64,000 nucleotides of DNA, from contig NZ_CM020866.1 of NCBI RefSeq assembly GCF_009866525.1, positions 1,366,832-1,430,831 on the forward strand, written 5' to 3'. Source of the stretch: Spiroplasma poulsonii (GTDB lineage Bacteria > Bacillota_I > Bacilli_A > Mycoplasmatales > Mycoplasmataceae). A model generated the notes under the pieces. The model searched no databases. It saw nothing but the letters and a program-made list of their open reading frames with translations, and had not been told where the DNA came from. The position numbers were made by a program, and so were the translations under genes. This document shows, piece after piece, positions 1-64,000 of the stretch (position 1 is the first letter of the stretch; every line of letters starts with the position of its first letter).

Positions 1-342
1 ATTCAGGGCATATTTGTTGCTAGTAGTAAACCAAAAGTAGATATGAAAATTGATATACCAAGATTAAAAATATCTAAAATGGGATTAGTATTTACAATAT
101 TACCTTTAATTACTTTAATAATTTCTTTAATTATCATTTGAATTGATAAATCAAAATGAAAAAAAGACCATTTAAGACATTGTTTAGATTGTCGGATTAA
201 TCCGCGTGTTATTCAACCAAGATTAGCAAAACAATGAAATAATTTAGATGGCATAACAGAAGAAATATTTAAAAATATACAAAATGAAAATATTAAAAAA
301 CAAAAACAAGAAGAAAATAACAAAGAATTAAATTTAAAATAG
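1..342 (+). CDS. Membrane protein, C-terminal part (5' end outside window)
   Basis: The frame is open from base 1 to a TAG at 340 and encodes the last 113 residues of a protein that starts before the window. One hydrophobic segment (about residues 27-47) is followed by a basic cytoplasmic-type tail with two cysteines (C-x2-C at about residues 60-63) and a Lys/Glu/Asn-rich end. TGA is read as Trp at least three times. It lies 120 bases upstream of another small membrane protein and next to a phage-type operon on the opposite strand, so it is probably part of a phage or plasmid. I do not recognise the family. Confidence 0.55.
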
Positions 343-461
343 ACTATATATAGGGGCGGTTGATATTTTTGGGTGGTTATATAGTTTAATTTATAAATTA
401 TTTTGTTCTGAAAGGATAGATGGCCACTGTTTGAGTAAGAATAAGAAAGGAATTAAATAAA

Positions 462-749
462 ATGAATGAAACATTAATGATTGCTTTACTTGTGTTAGCG
501 GGTGCGGGTGGAATGGGTAGTCTTGGTATTCTAGGATTATCTGCTAAAAAAATTAAAAAATATAAAGCAGAAATCAGAGAATTAAGAACTGCTGTTATTG
601 CCCACGAAAAACATTTACGAGGACCTGATTATGCAACAGAATTAGCATTAAAAACAGGTCAAATTAAAAATGTTAAAAAACAAGTTAAAGTTAATGATAA
701 AAAACAAGCACAAAAAGATGCCATTAGACAATTAACAAATAATATTTAA
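462..749 (+). CDS. Small membrane protein of phage/plasmid type
   Basis: This encodes 95 residues: a short N-terminal hydrophobic helix rich in Gly/Ala/Leu (about residues 5-28), then a long basic, probably coiled-coil tail (Lys/Gln-rich, about 30-90). A Shine-Dalgarno-like 'aagaaaggaa' precedes the ATG by about 9 bases, and a hairpin terminator follows at once. The single helix with a charged tail would suit a small virion or secretion component, but no family is recognisable. It converges with the recT operon. Confidence 0.55.
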   Translation: MNETLMIALLVLAGAGGMGSLGILGLSAKKIKKYKAEIRELRTAVIAHEKHLRGPDYATELALKTGQIKNVKKQVKVNDKKQAQKDAIRQLTNNI

Positions 750-781
750 AAAAATAACCTTAATTGGTTATTTTTTATTTT
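750..781 (+). terminator. Rho-independent terminator after the 95-residue gene
   Basis: Stem AAATAACC / GGTTATTT is followed by a T-rich run. It lies just after the stop at 749. The flanking A and T runs make it potentially bidirectional, so it may also serve the opposing recT operon that ends at 955. Confidence 0.7.
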
Positions 782-954
782 TCTTTATTGTGTGTTATAT
801 AAAAGTTTATAAGATATTCAATTCGTTGCGAATAAGTATTAAAATTTAATTCATTTCAAACTTGTTCTTCATTTTCATTTAAGTAAACATTTATATTCCG
901 AATTTTACAAGAATAATATTTTCCTGTTTTTTGATTATATGAATGTTTCATAAA

Positions 955-1455
955 TTAACTTTCATAATTAGCAATAATAATTGCATCTCGTAAATGATTA
1001 CTTATTTTTTCATTATTATATTTTCAACTTTTACCATATTGATAAGTTAAATTAACATCTTTTTCATATTTTCATATATAACCATCATTATATTTACTTA
1101 AATTTTCCATATTTTTAACAACTGATTTTGTATGTTTTGGTGAAATAGTAGCAATATATCCTTGCGTTTCTAATGAACCTAATAATTTCAATAAATCATC
1201 TCTATCTTTTGAGCCATTGGCATTTGTATATAAACAATTTTCTATAAAAATTAAATATTCTAGTTTATGATTATTTGATAATATTTTCCCAAATAGTTTT
1301 TCATTTTTCAAATAATTTATAATAAATTCATAATGTTCTTTTCAGCCTTTATTTGTAAATTCTTGTTTATCTATTAATTTATTATTTTTATAAACAACAA
1401 TAGCCGTAGTACCAGTTCCTGATGGGTCAATACCTATTTTTATCAATTGGCTCAT
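955..1455 (-). CDS. RuvC-like (RNase H fold) phage Holliday-junction resolvase candidate
   Basis: This encodes 166 residues. The N-terminus reads 'KIGIDPSGTGTTAIVVY', the first beta-hairpin plus catalytic Asp typical of RuvC/RNase H-fold nucleases. Further acidic residues follow in 'LIFIENCLY' (a beta-strand plus Glu, as in the second catalytic position), and 'HLRDAIIIANYE' near the C-terminus fits the final Asp-containing helix. The length fits phage RuvC-like resolvases. It is the last gene of a co-directional operon, and its ATG lies inside the 3' end of recT (16-base overlap). Pairing with RecT suggests recombination-dependent phage or plasmid replication. The fold is assigned from motifs; the exact family is uncertain. 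Confidence 0.7.
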
Positions 1456-2369
1456 TCTTCATCATTGTTATTATTAACTACTGGTACTACATTTGATATA
1501 TCTTCTTCTTTAACTACATTATCGTTTATGTCCACTATTTCACCATTAGGTGGGGTATTATAATTTAAATTTATATTATTTGATAAAGTTTCATCGTTAA
1601 TATGCCCATTATTTTGGATGAAAGTAGCATCATTATCAATATAAATCTTTTCATCATTAGTTGTAATAACTGCTTGATCTGATTTATATGCTTGTTGTAA
1701 TTCAACTGACATAATACCTCATTTTCTTAATAATGATGTTAATACTGTTTTAAGGGCCATTTCATCAAAACTAGCAATATAAAATGATTTATTTTTAGCA
1801 TAAGTTTTAGAATATTTCATAAAATGATTTTCCATTTGCTCTTTTGTCATATATAAAGTTTTTTCAAAACCATTAACCATTTTAAAATATGCTACATAAC
1901 CTATAATTGATAATTTTTCTCGTTCATCTTCATTTTGATTTCAATTAAAAGCAGTACCTTTTAAACGATCATAATTTATTAATTCATTTGCTCTAACATC
2001 TGATACTGACATATCTAAATATTGGCCACTTCTTTGGGCTAATTGAATATAACCTTTATAACCCATTTGAAATTGGGCTTGATTAATTCATTCTTGGATT
2101 TCACGACCATTAATAATTCTTGTTATTTTTGTATTATATGGTACTACATAAGCATAACCGAATTGTTTTTCCATTGGTAAATTTAATAAAACACCTTGAT
2201 AACAAGCAGTCATAATTGTTTTTGGATCTGCTTTTTGTAATAATTCATTACTATTTGATATTGCAATTATATTACTTTTAAATCTTGCAATTTCATTTTC
2301 ATTAGAAAATTTACTTTTTATTCAATCAGTTACCTTATCTGTTCTTAAAAATTCTACAATATTTGTCAT
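1440..2369 (-). CDS. recT: RecT-family single-strand annealing protein
   Basis: This encodes 309 residues with TGA as Trp. The core matches RecT/Redbeta-type annealing proteins: 'ACYQGVLLNLPMEKQFGYAY' (about residues 56-75), the 'VVPYN' strand, 'QMGYKGYIQLAQRSG' and a late 'ASFDEMALKTVL' helix. The final 80 residues are acidic and low-complexity. RecT anneals complementary ssDNA for recombination. It has a good ribosome binding site (aaaggag, 8 bases upstream), and the upstream gene stops within this leader, so the two are translationally close. The true stop is TAA at 1440-1442: a reader using the standard code would stop early at TGA. Confidence 0.9.
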
Positions 2370-2370
2370 G

Positions 2371-3072
2371 TTATTTTTCTCCTTTATTTATTTTAAAATT
2401 AATACCTTTAACCCCAATTAAATTAATATCTTTATTACTATCTAATTGATCTTTAATTTCATTTTTAACAATTTGTTCATCAACAGTTAAATAATTTTTA
2501 ATAAGATTAATAAGTTCTAATTTATCAGCATTTTGTAAAAAATCATCATTAATACCAATAACCTCAATATCTTTAATTAATAATTTTTCTTTCCGAAAAT
2601 TACTAGTAATAATTTTTAATTCTTGTTCTTGTTTTGCTATACTTTTAATTTCTAAAAATTGCTCTTTTTTATGAGTTTCAATAATTTTATTTTGTTTTTG
2701 AAATTGAATATTAATGACACTATTTTTTAAAGAATCATGATTATTCTTAATATTATTTTCTAAATTTAAAATATCTTTTCTAATAAAATTTAATTCATCT
2801 TTAAAAGATTTTATTATTTCTAATGGTTCTCTAAAAATATAATCAATTTTTGAAACTACTAATTTTAAATCTTTTAGTGATTGTGATTTATATTCTCCAT
2901 TTATTAATCAAGCTTGTTGTCGATATATAAATTCTGCTAATTCTTGTCCATTTTCATCAATTCACTTTTTAATTGTTAATGCTTTTAAGCTTAATTCTTT
3001 AAAATTATTTCCTTTTAAATAAAACGGATAAGTAATATTTTTAACTTCATTATTTAATTTTAAATCTTCCAT
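2371..3072 (-). CDS. Coiled-coil phage protein upstream of recT (DUF1351-like)
   Basis: This encodes 233 residues, highly charged, with long predicted helices and a central coiled coil (about residues 70-150). It ends in a small globular segment with the motif 'EVIGIND'. It is placed directly before recT, and its stop overlaps recT's ribosome binding site. In many Firmicute phages a DUF1351 protein of similar architecture sits just before recT, so that label is proposed from position and composition only. It may assist annealing or replication. Confidence 0.5.
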
Positions 3073-3074
3073 AA

Positions 3075-3212
3075 TTAAATTTCCTCTAATTCCATTTCAT
3101 TAATTAAATTATCAATATATTCATAAGCACTTTCTTCTGAATAACATTCATCTAATGCTAAATTAAATAAATCTTCTTCTGTATAAACATAACCATTTTC
3201 ATCTTTTCACAT
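3075..3212 (-). CDS. Small acidic protein in recT operon
   Basis: This encodes 45 residues, strongly acidic (many Glu and Asp). It begins 'MWKDENGYVYTEEDL' with TGG as the Trp codon. A ribosome binding site 'aaggagat' lies 7 bases upstream, inside the end of the preceding gene. No family is recognised; size and charge resemble the small accessory proteins common in phage early operons. Confidence 0.6.
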
Positions 3213-3214
3213 AA

Positions 3215-3403
3215 TTATTTATCTCCTTGTCATTTAATATTGCTATCTTCTAAATCAATAATAGTTGTTAATCAATGATTTTCATTTTCAACATTAGCAG
3301 TAATCCTCGCTTCTTCTAATGTATAAAAAAAATCTGTTTTAAAAATAGTTGTTTTATCAAACAAATTATTATATTTCATTATTAATACGTATCTTTTATT
3401 CAT
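3215..3403 (-). CDS. Small protein in recT operon
   Basis: This encodes 62 residues beginning 'MNKRYVLIMKYNNLFDKT', with mixed beta-strand-like character and two in-frame TGA (Trp) codons near the end. It has a strong Shine-Dalgarno sequence 'taggaggaatt'. Its stop overlaps the ribosome binding site of the next gene. It has no recognisable domain and is part of the tightly packed phage-type operon. Confidence 0.6.
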
Positions 3404-3458
3404 AATTTAATTCCTCCTAATTTTGTTTCCCTAATGCTCAATGTTCATCAGTCATATC

Positions 3459-3575
3459 TTAAAATGATACTGAATAACTTTTAAACATTAATTCTTGTAA
3501 TTTGTTTTCTTGATTGCATTTTGAGCAATATCCTCAATATTTTTGTTTAAGACAAATTTTATTTAACTTTTTCAT
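3459..3575 (-). CDS. 38-residue protein with a CxxC knuckle, first gene of recT operon
   Basis: This encodes 38 residues with a 'YCSKCNQE' C-x2-C pair and one further upstream Cys, suggesting a small metal-binding knuckle. The ribosome binding site 'aggaggtaa' lies just upstream of the ATG at 3575. It is the promoter-proximal member of the leftward operon ending with the resolvase. It is very short, so coding is inferred from the ribosome binding site, the Trp-TGA usage and the spacing to the next gene. Confidence 0.5.
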
Positions 3576-3609
3576 ATTTACCTCCTAAATTATTTTTCCT
3601 ATTTTTTAA

Positions 3610-3649
3610 CTCGCTGGCACTCACTACCAAGTGAAAGTGCCAAAGCGAG
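3610..3649. repeat. Long imperfect hairpin in GC-richer viral-type intergenic DNA
   Basis: CTCGCT pairs with AGCGAG, and inside it GGCACT pairs with AGTGCC and CACT with AGTG, leaving a small loop. The surrounding 3600-3830 segment has no clear gene. It contains further short inverted repeats (for example 'cagagag...ctctctc') and is clearly richer in G+C than the flanks. It resembles the structured intergenic region of filamentous viruses and could hold an origin or packaging signal. Confidence 0.5.
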
Positions 3650-3840
3650 AATTAGTTATATAAGTATTGTATTTATCTATTTTATTTACTACGCCATCCG
3701 CTTCGCTGTGGGTGAGAGGTGGCGGTATGTTGTTAGTTAAATAATCGACAGTTGTTTTTTGTTTTTGTAGCCAGAGAGTTTTCTCTCTCTTCACCCGCAC
3801 CATTTCAGGTCAAAGCGTTCAGTTTTTAAAATAAATCTAC

Positions 3841-4065
3841 TTGCACCTTGAAGAGCCTAATGCTGACTTTGTGGTTTTTAAACCGCTGTCACTTCTAAGA
3901 AGTAATATCTATCGCAAATTTATTTATAAAGTGACCATCTCTTTTGTTTATTGTGGTTCGATGTTGACCGCGCACTTATCACCACTATCGCTTGTTAAAG
4001 CGTCTATTATTTCCGGACTGATTACCGCTGTGCTAGACCGCCTCCTGTGGAATAAAAACACTTAG
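3841..4065 (+). CDS. Hypothetical short protein, GC-richer codon use
   Basis: A 74-residue frame opens with TTG straight after an in-frame stop; an internal ATG at 3961 is an alternative start. It has two hydrophobic stretches ('ISFVYCGSML' and 'SLVKASIISGLITAVL') and ends 'LDRLLWNKNT'. It uses CTG, ACC and TGG codons rare elsewhere in the window and no TGA, so it is of different origin from its neighbours. No good ribosome binding site precedes the TTG. It may be a fragment of a plectrovirus membrane protein; coding status is uncertain. Confidence 0.35.
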   Translation: MHLEEPNADFVVFKPLSLLRSNIYRKFIYKVTISFVYCGSMLTAHLSPLSLVKASIISGLITAVLDRLLWNKNT

Positions 4066-4093
4066 TTATTTAAAATAACCGTTCCACTCTGCA

Positions 4094-4333
4094 TTAAGTT
4101 GTTTTATAAAATCAAAGTTTTAAAAAACCAGTTTTATAATCAAAGATAATTTTTGAATTTTCTAAACGTTTATAAAACCACTCTTGGTTTTTATCTTTTG
4201 TATGATTTAATAAATTTTTATGTTTTTCACAAGTTCATAAAACTTTATTTGATAAAAATTCTTTGGTAATGAATGATATTGATTTATAGCAATCAATAAC
4301 ATCACATATTTTTTGTTGTTTATTAATTTCCAT
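4094..4333 (-). CDS. Small hypothetical protein, phage/plasmid type
   Basis: This encodes 79 residues, basic and aromatic-rich, beginning 'MEINKQQKICDVIDCYKS'. It needs TGA as Trp twice. A 'gaaggagtaag' ribosome binding site sits just upstream of the ATG at 4333. There is no recognisable domain. The following 4334-4574 stretch holds no supported gene. Confidence 0.5.
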
Positions 4334-4574
4334 TACTTACTCCTTCTTTTATTAAGTTTTTTTATTTATTAACAAACTAATTAACTGAAACAAAGAAAAG
4401 ACAACACCTTAAATTAGGAGAAAAAACAGGTACACTTTGTAAAAATTTCTAAGATATTTATAAATGTGTAAACAACTTAAAGAGGGTATCAGAAAGTTGT
4501 GTAAAAAGTTTCTATTTTAAGAATTTAAGATGCTGTCCTTTCTCTGAATCAATTAATAATTTTGGTTTTACAAA

Positions 4575-4606
4575 TAAAAAAACCATTTTAGTAAATGGTT
4601 TAATTT
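4575..4606 (-). terminator. Hairpin with A/T-flanked stem
   Basis: AAACCATTT pairs with AAATGGTTT across a 4-base loop. On the minus strand it lies between the 36-residue gene (4679-4789) and the next leftward gene, so it can end the former. Confidence 0.6.
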
Positions 4607-4678
4607 ATTATTCTTATTCAATTTCCGAGTTTTTTTCCAAAACCCCAATATTTTTTATACGACCAATAATTTATTCTT

Positions 4679-4789
4679 TTACTTTTTAATTTCAATATCT
4701 TTTGCAATCTTATTGACAGTATTAATAACATTATCTTTACCGTACTTTTTCACTAACGACCGCAAAATCAAATATTGCTTTGTTTGCAT
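4679..4789 (-). CDS. 36-residue basic protein, plectrovirus-type
   Basis: This is short, basic and helical, starting 'MQTKQYLILRSLVKKYGKD', with ribosome binding site 'aaggagttg' before the ATG at 4789. A hairpin terminator lies downstream. Such tiny basic ORFs are common in Spiroplasma plectroviruses; the assignment to virus rests on context only. Confidence 0.45.
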   Translation of the reverse strand: MQTKQYLILRSLVKKYGKDNVINTVNKIAKDIEIKK

Positions 4790-4815
4790 AATTTCAACTC
4801 CTTAAAACTAACTTA

Positions 4816-4847
4816 AAAAAGTTAACTAAATTGATAGTTAACTTTTT
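4816..4847. terminator. Perfect 12-bp hairpin with A and T flanks
   Basis: AAAAAGTTAACT pairs with AGTTAACTTTTT across an 8-base loop, so it would work as a terminator on either strand. Its right arm runs into the 36-bp direct repeat at 4838-4873. Confidence 0.6.
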
Positions 4848-4873
4848 ATGGTTTGGCATTTACAATTTACAAT
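4838..4873 (+). repeat. 36-bp direct repeat, copy A
   Basis: This is identical over 36 bases to 6953-6988 in the same orientation. The core 'GCATTTACAATTTACAA' also occurs at about 40254 beside the Pr6Pr gene. The two copies bracket 2.1 kb of IS and viral DNA, so they may mark an integration or recombination event. Confidence 0.7.
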
Positions 4874-5031
4874 TAAAAATTATTTTAACTACTTTGAAAG
4901 ATGATTTTTATTTAACTTGATGAAATCAAAGTCAAAATGGTAATAATCCTAACCCATATAATCAATTTTATTGAAAACCGGATAAGGGTAGTAGTGTTAG
5001 TGAAGCAATAGGCTTTAAAATTTTATTTAAT
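4846..5031 (+). pseudogene. Plectrovirus protein fragment cut by IS
   Basis: An open frame without its own start runs into the IS at 5032. It includes 'DDFYLTWWNQSQNGNNPNPY' and then an Asp/Lys/Ser-rich piece. The Asn/Pro/Trp-rich extracellular style resembles the large SpV1 virion protein, whose other end may be represented at 57346. The frame does not continue on the far side of the IS (6098 onward), so the junction is rearranged and not a simple insertion. Confidence 0.5.
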
Positions 5032-6097
5032 AGACTTCTTGCGATACCCCTTTTTATTAAAATATTATTATAAAATATAATTTATGAGGACATAAAAATA
5101 TGAAAAATAATAAATTTAATACTCTTAATGATAGAGAATGGTTAAGATTAACAGAAATAAAAAAATCCACTTTTAATAAAATGTTAGATATTTTAAAAGT
5201 TGCTGAAATAGAAAAACTTAAAAAAGGTGGTAAAACTAATAAATTATCATTAGAAAATAGATTATTGATGACTTTATTATATTGACGAGAATATCAGACT
5301 TATTTTCATCTTGGTAAAAGTTTTGATATTAGTGAGGCTAATTGTTATCGTAATATTAAGTGAATTGAAGATATTTTAATTAAAAACTCTGATTTTCAAC
5401 AACTTGCTGGTAAAAAAGCACTAATAAATGATTATTTTAATGATAAAACTATTATTATTGATGCTACCGAAACTCCAATCCAACGCCCAAAAAAAGACAA
5501 AAACAATCTTATTCTGGTAAAAAGAAAAAACACACGATCAAAACACAAGTAATTATCGAACAAGAAACCAAAAAAATTATTGCAACAAGTTTTTCGCTCG
5601 GAAAAAAACATGATTATGCTTTATTTAAAGAATCAAAAATCCCAATTTTAAAAATACCAAATTAATAGTTGATAGTGGTTATCAAGGAATACAAAAAAAT
5701 CACAATAATGTTCTAATATCTACAAAGAAAACAAAGAAAAACCCTTTAAACAAAGAACAAAAGCAATATAATAGACTAGTTTCAAAAATGAGAATTATTA
5801 TTGAAAATATTTTTGCTATTCTTAAAAAATTTAAAATTATTACAGAAAAATATCGTAATCGAAGAAAAAGATTTGGTTTAAGATTTAATTTAATTGCCTC
5901 AATTTATAATTTACAATTATTATATTTAACATAAAATATTTATTTAAAATTAAATAATTTAAATAATAAATTAATTTTTCGTTGTGGAAAAATATTAAAT
6001 TTTTAAATAAAAAACATAATTAATTAAAATTATATTTTTCTATTAGTATCTTTTTTACAAATATTTGCAATTTTTTAACAAGTAATGCAAGAAATCT
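5032..6097 (+). mobile_element. IS5-family element, copy 1 (decayed)
   Basis: It runs from AGACTTCTTGCGATACCCC to a right end with one mismatch (AGATTTCTTGC on the complement). It is flanked by AAT on both sides (5029-5031 and 6098-6100). It is 1,066 bp against 1,067 for most copies: one A is missing in the run near 5651, which puts the second half of the transposase out of frame. Several substitutions make it the most diverged copy. Confidence 0.9.
5100..5934 (+). pseudogene. IS5-family transposase, inactivated copy
   Basis: It has the same two-part reading frame as the intact copies, described at 33068. Here an extra frame error comes from the lost A near 5651, in addition to the programmed shift site, and there are replacements such as Asn to Lys at residue 2 and Gly to Glu in the 'LTGIKK' helix. 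It is unlikely to yield active transposase. Confidence 0.85.
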
Positions 6098-6135
6098 AAT
6101 ATAATAATTTTGGTCGTTCTCCACAAAATATTATT

Positions 6136-6807
6136 ATGTCTTATGAATTACAATATAATGTAAAATTTGGTGTGTGTTTTAAAACAATGTATAAATATAT
6201 TAGATTAGGTTATTTTAATTTATCAAAAGATAATTTGTATTTTAAAAATAAAAAACGAAAAACAAAAAATGGTGAAAAAAATGATAATCGTGGTGTATTG
6301 CTTAATATTAGAGATTATAAGCAATTTTTAAATGATTATGGTGATGATTTTAGTTTTAGTGGAATTTGAGAAATGGATACTCTTGATTGTGGTAATTTTC
6401 ATTTATTAGTTTTAGTAAATAGGAAATCTAAAATAGTTTTTTATGATATTTTATTTACTAAAAAAGCAAGTATTGTGTTAATGGTTTTAATGAAAATGAT
6501 TAAACAAATTGGTATTAGTAAATTTAGTTGTATTTTAACAGATAGAGGAAAAGAATTTTATAAATGAAAAACAATAGAAAAACATTTTAAAATAAGAGTT
6601 TATTTTTGTGACCCTGGTAAACCAAAACAAAAAGCATTAGTTGAACGGATAAATAGGGATTTAAGGCGTTGATTTGACCAAAATGAACCGTTAATTAATA
6701 TTCGTAGTAAATTAAAATCTGTTTTAGATATATTAAATACTACAATTAGACCGTGTTTGGGATATTTTACATCAAAGCAATATTTTAAAAAAGTTTTTGT
6801 AAATTAA
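6136..6807 (+). CDS. IS30-type DDE transposase (SpV1 ORF3-like), N-terminus lost
   Basis: From an ATG at 6136 there are 223 residues with TGA as Trp. The catalytic triad is visible: Asp in 'WEMDTLDCG', Asp in 'CILTDRGKEFYK', and Glu in 'KALVERINRDLRRWF'. The pattern fits the IS30 family. The frame continues upstream a few codons as 'NFGRSPQNIIMSYELQY', typical of the preceding HTH region, but meets a stop at 6097-6099, so the first domain was lost at the IS junction. SpV1 plectroviruses are known to encode an IS30-like transposase, so this is taken as viral. Confidence 0.75.
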
Positions 6808-6952
6808 ACTAATATTTTAATGTATAAGATTAATAAAGTTTATTTTTTGTTGTGCTTATTTTTATAATTTTGAAAATAAATATTAAAAATAATATTTTGT
6901 TTTAATATTTTTTGTAATTATTGATTTTTATTTTTAATTTGTTATAATTTTA
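6808..6952. other. AT-rich spacer, no gene seen
   Basis: About 145 bases of almost pure A/T lie between the IS30-type gene and the second 36-bp repeat. No hairpin terminator or open frame of note is seen. A TATAAT-like string (6942) precedes the repeat. Confidence 0.4.
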
Positions 6953-6988
6953 TTAACTTTTTATGGTTTGGCATTTACAATTTACAAT
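6953..6988 (+). repeat. 36-bp direct repeat, copy B
   Basis: This is identical to 4838-4873. It provides the first codons (TTG GCA TTT ACA...) of the downstream transposase-like frame, so that frame's N-terminus is probably a fusion made at this repeat. Confidence 0.7.
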
Positions 6989-7978
6989 AAAAAAAGATAT
7001 AAAGATATTTTAGATACTATGGAACATGTAAAAATTAGTTTAATGACAATATCTAATATTATGAAAAATGCAAAAACTGATGAAGAATATTACATTAATA
7101 AAACTAATAAAAAAATAGATATTCCCCACACTTTATATATTCAAATGGATGGTACTTATTTGAAAATGTTAGATGCAACAAAACAAGGACGAAAAAAGAT
7201 AAAAAAACACACAATAGTTTCTACTGTACATACTGGTTTTGATGAAGAAAAATATACTGTAAAAAGACCTGTAATTGCAAATAAATTAGGTGTTTTTGAA
7301 ATGGATAATATTCCAGATTATCTTAAAAAAGAAGCAAATTTAAAACCAGTTCTTTTAAAATTATTTACTTTAATTGAAACTCATTACAACATGACACCCA
7401 ATATTGAAATTATGATTTTAGGTGATGGTGCACCTTGAATTAAAAATACTAAAAATTTTATGCATCAATATTTTCCTAAAAATAAAATTAACTATACAAT
7501 AGATAAATTTCATCTTACAAGTAGATTTAAAAAACTATATCCGTTTCAAAGTAAAAACAAAGAAAATAGAGAAACATATCATAAAGCCGTTGATTATTTT
7601 TTTAATGCTAAATATGAAGAATTATTACAGTGTTTAGAAGATAGTAAATCGTTTATAAGTGATACTAAATTAGATTTTTTAAATAAAACTATTACATTAA
7701 TTAAAAATAATAAAGAAGGTATTGAAAATCAAACACTATGAAATAATATTGGTTGTCATATTGAGGGTGATATATCACATTATTGAAAAGATGCTATGGT
7801 TAAAAAAGCAATTTATAGCGAAAAGACTATTAGAAATAAATTAAATTCTAGTATGAGGGAGTTTAAAAATAAAATTAATTTATTTAATACTAATGAAGCA
7901 TTAGAAGAAAATAGAATTAATTATTCAGTTAATAATTTTGTAAATAATAATTTACAAAGAAATTTATATTTTTATTAA
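6968..7978 (+). pseudogene. ICE transposase-like protein (Mbov_0401/ISLre2-type), N-terminally truncated
   Basis: The frame has 336 residues with TGA as Trp. It contains 'TLYIQMDGTYLKM' (first Asp), 'IMILGDGAPWIKN' (second Asp plus the conserved GDGA-W-I), 'YTIDKFHLTSRFKK' and a C-terminal helical region, which match the UPF0236/ISLre2-like transposases found in mycoplasma ICEs. Family members are usually above 400 residues, so roughly the first 80-100 are missing. The present start (TTG at 6968) lies in the 36-bp repeat and has no good ribosome binding site. Confidence 0.7.
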
Positions 7979-8055
7979 TTTTATCTAATAAATTAAATAA
8001 CTTTAATAAACATGTATTTTTAGTCTGAAAAAATTTAAAAAAATAGAAAAAAGTG

Positions 8056-8083
8056 TTGACAATAAAATTAAAAGTAATAAAAT
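8056..8083 (+). promoter_or_regulatory. Orphan promoter-like sequence
   Basis: TTGACA (8056-8061) and TAAAAT (8078-8083) are spaced by 16 bases. They read rightward into an IS remnant and the terminator of nrdJ, so any gene once driven from here has been lost. Confidence 0.35.
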
Positions 8084-8158
8084 CTAAATAAGTAAGTGGT
8101 ATATTATTCCACAATTTCTAAGATATTAATTTAAGACCCTTAAATAATTTATACGACC

Positions 8159-8268
8159 AAAAATATTAAATTTTTAAATAAAAAACATAATTAATTAAAA
8201 TTATATTTTTCTATTAGTATCTTTTTTACAAATATTTGCAATTTTTTAACAAGTAATGCAAGAAGTCT
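8159..8268 (+). mobile_element. 3' remnant of the IS5-family element
   Basis: These 110 bases match the right end of the intact copies exactly through GCAAGAAGTCT. The transposase gene is absent. It marks the boundary between the viral/plasmid block and the chromosome. Confidence 0.85.
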
Positions 8269-8271
8269 AAT

Positions 8272-8298
8272 AAAAAAAGCAATGATCATTGCTTTTTT
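8272..8298. terminator. Perfect palindromic terminator of nrdJ
   Basis: AAAAAAGCAATGA / TCATTGCTTTTTT is a perfect inverted repeat flanked by A and T runs, 16 bases after the nrdJ stop. Confidence 0.85.
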
Positions 8299-8313
8299 AA
8301 ATCTTATTAATTA

Positions 8314-10848
8314 TTATAAGCCACATTTTAATTGAACATTACAGTTATTACATGTAACACAGCGACCCGCATCAATCATCGTTCCTTCTTTACAAATTGG
8401 ACAAACATCGCCAACTTCAGCTCCGATGTTACGGTCCTGATTAATTCCCCGTAATTTTCCAACTGTTTTAACATTTTCGGTTACTTTTTTATTTGGCCGA
8501 TTATCAACTTCAACCCCCAAATCATCTAAGTTTAATTGTTCTAATGCGGGGTGATTTTTATCGGTTGTTAATGATAATACTTGTGAATCACGTGAACCAT
8601 CAACATAAACTGTTCCCCCTTTAGCACCACCTTTATATAACCGAGTGTAAATTTTTTCAACATCTTTTACCGAATATCCTCGTGGAGCATTAACAGTTTT
8701 TGAAATTGATGAATCAACTCAACGTTGAATAATACATTGTGTATCAGCATGATCTTCAGGTGCTAAATCCATGGCGGCAACGAAAATATCTGGTAATGTT
8801 TCTGCCGTATATTCAGGATTATATTTTAACCATTCATAAACAATTTTAGCATTAACTTCAATGTTTTTTCCTAATCGTCCTGAACGATAGAACTTAAATC
8901 CAAAGTATGGTTCTAATCCAGTTGAAACCCCAACCATTGTTCCTGTTGAACCAGTTGGTGCAATTGTTAATAAGTGTGAATTACGAATTCCATGTTTTAA
9001 AATGGCTTGACGGATATCTTCTGGCATTTTTTTCATGTAACCCGTTTCAATAAATCTTTCACGTGATGATAAGAACGGAAATGATCCTTTTTCTTGTGCT
9101 AAAGCAATTGATGTTCAATAAGCTTCAGTAGCAATTAATTCAAAAATCTTATCGACAATTTCATTTCCTACTTTGCTACCATAACGAACACCATGGAAAA
9201 TTAACAAGTCATGTAATCCCATTACTCCTAACCCAACTCTTCGTTCTCCGAGCGCTTGTTTTTGATTCGCCTCTAAGAAATATGGTGTTGCATCAATAAC
9301 ATCATCTTGCATACGAACACAAGTTTGAACAGTTGTTTTTAATTTATCATATAAGATTTCCTTTGTTGCTTTATTAACAAAATTAGCTAAGTTAATTGCT
9401 GCTAAGTTACATACCGAATAAGGGGCTAATGGTTGTTCACCACAAGGGTTTGTCGCAACAACTTTCATCCCATAAGCTTTCGCATTTGTCATATCATTTG
9501 CAGTATCCAAGAAGAAAATTCCTGGTTCTGCTGAGTAATTAGCACAGAAATTAATTAAATCTCATAAATCAGGAGCACGCATACGATAATATGTTTTAAC
9601 CTTATAGCCCATTGCTTGTCATTCATTAATATCACCAATTTCAGCTCATTTTTCATCATAAAAATCTTTTTCTGCTTTGGTGTAGTTATCTAAGTCAGGG
9701 AATTGTAGTTCTCATTCAGCATCATCTTCAACTGCTTTCATAAATTTATGAGTTAATGTTACTGAAATGTTTGCTCCCGATAAAAATGACGGGTTATTAA
9801 CTTCCCAAGCGCCACCCTCTTCTAACTTAATTCGTGCTTCATTAATAACACGATCATTACCAATTTCAGTTTCATTATTTAAAGCATATTCATAAAGATT
9901 ACGGTCTAATTCTGATAATGGCACAAATTTAATTTTTCGACTTGCTTCATCACGAATTAATTTATCCTTTGAGTTTTCTTTTAACCAACGTAAAATTTTT
10001 GGATTCTGCATTTTAGAAATGATAAACTCAATTACATCAGGGTGTCAATCAGCCATCATAATCATTTGCGCACCACGACGTGATCCTCCTTGTTCAACTA
10101 AATGGGTCAACGTTGATAAATCATTTAATCACGATACTGCTCCTGATGAACGACCCCCAACACTTTTAGCTACTGTTCCACGAGGACGTAATGATGAACC
10201 ATTTGTTCCAACCCCACCTCCATGTGACATAATTTCCATTACTTCTTTTCGATGGATTGAAATTCCTTCGCGTGAATCTTTAATAAATGGCATTACAAAA
10301 CAGTTAAAAAAAGTAACATCGCTATTACTTCCAGCACCATATAATACCCGTCCAGCCGGAATAATATTTAAATCTTTTAATTCATTAAAGAACTGGTCAC
10401 GATAAACATTATGTTTTTGTTCGTTTTTACTAAGTGCATTCCCTACCCTTCAGGCAATTTGTTCGTAAAAGATTTCTAATGGCTTTTCAACCATATGTAA
10501 GTTTTTTCGAATTATATTATTTGAATTATTAATTAATAAATCAGGGTCAATATTATGAGCATAATCAGCTTCAATTTGAATATCAACAGTGTCATTCTTA
10601 CGATCAACAGCAACAACATTTCCAATTCCCCGGGTTGGAAATCAACCATCATCTTTAATCACTGTTAATACTAAATCATTTGCTTTTAATGTTTTTAGCT
10701 CATTATCTTTTTGTGCATAACGATCAAGCACTACCATTCTTGAAACCCCATCAAAAACCATATTATAATTTTCTTCAATTTCTTTTAAATGGGGAAAATG
10801 TTCTCTAATATCCTTATTTAAACTATTAATTAATTCTTTTGAGTACAT
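8314..10848 (-). CDS. nrdJ: Adenosylcobalamin-dependent (class II) ribonucleotide reductase
   Basis: This encodes 844 residues, intact under TGA=Trp. 'FFNCFVMP' (N-terminal redox Cys), 'NPCGEQPLAPYSVCNLAAIN' (radical Cys and Glu, second redox Cys) and 'TIAPTGSTGTMVGVSTGLEP' (phosphate loop) identify a class II enzyme that reduces ribonucleotides using a B12 cofactor. The C-terminal tail carries a Cys-rich module (C-P-I-C, then C-x2-C-x2-C and a final C) typical of NrdJ. The start follows 'aagggggaaaa'. A TATACT -10-like box lies at 10900-10905. Mollicutes cannot make B12, so the cofactor must be imported. Confidence 0.9.
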
Positions 10849-11040
10849 CTTGTTTTTCCCCCTTACTCATTCCATTCCTATTGTCATAGACATAAAATAA
10901 GTATACCAAACTTTATTAACAAATTAATATCTTTTAAAGCCTAATAATAATTTAAGCATAATTTTAAAAAATAGGTACAAAATATCTTTATTTTTGGAAA
11001 AAAAAGACGCCAACAATATCTTGTTTTGTCTCTTTCTATC

Positions 11041-12080
11041 TTAAATAAACTTAAGTGCTTTGGAAGATTCTAATAAATCAATTAAAACTCCTTCCTTTTT
11101 CAAATTTGTAATTAAATTTGTTTTTTCATTAAGTGACAGTTTTGTTTTTGTCAAATAAATCTCGCCATTATAACGCTGATACAAATAATTATCAATTAAT
11201 AAACTATAACGTGGAACAACTAACTGTTGATTATTCCAGGTCTTAATATTTGTATTATTGTTATGTAACCCACGGCTTTCCACAAATCTTAAAACGTGGC
11301 TATTCGCATCATTTCGAATGTGATAAACCTTGTTTTTAATAGGGCAGTAATTTGCTCTGGTAAATTATTATAGTCTAATCTAATTGTCAATTCTGGACTG
11401 TTATTAATTTCTACTAAGAACTTTAAGTCAGAATCACTAATCATTGTATCACTAATAATACAATTTTCAATCCCAAAGTGACGATATCATTGTAATTGTA
11501 CATATGGTGAAATTTTCCGAAATTTTTCAATTGTTGGTAATCCTTGAAATAAAGGCCCGCGGGGATGTTCTAACAAAGCAAGAAAAGTGAAGATTAGCAG
11601 ATCGTATTCTTGTAATGTTTTTGTTCGGAAAATAAACTCACTAATATCCATTCCAGTATATGGCTTTGGATAAAAGTTATAAGAAATCGCTAATCGTTTT
11701 GTTCCGCGTGCTTTAATAATTTCTAATAAATCTCCTAACTGGTTATCACTACCATTTAAATGAATGTCACATTTTAAGTTATCAATAAGATCAAGGATTT
11801 CTGATGTTGAAAACCCAAAGTCTAATCGTAATGCATCTGGAGCATAAGCACTAATTAAGTCATAACTAAAATAATTTTTGCTAATATCTAAAATTGTATA
11901 TAAGCCTAATTCACGAGCATATTTAATTAATATTTTTAAATCAGCTGCATTATGATCTTTTTCAAAATAATGTCCACTATAAAAAACCGTTTTAAAACCA
12001 GCGTGATATGCTTTTTGCAAATATTCTTTGTTTTTTTCAATTGTAATTCCTTGGTTTGTATAAATTGAGATTCCTAACAT
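11041..12080 (-). pseudogene. mupG: MupG-type 6-phospho-N-acetylmuramidase, frameshifted
   Basis: The N-terminal part (from 12080) has 'LGISIYT', 'LDISKNYF', 'LRLDFGF', 'ISYNFYPKPYTGMD' and 'FQGLPTIEKFR', characteristic of the DUF871/MupG TIM barrel that cleaves MurNAc-6P from a disaccharide. After 'LPEQITALL' the frame ends. The C-terminal part resumes one base off at about 11335 ('YHIRNDANSHVLRF') and runs to 11041. One extra A in the short A run at 11333-11337 would restore about 347 residues. It lies downstream of murQ in the same direction. It is either a real mutation or a sequencing error. Confidence 0.8.
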
Positions 12081-12106
12081 TTTATCTCCTCCGCTTCAAA
12101 AATAAA

Positions 12107-12133
12107 AAACATCTTAAAAATTAAGATGTTAAA
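12107..12133 (-). terminator. Hairpin between murQ and mupG
   Basis: AACATCTTAA pairs with TTAAGATGTT across a 3-base loop and is followed on the minus strand by a T-rich run. It would reduce read-through from murQ into mupG. Confidence 0.75.
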
Positions 12134-12142
12134 AGTTATCTG

Positions 12143-13048
12143 TTACTTACTATTAATTACTTTTGTTACTAAATTATCATATTCGGCTAATAATGTTTCA
12201 CTTTCTGCATAAGAAACATTTTTTAAAATCATAACAATAGCATTTTTACATGCGTAGTTTGCTGCAGTTAACGTTGTGGCAACAACATCATCACTAGCAT
12301 TTGTTACGGCTTTGACAATTCGTGCTGTTCGCACTTTTAACTTTTCATTTGTAGCAAGTAAATCAACCATTAAGTTCTGATATACTTTTCCTCATTTAAC
12401 CATTAAAGTGGTTGAAATCATATTACATACTAACTTTGTTGCTGTTCCTGCTTTCATTCTTGTACTACCAGTCACAACTTCTGCTCCTGTTTCAATCGCA
12501 ATAACTTCATCTGCAACCGCTAACATTTCTGAGTTTTTCGTCATACATAAACCAACCGCTAAAGCACCAATTGTTTTTGCGTATTCTAAACCAGCTAAAA
12601 CATAAGGTGTTCGTCCTGATGCCCCAATCCCAACAACAGTATCTAATGGTTGTAAATTTAACGCTTTTAAATCAGCAACACCTAACTCGCGGTCATCTTC
12701 TGCGCCTTCCGCTGGTGTTCTAATTGCATCATCACCACCGGCAATAATTCCAATAATTTGATCTGGTTTAAGACCATAAGTTGGTAACATTTCTGAAGCA
12801 TCAAGAATCCCAAGACGCCCTGATGTTCCAGCACCCATATAAATTAACCTTCCGCCTTGGCTAAAACGAGTAAAAATTAAATCAATTACTTTTGCGATTG
12901 TTGGTAATTGTGCTTGCACTGCTGCCGCAATCTTAGCATCTTCATTATTAATGATTGTTAAAACCCCCATTGTATCAGCTTGATCAAGTGCCATACTATT
13001 TGGATTTCGTTGCTCAGTATCTATTTTTGACAAATCAATTTTTTGCAT
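12143..13048 (-). CDS. murQ: N-acetylmuramic acid 6-phosphate etherase
   Basis: This encodes 301 residues, full length. The SIS fold signatures 'RLIYMGAGTSGRLGILDASE' and 'VVGIGASGRTPYV', and the etherase block 'TGAEVVTGSTRMKAGTATK', are unmistakable. The enzyme removes lactate from MurNAc-6P to give GlcNAc-6P. Start ATG 13048 has a ribosome binding site 'gggggagaaat'. It follows murP closely (26 bases), as expected in a MurNAc-use operon. It is the only structural gene of this locus that reads intact besides the regulator. Confidence 0.95.
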
Positions 13049-13074
13049 AATATTTCTCCCCCTACATATTAATC

Positions 13075-14795
13075 TTATTCAACTTTAACATGGGCCATTT
13101 TACTACGTTCTTCTTTTGGTAATTGATAATATGCCACTATTCAGTAAATAAAAATTCCAATAATAGTAATAAAAGCTAATGTTCATAAAATTTTTTGATA
13201 TAGTTTATATTTTCCGTCTTTACGATATAACTCTTTCATATCTTTTCCACCGGCTTTAACAATTCGCGAATAACCAAACATTGTAATAAGTCATCCGGCG
13301 GCAATTGAAATAACAGATCCCACTAAATAAATTCCAACCGCTAATGGAATATTTCCCGTATTAGTTGTCATCATAAAGGCTGCTAAAATTCCTGATGGAC
13401 CAAAGATTGCATTTAAGCCAAAGGTAACATTTCCTCACATATAAACGACACCAATAAAGAATCCACCAAACCCAGCACCAATTGATGCTGTTACAAAGGG
13501 ACGAATTCGTGGTAAAGTTACCCCATAAATCATTGGTTCACCAATTCCAAAGATTGCCGGAATTAAAGCCCCTTGAATTTGACGACGTAATAAACTTCCT
13601 TTTGTTGCCATAATTCATAAAGCAATCCCAGTTCCAACTTGGGCCATTCCAGCCATTCCTAAGATTGGGAATAAACCATTAACCCCCGTTTCCTTAATTA
13701 AAATTCCATAAATTGGAATAAACCCCTGGTGAACACCAAAGGCAACCGCCATTAAGAATATCGTTGCTAACACAAACGCCCCAAACGGATTAGTATACAA
13801 ATGCGCAAATAATCATGCCACAGCTTGATATAAATATCCTGAAATTGGAATTAATAAGAAAATATTTAATAATAATAGGCCAAATAATACCAAGGTTGGT
13901 GTTCCAATTGTATCTAGAACTCCCGGCATAAACTTACGAACACCACGTTCCATTCACAACGCTGCAATTGCTGTTAGTAATGCTCCTAAAATGTTTCCTG
14001 ATGGATTATTAAACACTAATTTACCATTAACTAGTTCAGGACGGAATCCAACTGTTAATCAGTTTGTTAATGGATTACTAATGTTAATTCCTAAATAATT
14101 AACATGGTTAGCATCCCCAACAACTAGCATTGGAACCACGCTACTTACAAATACTGGTGAGTAAATTGCCGCTGTCATCGCTCCCAAAACACCACTACCG
14201 CCTCATACCTCACAAGTTCTTCAACCAACAATAATAATGAAGGCGTTTTTTCAAATATCTAAAATTAAACTTAATGCCTTAAATCATGACACTGCAGCAG
14301 TGGGAGCATGACTTGTATCCATTGTTCCCCCATATGCTGATTGCATAATTCCAGCAATTCCTGATAAAATCCCAGCTCCAATGAACCCAATAATCATTGG
14401 TGAAAAGATTTTTGAAAATTTAGTAAAAAAGTTTGGACTCAATTTTGTTTTGCTTTCATTTCGCCTTTAACAGCTTGCGCTGCTTCGGCTGCTGTTACAA
14501 ATGAATCAGAACCATCATTGTCGTTATAAGTTGTTTTATTAGCATTAACTAGTTTTCCAAATGCTTGGGTAACATTTGCAACAAAACCTGGGCCTAAAAC
14601 AATTTGTAATTCAGTTGGTGACGGGGTTAAGATTCCCATCACATTAGGAGTTGTTTTTAGTTTTTCTAAATCAACATTTGCTTCCGGTTTTAAATTAAGT
14701 CGTAATCTTGTTAAACAATTTGTATATGAGACAACATTCTCTGCTTTGACAATATCAGCAATATCTTTCGCTGTCTTTTTCGGATCTTTGGCCAT
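13075..14795 (-). pseudogene. murP: PTS MurNAc-type EIIBC, frameshifted between B and C domains
   Basis: The first 118 codons encode the IIB domain ('YTNCLTRLRLNL' with the phosphorylated Cys) and end at 'GEMKAKQN'. The IIC domain continues one base out of frame ('KLSPNFFTKFSKIFSPMIIG') to 13075, with many membrane helices and '[19 protein letters not shown]'. One extra A in the AAAACAAAA stretch near 14443 would join them. MurP-type EIIBC needs an external EIIA. Its MurNAc specificity is inferred from the neighbours murQ, mupG and murR. Confidence 0.85.
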
Positions 14796-14922
14796 TTTGT
14801 TTTTCCCTCTTTCTCATTAAAAATATGTTTTATACTTAATACCCATATATATCATAAAAGAAAATAATACAATTACAAGAAAACCCCCGTTATCTGTAAT
14901 TTAATCTCAAAATTTGTAAATT

Positions 14923-15759
14923 TTAAAATTTAGCCACTAATGTTTGTTCTAACACACGACGATAATGTTCTAAATCAGTTGCTAATAATGAAAAATAAAT
15001 CATATCTAACCCAAATAACAAGGCAAAACGACTTGTTGTTGAAATTAAACGTTCAATTGATTCATTACTACTAATTGTAAGTTCATAATTAGCTAAATTA
15101 GATAATGTATTATTTGACTGACGACAAACAACAACAATTAGTGTTTTATTTTGTTGACAAATTTTTGCTAATTTAATTAAATCCAATGTTTCACCAGAAT
15201 ATGAAACAAAAAAAGCTAAATCATCAGCATTTAATTGCTGTGCTAAAAAATAACCATTATGAAAATCATTCACAGCAATAATGTTAAAACCAACACGAAG
15301 GAGTTTTTCCTGAAAATCCTTCGCCACATTATAAGTTCCCCCAACAGCAAAAACAACAATTCGATGAGCTGTTTTTAAATGTGTTATTACTTTGTTAATA
15401 GTCTCTTTTTGTTTTAGTCCTAATCGAAAGGTTTCATGTAAACTACGAACAATATTATGATAAGTATTAACTATTAAAGCATTATTACTTTCTCCCGCCA
15501 TAATACTTTCTTCACCAGCAAGATTATGATTAAAATATTTAATAATGTGAATTAATTCTTTATAGCCATCTAAACCTAAAAATTTAGTAAAACGATTAAT
15601 TGTTGCAACGGATGTATAAGCATATTCAGCCATTTCTTTAATTGTAATATCGGGAACAATAATTAAATTTTGTAAAATATATTTTGCAAGAAAAGAAAAG
15701 CGCTGATCACTATCAATACTAATTGCTTTAATTTTGCGGATTACTTCATTTTCAGTCAT
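14923..15759 (-). CDS. MurR/RpiR-family transcriptional regulator
   Basis: This encodes 278 residues: an N-terminal HTH_6 domain (about 1-75, 'SVATINRFTKFLGLDGYKEL') and a C-terminal SIS sugar-phosphate binding domain ('RIVVFAVGGTYNVAKDFQEK', 'AFFVSYSGETLDLI'). Position directly upstream of murP suggests it senses MurNAc-6P and controls this locus; that role is inferred from context. The gap 14796-14922 would carry the murP promoter. Confidence 0.85.
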   Translation of the reverse strand: MTENEVIRKIKAISIDSDQRFSFLAKYILQNLIIVPDITIKEMAEYAYTSVATINRFTKFLGLDGYKELIHIIKYFNHNLAGEESIMAGESNNALIVNTYHNIVRSLHETFRLGLKQKETINKVITHLKTAHRIVVFAVGGTYNVAKDFQEKLLRVGFNIIAVNDFHNGYFLAQQLNADDLAFFVSYSGETLDLIKLAKICQQNKTLIVVVCRQSNNTLSNLANYELTISSNESIERLISTTSRFALLFGLDMIYFSLLATDLEHYRRVLEQTLVAKF

Positions 15760-15773
15760 TATTATTTTTCTTC

Positions 15774-15977
15774 TTATCCCTTCTTCTTATTATACCTTTC
15801 AAACACTAATCAAACAATCATTAACACAAAAAAACCAATTCCAGCAATTGATAGTAAAACAATCGCAGGAATTAAAAATTTTAAAAGATAAAGCAATAAC
15901 CCAATTAATGCCACTAAAGTTAACCCTAAAAGACTACCATTAATCACTCATTTTTGTTTTGTTGTAAAATTAAACAT
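15774..15977 (-). CDS. Small two-helix membrane protein
   Basis: This encodes 67 residues. Two hydrophobic helices (about 14-32 and 34-57) are followed by a basic tail 'ERYNKKKG'. Two TGA codons are read as Trp. It ends 14 bases before the regulator start, so the two are probably cotranscribed. No family is recognised. Confidence 0.6.
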
Positions 15978-16101
15978 TTAAAACCCTCATTAAAAGATAA
16001 CTTATATTATTTTATTTAAAATAATATCTTCTTTTTTAACTATACCTTATTTTCTACTTTTTGCAATGAATTATCCTTTAATAAGTAATAGCAATCAAAA
16101 C

Positions 16102-16128
16102 AAAAACTATGCGAGTAGCATAGTTTTT
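16102..16128 (-). terminator. Terminator of the FtsX-like permease operon
   Basis: Stem AAAAACTATGC / GCATAGTTTTT with a 5-base loop; on the minus strand it ends in a T-rich run 10 bases after the permease stop. Confidence 0.8.
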
Positions 16129-16137
16129 TTAATTGAA

Positions 16138-19100
16138 TTAACTTTCCATCATTACAATTTGTTGAATATTTAATTGGTTGATTTTTTTCATAGAAACAAA
16201 ATATGAGAAAATATATAAAATAATAATTCCTCCCAAAATAATTGGTAAGGTAATTAACCCCGTTCCAATTGGAACATAGAAGTTAAAGAACATTAAAACC
16301 TTTTGCGTAATTGTTCAAGTTAGTCCTCATGTAATGAAATAACCAATTAGTCAACCAACAATAGCAAATGGAATAAAGATTCCTAATGTTAAATTATTAA
16401 TTTCTCATCTACTATAACCTTGAACTTTCATTGTCGCAATGATTTTAATAAATTTCTTAATAAATAAATCAATGGCAAAGTAAATTGTAATAACTGAAAC
16501 TATAACAATAATAACAATGAAAATTAAAACAATTGATAACGCAATAACAATAATGCGATTCATCACTTGGGCTTTAATTCCAACATAATCTGCCGACAAG
16601 ACAGAAGATGTATAAGAATTTGTAAAGTTATTTAAGGATAAATCACCATTAGTTGAAGATAAAGCATATCGATTAATTTGATCAGATGGTTGTAATTCCG
16701 TAGTATATTTACCATTATACCATTGCATTATCTTAAGATTGTCCTTTAATTCTGTTGTTGAAAAGAAATTAATTTTATTTGCATTCTGCATACTAACAAA
16801 TAACCGTGGATTATCATAAGTGGCAATACTTTTTACAATTTTAACTTTGACTGGCATTACTGTCAATGATGGCACAACTTTGATAAAATTATTATCAATC
16901 GCTGCTTGATATCACGTTGTTGGAATGCCATTAACAAAGTCGCCACTATATGAACCATCAAAGTTAAAATCATATGGTTTAATAACTCAATATTCCTGAC
17001 TATTAACAGTTTCTTTTCGTACTATTTTATTAGATCCTGATGATACCTCTAATAGTTTCCGTTGTTGACCATTATTTAAAGTAATCACTTTATTCGTCCA
17101 AATTTGTTCCATTGCTGAATTGGATTGAATTCATAATTCAACATTATTTAAATTATAATATTCACTCTTTGGATCTGCTGAAGCATAATATTTTGTATTA
17201 GAACTTGTGTTATAAGTAAAATAACTTTTATCTAACGAATATAAACTCTGGTAATTATTTGGATTTCATGGCCCTGGACTACCACTAAGGTTATATTTCC
17301 AGTTTTGTTTAACTAATGCGGTATTATTATTACTAAACTCTGTTCACTGCTCTGGACCAACATTATATTGTAAGGTTGATAATTGTGGTGTCAAAGTAAT
17401 TTCTTTCCCAACCCACAAGTTTAACTGCTGAAGTGCTGTCACATTTGCAATTGCATTAACAACTTGATTATTACTATTATTATTCGCTAAAGCAGCACGA
17501 TCATCTGCTGATAATTGTAGCATTTTTGTATTAGCATTAATCCCATAAACTGGTAAGTTTTTATCATTATATGCTGCATCAAAACTAGTGAAAACATCAT
17601 CAGTTGCATTATTATAACTCATTGTTCCAATTCCTAAAGCAAAGTGATTTGCACGATCAGGATTCTTATTTCAATCCTCTTTTACCGAAGCTGGAATAAT
17701 CCCGTTTGTTGCTTTACTAAAACAAGTATTTCACAAAGCAACATAATCACCTTTGCCTGGGAACGGTGGATATGGAATCGCGCCAATCCCAAGGGCTTTT
17801 GGTAAGACAGTACATAAAATTTCAGAAATTAAAGCTCGCACACTATCGCCACTCGGTGAATTTTTTATTAATTCATTTAGATAATTAAAAATTCCTAATG
17901 ATAAATTAGTTCCTGACAAAGTAACAAAGTTATATGACAACATATCTTTTAAAATTCCTGCCACTGTTGGTTCTTGGTTTACTGTTTTTAGTGACTTAAT
18001 TGTTTTACCACCATCAATACTATAATAATTTGCTAATGGTGTCATTCCCCCAATTGGATATAAATATTTATCAGTTGGATCCCCGGTGTTTGGAACATTA
18101 TTAATTCCATTTCACGGATATGTTTTGTAATATGACAATGGACTATTACTAATAACATTACTATATTTAACCTCACTACCATATTTAATATTTTTATAAT
18201 AGTTTGTATTAAAGTTTTTAGCATAAACGGGGGCTAATAATGATACTGTTAAAGTAAAAGTTACTAAAGCAAAGATGCCTAAATAAGTAAAAGCTTGCTT
18301 TAAGGAAGTTGATAAAACCACCATCCGGAAGCGACCAACAAACGTTTTGAAGTCCAAACTACGAACAGAACGTGCTAATTTATTATCAACATTTAATTCC
18401 CGTGTTGGATAAATTAAACTTAATACTTCTGTTTTACTAATTGAAAAATAACAAGTAACAAATGTAATCAACGATAGAAAAGCAACAAAAAAGGCTAATA
18501 AAAAGAGCAGAATCATTCAGTTTCAAGTAAAGGTTCAATTAATAATAAAGAATAAATTAAATAATTTTACAACAAAGAGTTGGAGGGTAATCCCAACTAA
18601 CCAACCGGTCGGGACATTAATAAGAACACTAAGCATTAAAATACTTCAATAAGATAAAGTAATTTCACGAAGATAATATCCACCCGCTTTTAACATCCCA
18701 ATTTGTGATGATTCTCGTTTAATCATTTCTTTAATGATAATATATGAAACAACAAATAATGTTATTGCAAAAATAATAATGAAAAATAATCCAATATAAA
18801 TATAAACATTAATTGTTTTATCTAATAAACTATAACGTCATGTTAATTGACTTGTTTCATTTTTAGCTTCAAAAGTACCAATGGCAGGATCAGTTGCTTT
18901 TTGATTATTATTTATTTGTAACGCTTGTGCATAAGTATCTAATTCATTAGGATTGTTAGCATAATATTTTTTAAAAAGTGCTAAATTAGCTGCTGGTTGT
19001 CCAGCTAAACTTTTTAAAAAAACACGTGAATTATCTTTTAAACTAATTAAACCTTTATTATTATCTTCTGACAATAATCACATGCAATATGAAGATAAAT

Positions 19101-20502
19101 AAACAACAGTATCTGTTTTAAAATCAGGAATAAAATCAGTTTCATAAATTGTTGGATAAATGTTTAATGTGTCTCCCCCCGTTGCCCCAACCGTAAAAGT
19201 TTGTTGGCCAATCCTAATATCATCACGTAAGGATTTATTTTGAAATTTTAAATAATTATGACTAACAACAGCATAATAGTTGTTTAAGGTTGATTCAACA
19301 AGAGATGGTCCTTCTCATTCAGAAACCTTATTAAAAATTTTTAATTGCTCATCTTTTAATAAATCATGTCAACCAATTACTTTGTATTTTAAATTATTAA
19401 CAATATCTCACGTTGTAACTTCCTGAAGCATTGAAATTGCAAAATTACTAACAATTCCGAGCATTTTGTAATAACTTTGAACAAAATTAATAAACGAACT
19501 TCGTTCACTATTATTGCCAAAAAAAGTAACCTTATTAAATAAATCACCAATAACCATTCGTCCTTCATTAATTCCGGTTTGGTTTAATTTATCAATATAT
19601 TGATAAGGTGATTGCGCTAAATATTGAATTCGCTCTGCTTCATTCCCACCACTATCTGTTATTTTATAACGCGCTGCAACTCCAAAACTACCACGTAAAC
19701 CTTTATCAAACAAAGTATTTATATTAACAGTGCTAATTGTTTTATTGTCTTTCCCTAATGTGACGTCAATATCAGGCATCTCAAAATGAGAAAAATCATT
19801 ATTTGTTGTTTTTAATTCTCAATCTCAACGATTAACTGCCTTTTGATTTTGATCTGCTTGCCCATTTGTAAACATAGCAATGGCATTTTTAATTTCTACT
19901 TCTGTTGCGGTGGGATTTATTACTAGAAAATGTTTATTAATATAATCAATAATAATTCCTAAAAAGTTTTTATAAATTTGCGTTGTTTTAAAATCAGCAA
20001 AATACTGATCAGCTGATGTATTTTGCCCCATTGCCCGTAATTTTGCAATTAATGTATTTTGATAACTCGGTGCTGATTGGCGAATTTTTAAAGCTAACCC
20101 TAACCCAGTTATTGCTCCAGAAGATGTTTTGTCAAACGTAATATCTTGCTGTGTTAAAGCGTAAAAAACATCACTATTGGCCGTACCAATTGTAATTTTT
20201 GGATATGTTAATTTATTATCATTGTTTTCTACAATAACATATTCTGAATCAAAGGCAAAACTTGGTGTAATTGTTTGCATATTTGAATTTGCAAATTCCA
20301 TTGCTGAATAGTGAAAAGAATAGTTATAATCAAAACTACCATATCCCATTTGACGGTTCGCTGCTTGTAAACTAGTTACCGTCGTAAATAAACAAGAAGT
20401 AATAATTGAACAAATAAAAATTAAAAGGAGCAATGAAATAAATTGCCCTTTTTCCTTAATTATTCCTAAGATTCCTTGCTTCATCAACAGTGTTTTTTTC
20501 AT
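16138..20502 (-). CDS. Very large FtsX-like ABC transporter permease
   Basis: This encodes 1,454 residues, intact only with TGA=Trp. A first membrane helix (about 10-35) is followed by an extracellular domain of about 550 residues, then a helix cluster with the FtsX-type region 'IKEMIKRESSQIGMLKAGG'. A second large extracellular domain of about 500 residues precedes C-terminal helices carrying 'KFIKIIATMKVQGYSRWEIN'. This is the duplicated MacB/FtsX layout seen in mollicute genomes. No ATPase gene is adjacent. It follows a lipoprotein gene by 23 bases. Function (export or surface protein handling) is not determinable. Confidence 0.8.
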
Positions 20503-20525
20503 GTTTAATCCCCTACACCACTATC

Positions 20526-22727
20526 TTAATCATTTTGCACAACATCATAATAATGTTTTCATTGTCCGCTACTATCTTTTGCAAATCATTGAGTATTAGA
20601 AATTACTCAGTATTGATGACTATCATCACCAGGATTGACATTTGTCCAAGTAATAGTATATTTGTAATTAACTTTTTGATAATTATTTCCTAAACCATCA
20701 TACTTTTCAAATCAATCTAAATCATAGTTTCCTAACGCATCTAAATAAGCTTTATTTAAATCTTGGTATGTTTTAATTCCATCTTTTGCCACATATCATT
20801 TTTCATGTAAGTTTAGATTAGTAGCCACATCAGCATCACCAATTCCTTTATATTCAAGGTCATACTGCATATTATTTTCGTTTAAAAACTTTCCATTATT
20901 AATAAATCAATTTTCTCCTAATAATAACGTATTCGTATAATCATATAAGGCATTATTAATTGCTAATAAATCTTTCCGTGTTTCTGAATTAGGATCAAAA
21001 TATAATTTATTTAATAACGCGCGAACTGGTTTGGTTCCATCATTAAACCATGTAAATGCTACGTCCATAAATGAACCGGCTGCTGGTTTGGTTGGATCTG
21101 CACTACCAGTTAATAATTTTGCAATTTCTGTTTGATTTTGTTCCTGGTTATTTGGATCAGATCATGAAATTTGACTAACTTTTGTTAATGAATCAGCATT
21201 ATCTAAAATTCCTTGTGATAAGGCAATAACAAACTGATTCATATCATTAATTGTTAAAGTTCCTAAATCATCATTTGTTGGTAACATCATCATTTTAGCC
21301 ATAGATTGTAAGACTACTTTAAATCCTGGCGTAACAACTTGTCCTGCAACTTTTAAAAATGTTCCAATAGCATTATTGGCCTCCCCTTGTTGTTCTGTTG
21401 TTGCCTTTGTATATCAACCATTAACTTCGTTTCCAAATTCAATAAATAATTCGGCTAATGATTTTGATGAACTATCTTTTTTAAATAATAAATCAGTTAC
21501 TGATAATTTTGGTGTTTTTCCATTCCACATTGCATCACGATTTTTATATTGGTCCTCTGGTTTTGTCAAATCTAAATCATCTTGCATTGGTTTTGTTAAT
21601 AATAAATCACTAAAAATTTGTGCTTGTTGGGCAAAGAAATTATTAATTTTTGCCTCAATTTCTTGTTTTGCATTTCCTGTTGCTCCTAAATTACTTAAGG
21701 CTACTGAAACACCTTTTTTTGCTAATTCATAATTTGGATTTTTTTCGTTTGGATTATTTGGCATTGTTGGTGAACCAAAAATTTGAAAATAAATAGCTCC
21801 TAAAATACTTCCAAAAAAAGTCCCATCCGCATCTTTTGACAATGGTAAAAATTTGTTTAATTGATTAATATATGTTTTTGATTGTGAACGGTCCGTAAAC
21901 ATATCAGTCATTAAAATTAACTGTAAAATTACCATTAATTTATCTTGTTCTTCTGATTTCTGTGCTGTGGTAAATGATTTACCTGTCGCAAATTTTTTCC
22001 CATTAATAACAAAATTTGAATTTGTTGTAGTATCAAATTTAATGTCTTTTGTTGCCAACGGATTATAATTCATATTTAAATCATAAAAGTAAGTTGTTCG
22101 TGGTAACTCAAACATTGCTTTGTTATAAGCATCCTTAATCGTTTTATGTAATCGCGCATCGCCTTGTTGTGTTGCTAAAATTTCTTTTGCAATTGAATAA
22201 TTTGATAGTGGTCCCCCATCATATCAATAATTTAACATATTACTATTTGCTGCTAAACTAGGCATTGCTGGTAATAAATCATTTTCAGAATATCCTGGAA
22301 GCTTTGCTTTTGTTTGATTTTCCGTATTATATAAGTCATTATTCAAGATATTCATATAATCATAATTTGATGCCATATTATTTAATGGCATTCCATCTTT
22401 TTGATTTAAATAACGACCACGATAATAATCAACATCAACTAAATTGCCATCTTTATCTTTGTATGAATCTGGCAATCGTGTTAACATCTGTAAAGTTGAT
22501 GGTGTATATCCATTTAAATTTTCATGTCGATTAGCAATTGCCATTTTTGAAAATAATGTTGTTTGTAAAATCTTTGATTTTAATGGTCCATTTGGCATTT
22601 TTTCTACTTCGGGATCTTTATATTTATCCCCCGTTTGTGCTTTTCCCTTGTTTTTACAACTAACAACAGTAATAGCTGGAGTTGTCACTAAAACTGTAGC
22701 AGCCAAAATATTAAGTAACTTGCGCAT
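20526..22727 (-). CDS. Large lipoprotein
   Basis: This encodes 733 residues. The signal peptide starts 'MRKLLNILAATVLVTT' and has a lipobox ending 'TVVSC' at residue 24, so the mature protein is lipid-anchored on the outer face. The rest is Asn/Lys/Tyr-rich without repeats or a recognisable domain. Start ATG 22727 has a ribosome binding site 'gagggaacaag'. It lies between a membrane protein and the FtsX-like permease in one direction with a 23-base gap to the permease. It may be a substrate-binding or partner component; that is inference. Confidence 0.8.
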
Positions 22728-22819
22728 TCTTGTTCCCTCTTTTCTTTTTTATTGATAAGCTGTCTTTGTTAATAAATTGTTTTTTATAAGCCATTGAATT
22801 AGTTAATCTAAGCATTATT

Positions 22820-23728
22820 TTATTCTTGCAACGACCCCATTCAGCCATTAATTTCATTTTTTAAGAATTTATTTGGTAAGCTTTCTAAACCATTTTTTTG
22901 ACTAATATTAAAAAAATGAAGGGCATTTAATAATAATGAAAGTTCAACCAATTCGATTTCATTATTATCAGTAATTTTTCATAAATTTTGCATTGTTTTT
23001 TTGACTGTTTTCATCAAAAAAAACAAATCTAGTAAGCATAGAATTTTAATTAGTTTTAATAAAATTTTTAAAAGTAACGAATGTCTTAAAACTCGTAAAT
23101 CATTTGGTCGGCTTTCAAAATTACTAATTGTAATTAAAAAGATTAGCAAATGAAAAGCAAACTCATGTACAAATTTTGTTTTTAGATCAAATAAGTAAAA
23201 AATTGCAACAATAAAACCGGTTAAAATACTTCATGTTAACCATAGAACTAAGATTTGATGATTATGAATTTTATCAAGTCAAAGCAATAATTGTTTTCCC
23301 ATTAAAAATGAAAATAACAATGAAGTAAAGATTAACATCATTAATTTAAAAATATAATTTAAAAATTGTTTGTTCATTAAAATAATAATTCCAATCATAA
23401 ATTGAAAAACTAACACTGTCTCAATCACAGCATAAGTAGTAATATCATTACCGAGAGCATAAATTTTTATAAAAACCATTTGTAAAATTATTGTCATAAT
23501 AAATTCAGTAACAATTAAGATTACATTAAAAAAATATTTTGTTGCTTGTACTCCTAATCTTAATTTAATTGCATAAATTCTAAAAAAATAAGTAACAACT
23601 TTTAAGATTGTATAAAATAAAATAATACTTGCCAGAAAAAATATTGCAACACGTTCCAATGAGGAATTAAAGAAAAAATGAATTGATCTTGGGATATTAA
23701 AATTTGACATTCCATTTTGTAAATTCAT
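22820..23728 (-). CDS. Polytopic membrane protein of unknown function
   Basis: This encodes 302 residues with about seven hydrophobic helices, a Phe/Ile/Leu-rich composition and a soluble C-terminus of about 80 residues. Ribosome binding site 'gaggagaaaaa' precedes ATG 23728. It is the first gene of the run into the lipoprotein and the FtsX-like permease. A 19-base homopolymer lies 57 bases upstream of the start. No family is recognised. Confidence 0.65.
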
Positions 23729-23784
23729 TTTTTCTCCTCACAAATTTTAAATAGTCCGTTGTTGCTTATTGAATATATTAAAGC

Positions 23785-23803
23785 AAAAAAAAAAAAAAAA
23801 AAA
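23785..23803. repeat. A19 homopolymer tract (T19 on the coding strand)
   Basis: Nineteen A's lie between the stop of the hydrolase gene and the start of the membrane protein gene. On the minus strand a small 7-bp hairpin (AAAGAGT / ACTTTTT) precedes the T tract, so it can be a terminator with a very long U tail. It can also be a slippage-prone element in the leader or promoter of the downstream operon. Confidence 0.75.
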
Positions 23804-23842
23804 GTGGTACTCTTTGTTTTTTTATAAAAATTAGACTTTCAA

Positions 23843-24777
23843 CTATCGAAAAAGACTCTTATTGTAAAAATTTAAAATATCTTGATAAATTTCTTGTTTA
23901 ATTGGTTCATTTAAAATTTTATGACGAGCATTTGGATATAATTTCACTTTAACTTTTTTACCGGCTTTTTTATACAATTCAACGGTTTTTAATACTGTCT
24001 TCCCATATTTGCCAACCGGGTCATCTTGTCCAGCAATAAATAACAACGGTAAAGTATTTGGTGTTAACTAAATATTTTTTTATTAGTGATAAATAATAAT
24101 CCCGTAAACATATCTTTAAAAGCACTCGTTGAAAAAACTTGACCTGTTAGCGGATCATTTGTAAATGCCTCTTGCACGGTTCTATCTGTTGATAATCATT
24201 CTGTTCCTAAGACTCCTTCATCTTTATAACGAACATTTAGTGGCGCATAAGAAAATTTATAAATAAAATTATCTTTTGACTTTGGTCCCTTAAGTTTTTG
24301 ACCAATTCTAGCCATTTTAACTGAAAATTTTAATAATCGTTTTGGATAATGCGCTGTTCCACAAATAACTAAAGCAGCAATATTTGTTCCATATTTAATC
24401 GCATAATGGCGAACCATAAATGATCCCATTGAGTGACCAAACATCACAATTGGCGTATTAGGATAACAATGTTTAATATAAGTTGTTACTTCATATAAAT
24501 CATCAATAATTTTTTCTCAGCCTTCTTTTTCTGCAAAAAATCCTAAATCTTCAAAACAAGTCGCTGTTTTCCCATGGCCGCGATGATCTTCGGCAACAAC
24601 AACATAATTATTAACAACTAAAAATTTTGCAAAATCTTCATAACGCAAAGAATGTTCCGCACTCCCATGGACTAATTGCACAACGCCTTTAATATCTTTG
24701 TCGTTTACTAATTTTCATTCATACATTTGTAATTCTGAACCATCACGTAATTGTTGCTTTCACTCTTTAAATTTCAT
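23843..24777 (-). pseudogene. Alpha/beta hydrolase (monoacylglycerol lipase type), frameshifted
   Basis: From ATG 24777 the frame shows 'VQLVHGSAEHS' (oxyanion region), 'VAEDHRGHGKT', and the nucleophile elbow 'MFGHSMGSF'. It stops after 'TNKKIFS' at about 24066. The C-terminal piece ('LFIAGQDDPVGKYG' with the catalytic Asp, 'NARHKILNE' with the His) continues one base off. One extra T near 24065 would give about 311 residues. The family hydrolyses acyl esters. It is either a genuine pseudogene or an error. Confidence 0.8.
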
Positions 24778-24888
24778 ATGCTTTATTACCCTTCTAATTA
24801 AAAATAAATTTGCTATATTTTACCATTTTCAAGTTGTTATTAAAAGCACTTTATTTAAAAATAATAATCCTGTTAACTAAACAAAAAG

Positions 24889-24913
24889 AAAAAGTGTCAT
24901 TTAACACTTTTTT
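24889..24913 (-). terminator. Terminator overlapping the ABC exporter stop
   Basis: AAAAAGTGT pairs with ACACTTTTT across a 6-base loop. The right arm lies in the stop codon region of the ABC gene, and the left arm gives the U tract on the minus strand. Confidence 0.75.
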
Positions 24914-26819
24914 ACCGCCCTTGGTTTCCGGCACGATTAAGATCACGGAACGGACCATCAATTGAAACTAATTCATCATATTTTCCATTCTGAATAATTC
25001 CTTGCCCTTTTCCTAAGACAAAAATTTCATCAACATTTTTAATTGTGCTTAATCGGTGCGCAATTGAAATTGTTGTTTTACCAACCATAATTTTTTCTAA
25101 TTCGGCTTGGATTTCTTTTTCAACAATATTATCTAACGCACTTGTTGCTTCATCTAAAATTAAGATTTGCGGATTTTTTAAAATCATTCGGGCAATAACT
25201 AACCGTTGTTTTTGTCCTCCTGATAACATAAAGCCACGTTCACCTAAAATGGTGTTATAACCATCTTTTCAGCCCATTACTAAATCATGTAAGTTAGCTT
25301 TTTTACAAGCTGCAATAACTTCTTCTTCGGTCGCATTAAACATTCCATAACGAACATTATAAATAACATCCCCAAATAAAATTTTTGGCTCTTGTTCAAC
25401 ATAACCAACATGTGTTAAGTAACTTGCTAAATTTAAATCTTTTAAATTAGTATTATTAATAATAACTTCTCCGCTTGTTGGATCATAAAAGCGTAACAAT
25501 AATTTTGAAATTGTTGATTTTCCACTTCCAGTTTCGCCAACAAAAGCATAACTTTTTCCTTTTTCAAATTTTAAAGTTGTTTTTGGTAAAATAACAACCC
25601 CCGGTTTTTCTGGATACTCAAAAACAATATCTTTTAAAACAATATCACCAGTGATTTCATTAACATTTGGCGCGTCACGGTTTGGTTCAATTGTTGTATC
25701 AACACGAATTAATTGAATAATTCTTTTTGTTGATGCTGTTGCCCGCGCTAATCCTGGTACTAATCCAGTTAATGTTCAAATTGGGAAGGCTAATGTATTA
25801 ACTCCTGTAATAAAAGCTGGTAAAACTTTCATAATGTGGTTAGTACTTTCTGACCCTTTATTACCATATAAAATAATACTTGATAAGACAACAATAACAG
25901 TTAAACTTAATGCACAAAGAATAATAATTGTTGTCATTCGCGCTTGAATACGATTTAAACGACGATTAATACGATAGTATTCCTTATGAATTTGTTCAAA
26001 ACGAACACGTTCATATTCTTCTGTTCCTGTCGCTTTAATTAAAGCAATTGAAGCAATTCGATCAGTCACATCACCATTAACGTCAGTAATTTTAGCACGA
26101 ACATTTTCTGTTTCTGATGCTTGTGAACGGAATGTTACAGCAACTGCTGTCATAAATAAAGCGGTTGCCCCTAAACAAATTAACGCTAATTTTCAATCAA
26201 TATTTAACAATACGATTGCACTTCCAATAAAGATAATTGGGATACTAATTAAGTTAGCTGGCGTTAATTGTGATTCATCCCCAATAATTTGCGTATCATT
26301 AATTAATTTTGTCATTGTTTCTCCAATTTTTTTATCAGAATAATAACCAATGTTTAAATCAACTAAGTTATTTAGAACGGCATTTCGAACATCAATTTCA
26401 ATATTCCGTCCCAACATTCCCCCAACACGTTCACGAATGTTTGTTGTGACAACCCCGATTACTAAGACAACACCAATGATAATTAATCAAATTCATCAGT
26501 CTAAACCAGTTGATACTGCCCCCGGATCATTTCCAAATTCAAATAAAATTTGGGTCATTAACTTATTTATTAAAAGGGTAATTGTTACAATTGACGTTGA
26601 ACTTAAAACTAAAGTAAATAAAATTGTAAATGATCGTCATAAATAGCGACGATAATAAATTGCAACCAACTTAAAAAAACCGATTCGCGGTGCTTTAATT
26701 TCCTTCATCATTTCTAATGGCGTTTGTTGCTTACGAGTCTGATTTTTATGGTTTAATTCGTTATACTCCAAGTCTTTTTCAATCTTATTAATATCAATTA
26801 ACTCTTTAATTTTCCCCAT
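24912..26819 (-). CDS. ABC exporter, fused permease and ATPase (MsbA/MdlB type)
   Basis: This encodes 635 residues. An N-terminal charged extension (about 50) is followed by the six-helix ABC_membrane domain. The ATPase has Walker A 'GETGSGKSTIS', Q-loop 'VGYVEQEPKILFGDV', signature 'LSGGQKQRL', Walker B 'ILILDEATSALD' and H-loop 'AHRLST'. Such half-transporters dimerise to export lipids, peptides or drugs. No obvious partner is adjacent, so it probably homodimerises. The gene is intact and preceded by ribosome binding site 'gaggtgag'. Confidence 0.9.
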
Positions 26820-26887
26820 AAACTCACCTCTTATTCCAAATAAGTTTTATCAATAAACTCTCTTATCTCTATATTATAACAAAAAAT

Positions 26888-26920
26888 AAAACTTTTTTAA
26901 TGTTTTAAAAAAGTTTTTTA
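26888..26920 (-). terminator. Terminator at the end of the His-rich membrane protein gene
   Basis: AAACTTTTTTAA pairs with TTAAAAAAGTTT; the stem overlaps the TAA stop, and A/T runs flank it. Confidence 0.65.
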
Positions 26921-27844
26921 GACATATATTCCATATCGATCAACCAACTGTCTTGTTCGTCGTTCTAATAATAAAAACAATGTAGCATTAACAATATACT
27001 TTGCGATAAAAATTCCAAAGAAAATTCCAATAAAGATTAAAGTATGTTGTCATGATTCGAAAATAGACGCCATCCCATTATTGTCGTGATCATGGTTATG
27101 ACCAGCGTGAGCAACAATAACACTATCTGGTCAATTAATAATTTCGTTTGGTGTACTAACTGCGGGGGATAACATATTAATCCCGTGGTTAATCATATGA
27201 ACATATTCTTCTTCTAAATGAGAATGGCCAGTATTTACTAGAATTTTTGCAACAATTAGAAATGATAACGTTTCAACTAAAGCACACAATGGCACAATAA
27301 TTACAAATGCTAAAATCTTCTTTGTTCAAGCAATACTAATAATTTTATGATGGTGATCATGAGCCTTTTTAACATGATGATACTCATGAATTGTATGATC
27401 TTCAATATCTTCTGGAACTTCTACTTTATAGTAAGCATTAAGCAAGATATAATAGATAAACCATGTGATAAGAACAACTAGAATGTTAGAAATCATAAAG
27501 AATGCCATTTCAATCCAAGTGTGGTGACCATCAATTAGATTATGAATCCAAGGTAAAGCTATTCCCTCCAATAACGCAAACCCTAACCCAACAATTGAGA
27601 TTGAATAAATAATCACTAATGTGTCAAAAAAGCGTAAACCAAAGGTTGCTCCTCATGGCGTTGGAATATTAAAAATTTCTAATAAACTTAAACCAACAGC
27701 GACAGCTAAAAAGATTGCCGCAGCGGTAATTTTAAAGGTAACCAACCTTTGATTATATAATTCTTTGTGAAATAATGATGATTTAATTCGAACCCAAATC
27801 CTATCATTTTTCACAGTTAAATCATTGTTACTATTTTTTTTCAT
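26918..27844 (-). CDS. Membrane protein with His-rich loops, ECF S-component-like
   Basis: This encodes 308 residues with about six hydrophobic helices. The first ('FKITAAAIFLAVAVGLSLLE') is placed and composed as in ECF transporter S components. Two loops are very His-rich: 'EYHHVKKAHDHHHK' (about 170) and 'HAGHNHDHDN' (about 250), suggesting metal binding. It might be a vitamin or metal uptake subunit working with shared ECF energising proteins, but substrate and even family are uncertain. Ribosome binding site 'aaaggaaaaaaa' precedes ATG 27844. Confidence 0.5.
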
Positions 27845-27955
27845 TATTTTTTTCCTTTATTATTTATAAAAATTATAATTTATCTTTTTAAAAAGTCAAG
27901 ACCACAATAAATTTTTAACAAAATAAATTATAATTTATTTTAATAAAGAAAAAAT

Positions 27956-27977
27956 AAAAATAGATGGCTCTATTTTT
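27956..27977 (-). terminator. Terminator of rnpB
   Basis: AAAAATAGA pairs with TCTATTTTT across TGGC and is followed on the minus strand by a T-rich stretch, directly after the rnpB 3' end. Confidence 0.75.
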
Positions 27978-27982
27978 ATTTG

Positions 27983-28371
27983 CAAAGTCATAACATCATA
28001 ACCCACGTTCTGTTTTTTTATTTTATAAAATAAAATACTAGTTATTTATCTATCAATTTTTTAAAATTGATCTTCTTATTTTCTTCTGTTTTGAAAAAAA
28101 GAAGTTCCCTTACCAAAATTTAGGTTTCTCGCTTGTGGGGTTTACCCGTTCCATTTTTTAAATTTCTTTAAAAACTCGTTTCTGTGGCACTTTTATAGAA
28201 AAAATTCCATATTAATAATAACTTAGGATTTTTTTCAGCCGTCATAAGGATCCCTTATGCCTAATCTTATGAATTAAATTAGCACAAACACTACAATCAT
28301 CGCAGATTGTGCGAGCGTGGAGTTTCCTCTATTAACTGTTGTTAATAGCAACTAGTTCTGTTATAACTCAT
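27983..28371 (-). ncRNA. rnpB: RNase P RNA (type B)
   Basis: On the minus strand the 5' part contains 'GAGGAAACTCCACGCTCGCA', the conserved P4/J3-4 region. The 3' part contains 'ACAGAACGTGGGTTATGA', the matching P4 return strand. AGTTATAAC (28360-28368) can pair with GTTATGACT near the 3' end to form P1. The size is about 390 nucleotides. This RNA removes the 5' leader of tRNA precursors. Ends are estimated from P1 and the promoter. Confidence 0.9.
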
Positions 28372-28375
28372 AATA

Positions 28376-28405
28376 ATTATACTATATCTAAAAATAAAGT
28401 GTTAA
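28376..28405 (-). promoter_or_regulatory. rnpB promoter
   Basis: On the minus strand TTAACA (28400-28405) and a perfect TATAAT (28376-28381) are separated by 18 bases, placing transcription start about 7 bases before the predicted P1 helix. Confidence 0.75.
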
Positions 28406-28431
28406 TTTTACTAATAACCATTTGTTAAAAT

Positions 28432-28758
28432 TTAGTCATTTTTTATCTTACCTTCTAAATTATGGATTCGTTTTATTAGATCAGCTTTTGAAAAACCTTC
28501 TTCTTCTAATCGTGCTTTTTGGGCTTTTGTTTCATCAAGTTGGGCTCTTAAAACATCATTCTTATCTTGCAAATCATTTATTTGCTGACGCAAATATTTA
28601 ATTTCTTTATTGAAATCATTAGTAATGCCTTCAAAAACACGATAATCAGTGGCAATCATATCCAAAAACATATCAACTTCATTCGGATCATAGCCTTGAT
28701 AATCAACCTGAAATTCCTTATTAATGATATCAACTGCTCGCAATTTAATTGTTTTCAT
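28432..28758 (-). CDS. gpsB: DivIVA/GpsB-family coiled-coil protein
   Basis: This encodes 108 residues. The N-terminal DivIVA lipid-binding domain is clear: 'INKEFQVDYQGYDPNEVDMF' then a long coiled coil (about 45-105). GpsB coordinates cell division and wall growth in walled Firmicutes; in a wall-less cell it may act in division or shape. Ribosome binding site 'gaggtgtt' precedes ATG 28758. It is divergent from recU. Confidence 0.85.
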   Translation of the reverse strand: MKTIKLRAVDIINKEFQVDYQGYDPNEVDMFLDMIATDYRVFEGITNDFNKEIKYLRQQINDLQDKNDVLRAQLDETKAQKARLEEEGFSKADLIKRIHNLEGKIKND

Positions 28759-28824
28759 TTTAACACCTCTTTTGCAAGGAACAAGTGTCCTTTTTTTGTT
28801 ATATTATTGAATGAGGAAACAAGT

Positions 28825-29334
28825 ATGCACCTACCCAATAATCGTGGAATGTTTTTAGAATCTTTACTTAATTATACTATTCAAAAATATTTTGACCATA
28901 ATATTGGCCTCTTTTTTAAACGAGCAGTCAATATTATTTCGTTGGAAAAAGATCAACACATAATCATAAAAGGTTATTTTAAAGAAAAAACTGGTTGTGA
29001 TTATTATAGTCTTTATCAAGGCCATTATATCGAATTTGAAGTAAAAGAAACCAATCAGCAAAAATTCAACTTAAACAATATTAAAGCACATCAGTTAAAA
29101 CAATTAGCTTTAGTTAAAAAACATCATGGCATTAGTTTTATTATTATTTATTTTCATCATTATAATCGTTATTTTATCCTATCATATCAGAAATTAACAG
29201 AATGAATAAAACTAATGCCAACAAAACAAATCCCAGTTTCTTTTTTTGAAGAAAATGGCTATGAACTTTTTCCGACCCTTCCTAATTTTCTTGACTTTAA
29301 ACCAGTTCTTAATCAATTAATCAATTGTACTTAG
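28825..29334 (+). CDS. recU: Holliday junction resolvase RecU
   Basis: This encodes 169 residues. 'NNRGMFLESLLNYTIQ' at the N-terminus, 'GCDYYSLYQGHYIEFEVKE' (Asp and the E-x-K of the PD-(D/E)XK nuclease) and 'HQLKQLALVKKHHGISFII' match RecU, which cuts Holliday junctions. Start ATG 28825 follows 'atgaggaaac'. Its last 26 bases overlap the end of the convergent DnaD-like gene when TGA is read as Trp. Confidence 0.9.
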
Positions 29335-29869
29335 TTAATGATTTTGGTTTATTTTTAAGATAATTATCAATAAACTTAATAAGTTCTTTAAACGTCATTT
29401 TTGTTTCTTGATGATTAGTGATAATTAGGGTTAATTGAAAATCAGAAATTTTATTCTCTAAGTAAGTATTTAAAGTGGCTTTTTCGTGTTCGGTTAAAGG
29501 GTTTTGTAAAATTTGATTGACTTGGTCAAACAAAATCTTTTTTTCAACATTTAACTCTAAATTTTCGATTGCGATAATAATTTTGTTGAAAATTGGTGAT
29601 AGATCCATTTCTAAAACATCTTTTTTCATCTTAATATCAATAAAACCTTCTTGTTTTAATTGATCTAACATGCTTTTTGCTTTTGTTTCCGTAAAATTGG
29701 AATGATTAGCAATTTCTAACGGAGTGATGAACCTTTTATCAGAAGAAGAACAGTTCATAATCAACATGATTAACACTAACTGTTCTTCTGACAAATTTAT
29801 TAATTTGTAATGGCTCAACAAAAATCGCCACTTATTAATACTGCCCTTGTTAAATAAATTATTTAACAT
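29309..29869 (-). CDS. DnaD-like replication initiation protein
   Basis: This encodes 186 residues. The N-terminal winged helix ('ITPLEIANHSNFTETKAKSM') resembles DnaD, followed by a helical C-terminal region. DnaD family proteins take part in initiation and helicase loading. With TGA=Trp the frame passes the apparent stop at 29321 and ends at TAA 29309-29311, inside the recU 3' end. Location between hup and recU is typical of Firmicute replication clusters. Confidence 0.7.
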
Positions 29870-29896
29870 TACAATAAATTCTTAACTAACTGTTGA

Positions 29897-30169
29897 TTAG
29901 TTTAATGCATCTTTTAATTGTTTAGCTGCTTTGAATTTAGCTGCTTTAGAAGCTGGAATTTTAATTGTTTCACTAGTAGCTGGATTTCTTCCTTCTCTTG
30001 CTGCTCTTGCTGATACAAAAAATTTCCCAAATCCGGCAATTGCAACTTCATTTCCCGTGACTAAATTTTCTTTAATTCTATCAAAAGCAAAGTCGACAAT
30101 TTCTCCCGCTTGCGATTTTAATAAATTAAATTGTCCCGCAATTAACTCTGCTAGTTCTTTTTTTGACAT
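29897..30169 (-). CDS. hup: HU DNA-binding protein
   Basis: This encodes 90 residues, full length: 'MSKKELAELIAGQ' helix-turn-helix start, 'VAIAGFGKFFVSARAAREGR' and 'NPATSETIKIPASKAAKFKA' of the beta arm. HU compacts the chromosome. Ribosome binding site 'agaggtgtaat'. It starts about 230 bases from the rightward Pr6Pr gene, leaving room for a divergent promoter region (30170-30399). Confidence 0.95.
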   Translation of the reverse strand: MSKKELAELIAGQFNLLKSQAGEIVDFAFDRIKENLVTGNEVAIAGFGKFFVSARAAREGRNPATSETIKIPASKAAKFKAAKQLKDALN

Positions 30170-30399
30170 TATTACACCTCTTCTAATTAAACCTTATAAT
30201 TTAGGTTTATATTATCTTACCCAATTTTATTTCAAATGTATACCTTTTTCAAAAAAAAACATTATTTTTGCCAGACCCATATCATTTTTATTAGTTTGTC
30301 TATCTTTTAAATTAATTAATGCTAAAATATTATGGTAGTAATTGCAGGATTATTAGAATTACTACAAATCAACCAAGAATCAAGAAGAAATAGTTATAA

Positions 30400-31071
30400 A
30401 TGACTTTAAAAATAAAATTAATTTGAAAGCAAATTTATAAACTATTTTTTGCAATAGTTGGAATTGCCATCTTAACATGAGCATTTGTCAATGGGATTCT
30501 CAATCAAAATGATATTATTAACCATTACCATGGTGATTACACAGTATATACATTAGATTTTTTTACAACTTTTACTTGTTTATCAAACTTAGGAATCTTA
30601 TTCTGATTCTTAATTAGTGGAATTCGCCATCATCAAGAAAATAAAAATAAAATTCAATCATATCCAGTTGCCCTAGCTGCAGCTTGTTATATTACCATTA
30701 CTTTTATTATATATAATTTTTTACTACTACCAACACACCCCCTACCAGGTGGTGCTTTAGGCTGAATTACAACCGTTATTGATCATATGACCAATCCAAT
30801 TGCGTTTGTTGTTTATGTTCTATTTTTTATGGAAAATAAGCAAGAAATTAAGTTAAAACAATTTTTTCGCACAAACTTTTGAAAATATGTACTTGTTTTA
30901 CTAGGATATTGTGCTTATGCAATGATTAGAGGTGAATTACGTTGTCTTTCTGGTGATCATTTTACTTGACCAGGAAGTACACCTGGTGTAATTGAAAATC
31001 GTTGATATCCATATTTCTTTTTAAATGTCCACGGAACCTTTTTTGGTTTGCCAGGATATGTGTGATTTATT
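30400..31071 (+). pseudogene. Pr6Pr-type membrane protein, 5' part (split by composite element)
   Basis: This encodes 224 residues from ATG 30400 to the insertion point, with about six helices ('FFTTFTCLSNLGILFWFL', 'PLPGGALGWITTVIDHMTNP', 'WYPYFFLNVHGTFFGLPGYV'). The pattern of TFF-S-N, a D-H-x3-P helix and a late Y-P-Y-F-F motif matches the Pr6Pr membrane family of unknown function. The last codons before the IS are TGA TTT ATT (W-F-I). The reading frame resumes at 40168, giving the natural C-terminus. Confidence 0.75.
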
Positions 31072-31417
31072 AGACTTCTTGCGATACCCTTTTTTATTAA
31101 AATATTATTATAAAATATAATTTATGAGGACATAAAAATATGAACAATAATAAATTTAATACTCTTAATGATAGAGAATGGTTAAGATTAACAGGAATAA
31201 AAAAATCCACTTTTAATAAAATGTTAGATATTTTAAAAGTTGCTGAAATAGAAAAATTTAAAAAAGGTGGTAAAACTAATAAATTATCATTAGAAAATAG
31301 ATTATTGATGACTTTATTATATTGACGAGAATATCAGACTTATTTTCATCTTGGTAAAAGTTTTGATATTAGTGAGGCTAATTGTTATCGTAATATTAAG
31401 TTAATTGAAGATATTTT
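31072..31417 (+). mobile_element. IS5-family element, copy 2 (5' fragment)
   Basis: The left inverted repeat, promoter region and first 92 or so codons of orfA (from ATG 31140) match the intact copies. The homology ends at 'gatatttt', where the IS3 element begins. The 3' part is missing here. Confidence 0.9.
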
Positions 31418-31494
31418 TGGATGGGTTAAGATAAATTGGACAACAATAATGTGGAGTAAGGATTATAATTAAATTAATAAATGGAGGTGTAATT

Positions 31495-31770
31495 ATGGCA
31501 AAGAATCATTATACCGATGAATTTAAACAACAAATTGTTAGTCTTTATAAAACAGGTAAAACAGCAAAACAATTGTCCAGTGACTATCAGGTCGGTAAAT
31601 CAACAGTTTGAAAATGAATTTATGAATTCAATAATTCTGGTTCATTTAAAGCAAAAGATAATCGAAGCCCAGAAGAAAATGAACTAATTCATCTAAGAAA
31701 AGAAATTAAACAATTACGAATGGAAAATGATATTTTAAAGCAAGCCACACTGATAATAGGCAAAAAATAG
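31495..31770 (+). CDS. IS3-family transposase OrfA
   Basis: This encodes 91 residues. An HTH domain ('[20 protein letters not shown]', 'KSTVWKWI') is followed by a leucine-zipper helix ('[19 protein letters not shown]'). Ribosome binding site 'atggaggtgtaa'. It ends GGC AAA AAA TAG; the A6 run before the stop is a plausible -1 slippage site that would join it to orfB. Confidence 0.9.
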
Positions 31771-32603
31771 TAATTATTAAAAACAACAAAGAAAAATATG
31801 CAATTACTAATTTATGCAAAACACTAAAAGTTCCTAGATCAACGTTTTATTATCAATTGAAATCAAATAATCCTAAATCAAACCATACTATTGATAATGC
31901 TGTTATCAGTATTTTCTTAAAAAGTCGTAAAAATTATGGTACAAGAAAAATTAAAGTTATGTTAGCACAACAAAATATTTTATTATCACGAATAAAAATT
32001 AGTAAAATAATGCAAAGATATAACTTAATTTCCAATTATACAAAACTTAAATATAAACATCAAAGTAACAAAAACGCTACATACAAATATCATAATTTGT
32101 TAAATCAAGAATTTAATAATTATAAACTACATGAAGTTGTTGTCAGTGATTTAACACAAGTTGCTATCAATAGCAAATGATATTATGTGTGCTTTCTAAT
32201 TGATTTATTTAATCGTGAAGTTATTGGTTATGATGTTAGTTCTCATAAAGATGCCAAATTAGTTGAAAATACTTTTAAAAAGCTTAGTTTTTCTTTAGAT
32301 AATATTAAAATATTTCATACTGATCAAGGCAGCGAATTTAATAACAATATCATTTACAATCTTTTAGCTAAAAACAATGTTGCAAAATCTTATAGTAAAC
32401 CAGGCTGTCCTTATGATAATGCTGTTTCTGAATCAACCTATAAAATTTTAAAAACAGAATTAATTAAAAACAGAAAATTTAAAAATATTGAACAATTTAA
32501 ATTAGAATTATTTGACTATGTTAATTGATACAATAATGTACGAATTCACAGCAAATTAAATTATTTAACACCAATTGAATATAAAAATCTTTACTCTACA
32601 TAA
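31764..32603 (+). CDS. IS3-family transposase OrfB (DDE integrase domain)
   Basis: The frame is -1 relative to orfA and overlaps its last codons; about 279 residues. An HTH_21 segment ('[13 protein letters not shown]') precedes the rve core with Asp in '[10 protein letters not shown]', Asp in '[12 protein letters not shown]' and Glu in '[14 protein letters not shown]'. It ends '[14 protein letters not shown]'. It is active as a fused OrfAB made by frameshifting in this family. All catalytic residues are present, so this copy may be functional. Confidence 0.9.
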
Positions 32604-32999
32604 AATTTGTCCAAAAAACCCTTGCCATTCCATAGCATTTACTTTAGTCATAATGTAGGAGAAAGTGGTGCGTTTGTTTTAAAAAAAGGTCAATCAACAT
32701 CAACAAAAATTAACGGTATTGATAAAACTGTTAATTCCATTGCCGTTGATAGTAATGATAATGTTTACTTCGGTGTTGCTGATGGAATTTATTTGTTAAA
32801 AAATGGTGAAACAACAGCAAATAAATTTAATGCAATAATAACTAGTACTATTAACTCGCTTACTGTTGATAGTTCAAATAACATTTATTTTGGAACAAAC
32901 AATAGTGCGTATGTGTTGAAACAAGGTTCAACAACATCAACAAAAATTGATGGTATTGATAAAACTGTTAATTCCATTGCCGTTGATAGTAATGATAAT

Positions 33000-34066
33000 A
33001 GACTTCTTGCGATACCATTTTTTATTAAAATATTATTATAAAATATAATTTATGAGGACATAAAAATATGAACAATAATAAATTTAATACTCTTAATGAT
33101 AGAGAATGGTTAAGATTAACAGGAATAAAAAAATCCACTTTTAATAAAATGTTAGATATTTTAAAAGTTGCTGAAATAGAAAAATTTAAAAAAGGTGGTA
33201 AAACTAATAAGTTATCATTAGAAAATAGATTATTGATGACTTTATTATATTGACGAGAATATCAGACTTATTTTCATCTTGGTAAAAGTTTTGATATTAG
33301 TGAGGCTAATTGTTATCGTAATATTAAGTGAATTGAAGATATTTTAATTAAAAACTCTGATTTTCAACAACTTGCTGGTAAAAAAGCACTAATAAATGAT
33401 TATTTTAATGATAAAACTATTATTATTGATGCTACCGAAACTCCAATCCAACGCCCAAAAAAAGACAAAAACAATCTTATTCTGGTAAAAAGAAAAAACA
33501 CACGATCAAAACACAAGTAATTATCGAACAAGAAACCAAAAAAATTATTGCAACAAGTTTTTCGCTCGGAAAAAAACATGATTATGCTTTATTTAAAGAA
33601 TCAAAAATCCCAATTTTAAAAAATACCAAATTAATAGTTGATAGTGGTTATCAAGGAATACAAAAAAATCACAATAATGTTCTAATACCTACAAAGAAAA
33701 CAAAGAAAAACCCTTTAAACAAAGAACAAAAGCAATATAATAGACTAGTTTCAAAAATGAGAATTATTATTGAAAATATTTTTGCTATTCTTAAAAAATT
33801 TAAAATTATTACAGAAAAATATCGTAATCGAAGAAAAAGATTTGGTTTAAGATTTAATTTAATTGCCTCAATTTATAATTTACAATTATTATATTTAACA
33901 TAAAATATTTATTTAAAATTAAATAATTTAAATAATAAATTAATTTTTCGTTGTGGAAAAATATTAAATTTTTAAATAAAAAACATAATTAATTAAAATT
34001 ATATTTTTCTATTAGTATCTTTTTTACAAATATTTGCAATTTTTTAACAAGTAATGCAAGAAGTCT
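33000..34066 (+). mobile_element. IS5-family element, copy 3 (intact)
   Basis: It is 1,067 bp with ends AGACTTCTTGC, and AAT is duplicated at 32997-32999 and 34067-34069. Comparing with the uninterrupted repeat at 32766 ('gataatgtttacttcgg') shows the exact pre-insertion sequence, which defines the element ends and the 3-bp duplication without doubt. Confidence 0.95.
33068..33903 (+). CDS. IS5-family transposase made by -1 frameshift (reference copy)
   Basis: The zero frame (33068-33520) gives 150 residues with an HTH ('LTGIKKSTFNKMLDIL', 'ISEANCYRNIKWIED') and the first Asp ('TIIIDATETPIQRP'). At CCA AAA AAA G (A7 at 33457-33463) a -1 slip continues as 'RQKQSYSGKKKKHTIKTQ', then 'LIVDSGYQGIQ' (second Asp) and 'KMRIIIENIFAILKKFK' (Glu), to TAA at 33901. 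The total is 278 residues. 'TE-PIQRP---Q-YSGKKK-HT' is a hallmark of IS5-family DDE enzymes and only forms across the shift, so programmed frameshifting is inferred. The first frame needs TGA=Trp. Confidence 0.9.
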
Positions 34067-35792
34067 AATGTTTACTTCGGTGTTGCTGATGGAATTTATT
34101 TGTTAAAAAATGGTGAAACAACAGCAAATAAATTTAATGCAATAAATGAATATACTTCTTCTATTAACCGCAACAATGATGACAATATTTATTTTAGTAG
34201 TTCTACGGGTACATTTGTTTTTCAATCTGCTTTGTCGTGAACAAAACAACAAAGTCAGTTTACTTTGGTGGATAGTAGTAAAACGCAAACTTGAACACGA
34301 AACGACTTGATTGCGGTTGATGGGGAGGTTAACATTGATATTGCTAACCCAAACATTAATAAAGTTATGTTTGATAATGTCCAACAAGGACAAACAAATA
34401 AACAATGAAAAATCAATGTTAAACCCGAAACTGCACCACGAGACCATAATTTACAAGTAATGTTTACTTTGGGTGGTAAGCAATATACCAGTGAAATTAC
34501 GGTCTCTATGCAGGCAAAAATAGATCCACCAAGCCCACCAGTGCAACAAACTCTAATTGATTTAATAAAAACTACTGATTTAGGTACTATCATTGATAAC
34601 AACGATAATACTATTTTCACTGCTGTTAATCAGAAAAACGGCAATGTCATTGATGATTTTTCACAAATTACAATTGAGAAAAAAGACAACAACAAAGCAA
34701 CTTTAAAAGCACGTGATGATAGTAAAAGCTACAAAGGTTCTGTTGATGTAACTTATAATGTTGTACCAGCGACAGTGGTTGACTTAAAAATTGATGTAAC
34801 ACCAACATCATCAAAAGCAACGGTAATAAAAGATTATCTAGGGCAAATTGATGATAGCAATATCACAAACCCAGTTAACACATTCTCTTATGCGAATAGT
34901 GAAAGTGTTATTACAATGGTTAAACCAACACCAAGTAGTGTTATAACTGGGGTTGTGTATGGTTGTGATGAGCAATGAAATAAAACATCACAATCAAGCA
35001 CCATTGACCCAACAAGTGGGATTAAACTTGATGGCTCACAGTTGGCAACAACAAATGGTAAATATGTTGTTGAACTGGCAGATAACTTAGGTCATACCAA
35101 TAATGTTTATTTACAAATTGCAAAGGACAAACAAGTAGCAAATTATTTTGATACTGATAATGGTAAACAGTTTGAAATGTGAGCCAAAGCAAATGGACAT
35201 GATAATATCCGTGGCTACGATGCTAGTCAATTGAATAAATTGTTTGAAGAAAGTAAAAACTGACAGCAACTAGCTAGTGATAGTCAATTTGCAACTGCTC
35301 TTGCTGATTGGTTTAAAACCAATGGTAAACTTGCTTCGAAAGAACCGTTGACAAAAGAGCAAGTAGTAGAGCAATTAAATAAACAAATTCCAAGTGATAT
35401 CACAATTCCTGCGGTAAATACTAGCAATTATGATGTAAACAAAGTTTCGTTTCAACTAAACCAAACTGAATTTAACCCAAACGATAAAGTCAACATTATT
35501 GTTAAATACAACAATGTCACAGCAGAACAATTTACTTTACAAATAAAAAACAGTAATGTACCAGATAATAAAAAAGGTGGTTTAACTGGTTTAGCAATTG
35601 TTGGAATTGTTGTTGGGTCGCTTGCGGGTTTTGCTCTTCTTGGGTGGTTGTTATGAAAATTTGTGGTTGACCGGTTTATTTTAGGACCAATCCGCGATAA
35701 AAAACAAAAAGCGTGAAGAATTAGAGAAGACAAATCCTTAGCAGAAATACAAGCCGAAGAAGAAGCCGAAAAAGAAAAAAGAGGGAAATAAC

Positions 35793-36002
35793 ATGAATTG
35801 AACAATTTTCTTTGCTGTGCTTATTCTTATCTGTCTTTTTGCTCGTCCGGCGTGGTGAGTATTTAGAAAAATACTAGGTCTTTTAGGTTTTATAACTGGT
35901 TTCTGCAAAGGCATTTGTGACGTTAGAAAGAAAAAGAAATTAAATAAACAAATGAAAGGAGGTGGTAGATATGATGTTGTTAGCGACAAGTGGGTCAACT
36001 AA
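35793..36002 (+). CDS. Small membrane protein in conjugation segment
   Basis: This encodes 69 residues. Hydrophobic helices (about 4-30 and 30-42) contain Cys residues, then a basic stretch 'DVRKKKKLNKQMKGGG'. Its ATG follows the adhesin stop by one base, and its last 32 bases overlap the next gene's start. No family is recognised; tight coupling suggests a membrane component of the same transfer apparatus. Confidence 0.5.
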
Positions 36003-36243
36003 CTTGCAAGAAATCGGTAATAAAATTATTTCCGTTGGAATGCCAATTCTAATCGGGTTAGCAGTAACAATTGGTATTGTTATGGTAGCATATTATGGCA
36101 TTGCTGGGAAATTTGCCAAAAACGCCGAACAACGCAGAGAAACGATTTCTCGTGTAACCTGAGTGGGGGTTTGTTTGGGAATTGTTATTCTTGCGAGTGC
36201 AATTGTATTGGGTCTAAAAGATGTTATTTTAGGCATTGCGTAA
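35971..36243 (+). CDS. Two-helix small protein, VirB2/pilin-like candidate
   Basis: This encodes 90 residues with an excellent ribosome binding site 'aaaggaggtgg'. Two long hydrophobic helices (about 22-45 and 68-88) flank a short basic loop 'GKFAKNAEQRRETISR'. That layout is the signature of VirB2/TrbC pilins and of the small proteins preceding VirB6 in Gram-positive conjugation operons. It also resembles filamentous-phage coat proteins, so a viral coat role is the alternative. The VirB6-like and VirB4-like neighbours favour the secretion role. Confidence 0.5.
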
Positions 36244-36259
36244 GGGGGAAAAAGAAAAT

Positions 36260-37726
36260 ATGGTCCAAAATAAAAAAGGGTTAAAAAACCCTTTTCGTGT
36301 TGGCAAATCGGCCAAGATAAAACCAACATCATTTAAAAATGTCATAGCCATTGTCAATAATATGATTAAGAAAATGGTTATCTTTCTTATTATATCATTT
36401 TTGCCGTTGATGTTAATAGCGGTTATTATTGTTGCTATCATCGCCGCGATTATAGCAATATTTACCCCTGACACAATCAATCATTTTACTAGCACTAACT
36501 CCTCAGAAATGTTTATACAATATAATCAATCAGTGAGTGATGGTGGTGGGGACGCACCAAGTTGGTTGCTTGGTAAAATTATGGACGCGGTATTTATGGT
36601 TTTATATATTATTTTCATAAAACCGTTGTTGTGGCTTTTAAATAAATTCCAAGACATAATTTATTTTATGTCGGGTGGGAATTTGGCAAATCGTTTGTTG
36701 TTTGAAAATAATACTGCTAGTGGTGTGCCGATGTTATTTATTATGATGTTATCAATTGCGGGAATAATATTGGCGTTGCTATTGGCAGGGCGGATGATTG
36801 AAATAATATTGGCTGATGAAAAACATAACAAGTTAAGAATGACATTGCGTAATATGATTTTATTGTTTGTAGCTATTCCGACAATACCAGTTATTTTCTA
36901 TACCTTGAATATTATTGTTAACTTGCTAACACAAGCGATTATGCAAGCAAGTAACTTGAAGCTTCAAAATATCGGGTTGTTTATATTTAATTCGTCGTTT
37001 GATAATGGTATGCACGACTTTGATTATGTGCCAGTGAGTTGAACGTTTACAGATAGTGGGCATTTTAATTATTTGCTGTGTTTGTTTTCAGAGGGCTTTA
37101 TGATTTACATTTTCTTGTTGATTGCATTGTTTTTATTTTGACGCACGGCTGAACTATTAATTCTTTATGTATTATCGCCCGTTGTGATAGTATCAGCAAT
37201 TCAAGATGAGGGACGAAGATTTAAAAACTGAAAAGAATTAACTGTTGCTCGCTTTATTAGTTTTAATATGGTTTTCTTGGCATATAGTTTGTTCTTATGG
37301 AGTATGTCGGTGTTCGCGGAAATTGGCAAAGCCATTCCCGACCCAACAACAAGACCAATTTTTACTTTATTAGGTATTTTTGCTTTTGGCATTGTTGTTG
37401 TGAAATCACCGCAACTCTTATCCTCACTGTTGGGTGGTACTACATCGTTGAGTGACGGGATTGGTAATATAATGGGGTTGAAAATAGCAACCAATACCTT
37501 TATGACTGGTGGTGCATTGACAGTTAGTGGTGTGAAGGCAAGTTATAGTTTAAGTAAGAAAACTGCTCGTGGAATTGGAGCGGTTCGTGCATATCAAGCT
37601 GGGGCGAAAGAACACGGGTTTAAAAATGTTGCCAAGGCACAATTTAAAAACGCATTCACTGGCGATTATAAAAATCAAAACAGCAAAACAAGTGAAAAAA
37701 TTAATCAGTGGTTCACTGATAAATAA
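36260..37726 (+). CDS. VirB6/TrbL-like conjugation membrane protein (Mbov_0396-type)
   Basis: This encodes 488 residues. A basic N-terminus is followed by a first helix ('MVIFLIISFLPLMLIAVIIV'), then an extracellular loop and six or so further helices, with 'ILYVLSPVVIVSAIQDEGRR' and 'WKELTVARFISFNMVFLAY' in the C-terminal half, as in VirB6/TrbL channels. Its basic cytoplasmic tail contains 'SLSKKTARGIGAVRAYQAG'. It corresponds in position and style to the large transmembrane protein of mycoplasma ICEs. It precedes the VirB4-type gene. Several Trp are TGA. Confidence 0.7.
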
Positions 37727-37822
37727 ATTTTAAATTGTCGTTTGTAACGCAGTGAAAGTTATTTTAATGAATAAAAGAATTAACTCAATGCGTTAAAAAC
37801 GCTTAGAAAGGAAACATAAAAT

Positions 37823-38170
37823 ATGGAAACAAAAGAAAACAAGTGAACAACAGTTAACATTATGGCACGCAGAAAACTAAAACGCGAAACCGAAAAGGCC
37901 AGTTTATTTTCTATCCCCAAGCATAGGGGGTTGTCGGTGTGAATTAGTAAAAAATGTATTCACGGGTCGCGTAACGGTAAAATGTTTGCTGTTAGTATTA
38001 AAAAGAATGATGAATATATGATTTGAATATATGACGCTGATAGCAACCGCCATTTAAAAAGTGAAATTTGACAAGGACAGTACTTAATCAATCTTTATCA
38101 AGCAGAATTTAAAAAGATTGTTGCTTGACTTGACAAACAACAAGCAACAAAAAACCTAGGGGGTGAATAA
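37823..38170 (+). CDS. Hypothetical basic protein in conjugation segment
   Basis: This encodes 115 residues, basic and Trp-rich with five TGA codons; ribosome binding site 'agaaaggaaac'. 'MARRKLKRETEKASLFSIPK' at about 14-33, then a beta-rich region with 'GKMFAVSIKKNDEYMIWIYD'. It ends 2 bases before the PrgI/VirB4-type gene. No domain is recognised; conserved placement between the VirB6-like and VirB4-like genes suggests an accessory transfer role. Confidence 0.5.
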
Positions 38171-38172
38171 TT

Positions 38173-38850
38173 ATGGATGATAATAAAGCACGCATTATTA
38201 CAAAACGAGCCAGTAAAATTCGTTTTACGATTTCTAATGCTCTTGGTGGTATTGGTAAAGTTGAAATTGGAATTATTGTAATTGATTTTTTAATTACAGC
38301 GTTGATATTTTCTTTTCTATTTAAGTATCAAATAATCGCTAGTGTGCTTATTACCATTTTTATGTGATTAACAAGCTTAATTTTAATGTTTCCAACAAAA
38401 AATGGAAACAAAGTATACAGCGTTATTTGAACTGCATTCAAATATATTTTTGTTAAAAAACAAAATAATGATGTTTTAAAAATTAGTCAAATTCAAAAAA
38501 TAGAAAACAATACCATTAAATTTAAACATAAAACTAGTGTTGTTTATCGTATTGAAGCTGTTGATATTTCGTTGGCTAATCAACAAGAGCGTGATACTCC
38601 TATCTATAAATTAGCAAGCATTTTTAAAACAATAGATATTGATTTTGAAATTTGTAAAATTCAAATTCCGTATGAATTTAACAAACAAATTAAAAATATT
38701 GATAAATTATTACTCAAAGAAAAAACTGAGTTTAAAAAAACTCAGTTAACAAATTGAAAAAATTGATATATGAATTTGCAATATGGTAATCAAAAATTAA
38801 AAACTGCTTACTTTTTAATGATTACTGCTGATAATGTTACTTTAATAAAT
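38173..38850 (+). pseudogene. PrgI-TrsE/VirB4-type conjugal ATPase, N-terminal fragment
   Basis: The frame runs 226 codons into the IS at 38851. Residues about 1-90 look like a PrgI-type membrane segment (two helices around 'GIIVIDFLITALIFSFLF'). Then 'IKFKHKTSVVYRIEAVDISL' and 'YKLASIFKTIDIDFEICKIQ' resemble the N-terminal domain of TrsE/VirB4 ATPases of spiroplasma plasmids and mycoplasma ICEs. The Walker-containing C-terminal half is missing, so it cannot power transfer. Confidence 0.6.
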
Positions 38851-39917
38851 AGACTTCTTGCATTACTTGTTAAAAAATTGCAAATATTTGTAAAAAAGAT
38901 ACTAATAGAAAAATATAATTTTAATTAATTATGTTTTTTATTTAAAAATTTAATATTTTTCCACAACGAAAAATTAATTTATTATTTAAATTATTTAATT
39001 TTAAATAAATATTTTATGTTAAATATAATAATTGTAAATTATAAATTGAGGCAATTAAATTAAATCTTAAACCAAATCTTTTTCTTCGATTACGATATTT
39101 TTCTGTAATAATTTTAAATTTTTTAAGAATAGCAAAAATATTTTCAATAATAATTCTCATTTTTGAAACTAGTCTATTATATTGCTTTTGTTCTTTGTTT
39201 AAAGGGTTTTTCTTTGTTTTCTTTGTAGGTATTAGAACATTATTGTGATTTTTTTGTATTCCTTGATAACCACTATCAACTATTAATTTGGTATTTTTTA
39301 AAATTGGGATTTTTGATTCTTTAAATAAAGCATAATCATATTTTTTTCCGAGCGAAAAACTTGTTGCAATAATTTTTTTGGTTTCTTGTTCGATAATTAC
39401 TTGTGTTTTGATCGTGTGTTTTTTCTTTTTACCAGAATAAGATTGTTTTTGTCTTTTTTTGGGCGTTGGATTGGAGTTTCGGTAGCATCAATAATAATAG
39501 TTTTATCATTAAAATAATCATTTATTAGTGCTTTTTTACCAGCAAGTTGTTGAAAATCAGAGTTTTTAATTAAAATATCTTCAATTCACTTAATATTACG
39601 ATAACAATTAGCCTCACTAATATCAAAACTTTTATCAAGATGAAAATAAGTCTGATATTCTCGTCAATATAATAAAGTCATCAATAATCTATTTTCTAAT
39701 GATAATTTATTAGTTTTACCACCTTTTTTAAATTTTTCTATTTCAGCAACTTTTAAAATATCTAACATTTTATTAAAAGTGGATTTTTTTATTCCTGTTA
39801 ATCTTAACCATTCTCTATCATTAAGAGTATTAAATTTATTATTGTTCATATTTTTATGTCCTCATAAATTATATTTTATAATAATATTTTAATAAAAAAG
39901 GGTATCGCAAGAAGTCT
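38851..39917 (-). mobile_element. IS5-family element, copy 4 (intact, reverse)
   Basis: It is 1,067 bp. The left flank is the VirB4-type gene; the right flank is the interior of another reverse copy (39918-40164). AAT lies on both sides, but because all copies are flanked by AAT or ATT this does not prove a single insertion event. Confidence 0.9.
39014..39849 (-). CDS. IS5-family transposase (frameshifted form), copy 4
   Basis: It has the same two-frame organisation as at 33068, with the A7 slip site intact. One substitution changes the His in 'GKKHDY' to Tyr. Confidence 0.85.
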
Positions 39918-40164
39918 AATAAAGTCATCAATAATCTATTTTCTAATGATAATTTATTAGTTTTACCACCTTTTTTAAATTTTTCTATTTCAGCAACTTT
40001 TAAAATATCTAACATTTTATTAAAAGTGGATTTTTTTATTCCTGTTAATCTTAACCATTCTCTATCATTAAGAGTATTAAATTTATTATTGTTCATATTT
40101 TTATGTCCTCATAAATTATATTTTATAATAATATTTTAATAAAAAAGGGTATCGCAAGAAGTCT
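39918..40164 (-). mobile_element. IS5-family element, copy 5 (5' fragment, reverse)
   Basis: These 247 bases are the transposase-proximal end of a reverse copy, including its ATG region (40096) and terminal repeat at 40164. The rest is absent; copy 4 abuts it at AAT. Its outer end forms the right boundary of the composite block. Confidence 0.9.
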
Positions 40165-40194
40165 ATTATATTCCTCCAATTTGATATTAATTAA
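40165..40194 (+). pseudogene. Pr6Pr-type membrane protein, 3' end
   Basis: After the duplicated ATT, the codons encode I-F-L-Q-F-D-I-N and a TAA stop at 40192. This is the frame left at 31071 and supplies a sensible C-terminus for the split protein. Confidence 0.75.
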
Positions 40195-40209
40195 TATAAT
40201 ACATTTTTT

Positions 40210-40392
40210 ATGTCTTTTTTATGTTATTATTTAATTAATAGATTTGTTGCACTTGCATTTACAATTTACAAAAGTAAAAAACTTTTTACAATAAAAAATC
40301 TACTGATCATATTTTCCTACCCAATATTTTCTTTAGGCATCAAGCAGCCCCCCTGCTTGGTTATTGTAACCTTTAAAATAATATTCATTTAA
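40210..40392 (+). CDS. Possible short membrane protein or gene remnant
   Basis: This encodes 60 residues, mostly hydrophobic, starting 16 bases after the Pr6Pr stop. 'FVALAFTIYKSKK' shares its DNA core with the 36-bp repeats at 4838 and 6953. No convincing ribosome binding site is present. It may be a fragment or noncoding. Confidence 0.25.
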   Translation: MSFLCYYLINRFVALAFTIYKSKKLFTIKNLLIIFSYPIFSLGIKQPPCLVIVTFKIIFI

Positions 40393-40398
40393 TTGATT

Positions 40399-40426
40399 AA
40401 AACCTCTTAAGAAATTAAGAGGTTTT
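40399..40426. terminator. Strong bidirectional terminator
   Basis: AAAACCTCTTAA pairs with TTAAGAGGTTTT across GAAA, with A/T runs outside. It serves the Pr6Pr region on one side and the epimerase gene on the other. Confidence 0.85.
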
Positions 40427-41264
40427 ATTTTTTTAATTCAACTTGTAATAAATATTCTTTTGTTGCTTGTGGAGCAAGATGATTAATTCATGGTTTTTGA
40501 TCAAATGGTGTTGTTGCATAATTAACATCATCTTGATGACCATCTCATGGTTCAACACAAATATATTTTGCATCATTTTGACATTTTCAAACCAAAACAT
40601 TAGGATAACCCTTTGTTGTTAAGCGGATAACTCGGATTGGATCAACAATTAATACTTGTTCAGTTGTTTGATTTAATAAAGCGTAACATTGCCCTGTCGC
40701 AAAATCATACTCATCTAATCCAATTTCATTTTTAACTTCTGTTGTCATTGTTGTTCCTAAAAAAGCACCGCCAGGAATATGCGTAACTATTTGAGGTTGA
40801 TCAAAAATAATTTTTCCTAAATGATCATCACAAATAAACGCTGGATGCCACCCAAAATTATAAGGTAATGGTTTTGAATCAAGATTAGTAATTTTAACCT
40901 TATTAATTAGCTCAGTTCCTACTAATTTATATGTTACTTCTAGTTTAAAGGTAAACGGATATTGGTCATAAAAAGTTTTTGCTGCAACATACTCAACAAC
41001 TAACATCTCCGTTGTCTGTGTAACAACTTTTCAGTCAGTAATAGCACGAAAAAAACCATACCCTGTCATATGATATGTTTTATCATCCAGGCGATATTGG
41101 TCATTAATTAATTTTCCTGTAATTGGAAAACAAATTGGTCATGATTTTTTTCAAGTGCTATCCTGTTGATAAACATATTCTTTGCCATCTTTTTTTAATG
41201 AAACTAATTCAAAAGGATTTTTACTAATCTGTGCTGTTAAGTTTTCATTTTTTAAAATGTACAT
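40425..41264 (-). CDS. Aldose 1-epimerase family protein
   Basis: This encodes 279 residues. 'CFPITGKL', 'HMTGYGFFR', 'LPYNFGWHPAF' (catalytic His region) and 'ICVEPWDGHQD' (catalytic Glu region) match the galactose mutarotase-like superfamily, LacX/YeaD type. It interconverts sugar anomers. Codon TGA is Trp at several sites. It is the last of three leftward genes for sugar metabolism with deoC and an oxidoreductase. Confidence 0.85.
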
Positions 41265-41293
41265 TCTTCTTCCCACTTTTCTATTTGTTTTAA

Positions 41294-41956
41294 TTAATAG
41301 CCCGTTAAGTGTGTTTTATCTTGCATAATAGCAACACCACCACTAGTTCCAATTCTAGTTGCTCCCCCCGCAATCATTGCTAAAACATCAGCTTTACTAC
41401 GAACGCCCCCGGCTGCTTTAACTTGCAAACGATTACCAACTGTTTCTTTCATTAACTTGACATTCGCCGTTGTTGCTCCTGCTTTACTAAAACCAGTTGA
41501 CGTTTTAACAAAATCAACCTCTGCTTGTTCAGCTAATTGACATGCTTTAATAATTTCTGCGTCTGATAATAAATATGTTTCTAAAATAACTTTAACAACA
41601 GCTGTTCCGGCCGCTTTTTTACATGCCATCATATCAGCTGCTACTAGATCATAATTATTTGATTTAAACTGACTAATATTCATTACCATGTCAATTTCAT
41701 TGGCGCCATCTTGTAAAGCATTAGTAATTTCTGTTACTTTTGTTGCTGTTGTATTTGCTCCTAATGGAAAGCCAACAACAACACAAACATTAACATTGCT
41801 ATCTTGCAATAATTCATTAGCTAATAATACATATGTTGGATTAATACAAACTGCAGCAAAATCATATTGTTTTGCTTCAAGACATAACTGCTTAATATCC
41901 GTCGTTGTGGCATCTGGTTTTAATAAAGTATGATCAATATATTTATTTAATTTCAT
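41294..41956 (-). CDS. deoC: Deoxyribose-phosphate aldolase
   Basis: This encodes 220 residues, full length. 'IDHTLLKPDAT', 'VVVGFPLGA', 'EIDMVMNI', 'VKVILETYLL' and 'VDFVKTSTGF' (Schiff-base Lys) followed by 'VKAAGGVRSKADVLAMI' define DeoC, which splits deoxyribose-5-phosphate into acetaldehyde and glyceraldehyde-3-phosphate, linking nucleoside scavenging to glycolysis. Its start overlaps the oxidoreductase stop (ATGA-type overlap). Confidence 0.95.
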   Translation of the reverse strand: MKLNKYIDHTLLKPDATTTDIKQLCLEAKQYDFAAVCINPTYVLLANELLQDSNVNVCVVVGFPLGANTTATKVTEITNALQDGANEIDMVMNISQFKSNNYDLVAADMMACKKAAGTAVVKVILETYLLSDAEIIKACQLAEQAEVDFVKTSTGFSKAGATTANVKLMKETVGNRLQVKAAGGVRSKADVLAMIAGGATRIGTSGGVAIMQDKTHLTGY

Positions 41957-42936
41957 AATAGTTCTCCCTGTTGTTCTTCGTTAACTTGTACTGCCTCTAA
42001 AATGCGAATTGCAGCAATAGAATAATCTAATAAGCGTTGCATTTCAGAATAGTTCCCTGTATTTATTATATTCACAAAATGTTGTAATTCATAATACATT
42101 TTATTCTGATATTCAGCTGGTAAGGGAATCATCGTTGTTTTATTTGTTAAACGGTTATATACGCTAATTGTTTCTAATTTTGTTAAATTAGTAAAATTAA
42201 TTGTTGCATCATAACTTAAAATTTCACTAGCACTAATCCCAACCGCTGCTTTTGAACAAACAATATTTGTTAAAATATTACTATGATGACGTAAGAGAAC
42301 AACGTTGTTAATATCAACACCGTTTTTTAACTTATGACTCATTGCCTTAACATCTTTCACTGGGCCAAACAATGCCACCGCTAGTTCAACTGGATAAATT
42401 AACATATCATATAACGAACCTTTCCCTAAGATTTCATCAAAAACAGAATTATAATCATCTAATAAAACTTCTTTCATCCGACTTGAATATTGGTTACAAT
42501 GAAATGTTGCTAAAAAAGGATGCATTCGATTAACGTTTTCTTGTAAAACCTGATATGCTGGCAAATGGATTGGTTTAAAAGATTCCATTAAAAAAACATT
42601 ATTAATAATCGCTACCTCTCTTAATTCAATTAACTCTTGCGCTAAAAAAGTTGCTGGTTTTTCAATTAAAACATATTTTTGCTGCTGTAAAAAATATTTT
42701 GCTTGTTGATAATGTAACCCATTTGGGGAAGCAATATAAATAATATCAATATGATCAAGCATATCTTCAAAATTATCAACTATTCGCACTGATAAATTAT
42801 TTTTTAACGCAAAAATTTTCGCTTTTTCTAAACTACGCGAGTAAAGACAACTAACTTCAACTCCCGTTACTTCCCGACAAGCTTCAATAAATTCACTAAC
42901 AATATTCCCAGTTCCAATTGTTCCAATCTTTAACAT
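41953..42936 (-). CDS. Gfo/Idh/MocA-family oxidoreductase
   Basis: This encodes 327 residues. N-terminal Rossmann fold 'IGTIGTGNIVSEFIEA', then 'IYIASPNGLHYQQAKYFLQQ' and 'YVLIEKPATF', the E-K-P motif of the family. The C-terminal domain is the usual beta sheet. It probably oxidises or reduces a sugar or polyol with NAD(P). It is the first gene of the operon with deoC and the epimerase. Substrate unknown. Confidence 0.85.
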   Translation of the reverse strand: MLKIGTIGTGNIVSEFIEACREVTGVEVSCLYSRSLEKAKIFALKNNLSVRIVDNFEDMLDHIDIIYIASPNGLHYQQAKYFLQQQKYVLIEKPATFLAQELIELREVAIINNVFLMESFKPIHLPAYQVLQENVNRMHPFLATFHCNQYSSRMKEVLLDDYNSVFDEILGKGSLYDMLIYPVELAVALFGPVKDVKAMSHKLKNGVDINNVVLLRHHSNILTNIVCSKAAVGISASEILSYDATINFTNLTKLETISVYNRLTNKTTMIPLPAEYQNKMYYELQHFVNIINTGNYSEMQRLLDYSIAAIRILEAVQVNEEQQGELL

Positions 42937-42989
42937 AAAAGCACCTCACTATGCACCTTTCATTTTTGTTAAGTGGTTGGTAGTATTAT

Positions 42990-43649
42990 TTACTTAATAA
43001 CTGCATTAAAAATAAAATCACTCGTTGCAAAGAAATCACTTGTTGTACCATCAGCTGAAACAGTATAAGAATTACTTGCTTGATCATATTTCCCTCTTAA
43101 ACCAAGTTCTGTTAAAGTGGTTTTGCCTAGAGCGGCTCCCCCTAACGCTGTAAAAGCTGCTGCTTCTAATTCACCTTCTGCGCTAACAGTTAATGTTTGT
43201 TGTCCTTCTGGTTGTCAATCTTTTAAACTAGGACGAAGATCAACATATGTTGGTGGTTTTGCTTCGGCATTTCCTCACACTACTGAACCTTTAATTGATT
43301 TTGCCCCATCTTTTGCTTGCATTTTAACATATACTTGTTTAAAAGTTGGTTTTGGTGTAATAGCTGAAACTGTCACGTCAACTTCATTTCAAGGTAAATA
43401 AATTGACGCAAGGTCTTGAATTCCTTTTGTTATTCCTGTTTTTAAATCAACTTGATTATTTTCGATGACATTATCTTTTTTCAAATTAAATTTATTACCT
43501 ATTTTATCAAAAGCAAATAAACTTAAATCTAATTTATCACCAATAGCATTATTCCCGTCATCTTTTGGTTGAGGTAAACATGCAATAACATTTGCACTAA
43601 CGACTGTTGTTAATGAAATACTGGTTAGTAAAACTGAAAATTTCTTCAT
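42990..43649 (-). CDS. Lipoprotein of unknown function
   Basis: This encodes 219 residues. The signal peptide 'MKKFSVLLTSISLTTVV' has a lipobox ending 'NVIAC' at about residue 24. The mature part is beta-rich with 'VDVTVSAITPKPTFKQVYVK' and 'LTVSAEGELEAAAFTALGG'. General style (lipid anchor, Thr/Ala/Val-rich) recalls spiroplasma surface lipoproteins, but it is not spiralin by sequence. Start ATG 43649 is followed by a Lys-rich n-region. Confidence 0.75.
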
Positions 43650-43693
43650 TTCTTCATACTCCTTTATTAATTATCCTTTGCACTAATTATAAA

Positions 43694-44269
43694 CTAATTA
43701 CTATTTTTATCATCATCAAAAAAAGGATTTTGTGTTTTTTTTGTGGAATCTTTTTTTTCTAATATTAGCTTATCATCACATTCTTGTTGTTCTTTTTCTC
43801 ATAACTCAGAGTCCTGCCAATTTTTCTTTACAATAAAAATTCGTTCTTCAACACGAACAATTGACTCTAAAACAGAAAAAGCAATTGTTCCAACAAAAAC
43901 AGTTGGAAACCAAACATATCAAAAAATACAAATTTGCGTTGGATTTAAAACTTTGGCATTAGCTAAAATTAAAAAAAATAAACTAATATCAAAAATTAAA
44001 TATTGACCAATATAAAAAACTTGCATAAAAATAATATGCTTACGTAATAATTGTAATGGAGTTTTTTTCAATTCATTAATTCGAACTAAATGATAAATAA
44101 TAAAAATAATAGTCGCAAAGCCAATTAAGACATAACCAATTTTATATCCTGTTACTGCCGCAATATTTCATTTTTGTAATCCTAGAATTAAAAAAATTAA
44201 TACTAAAGCGGTATATAATATTATATTTGCAACACTAACTAGTGCTTTAATCGATACTACTTTTGTCAT
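43694..44269 (-). CDS. Four-helix membrane protein
   Basis: This encodes 191 residues with four hydrophobic helices (about 10-30, 40-62, 80-105, 112-135), then a charged, acidic C-terminal tail ending 'FFDDDKNSN'. It starts 12 bases after the rsmE stop and is in the same direction, so it was probably cotranscribed with it. No family is recognised. Confidence 0.65.
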
Positions 44270-44905
44270 TCTTATTTTCTCCTATAACTCTTTTTCATAC
44301 ATAATCATTGCTAAAATAGCTAACGGTGCTGTTTCTGCTCGCAAAATACGTTGTCCTAGTGAAACTAGATTATAACCATTCGCTGTTAAAACCGTAATTT
44401 CTTCTGTCGTAAAGCCACCTTCTGGTCCAATTACAATAGTAACTGTTGTAAAGTCTTGGTGTAAAAAATCCTTTAGTTGTGAATTTTGCCCCACTTTTTC
44501 ATAACAAACAAGGTTCACATCACTCTGATATTTTTGTAAAACTTTTAAATCACTCTCAACATTACTTATTAAAGGGATTTGATTTCGATATGATTGTTCA
44601 CTAGCTTCTTTACAAATTTTTGTTCAACGCTCAATTTTTTTAATGTTATTTTCACCTTTTAATTGTACCACACAACGTTTAAACTGAAAGGGAATGATTT
44701 CATTAACACCTAATTCAGTAGCTTTTTGCAATAAATAATCTCATTTTGTATTGCGAATTAAACCAGCAATTAAACGAATCTTAATTGAACTTTCGTGATT
44801 TTGTTTTAATTTTTTTGTTAACTTAAATAAATAATTTTGTGCTGGAACAACTTCAATTGTTGTTAAATAATGTTCAGCATTATAAATACAAATGATTTGT
44901 TCATT

Positions 44906-45972
44906 AGACTTCTTGCATTACTTGTTAAAAAATTGCAAATATTTGTAAAAAAGATACTAATAGAAAAATATAATTTTAATTAATTATGTTTTTTATTTAA
45001 AAATTTAATATTTTTCCACAACGAAAAATTAATTTATTATTTAAATTATTTAATTTTAAATAAATATTTTATGTTAAATATAATAATTGTAAATTATAAA
45101 TTGAGGCAATTAAATTAAATCTTAAACCAAATCTTTTTCTTCGATTACGATATTTTTCTGTAATAATTTTAAATTTTTTAAGAATAGCAAAAATATTTTC
45201 AATAATAATTCTCATTTTTGAAACTAGTCTATTATATTGCTTTTGTTCTTTGTTTAAAGGGTTTTTCTTTGTTTTCTTTGTAGGTATTAGAACATTATTG
45301 TGATTTTTTTGTATTCCTTGATAACCACTATCAACTATTAATTTGGTATTTTTTAAAATTGGGATTTTTGATTCTTTAAATAAAGCATAATCATGTTTTT
45401 TTCCGAGCGAAAAACTTGTTGCAATAATTTTTTTGGTTTCTTGTTCGATAATTACTTGTGTTTTGATCGTGTGTTTTTTCTTTTTACCAGAATAAGATTG
45501 TTTTTGTCTTTTTTTGGGCGTTGGATTGGAGTTTCGGTAGCATCAATAATAATAGTTTTATCATTAAAATAATCATTTATTAGTGCTTTTTTACCAGCAA
45601 GTTGTTGAAAATCAGAGTTTTTAATTAAAATATCTTCAATTCACTTAATATTACGATAACAATTAGCCTCACTAATATCAAAACTTTTACCAAGATGAAA
45701 ATAAGTCTGATATTCTCGTCAATATAATAAAGTCATCAATAATCTATTTTCTAATGATAATTTATTAGTTTTACCACCTTTTTTAAATTTTTCTATTTCA
45801 GCAACTTTTAAAATATCTAACATTTTATTAAAAGTGGATTTTTTTATTCCTGTTAATCTTAACCATTCTCTATCATTAAGAGTATTAAATTTATTATTGT
45901 TCATATTTTTATGTCCTCATAAATTATATTTTATAATAATATTTTAATAAAAAAGGGTATCGCAAGAAGTCT
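44906..45972 (-). mobile_element. IS5-family element, copy 6 (intact, reverse, inside rsmE)
   Basis: It is 1,067 bp with ATT duplicated at 44903-44905 and 45973-45975. Removing the element restores the rsmE frame exactly, so this is a clean single insertion. Confidence 0.95.
45069..45904 (-). CDS. IS5-family transposase (frameshifted form), copy 6
   Basis: It is intact and like the reference copy at 33068, with A7 slip site and all three catalytic residues. Confidence 0.85.
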
Positions 45973-46070
45973 ATTATCTTTTAAGCGTAAAACTTGTTTA
46001 ATTTGTTTAACATCATCAGCTGTTAAAACAAAATAATTATGTTCTAATGTTATTGCAAAAAAACGATGCA

Positions 46071-46646
46071 TTACTGTTTATCTCCTAATATTTCTCTCAT
46101 TATTTCATCTAATTGATTATATAAAAATTGTAATGATGCAGTGGTTTTAACTTGATAGTCTGGTTTAATATCTTTAAATAAAGCCTTCTGAATTTTTAAT
46201 AATTGTTTTGTTTGCGATGCTGATTGTTGATCACGAGCGGCAATTCGTGCTAAAACTGTTTTTTCCCTAGCTGTAATCAAAATCTTAGCTCTAAAAGTTA
46301 AAGGTAAGATATTAAGTCCCACCGCTTCAATTAAAAAATCTTGCGCCGGATTATTATTAATTATTGTTAATATCTTGTCTCTTACTTTTGGTCACAAATA
46401 ACTATTTAACTTTGTATTAGCTGTTTGATTAGTAAAAATAATTGTTCCTAAAGAAGGGCGATCTAAAACGCCATCTTTAACAACCCCAGGAAAAGTTTTG
46501 TTTAAAAATATTAAAGTAGTTTTTTCCTGCATAATTTCTTTAGCAATTTGATCAGCGTTTAAATAAGTTAAATGATATTTATTTTGCAGATATTCACAAG
46601 CACTAGTTTTACCCGTACCAATATAACCATAAACACCAAGAATCAT
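46071..46646 (-). CDS. coaE: Dephospho-CoA kinase
   Basis: This encodes 191 residues. P-loop 'GVYGYIGTGKTSACEYL', 'YLNADQIAKEI', 'DRPSLGTIIF' and 'ILITAREKTVLARIAARD' match CoaE, which phosphorylates dephospho-CoA in the last step of CoA synthesis. Glycines of the usual GxIGSGKS P-loop are kept, with Thr in the place of Ser. It overlaps rsmE by one base. Confidence 0.9.
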
Positions 46647-46683
46647 TCTTATTTATTCCTTTCACAATGTTTTACAAAATACA

Positions 46684-47370
46684 TTAATTTACTGCTAATA
46701 AATTGTCATTAATAATAACATCAAAAATGGCTTGTGCTACCGCTGAAGTTTCAGATGGCGTATAGTGAATTCCATCATATGTTGTTTGATCTTCTACATG
46801 TGGATTAGCAGTTAGTTGTAAATTAACAACAGGAATTGTTAAATTAGCAAAATATTTTTGATAAGCACTTGGTAATGAAGTTAATAATTCACCATTATGC
46901 ATTGTTAATGCTTTTGGTGGACAAACAACTAATATTTTATAATTAATTTCTTCATGATTATCACGATGAAAATTTTTAATTTGATTAATTAATTGTCCTA
47001 ATGAAGTAACGATTTTTTCTTCAATTGGATAGTCTGCGATTTCTTTTAACTTTGCATACGCATCATAACCAAAATAATCGTTTGTTCCTAAAAAAACGAT
47101 AAACAAATCAAACGGACTCGCTTTTTGGTACAATGCTAATAAACTATTCATCCCATTATCTTGTGGAAACCCAAAATCAATTAATGGTTTAATAATTGTT
47201 CGTCCTGGTTGTGCATTAGTTTGAATTTCAATTTCTGTTGTTTGATAATGTTGAGTTAATAAATTTGCTAATTTTGCCGGTCAATTATCCGCTTCTGGCA
47301 TCTTACCACTTCCCATTGGTAAATAACCAAATGTTAATGAATCTCCTAAAATTGCAATTTTTTTCTTCAT
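46684..47370 (-). CDS. SGNH/GDSL-family hydrolase
   Basis: This encodes 228 residues. 'IAILGDSLTFGY' (block I, nucleophile Ser), 'VFLGTNDYFGYD' (block III, Asn) and 'TYDGIHYTPSETSAVA' (Asp and His) are all present. No signal peptide, so probably cytoplasmic esterase or carbohydrate deacetylase. It ends 38 bases before coaE in the same direction. Confidence 0.9.
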
Positions 47371-47531
47371 TGAAACCACTCTCTCCTCTATACGATTATT
47401 TTATCTTACTTATAATTAATTATGCTTTAATTTTTAAAACTTTTTGAAAAAAGGAAATAATTCATGCTAAACCAAATAAACTACGTAAAGCATTATTTAA
47501 ATCTTGATAAACTCGCAAATATTGTACTAAT

Positions 47532-48598
47532 AGACTTCTTGCGATACCCTTTTTTATTAAAATATTATTATAAAATATAATTTATGAGGACATAAAAATA
47601 TGAACAATAATAAATTTAATACTCTTAATGATAGAGAATGATTAAGATTAACAGGAATAAAAAAATCCACTTTTAATAAAATGTTAGATATTTTAAAAGT
47701 TGCTGAAATAGAAAAATTTAAAAAAGGTGGTAAAACTAATAAATTATCATTAGAAAATAGATTATTGATGACTTTATTATATTGACGAGAATATCAGACT
47801 TATTTTCATCTTGGTAAAAGTTTTGATATTAGTGAGGCTAATTGTTATCGTAATATTAAGTGAATTGAAGATATTTTAATTAAAAACTCTGATTTTCAAC
47901 AACTTGCTGGTAAAAAAGCACTAATAAATGATTATTTTAATGATAAAACTATTATTATTGATGCTACCGAAACTCCAATCCAACGCCCAAAAAAAGACAA
48001 AAACAATCTTATTCTGGTAAAAAGAAAAAACACACGATCAAAACACAAGTAATTATCGAACAAGAAACCAAAAAAATTATTGCAACAAGTTTTTCGCTCG
48101 GAAAAAAACATGATTATGCTTTATTTAAAGAATCAAAAATCCCAATTTTAAAAAATACCAAATTAATAGTTGATAGTGGTTATCAAGGAATACAAAAAAA
48201 TCACAATAATGTTCTAATACCTACAAAGAAAACAAAGAAAAACCCTTTAAACAAAGAACAAAAGCAATATAATAGACTAGTTTCAAAAATGAGAATTATT
48301 ATTGAAAATATTTTTGCTATTCTTAAAAAATTTAAAATTATTACAGAAAAATATCGTAATCGAAGAAAAAGATTTGGTTTAAGATTTAATTTAATTGCCT
48401 CAATTTATAATTTACAATTATTATATTTAACATAAAATATTTATTTAAAATTAAATAATTTAAATAATAAATTAATTTTTCGTTGTGGAAAAATATTAAA
48501 TTTTTAAATAAAAAACATAATTAATTAAAATTATATTTTTCTATTAGTATCTTTTTTACAAATATTTGCAATTTTTTAACAAGTAATGCAAGAAGTCT
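47532..48598 (+). mobile_element. IS5-family element, copy 7 (intact)
   Basis: It is 1,067 bp; AAT lies at both ends (47529-47531 and 48599-48601). Excising it rejoins the membrane-protein frame. One TGG codon of the transposase is TGA here (position 47638-47640), silent under the mollicute code. Confidence 0.95.
47600..48435 (+). CDS. IS5-family transposase (frameshifted form), copy 7
   Basis: It is like the reference copy at 33068, except that 'DREW' uses TGA for Trp. A standard-code reader would miss the start of this copy. Confidence 0.85.
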
Positions 48599-49009
48599 AA
48601 TGTATAAATTAAAAATAACAATGCAATAATAATAGAACAAAAAATTCATAATAACATTACAACCATAATATTTACTCACTCAGTAGTATTCTTTTCTAGT
48701 TGTTCAGAAAATTCGTCTGTGGTGTGGAACCGAGCTAAAAAATAACCCAATGGTCATAATAAAAGATATCAAAAATATAACAGTGGTGACAACAAAAGAA
48801 ATAAAATTACCTTTATAAAAATAAGTCCTGCCGGTTGTTTCACTATTTCTCGCTTCTTTCTTACTATTATTAATCTTATAATGTTCTAAACAAGAATACA
48901 ATACAAATTGTTTTTTTAAGTTAGAATTTGCAATTATAAATAAATGATATTTCTTTTCGAATAAATTTGTTAAAATATTCGTAATTAGTAAAGGAGCATT
49001 TATTGGGTT

Positions 49010-50057
49010 GTGAAAAAAATCTTTTTTTGAAGTTTTATTAGTATTCCAATTGTAATGGTAATTCTGTTATTATCGTTATATTTTACAAATATTTGAAAGC
49101 CAACAGTCATTGCAATTGTTATTAATAGTATTTTATTAATTATTGTTGGAATTTTTGCCGTAGTTTATTTACAAAATAGTTATCGGAACTTTGCAAAAGA
49201 TGATCCCGGTGAATTTCAGTATAATATTAAACAAAAATTTTGAAAATTAGGATTAATTGGTTTTATTGCAGATTTTTGTGACACAATTGGGATTGGTTCT
49301 TTTGCCATTAGCATTGTTTTATTAAAGTTAACAAAGCAAGTTAAAAACGATAAACAATTACTAGGAACATTAAATGTTGGTCATGCTATTCCTACTTGTT
49401 TACAAGCAATTATTTTTATTTCTTTAGTAAAAGTCGAATGAATAACACTAATATTATTAATTACATTAGCTGCTATTGGTGCTTATATTGGCGCTTTTTT
49501 AGTTAATAAGATTAAATTAGGATGAACTCAAATTTTACTAGGAGTTGCTCTAATTATTATTTCAATCATTATTTTATTAGGTCAAAAAGAAGTTCATGTT
49601 ATGCCATCCGCTAGAACAAGTGATTCGTTAGAAGTGTGGTGAAAATATCTCTTAGGATCTATGATATTTTTTTATATTAGGAATTCTACAATCATTAGGG
49701 GTCGGAATTTATGCGCCAGCAATGGCGGTAACATATTTAATGGGCTTAAGTTCATTATGTGCCTTCCCAATTATGATGGGATCAGCAGACTTTTTAATGC
49801 CCATCGGGGCCTTTCGTTTTATTAAAGATCAAAATTACGATATTAAGATTGCCACTAGTTTTACCTTAGGTGGTAGTTTTGGGGTTATTGCCTCTTATTT
49901 AATTGTCTTTATCGGAATTCAAAATGGATTAGGACTAGATAAAACTAATTTTATTAATGTGTTAAACTGAATTATTATTGTAGTAATTTGATATACAGCA
50001 GCAATGATGTTTTATAATTATTATCAACAACATCGAAAAGTTTTAGCTAAACCATAA
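49010..50057 (+). pseudogene. TauE/SafE (TSUP) family membrane transporter, frameshifted
   Basis: GTG start 49010 with ribosome binding site 'aaaggagcat'. About nine helices; the first half has 'GLIGFIADFCDTIGIGSFA' and 'LGTLNVGHAIPTCLQAI', the second 'LCAFPIMMGSADFLMPIGAF' and 'IKIATSFTLGGSFGVI', the duplicated TSUP pattern. The frame breaks at a T7 run near 49670 (one T too many); removing it gives about 348 residues. The family moves sulfite, sulfonates or related anions. It may be a pseudogene or an error. Confidence 0.8.
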
Positions 50058-50089
50058 ATAAGATAAATGTTCTTTTATACAAATTCAAA

Positions 50090-50740
50090 TTATAAATAAC
50101 GTTTTCGTAAAGCATAAGCAACAGGTGGGAAAATCGCAACTGCTAAAGCCATCTCAGGTAAGTAATTTGTTGCTAAAATAAGTCAAGTAAAAGTTCGAAA
50201 AATAGCTTGTTGATCAGGATTAGTATAAATTAATGGTCCAATAAAATACATAAAAACTAAAACAAAAATAGTATTTAAAGTTGCTGTTGTAAAGGCAATA
50301 ATAACATTATAAATTTTTAAATAATGTCGTTGATATCATGTTAATTCAGTAATTTGATTTGCATAAATTTTTGTTTCAATGTTATCAGAAATCTTTGTTA
50401 AAAAATAAGCCAAAACCCCGACACAAAGTCCCATTAAAACACGGGGAACAACGGAAAATAAGGGGTTAATAAAAATAAAACTTGTAATCCCTGGGGAAAT
50501 AAGTGTTTGAACTAACGAAGACAGGCCAAAAACAAGACCATAAATTAAACCTGCTCAAATTAAATTTAGATTCATTGTGACATATAACGCATACATTCCA
50601 ATTAAAAATAAAATATGCATTAAAGTTAGATTAACTGGACCAACCGCAATATATCCTAATGAAGGAACTAATACAAACAGTAAAAAAATAGCAATAATAA
50701 TACTATTAATTGTAATCATTCTTGTTGTAATTTTTTTCAT
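50090..50740 (-). CDS. ECF transporter S component
   Basis: This encodes 216 residues with six hydrophobic helices. 'YIAVGPVNLTLMHILFLIG' and 'LIYGLVFGLSSLVQTL' are typical of S components, as is the late 'TLNTIFVLVFMYF'. It would bind a vitamin and use the shared EcfA/EcfT module, not seen here. The start ATG 50740 is chosen because 'ggaggcac' lies just upstream; an in-frame ATG at 50764 would place the ribosome binding site inside the gene. Confidence 0.75.
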
Positions 50741-50783
50741 TTGTGCCTCCAATAATAATTTCACACTTACTATTATTGTTTCA

Positions 50784-51371
50784 TTATTTTTTTGTTCCTC
50801 ATTGTCATGTTTTTAACTTTGCTGTATCAGCAATCGCAATATATGGTAAGTTTCGTAAACGTTCTTCATAGTCTAACCCAAAACCAATTAAGAAAGCGTC
50901 CGGAACGTCAAAACCATATCAATCAGCAACTAAATCTACTTTGCGTCCCGCTTTTTTATCCAATAAAGTAACAACTTTAACGCTACGAGCACCTTTTAAA
51001 TATAAATATTCTTTAATCATTTTAACTGTTTTACCACTATCTATAATATCTTCGACTAATAAAACATCACGATTTGTGACCGGAATTGGTAAATCTAATA
51101 AAATTTGTGGAACACCATTACTTTTTACCCCACCAAAATATGATGAAACAACCATATATTCCGTCTCACATTCGACCCCAACTAAATGGGGAATAAATTT
51201 TGCCATAAAAGGAATACAACCTTTTAGTAATCCCAAACACAAAATGGTATTATCTTGAACCGGATATTCATTAAGATAATAACCACTAATTTCTTGCCCT
51301 AATTCTAAGCATTTTTGTTCAATTTCTTCTGCGGTAATTAAAACTTCTTTGACGAGTGGATGTAATTTCAT
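50784..51371 (-). CDS. hpt: Hypoxanthine phosphoribosyltransferase
   Basis: This encodes 195 residues. '[16 protein letters not shown]', '[12 protein letters not shown]' and the PRPP motif '[20 protein letters not shown]', then '[12 protein letters not shown]'-like '[17 protein letters not shown]', identify the enzyme that converts hypoxanthine or guanine plus PRPP to IMP or GMP. Two TGA codons near the end are Trp; the true stop is TAA at 50784. Needed for purine scavenging. Confidence 0.9.
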
Positions 51372-51550
51372 TTTTTTGCCTCACTTAATATTAATAAGTT
51401 AATTATATTATAATCAAGCCCCAATTAAAAGGTTCTTAGTTTTAAAAAATCATTATTTATAATACAAGTGATTTTTTTGTTTTTAAAAAGTTTTATAAAA
51501 AAACTTGGTTAAAATAAAGGTAGTAGCAAACTTAACAGGAGAATTCTAAA

Positions 51551-51730
51551 ATGAAAATTGAAATTTATCACAGGATTATTAATTGCTTAGAAAACATTCG
51601 TATGCATTTAAGATTAAGCCAATTAAAATTTGCCGCATACTTTTCCTTTACACGGGAAGGATATCGCCTTGCTATTGCAAAAGATACTAACAAAAATAAA
51701 ACTTATGTTAAAATTGATTTAATTAACTAA
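51551..51730 (+). CDS. Small basic hypothetical protein
   Basis: This encodes 59 residues, basic and helical, starting 'MKIEIYHRIINCLENIRMHL'. The part 'LSQLKFAAYFSFTREGYRL' faintly recalls an HTH regulator helix pair. Ribosome binding site 'aacaggagaatt' supports the start. It lies between hpt and the viral region. Promoter-like 'TTGGTT...' and 'TAAAAT' strings occur just upstream. Function unknown. Confidence 0.45.
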   Translation: MKIEIYHRIINCLENIRMHLRLSQLKFAAYFSFTREGYRLAIAKDTNKNKTYVKIDLIN

Positions 51731-51905
51731 CACAACTCAACATCAAAAAAACCCAATAAACATAAGGGGTTAAAAAATTAGACCCTCATAAAATAATGGT
51801 TTTAGAACAGTGTTTTCCGACATTTTAAATTTAAAAAAAATTGTAAAATTATAAAAGATATATTATAATCAAAATAACTTTCAGATATAAACACTTAATT
51901 ATATT

Positions 51906-52972
51906 AGACTTCTTGCATTACTTGTTAAAAAATTGCAAATATTTGTAAAAAAGATACTAATAGAAAAATATAATTTTAATTAATTATGTTTTTTATTTAA
52001 AAATTTAATATTTTTCCACAACGAAAAATTAATTTATTATTTAAATTATTTAATTTTAAATAAATATTTTATGTTAAATATAATAATTGTAAATTATAAA
52101 TTGATGCAATTAAATTAAATCTTAAACCAAATCTTTTTCTTCGATTACGATATTTTTCTGTAATAATTTTAAATTTTTTAAGAATAGCAAAAATATTTTC
52201 AATAATAATTCTCATTTTTGAAACTAGTCTATTATATTGCTTTTGTTCTTTGTTTAAAGGGTTTTTCTTTGTTTTCTTTGTAGGTATTAGAACATTATTG
52301 TGATTTTTTTGTATTCCTTGATAACCACTATCAACTATTAATTTGGTATTTTTTAAAATTGGGATTTTTGATTCTTTAAATAAAGCATAATCATGTTTTT
52401 TTCCGAGCGAAAAACTTGTTGCAATAATTTTTTTGGTTTCTTGTTCGATAATTACTTGTGTTTTGATCGTGTGTTTTTTCTTTTTACCAGAATAAGATTG
52501 TTTTTGTCTTTTTTTGGGCGTTGGATTGGAGTTTCGGTAGCATCAATAATAATAGTTTTATCATTAAAATAATCATTTATTAGTGCTTTTTTACCAGCAA
52601 GTTGTTGAAAATCAGAGTTTTTAATTAAAATATCTTCAATTCACTTAATATTACGATAACAATTAGCCTCACTAATATCAAAACTTTTACCAAGATGAAA
52701 ATAAGTCTGATATTCTCGTCAATATAATAAAGTCATCAATAATCTATTTTCTAATGATAATTTATTAGTTTTACCACCTTTTTTAAATTTTTCTATTTCA
52801 GCAACTTTTAAAATATCTAACATTTTATTAAAAGTGGATTTTTTTATTCCTGTTAATCTTAACCATTCTCTATCATTAAGAGTATTAAATTTATTATTGT
52901 TCATATTTTTATGTCCTCATAAATTATATTTTATAATAATATTTTAATAAAAAAGGGTATCGCAAGAAGTCT
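51906..52972 (-). mobile_element. IS5-family element, copy 8 (reverse)
   Basis: It is 1,067 bp; ATT lies at 51903-51905 and 52973-52975. It is inserted at the left edge of the plectrovirus remnant. Confidence 0.95.
52069..52904 (-). CDS. IS5-family transposase (frameshifted form), copy 8
   Basis: It is like the reference copy at 33068. One substitution near 52106 changes Ala in 'LIASIYN' to another residue (G to T on the plus strand). Confidence 0.85.
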
Positions 52973-52997
52973 ATTGAAAGTTTCAAACTATTTATAG

Positions 52998-53012
52998 TTT
53001 CCTTGAGCGGAA
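52998..53012 (+). repeat. Leader motif TTTCCTTGAGCGGAA, copy 1
   Basis: A 15-base motif lies 48 bases upstream of the viral rep ATG and is preceded by a dyad ('AAACTATTTATAGTTT'). It is identical to 55276-55290 ahead of the next viral ORF; a shorter CCTTGAGC is at 55108-55115. It may be a Rep nick site, a transcription or translation control element, or both. Confidence 0.6.
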
Positions 53013-53708
53013 TTTTTAAATGTAATTTAGTGTTTTTTTATTTGAAAGGAGTTTATAAAAATGAATAATGTTTTTATTTACGATAATTTAAAGATTAATA
53101 GTCATAATATATTTATGAATAAATTAAATTATGCTAAAAGAGAATATTATTTAAAAAAAGTATTTTATGGTAATTATGTTAAAAATATTGTTTTACCACT
53201 AGATATAATTAATAATATCCCCCGTAATAAAGATGGTATTAAAAATACTGGGAAAAATGATAAAAAGTTATTAAATAGTCGTATTCGTACACAAGGAAAT
53301 TGTATCCGTAAAGCATATCATAATTTTTCAAATTCTAAAAATTTAAGTTTTCTAACTTTAACTTATGCTGTTAATGAAACGGATGTTAAAAAGTGTAAAT
53401 ATGATTTAATGAAATTCTTTCAAAATATTAATCGTTGATATAATAACCCAATTAGAGCAAAACATCATAAAGGAATTTTAAAATATATGTATAATTATGA
53501 GTATCAAAAACGGGGAGCAGCCCATTTTCATATAATCTTAAACCAAAAAATACCAAATAGTACTGTACAACAGTATTGAAAACACGGTATTAATAAAAAT
53601 ATTAAAGTTCGTAGTGGAACAAACGAAGATGTTGTTAAATATCTTGCTAAATATATTGTTAAAACTGCTAATAATGATAAGTCACAAAATCATTATGATT
53701 TAAACATT

Positions 53709-54775
53709 AGACTTCTTGCGATACCCTTTTTTATTAAAATATTATTATAAAATATAATTTATGAGGACATAAAAATATGAACAATAATAAATTTAATACT
53801 CTTAATGATAGAGAATGGTTAAGATTAACAGGAATAAAAAAATCCACTTTTAATAAAATGTTAGATATTTTAAAAGTTGCTGAAATAGAAAAATTTAAAA
53901 AAGGTGGTAAAACTAATAAATTATCATTAGAAAATAGATTATTGATGACTTTATTATATTGACGAGAATATCAGACTTATTTTCATCTTGGTAAAAGTTT
54001 TGATATTAGTGAGGCTAATTGTTATCGTAATATTAAGTGAATTGAAGATATTTTAATTAAAAACTCTGATTTTCAACAACTTGCTGGTAAAAAAGCACTA
54101 ATAAATGATTATTTTAATGATAAAACTATTATTATTGATGCTACCGAAACTCCAATCCAACGCCCAAAAAAAGACAAAAACAATCTTATTCTGGTAAAAA
54201 GAAAAAACACACGATCAAAACACAAGTAATTATCGAACAAGAAACCAAAAAAATTATTGCAACAAGTTTTTCGCTCGGAAAAAAACATGATTATGCTTTA
54301 TTTAAAGAATCAAAAATCCCAATTTTAAAAAATACCAAATTAATAGTTGATAGTGGTTATCAAGGAATACAAAAAAATCACAATAATGTTCTAATACCTA
54401 CAAAGAAAACAAAGAAAAACCCTTTAAACAAAGAACAAAAGCAATATAATAGACTAGTTTCAAAAATGAGAATTATTATTGAAAATATTTTTGCTATTCT
54501 TAAAAAATTTAAAATTATTACAGAAAAATATCGTAATCGAAGAAAAAGATTTGGTTTAAGATTTAATTTAATTGCCTCAATTTATAATTTACAATTATTA
54601 TATTTAACATAAAATATTTATTTAAAATTAAATAATTTAAATAATAAATTAATTTTTCGTTGTGGAAAAATATTAAATTTTTAAATAAAAAACATAATTA
54701 ATTAAAATTATATTTTTCTATTAGTATCTTTTTTACAAATATTTGCAATTTTTTAACAAGTAATGCAAGAAGTCT
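53709..54775 (+). mobile_element. IS5-family element, copy 9 (intact, inside viral rep)
   Basis: It is 1,067 bp, with ATT at 53706-53708 and 54776-54778. Removal restores the rep frame. Confidence 0.95.
53777..54612 (+). CDS. IS5-family transposase (frameshifted form), copy 9
   Basis: It is intact and like the reference copy at 33068, including the A7 slip site. Confidence 0.85.
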
Positions 54776-55063
54776 ATTAAAGCATATCAATTTAGTCGTA
54801 ATTGTAAAAACCCAAAAATAAAAGTTGGGGTTGTTGAATTAGATACATTAGATTTAATTCTGTCATCTGATGAAACACTTAATTATTTTAGTTTTGGTAA
54901 TAAGCAAGGTATTCGTGTTGGTTTTAGTTGTGATAGTTATTATGGTTTAGATAAATTTAGAGAATTTAAAAAATATGTTTCACACGAAAGTAAAATGTGA
55001 AGAAATCAAAATAATAAAATAATTGAAAATTACAAAAATAAATTTAAAAATTTAAGGTGTTAA

Positions 55064-55458
55064 AATTAAAAAATGAGTTAAAAACTCATTAAAAAAAGTG
55101 GCAATTGCCTTGAGCAACAATCACCACAAATTAATTAAAACAAAAAAAACAAGATGGGGATGTATATTTTACAATATATTTAATTTTGTGTTGAAAATTT
55201 GACTTTTTAATATTTTATTGTATTATTAATTTAACTTAAACATTTTATTGTGTTTGAGTTTTAAATCTTAAAAGATTTCCTTGAGCGGAACTTAAATATA
55301 ATTAAATGATTTTTATATTTTATTTATAAATTTATTCAAATAAAAAACACTAACTTTGTAGCAATAAATATTTTAATTAATCATTTTTATATTTAAGTTT
55401 TAATTTTTTAAGAAATCTTTTAAGAAACTATATAGTTTTTTAAAAGGAGATTTCAAAT
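55064..55458 (+). other. Plectrovirus intergenic/leader region
   Basis: No gene. A hairpin ATGAGTT / AACTCAT lies just after rep (55073-55089). The leader motif TTTCCTTGAGCGGAA occurs at 55276-55290. A complementary pair 'TCTTAAAAGATT' (55266) and 'AATCTTTTAAGA' (55417) could fold the whole leader, and the dyad 'AAACTATATAGTTT' sits before the ribosome binding site at 55443. Confidence 0.5.
55276..55290 (+). repeat. Leader motif TTTCCTTGAGCGGAA, copy 2
   Basis: It is identical to 52998-53012, and lies 169 bases upstream of the next viral ORF start. Confidence 0.6.
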
Positions 55459-55537
55459 ATGAAATATTTAGTGATGTTAACAAAGGTTAACAAAAATAAA
55501 GTTATTAAAAATAACAAAACTGGTAAAGAAGACTATT
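55459..55537 (+). pseudogene. Plectrovirus ORF, N-terminal fragment
   Basis: A start with a strong ribosome binding site 'aaaaggagattt' encodes 'MKYLVMLTKVNKNKVIKNNK' and six more residues before the IS at 55538. Position after rep suggests the small protein that follows Rep in these viruses; function unknown. The remainder is lost. Confidence 0.5.
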
Positions 55538-56279
55538 AGACTTCTTGCGATACCCTTTTTTATTAAAATATTATTATAAAATATAATTTATGAGGACATA
55601 AAAATATGAACAATAATAAATTTAATACTCTTAATGATAGAGAATGGTTAAGATTAACAGGAATAAAAAAATCCACTTTTAATAAAATGTTAGATATTTT
55701 AAAAGTTGCTGAAATAGAAAAATTTAAAAAAGGTGGTAAAACTAATAAATTATCATTAGAAAATAGATTATTGATGACTTTATTATATTGACGAGAATAT
55801 CAGACTTATTTTCATCTTGGTAAAAGTTTTGATATTAGTGAGGCTAATTGTTATCGTAATATTAAGTGAATTGAAGATATTTTAATTAAAAACCCTGATT
55901 TTCAACAACTTGCTGGTAAAAAAGCACTAATAAATGATTATTTTAATGATAAAACTATTATTATTGATGCTACCGAAACTCCAATCCAACGCCCAAAAAA
56001 AGACAAAAACAATCTTATTCTGGTAAAAAGAAAAAACACACGATCAAAACACAAGTAATTATCGAACAAGAAACCAAAAAAATTATTGCAACAAGTTTTT
56101 CGCTCGGAAAAAAACATGATTATGCTTTATTTAAAGAATCAAAAATCCCAATTTTAAAAAATACCAAATTAATAGTTGATAGTGGTTATCAAGGAATACA
56201 AAAAAATCACAATAATGTTCTAATACCTACAAAGAAAACAAAGAAAAACCCTTTAAACAAAGAACAAAAGCAATATAAT
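55538..56279 (+). mobile_element. IS5-family element, copy 10 (5' two thirds)
   Basis: It runs from the left end to the sequence 'aaagcaatataat' inside the second half of the transposase, where a reverse copy is joined. ATT precedes it (55535-55537). The final 325 bases are missing. It has a Ser to Pro change at 'NSDFQQ'. Confidence 0.9.
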
Positions 56280-57345
56280 AGACTTCTTGCATTACTTGTT
56301 AAAAAATTGCAAATATTTGTAAAAAAGATACTAATAGAAAAATATAATTTTAATTAATTATGTTTTTTATTTAAAAATTTAATATTTTTCCACAACGAAA
56401 AATTAATTTATTATTTAAATTATTTAATTTTAAATAAATATTTTATGTTAAATATAATAATTGTAAATTATAAATTGAGGCAATTAAATTAAATCTTAAA
56501 CCAAATCTTTTTCTTCGATTACGATATTTTTCTGTAATAATTTTAAATTTTTTAAGAATAGCAAAAATATTTTCAATAATAATTCTCATTTTTGAAACTA
56601 GTCTATTATATTGCTTTTGTTCTTTGTTTAAAGGGTTTTTCTTTGTTTTCTTTGTAGGTATTAGAACATTATTGTGATTTTTTTGTATTCCTTGATAACC
56701 ACTATCAACTATTAATTTGGTATTTTTTAAAATTGGGATTTTTGATTCTTTAAATAAAGCATAATCATGTTTTTTTTCGAGCGAAAAACTTGTTGCAATA
56801 ATTTTTTTGGTTTCTTGTTCGATAATTACTTGTGTTTTGATCGTGTGTTTTTTCTTTTTACCAGAATAAGATTGTTTTTGTCTTTTTTTGGGCGTTGGAT
56901 TGGAGTTTCGGTAGCATCAATAATAATAGTTTTATCATTAAAATAATCATTTATTAGTGCTTTTTTACCAGCAAGTTGTTGAAAATCAGAGTTTTTAATT
57001 AAAATATCTTCAATTCACTTAATATTACGATAACAATTAGCCTCACTAATATCAAAACTTTTACCAAGATGAAAATAAGTCTGATATTCTCGTCAATATA
57101 ATAAAGTCATCAATAATCTATTTTCTAATGATAATTTATTAGTTTTACCACCTTTTTTAAATTTTTCTATTTCAGCAACTTTTAAAATATCTAACATTTT
57201 ATTAAAAGTGGATTTTTTTATTCCTGTTAATCTTAACCATTCTCTATCATTAAGAGTATTAAATTTATTATTGTTCATATTTTTATGTCCTCATAAATTA
57301 TATTTTATAATAATATTTTAATAAAAAGGGTATCGCAAGAAGTCT
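56280..57345 (-). mobile_element. IS5-family element, copy 11 (reverse, nested)
   Basis: It is 1,066 bp (one A fewer in the left-end A run). AAT lies at 56277-56279, inside copy 10, and at 57346-57348, but the right flank is viral coding DNA and not the rest of copy 10. So a deletion or IS-IS recombination accompanied or followed insertion. Confidence 0.9.
56443..57278 (-). CDS. IS5-family transposase (frameshifted form), copy 11
   Basis: It is like the reference copy at 33068; one Gly to Glu replacement in 'FSLGKKHDY'. Confidence 0.85.
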
Positions 57346-57849
57346 AATGATTATTTTTCTTATTTTTCAAATTGAGATTATATTACTGATGTTTTGCCTT
57401 CTAACAATGATAAATATATTCAATCAATAAAATTATTAGATATGACAGATAAATCAAAGTATCAAGGTTTTAATTTAATTAGATTTAATACGACTAGGTT
57501 AACTGAAAATAATAGTATTTCAATTAATGGGTTTAATTTTAGCATTTATAATGCTACTGATTGAAACAATGAGATTAATGGTGGCGATATTTGGGAAATA
57601 CCTTATAAAAATTGTAGTTGATATAATGTTGCGTGTCATATACAAAATGCGGCGATTTGATTAGTAAATAATTTGCCTGGTATGAAAGATGTTTATAATT
57701 TTGTTAATGGGATAGTATATGTATTTAGCAATGTATCTGATTTATTTAATAATATTGGTAATTTGTTTGCTTTTGATATTACATTTAAGATTATGTTAAG
57801 TTCTATTTTAGTGTTAGCAATGGTTAATGGACTTTTACGATATTTTTAG
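57346..57849 (+). pseudogene. Large plectrovirus virion-type protein, C-terminal part (SpV1 ORF1-like)
   Basis: An open frame from the IS edge to TAG at 57847 gives 167 residues. An extracellular-type stretch with 'YKNCSWYNVACHIQNAAIWL' (paired Cys and Trp) is followed by a single C-terminal membrane helix 'FKIMLSSILVLAMVNGLL'. This architecture, an anchored attachment protein, and the location next to the origin hairpins fit the large SpV1 ORF1 product. The N-terminal portion is missing. Confidence 0.6.
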
Positions 57850-57871
57850 TATATAATGTTGTTAGTAAAAA

Positions 57872-57956
57872 TAAGTAAGGCGGTGTGGTGGTTTATCCAC
57901 GCACCGCCTTACTTAAACGGGTAAAAGTCGCGTAGCGACTTAGGGGCAACGCCCCT
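57872..57956. repeat. Cluster of three GC-rich hairpins, plectrovirus origin/packaging candidate
   Basis: Hairpin 1: TAAGTAAGGCGGTG (57872-57885) pairs perfectly with 57902-57915. Hairpin 2: AAGTCGC / GCGACTT with a GTA loop (57925-57941). Hairpin 3: AGGGGC / GCCCCT with an AAC loop (57942-57956). They follow the virion protein gene. In filamentous viruses such stacked hairpins form the intergenic origin and packaging signal; that role is inferred here. Confidence 0.7.
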
Positions 57957-58233
57957 TTACTTGATCCATATTTTAACAACAATCTTATATAACTTAGAAA
58001 ATTATGATTTATGAAAGAAAAAAGCTTCTTTAATCATTACCGAAATTGAATCGTGTTTTACCAAATATTACCAAAAATTAATTACTTTTCAGTAATTTGC
58101 TAAAAATTATTAGCACTTTATTCATAATTATTTTATTTAAATTATTTTAGAAAGGGGGAATTTATTATTAGCCTAAAACATAATAAAATCTGAATGAAAC
58201 ATCATACTTTACAAATAAGAAAGGAAAATAAAC
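57957..58233. other. Spacer between viral remnant and glp operon
   Basis: No gene is seen. It holds the end of the viral sequence and, further right, the AT-rich upstream region of glpF, with 'TAATAAAATC' about 50 bases and 'agaaaggaaa' just before the start. The exact promoter is not clear. Confidence 0.4.
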
Positions 58234-58983
58234 ATGGCAAATACCCAATTATTTTTTCAACATTTTGGTTTAGAAATGTTCGGCACAATGCTTTTAATTA
58301 TTTTAGGAAATGGTGTCGTTGCTAACATTTTATTAAAAAATACAAAAGGAAATGGACAAGGTTTTTTTGCAATTACTGCCGGCTGAGGTTTTGCGGTGCT
58401 AGTTGGAGCAATGGCTAGTAGCGCTCTAAAAGGAGTTGCTCATTTAAATCCAGCAGTAACATTTGCAATGGTTGTTCAACAAACTTGATTTATTAATAAC
58501 GGGTGATTCTTACTACCAGCCTTATTATTAGGGCAAGTTGCTGGGGCTTTAATTGGCCAAATTATTGTAGATATCTTTTATTGAAAACATATTAAAGATA
58601 CTGTTAATGATAATCCCGATTTTATTCTTGCGATGCATGCAACAGGACCAACTTATCGTCCTGCCTTCTTTAACTTTTTTGCTGAATTTATTGGAACATT
58701 TCTATTAGTTGCCGCAATTTTAGCAATTGGTAAATATGAAACATTTAGTTTGGGGACATGAGGGCCACTATTTGTTGGTTTAACAGTTTTTGGAATTGGA
58801 ATCTCATTAGGAGGAACAACTGGTTATGCCATTAACCCTGTTCGAGACTTAATTCCAAGAATTGTTCATTTTGTTTTACCATTAAAAAATAAAGGCAACT
58901 CAGATTGAAGTTATAGTTGAATTCCAGTTGTAGCACCAACATGTGCTGGTCTTGCTACTGGCGGAATCTTCTTACTATTTTAA
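58234..58983 (+). CDS. glpF: Glycerol facilitator (aquaglyceroporin)
   Basis: This encodes 249 residues with six helices. The two pore motifs are '[10 protein letters not shown]' and '[13 protein letters not shown]'; the Asp after the second motif is the glycerol-facilitator hallmark, though NPV replaces the usual NPA. It lets glycerol enter. It is the first gene of glpF-glpO-glpK, with gaps of 31 and 18 bases. Trp codons are mostly TGA. Confidence 0.9.
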
Positions 58984-59014
58984 GCAATTTAATAGAAAGG
59001 ATATTATAAATATC

Positions 59015-60193
59015 ATGAAAAAATCCACTTATGATGTTTGTATTATTGGTGGTGGCGTTATTGGTGCGGCAATTAGCCGTGAATTAAGCCGCTATCAATT
59101 AACAACCATTACAATTGAAAAAAATAAAAAAGTAGCAATGGAAACTTCCGCTGGAAATTCTGGTGTTATTCATGGTGGTTTTGACCCAACACCAGGAAAA
59201 TTAACCGCAAAATTAAATATAGAGGGACATCACCTTTATCAAACGATTTTTAAAGAACTAACAATTCCCTATCAACAAGTTAATTCACTTGTGATTGCTT
59301 TTAATGATGAAGAACAAAAACACTTAGAAATGCTATATGAACGGGGAATTACAAACAATGTTGATCCAAAACATTTACGTCTTATTAACCAAGCAGAAGT
59401 CCATGCTTTAGAACCAAACCTAAGTCCTGATGTTCAAGGAGCATTGTTATGTACTTCTTCGTATGTTGTTGATCCCGTGGTCTTAACCCAAAGTCTTTTT
59501 TCAAATAGTATTAAAAATAAGCAACATTTAAAGTTAGATCAGATGGTAACAAATATTAAGTATCATGCTGATCAGAACCACTTTGAAATTACAACCTTAC
59601 ATCAAGAACAAAAAGTTACTTATTTTGCAAAATACTTAATTAATGCTGCTGGCCACTATTGTGATATCCTTGCCGCAAAAGCTGGTTATCCCGATTACGA
59701 ATTAGTTACAAAACGTGGTGAATATCGTGTTTTAGAAAAAAGTGAGGGTAATTTAGTAAAAAATATTATTTTTATGGTGCCAACAATTCATGGTAAAGGT
59801 GTTATTGTTACGCCAACGTTAAATGGTCATCTCTTAGTTGGCCCAACCGCGGAAGACAATATTCCAAAAGCAGAAACCCGTCTTGTTACACCAGCAATGT
59901 ATGAAAAAATTGGTCAAATTGGAACTAAAATTGTTCCAAACCTTAAAATGGAAAAAACATGTCAAACTTTTGCGGGATCACGCCCAATTGAACCCCTTTC
60001 CAAAGATTTTTATTTAAAACCAGCCCATGATAATCCAAGATTTATCAATGTTGCTGGAACAAAATCTCCCGGGTTAAGTAGTGCCCCTGCAATTGCCAAA
60101 TATATTTGCCATTTACTAACGGCCGCTGGCTGTGAATTAATCACAAACCCGCATTTTGATCCTATCCAAACTGAAATTATTCCAACAATTTAA
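59015..60193 (+). CDS. glpO: Glycerol-3-phosphate oxidase (FAD)
   Basis: This encodes 392 residues. The FAD-binding N-terminus is 'DVCIIGGGVIGAAISRELS', with 'GNSGVIHGGFDPTPGKL' and the late 'FINVAGTKSPGLSSAPAIAK'. Size (about 390 residues) and lack of the long C-terminal domain fit the mycoplasma oxidase that turns glycerol-3-phosphate into DHAP with H2O2. It is a known virulence factor in mycoplasmas. Start 59015 is chosen for ribosome binding site 'agaaaggatat'; the in-frame upstream extension overlaps glpF and is not expected to be used. Confidence 0.9.
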   Translation: MKKSTYDVCIIGGGVIGAAISRELSRYQLTTITIEKNKKVAMETSAGNSGVIHGGFDPTPGKLTAKLNIEGHHLYQTIFKELTIPYQQVNSLVIAFNDEEQKHLEMLYERGITNNVDPKHLRLINQAEVHALEPNLSPDVQGALLCTSSYVVDPVVLTQSLFSNSIKNKQHLKLDQMVTNIKYHADQNHFEITTLHQEQKVTYFAKYLINAAGHYCDILAAKAGYPDYELVTKRGEYRVLEKSEGNLVKNIIFMVPTIHGKGVIVTPTLNGHLLVGPTAEDNIPKAETRLVTPAMYEKIGQIGTKIVPNLKMEKTCQTFAGSRPIEPLSKDFYLKPAHDNPRFINVAGTKSPGLSSAPAIAKYICHLLTAAGCELITNPHFDPIQTEIIPTI

Positions 60194-60211
60194 CGAAAGG
60201 AAACATTTATA

Positions 60212-61723
<1,512 letters not shown>

Positions 61724-61740
61724 AAAAGTGTTGTCAAATA

Positions 61741-61767
61741 AAAAAATGCTATTTATAGCATTTTTTT
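61741..61767. terminator. Bidirectional terminator after glpK
   Basis: ATGCTAT pairs with ATAGCAT across TT, extended by A and T runs on the two sides. It also lies at the end of the convergent decayed gene. Confidence 0.85.
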
Positions 61768-62994
61768 ATTTATATTCCAATCTTATTTCATAAGCAATTG
61801 GATTGTATTCAGTATCTGTGTTTAATTCAACATGAAATATTTCTGGCTCCTCAGTGTTAACTTTTTTAACAAAGTATAATAAAACATCATCATTAATAAC
61901 AGCATTTAACTCATTACTAGATATATAAATTTTGTTTTGTGTTCCAGAAGTTCCTTTAACTTCAATTTTCTTTGAATCTCCATTTAAATAAAAACTATCA
62001 ACATCATATCCAGCATCATCAATATCTAAAATTTTTACTTTTGCAGCTAAATCATTTTTATTATTTTCTATTAAATAATGTTTTTCATAATCTCTAACAA
62101 CTTCCTCTGCTTTGTTTCCTATTTTTGTTTTTTTAGTTAATGCTTCTTGCATTTAAACTCTAGAAATTATGTTTTTTTTATTAGTTTTTTCTGTTTTCCC
62201 TTTAATTGGAATTAATTTTCTTTCATTAAAATTATAACTCTTAACCTTATCAACTTTTTTAATGATTCCATCTAATAAGTTATCAGAAATATTATCTATT
62301 AAATCAATTTTTTCTAACATATTATAATAAGAGGACATATTAATGTTTTCAGTAATTTTATCGTAAATTTCAAATAATAAATTTAGCTCATTAAAAAGTA
62401 TATCTTCATTTATTTCATCAAATGACAGTCATTTATATACAAATGAAGAATATAAATATGAATTACCCCTAGAAGATTTATTTGGATTTGAAGGAATTAA
62501 TAATTTTTCTGGATTTGGGGGTAACATATTATTATATTTAAAATTAAATTCTTTTTCTAACTTTTCTTTGAATTTTTGATTATATTCAATTAATGTTTTA
62601 AAAATAATACTTTTTTTCTTCACTAATTTTTTACTATTAATCATATTTTCGGCACGACCACAAATACAAATAAAAATACCATTAAGTTCTGGAGTAAAAA
62701 TTAATGCAATTGCAAAACAATTAGAATCTGAAAATCATTTTGCTGAAGCTTTATCTTTTTTAATGCCTATTCAAGGAGTTTTAGCTAAACGACCACTTCC
62801 TTGGGAATACTTAGCACTATATTCACTTAAATCTAGATCAAAATCAATTAAAATATTATCCTTTATTTCTTTCATTAATGAAAAAACTTTCTTCAATTTT
62901 TTTGATTATCTGATGAATAATCTTCTATTTTCGTATAATACTCTACCCCTTATGTAGTTTTAAGTAAACCACCTATTTCAATAAATTTATCCAC
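61766..62994 (-). pseudogene. MrcB-N / DUF3883 (restriction-like) protein, decayed
   Basis: From GTG 62994 ('gtaaaggagta' before it) the frame meets TAA after 14 codons. A shift by one base in an A7 run near 62902 leads to the main part, with 'AKYSQGSGRLAKTPWIGIKK' and 'IALIFTPELNGIFICI', which resemble the McrB N-terminal DNA-binding domain. It ends 'KKNIISRV' at an in-frame TAA, and the same frame continues 'MQEALTKKTKIGNKAEEVV' with 'DVDSFYLNGDSKKIEVKGT', a DUF3883 nuclease-like core (D...E-x-K). Three lesions make it a pseudogene of a defence-type nuclease. Confidence 0.65.
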
Positions 62995-63040
62995 AGTGTA
63001 TACTCCTTTACTTGTAAATATATTAACATTGTCAAACAAA

Positions 63041-63060
63041 AAGGCACATAATGGTGCCTT
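63041..63060 (-). terminator. Terminator of enolase gene
   Basis: AAGGCAC pairs with GTGCCTT; on the minus strand a TTTTTG run follows. It lies 28 bases after the eno stop. Confidence 0.8.
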
Positions 63061-63088
63061 ATACAATTTAATTTGCTAATTAAAATAA

Positions 63089-64000
<912 letters not shown>

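What the first reader, a model, noticed from the sequence alone, without database searches (positions are those of the whole stretch)
57872..57956. Three consecutive GC-rich hairpins, candidate plectrovirus origin/packaging signal
A 14-bp perfect stem and two shorter GC stems lie in a row right after the virion gene in otherwise AT-rich DNA. This parallels the hairpin-filled intergenic region of filamentous phages. A second hairpin-rich, GC-richer segment at 3610-3830 may be the counterpart from another viral genome.
Basis: partly seen in the sequence, partly recalled or inferred. Interest (0 to 1): 0.55.

Follow-up and report, generated by a model that had tools for sequence, protein, structure and literature searches.

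The report
Virus origin hairpins mark integration point
Three DNA hairpins in this Spiroplasma chromosome are the replication-origin end of an old rod-shaped virus, and comparing copies in related bacteria suggests the virus enters chromosomes by being cut open at this very spot, probably by its own replication enzyme.

Summary
The three hairpins are real and far beyond chance. They are not an isolated signal. They are the right-hand end of a decayed SVTS2-type plectrovirus provirus (51722-57963), which splits a host ORF upstream of a glycerol-uptake operon. The same cassette lies between ORF1 and rep in replicating SVTS2 (where GenBank already annotates a stem_loop) and, more diverged, in SVGII3. 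It ends in CTTG|ATTAA(C/G)TA, like the CTTGATA nick site of rolling-circle replicons. Across relatives, 22 of 40 cassettes continue into virus sequence after CTTG and 18 into other DNA. Of those 18, 13 continue with AT. Proviral left ends begin with the base that follows CTTG in the viral circle. So the provirus is the viral circle opened at the putative nick. Unoccupied sites show no target duplication: 0 or 1 base is lost. Targets resemble TTTA^AT. The six genomes examined have no tyrosine or serine recombinase; Rep has HUH and YxxxY motifs and weak Y2-transposase/Helitron similarity. Best reading: rolling-circle origin whose Rep also integrates the virus, IS91/Helitron-like. Origin role likely; Rep as integrase inferred, untested. 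The 3610-3830 segment belongs to an unrelated 19-kb phage.

The parts
51722..57963 (+). Decayed SVTS2-type plectrovirus provirus, interrupted by insertion sequences; left end ATTAACTAACACAAC, right end CTTG
   Evidence: left and right flanks contiguous in unoccupied genomes G009 and G010
57872..57915 (+). Hairpin 1, 14-bp perfect stem, 16-nt loop
57925..57941 (+). Hairpin 2, 7-bp stem, 3-nt loop
57942..57956 (+). Hairpin 3, 6-bp stem, 3-nt loop
57960..57963 (+). CTTG, putative 3' side of the Rep nick site and right terminus of the provirus; host sequence starts at 57964
51722..51736 (+). Left terminus of the provirus (ATTAACTAACACAAC), the sequence that follows CTTG in circular SVTS2
57394..57849 (+). 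3' remnant of plectrovirus ORF1 (attachment protein, DUF3688)
53061..53750 (+). Rep remnant (REP_ORF2-G2P, HFH and YLAKY present), cut short by an insertion sequence
51551..51721 (+). 5' part of the host ORF split by the provirus; the 3' part continues from 57964
   Evidence: intact 100-aa ORF in G009 (L114)
52452..52904 (-). Transposase ORF of an insertion sequence inside the provirus (HTH_Tnp_4); ORFs of the same length at 53777-54229, 55606-56058 and 56826-57278 were not scanned

Best explanation
The hairpin block is the rolling-circle replication origin region of an SVTS2-type plectrovirus, and its 3' edge, CTTG^AT, is where the virus is opened. Inferred mechanism: the viral HUH two-tyrosine Rep (G2P type) cuts CTTG^ATTAAC beside the hairpins to start rolling-circle replication. 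Sometimes, instead of closing the new strand into a circle, it joins the strand to a host site of the form TTTA^AT. Host DNA synthesis then fixes a seamless insertion that runs from ATTAAC to CTTG. Shown here: the anatomy, its conservation, the position of the proviral ends, the lack of target duplication, the target preference, and the absence of tyrosine and serine recombinase families in six genomes. Inferred: that Rep cuts there, and that Rep does the joining.
For: Cassette conserved in SVTS2 and SVGII3 and with compensatory stem changes in 19 distinct copies: 94.7% of cells paired against 37-52% when slid; 4 pairs with changes on both sides against 0.7 in shuffles. Cassette followed by CTTG in 40 copies: 22 continue into virus sequence, 18 do not (the pattern required CTTG). 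CTTGATA is cited as the Rep_1 nick site (PMC10378824, passage). Proviral left ends begin ATTAA(C/G)TA. One provirus in G005 is 6826 bp, against 6825 for the SVTS2 record. Unoccupied sites: window site in G009 and G010; two G007 proviruses against SpV1-C74 and others, the first with no gap at the junction; a second G005 site. Right flank AT in 13 of 18 against 12% background. TTTA^AT seen at the window site and in two paralogues of the G002 target. PF00589 and PF00239 each found in 0 of 6 genomes, with controls ringing in 14 and 10 of 14. Rep family PF23343 in 5 of 14 genomes, all among the 6 with the cassette. HFH and YxxxY in 6 of 6 Rep sequences compared; weak Helitron_like_N and Y2_Tnp hits.
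Against: No biochemical proof of nicking. 5 of 18 right flanks are not AT (GT, AG, CT, TT, AA) and 9 of 16 left flanks do not end in TTA. Two G005 insertions are one base shorter than the unoccupied sites. One G004 left flank carries about 12 extra bases, another G004 site is disturbed, and one G007 site is unclear. G008 has two cassette remnants but no Rep. Y2_Tnp and Helitron_like_N hits lie below Pfam cut-offs. The Rep fold prediction failed (mean pLDDT 39.6), and no solved relative was found by sequence.
Confidence: 0.6

Rival explanations
1. Passive capture: replicative-form DNA nicked at the origin breaks there and is sealed into chromosomal breaks by host end joining or illegitimate recombination; Rep only makes the nick.
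For: Explains the fixed ends and the one-base losses at two G005 sites. TT and AT are shared between CTTG^AT and TTTA^AT, so microhomology could contribute.
Against: At the window site and in the G007 provirus compared base by base, no base is lost or gained, which end joining rarely gives. AT at 13 of 18 right flanks and re-use of one host site in two species point to a sequence-preferring enzyme.
Confidence: 0.22
2. The hairpins are only a packaging signal and/or minus-strand origin, as first suggested for SVTS2; the proviral ends fall there for an unrelated reason.
For: A 2005 paper reports that the SVTS2 structure was attributed to phage packaging. [quoted passage not shown]
Against: Does not explain the constant CTTG/ATTAAC ends. 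A packaging role for hairpin 1 is compatible with the best explanation and cannot be excluded.
Confidence: 0.1
3. A DDE transposase acts in trans (for example the ORF3 transposase of SpV1-type phages, or a host insertion sequence).
For: SpV1-type phages with ORF3 (annotated putative transposase in C74) infect these bacteria, and ICTV ascribes their replication to transposition.
Against: No target duplication at the resolved sites. No terminal inverted repeat between ATTAACTAAC and the CTTG end (sequence).
Confidence: 0.05
4. The hairpins are a transcription terminator of ORF1.
For: Position right after ORF1; R8A2B has an annotated putative terminator there.
Against: No terminator-like site found in 57700-58250; no run of T follows any of the three stems.
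Confidence: 0.03

Closest known systems
Plectrovirus SVTS2 (Suturavirus), intergenic stem_loop region, AF133242 2190-2265
   Same: Same place between ORF1 and rep, same three hairpins, same CTTG|AT
   Different: The window copy is a provirus end: after CTTG it runs into host DNA, and the rep-side half lies 6.2 kb upstream
Double-strand origins of pC194/pUB110-type rolling-circle plasmids (nick site CTTGATA)
   Same: CTTGAT beside hairpins near rep; HUH Rep
   Different: Seventh base is T, not A; Rep falls in PF23343 (G2P type); three tandem GC hairpins; nicking untested
Helitron and IS91 rolling-circle transposition
   Same: HUH protein with two tyrosines (IS91: Y249 and Y253), no target duplication, hairpin just before the 3' end, AT target; CTTG-3' ends are reported for some Helraiser and maize Helitron insertions (PMC4778049, PMC5714925, passages)
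   Different: Here the element is a packaged virus with a circular genome; Rep has no helicase hit; targets look like TTTA^AT rather than A^T
CTX-type filamentous phages integrated by host XerCD at dif (recalled)
   Same: Filamentous ssDNA virus whose integration point lies near its origin region
   Different: Many unrelated sites here, and tyrosine recombinases found in 0 of 6 host genomes

Membership tests
SVTS2-type plectrovirus origin cassette | Homologous sequence after ORF1 with the three stems | tested here: met
SVTS2-type plectrovirus origin cassette | Rep gene of the same virus present | tested here: met
   Rep remnant 53061-53750 within the same provirus, broken by an insertion sequence
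Rolling-circle double-strand origin | Conserved nick motif CTTGATA | tested here: inconclusive
   CTTGAT present, seventh base T in the virus and C in the window; motif cited from PMC10378824
Rolling-circle double-strand origin | Site-specific nicking by Rep | not testable with these tools
   needs protein
HUH two-tyrosine initiators | HUH and YxxxY motifs | tested here: met
   HFH and Y(L/V)AKY in 6 of 6 sequences; PF23343 E 7.9e-21; fold prediction uninformative
IS91/Helitron-like rolling-circle transposition | Insertion without target duplication | tested here: met
   one base lost at two G005 sites
IS91/Helitron-like rolling-circle transposition | AT target (Helitrons) | tested here: met
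   13 of 18 right flanks; a preference, not absolute
Helitron | RepHel protein with helicase and 5'-TC...CTRR-3' ends | tested here: not met
   Rep about 310-335 aa without a helicase-domain hit over cut-off; ends AT...CTTG
XerCD/tyrosine-recombinase integrating phage | Tyrosine recombinase in virus or host | tested here: not met
   0 of 6 genomes, control 14 of 14
Serine-recombinase integrating phage | Resolvase-domain protein in virus or host | tested here: not met
   0 of 6 genomes, control 10 of 14
Intrinsic terminator | Stem followed by a T run | tested here: not met

The most novel reading that the evidence does not exclude
A filamentous ssDNA virus that uses its replication initiator as its integrase: Rep recognises YTTR^AT both at the viral origin hairpins and in the chromosome, so that recombinase-free Spiroplasma chromosomes fill with seamless insertions and head-to-tail arrays, the array junction being itself a preferred target.
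Probability: 0.5. Interest if true: 0.75.

Novelty: new variant of a known kind. Interest (0 to 1): 0.6.

Why it matters
Plectrovirus insertions are abundant in several Spiroplasma genomes and complicate their assembly (PMC3563533, passages), and integrated SVTS2 DNA has been linked to virus resistance (cited in PMC8140453, passages). How Rep-bearing plectroviruses integrate is not stated in the texts I could read. If Rep does it, a bacterial virus would be doing what IS91 and Helitrons do, linking ssDNA virus replication to rolling-circle transposition, and the proviral end would give the nick position, which can then be tested directly.

Tried and rejected
Rejected: 3610-3830 as a plectrovirus counterpart (it is phage MaM-2019a). 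Rejected: terminator. Rejected: Xer or serine-recombinase integration. Rejected: strict IS91-like rule that the left host flank also ends in CTTG; none of the 16 left flanks listed does. Tried without use: the Rep structure prediction was too poor for a fold search, so none was run; PDB sequence search gave only chance hits; exact-pattern scans of public collections outside Spiroplasma gave matches that I judge unrelated from their sequences (sequences). The S13 unoccupied site was not clean. Papers by Sha 1995, Sha 2000 and Melcher 1999, the most relevant ones, are not held; so I cannot say that integration at the nick site is absent from print. Searches that found no statement of it in their listings.

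Full report
What is there. The window lies in a Spiroplasma chromosome: G000, 1.97 Mb in 2 contigs, 13 other genomes of the same genus available. It is probably a S. poulsonii relative, inferred from a stretch 99.6% identical to a phage of S. poulsonii NSRO. At 57872-57956 stand three GC-rich hairpins as described. The fold is 7 standard deviations below shuffles, and hairpin 1 is the only GC-rich perfect 14-bp inverted repeat in the window by the criteria. They follow the 3' part of a plectrovirus ORF1 and precede a glycerol operon: MIP channel, FAD-dependent oxidoreductase, FGGY kinase.

What it belongs to. The stretch 57385-57965 is 88.4% identical to plectrovirus SVTS2 across the end of ORF1 and an annotated stem_loop that lies between ORF1 and rep. 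SVGII3 has a diverged version after its ORF1. SpV1-C74, R8A2B and SkV1-CR2-3x show no such block after ORF1. Among 14 Spiroplasma genomes, 7 gave a hit to the 276-bp query; one (G011) is only a 28-base ORF1 match, so I count 6 with the cassette. The Rep family PF23343 is present in 5 of 14, all among these 6; G008 has two cassette remnants and no Rep. In an alignment of 20 chosen copies (19 distinct; the window, SVTS2 and 18 from related genomes; one search lists 40 cassettes in all from the genomes), the stems hold with compensatory changes. Six diverged copies were aligned separately and not pair-counted.

The edge of the cassette. All 40 cassettes counted end in CTTG, but the pattern required it. 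In 22 the next bases are (A)ATTAA(C/G)TA, the sequence that follows CTTG in circular SVTS2. In 18 something else follows. Left ends of proviruses begin with that same ATTAA(C/G)TA, preceded by changing host sequence. Paired ends: in G005 a left end at 987629 and a right end at 994454 enclose 6826 bases (the SVTS2 record has 6825), 99.8% identical to SVTS2 over the 629 bases compared. The window provirus is 51722-57963, interrupted by insertion sequences that also truncate its rep.

Unoccupied sites. The flanks of the window provirus are contiguous in G009 (199 of 199 query bases, 92%) and G010. My typed join lacked one A, which both genomes have room for. With the provirus as it stands (left ...GATTTA, right ATCC...), flanks and the G009 site agree base for base in length. 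G005 carries its insertion at the same site, one A shorter. Its second provirus, compared with G009, G010, G001 and G003, is also one base shorter. In G007 two proviruses sit in a site that is unoccupied in SpV1-C74 and elsewhere: joined flanks of the first align without any gap to C74 and two other loci, and to three further loci with one or two gaps, none at the junction itself. In G002 one right end lies in a multi-copy repeat gene whose other copies read CCTTTA, CCATTA or CCACTA before ATTGA(A/G) in 7 of 8 loci looked at (CCATTA before GTTGAA in the eighth). Less clear: a G004 site with about 12 extra bases on the left; a G004 site whose two ends now lie apart (643561 and 730855) and are disturbed; a G007 site.

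Target preference. Right flanks start with AT in 13 of 18 (background 12%, binomial 5e-9; 9 of 14 and 6e-6 if repeats of one site are merged). Left flanks end in TTA in 7 of 16 (background 4.9%). TTTA^AT and the viral CTTG^AT share TT and AT, so I write YTTR^AT; this is a summary by eye, not a fitted model.

Which enzyme. Tyrosine recombinases (PF00589) and serine recombinases (PF00239) were each found in 0 of 6 cassette-bearing genomes, while controls rang in 14 and 10 of 14. No target duplication argues against DDE transposases. A paper on S. melliferum discusses truncation and pseudogenisation of recA in these species (PMC3563533, passage). What remains on the virus itself is Rep: PF23343, E 7.9e-21, with weak RepSA, Helitron_like_N and Y2_Tnp hits below cut-off, and HFH plus Y(L/V)AKY in 6 of 6 sequences, of which the window copy is truncated and one (G002) lacks its start. 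The CTTGATA motif is cited as the conserved nick site of Rep_1-like origins (PMC10378824, passage); the virus has CTTGATT. HUH transposition by IS91 and Helitrons gives no target duplication (PMC5714925, passages). Helitrons insert at AT, with a hairpin 11 nucleotides before the 3' end in Helraiser, and CTTG-3' ends have been seen (PMC4778049, passages). Here hairpin 3 ends 7 nucleotides before the terminus.

How it most likely works. Shown: structure, conservation, end positions, absence of duplication, target bias, absence of two recombinase families. Inferred: Rep nicks CTTG^ATTAAC, stays on the 5' end, and at the end of a round either closes a circle or joins a host TTTA^AT-like site. Arrays such as G007 67982, 74796, 82984 fit either read-through or re-insertion at the origin. 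Hairpin 1 may serve packaging or minus-strand start, as the SVTS2 authors are reported to have thought of the structure (packaging). In folds of copies that continue into virus sequence, CTTGATTAAG often forms a small hairpin with the nick in its loop, and GTTGTT upstream can pair with AACACAAC downstream (RNA parameters, so only a hint).

Known and new. The hairpins themselves are known (GenBank stem_loop; packaging idea cited in PMC1318496). ICTV gives rolling-circle replication of Suturavirus 'by inference' (PMC8295915, whole text). The link between origin edge and proviral ends, the target preference and the lack of recombinases I did not find in the searches listed, but the three key older papers could not be read.

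Noticed in passing
L096:619-710, L097:9408-9499, L110:634-725, L111:665-756: In at least 4 of the 20 aligned cassettes the core of hairpin 1 is inverted (one orientation against its reverse complement), a flip-flop of the hairpin reminiscent of parvovirus terminal hairpins (comparison recalled).
   Followed up: no
L023, L039, L040, L102, L086:1944-2026: Short tandem duplications directly after the nick site (ATTAACTAG repeated two or three times; 21 or 79 bases repeated), as if Rep re-started or slipped there.
   Followed up: no
window 3400-4100: 99.6% identical to the 19-kb Spiroplasma phage MaM-2019a (capsid, head-tail connector, RecT and RuvC-like genes annotated nearby), with a 93-base, 75% match to SVTS2 ORF14.
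   Followed up: partly
G007:C1:469311, 1007076, 1080318, 1358175 and 786818: An insertion hot spot CAATTATATATAAAACAATAAAAAGG upstream of lipoprotein-like genes, hit at positions two bases apart and by viruses with different left ends.
   Followed up: partly
G004:C1:643561 and 730855: The two ends of what looks like one provirus lie 87 kb apart, suggesting a chromosomal rearrangement through the provirus.
   Followed up: no
window 52452-52904, 53777-54229, 55606-56058, 56826-57278: Four ORFs of the same 150-aa length inside the 6.2-kb provirus, the one scanned being an HTH_Tnp_4 transposase; one copy truncates rep. More ORFs of this length elsewhere in the window.
   Followed up: partly
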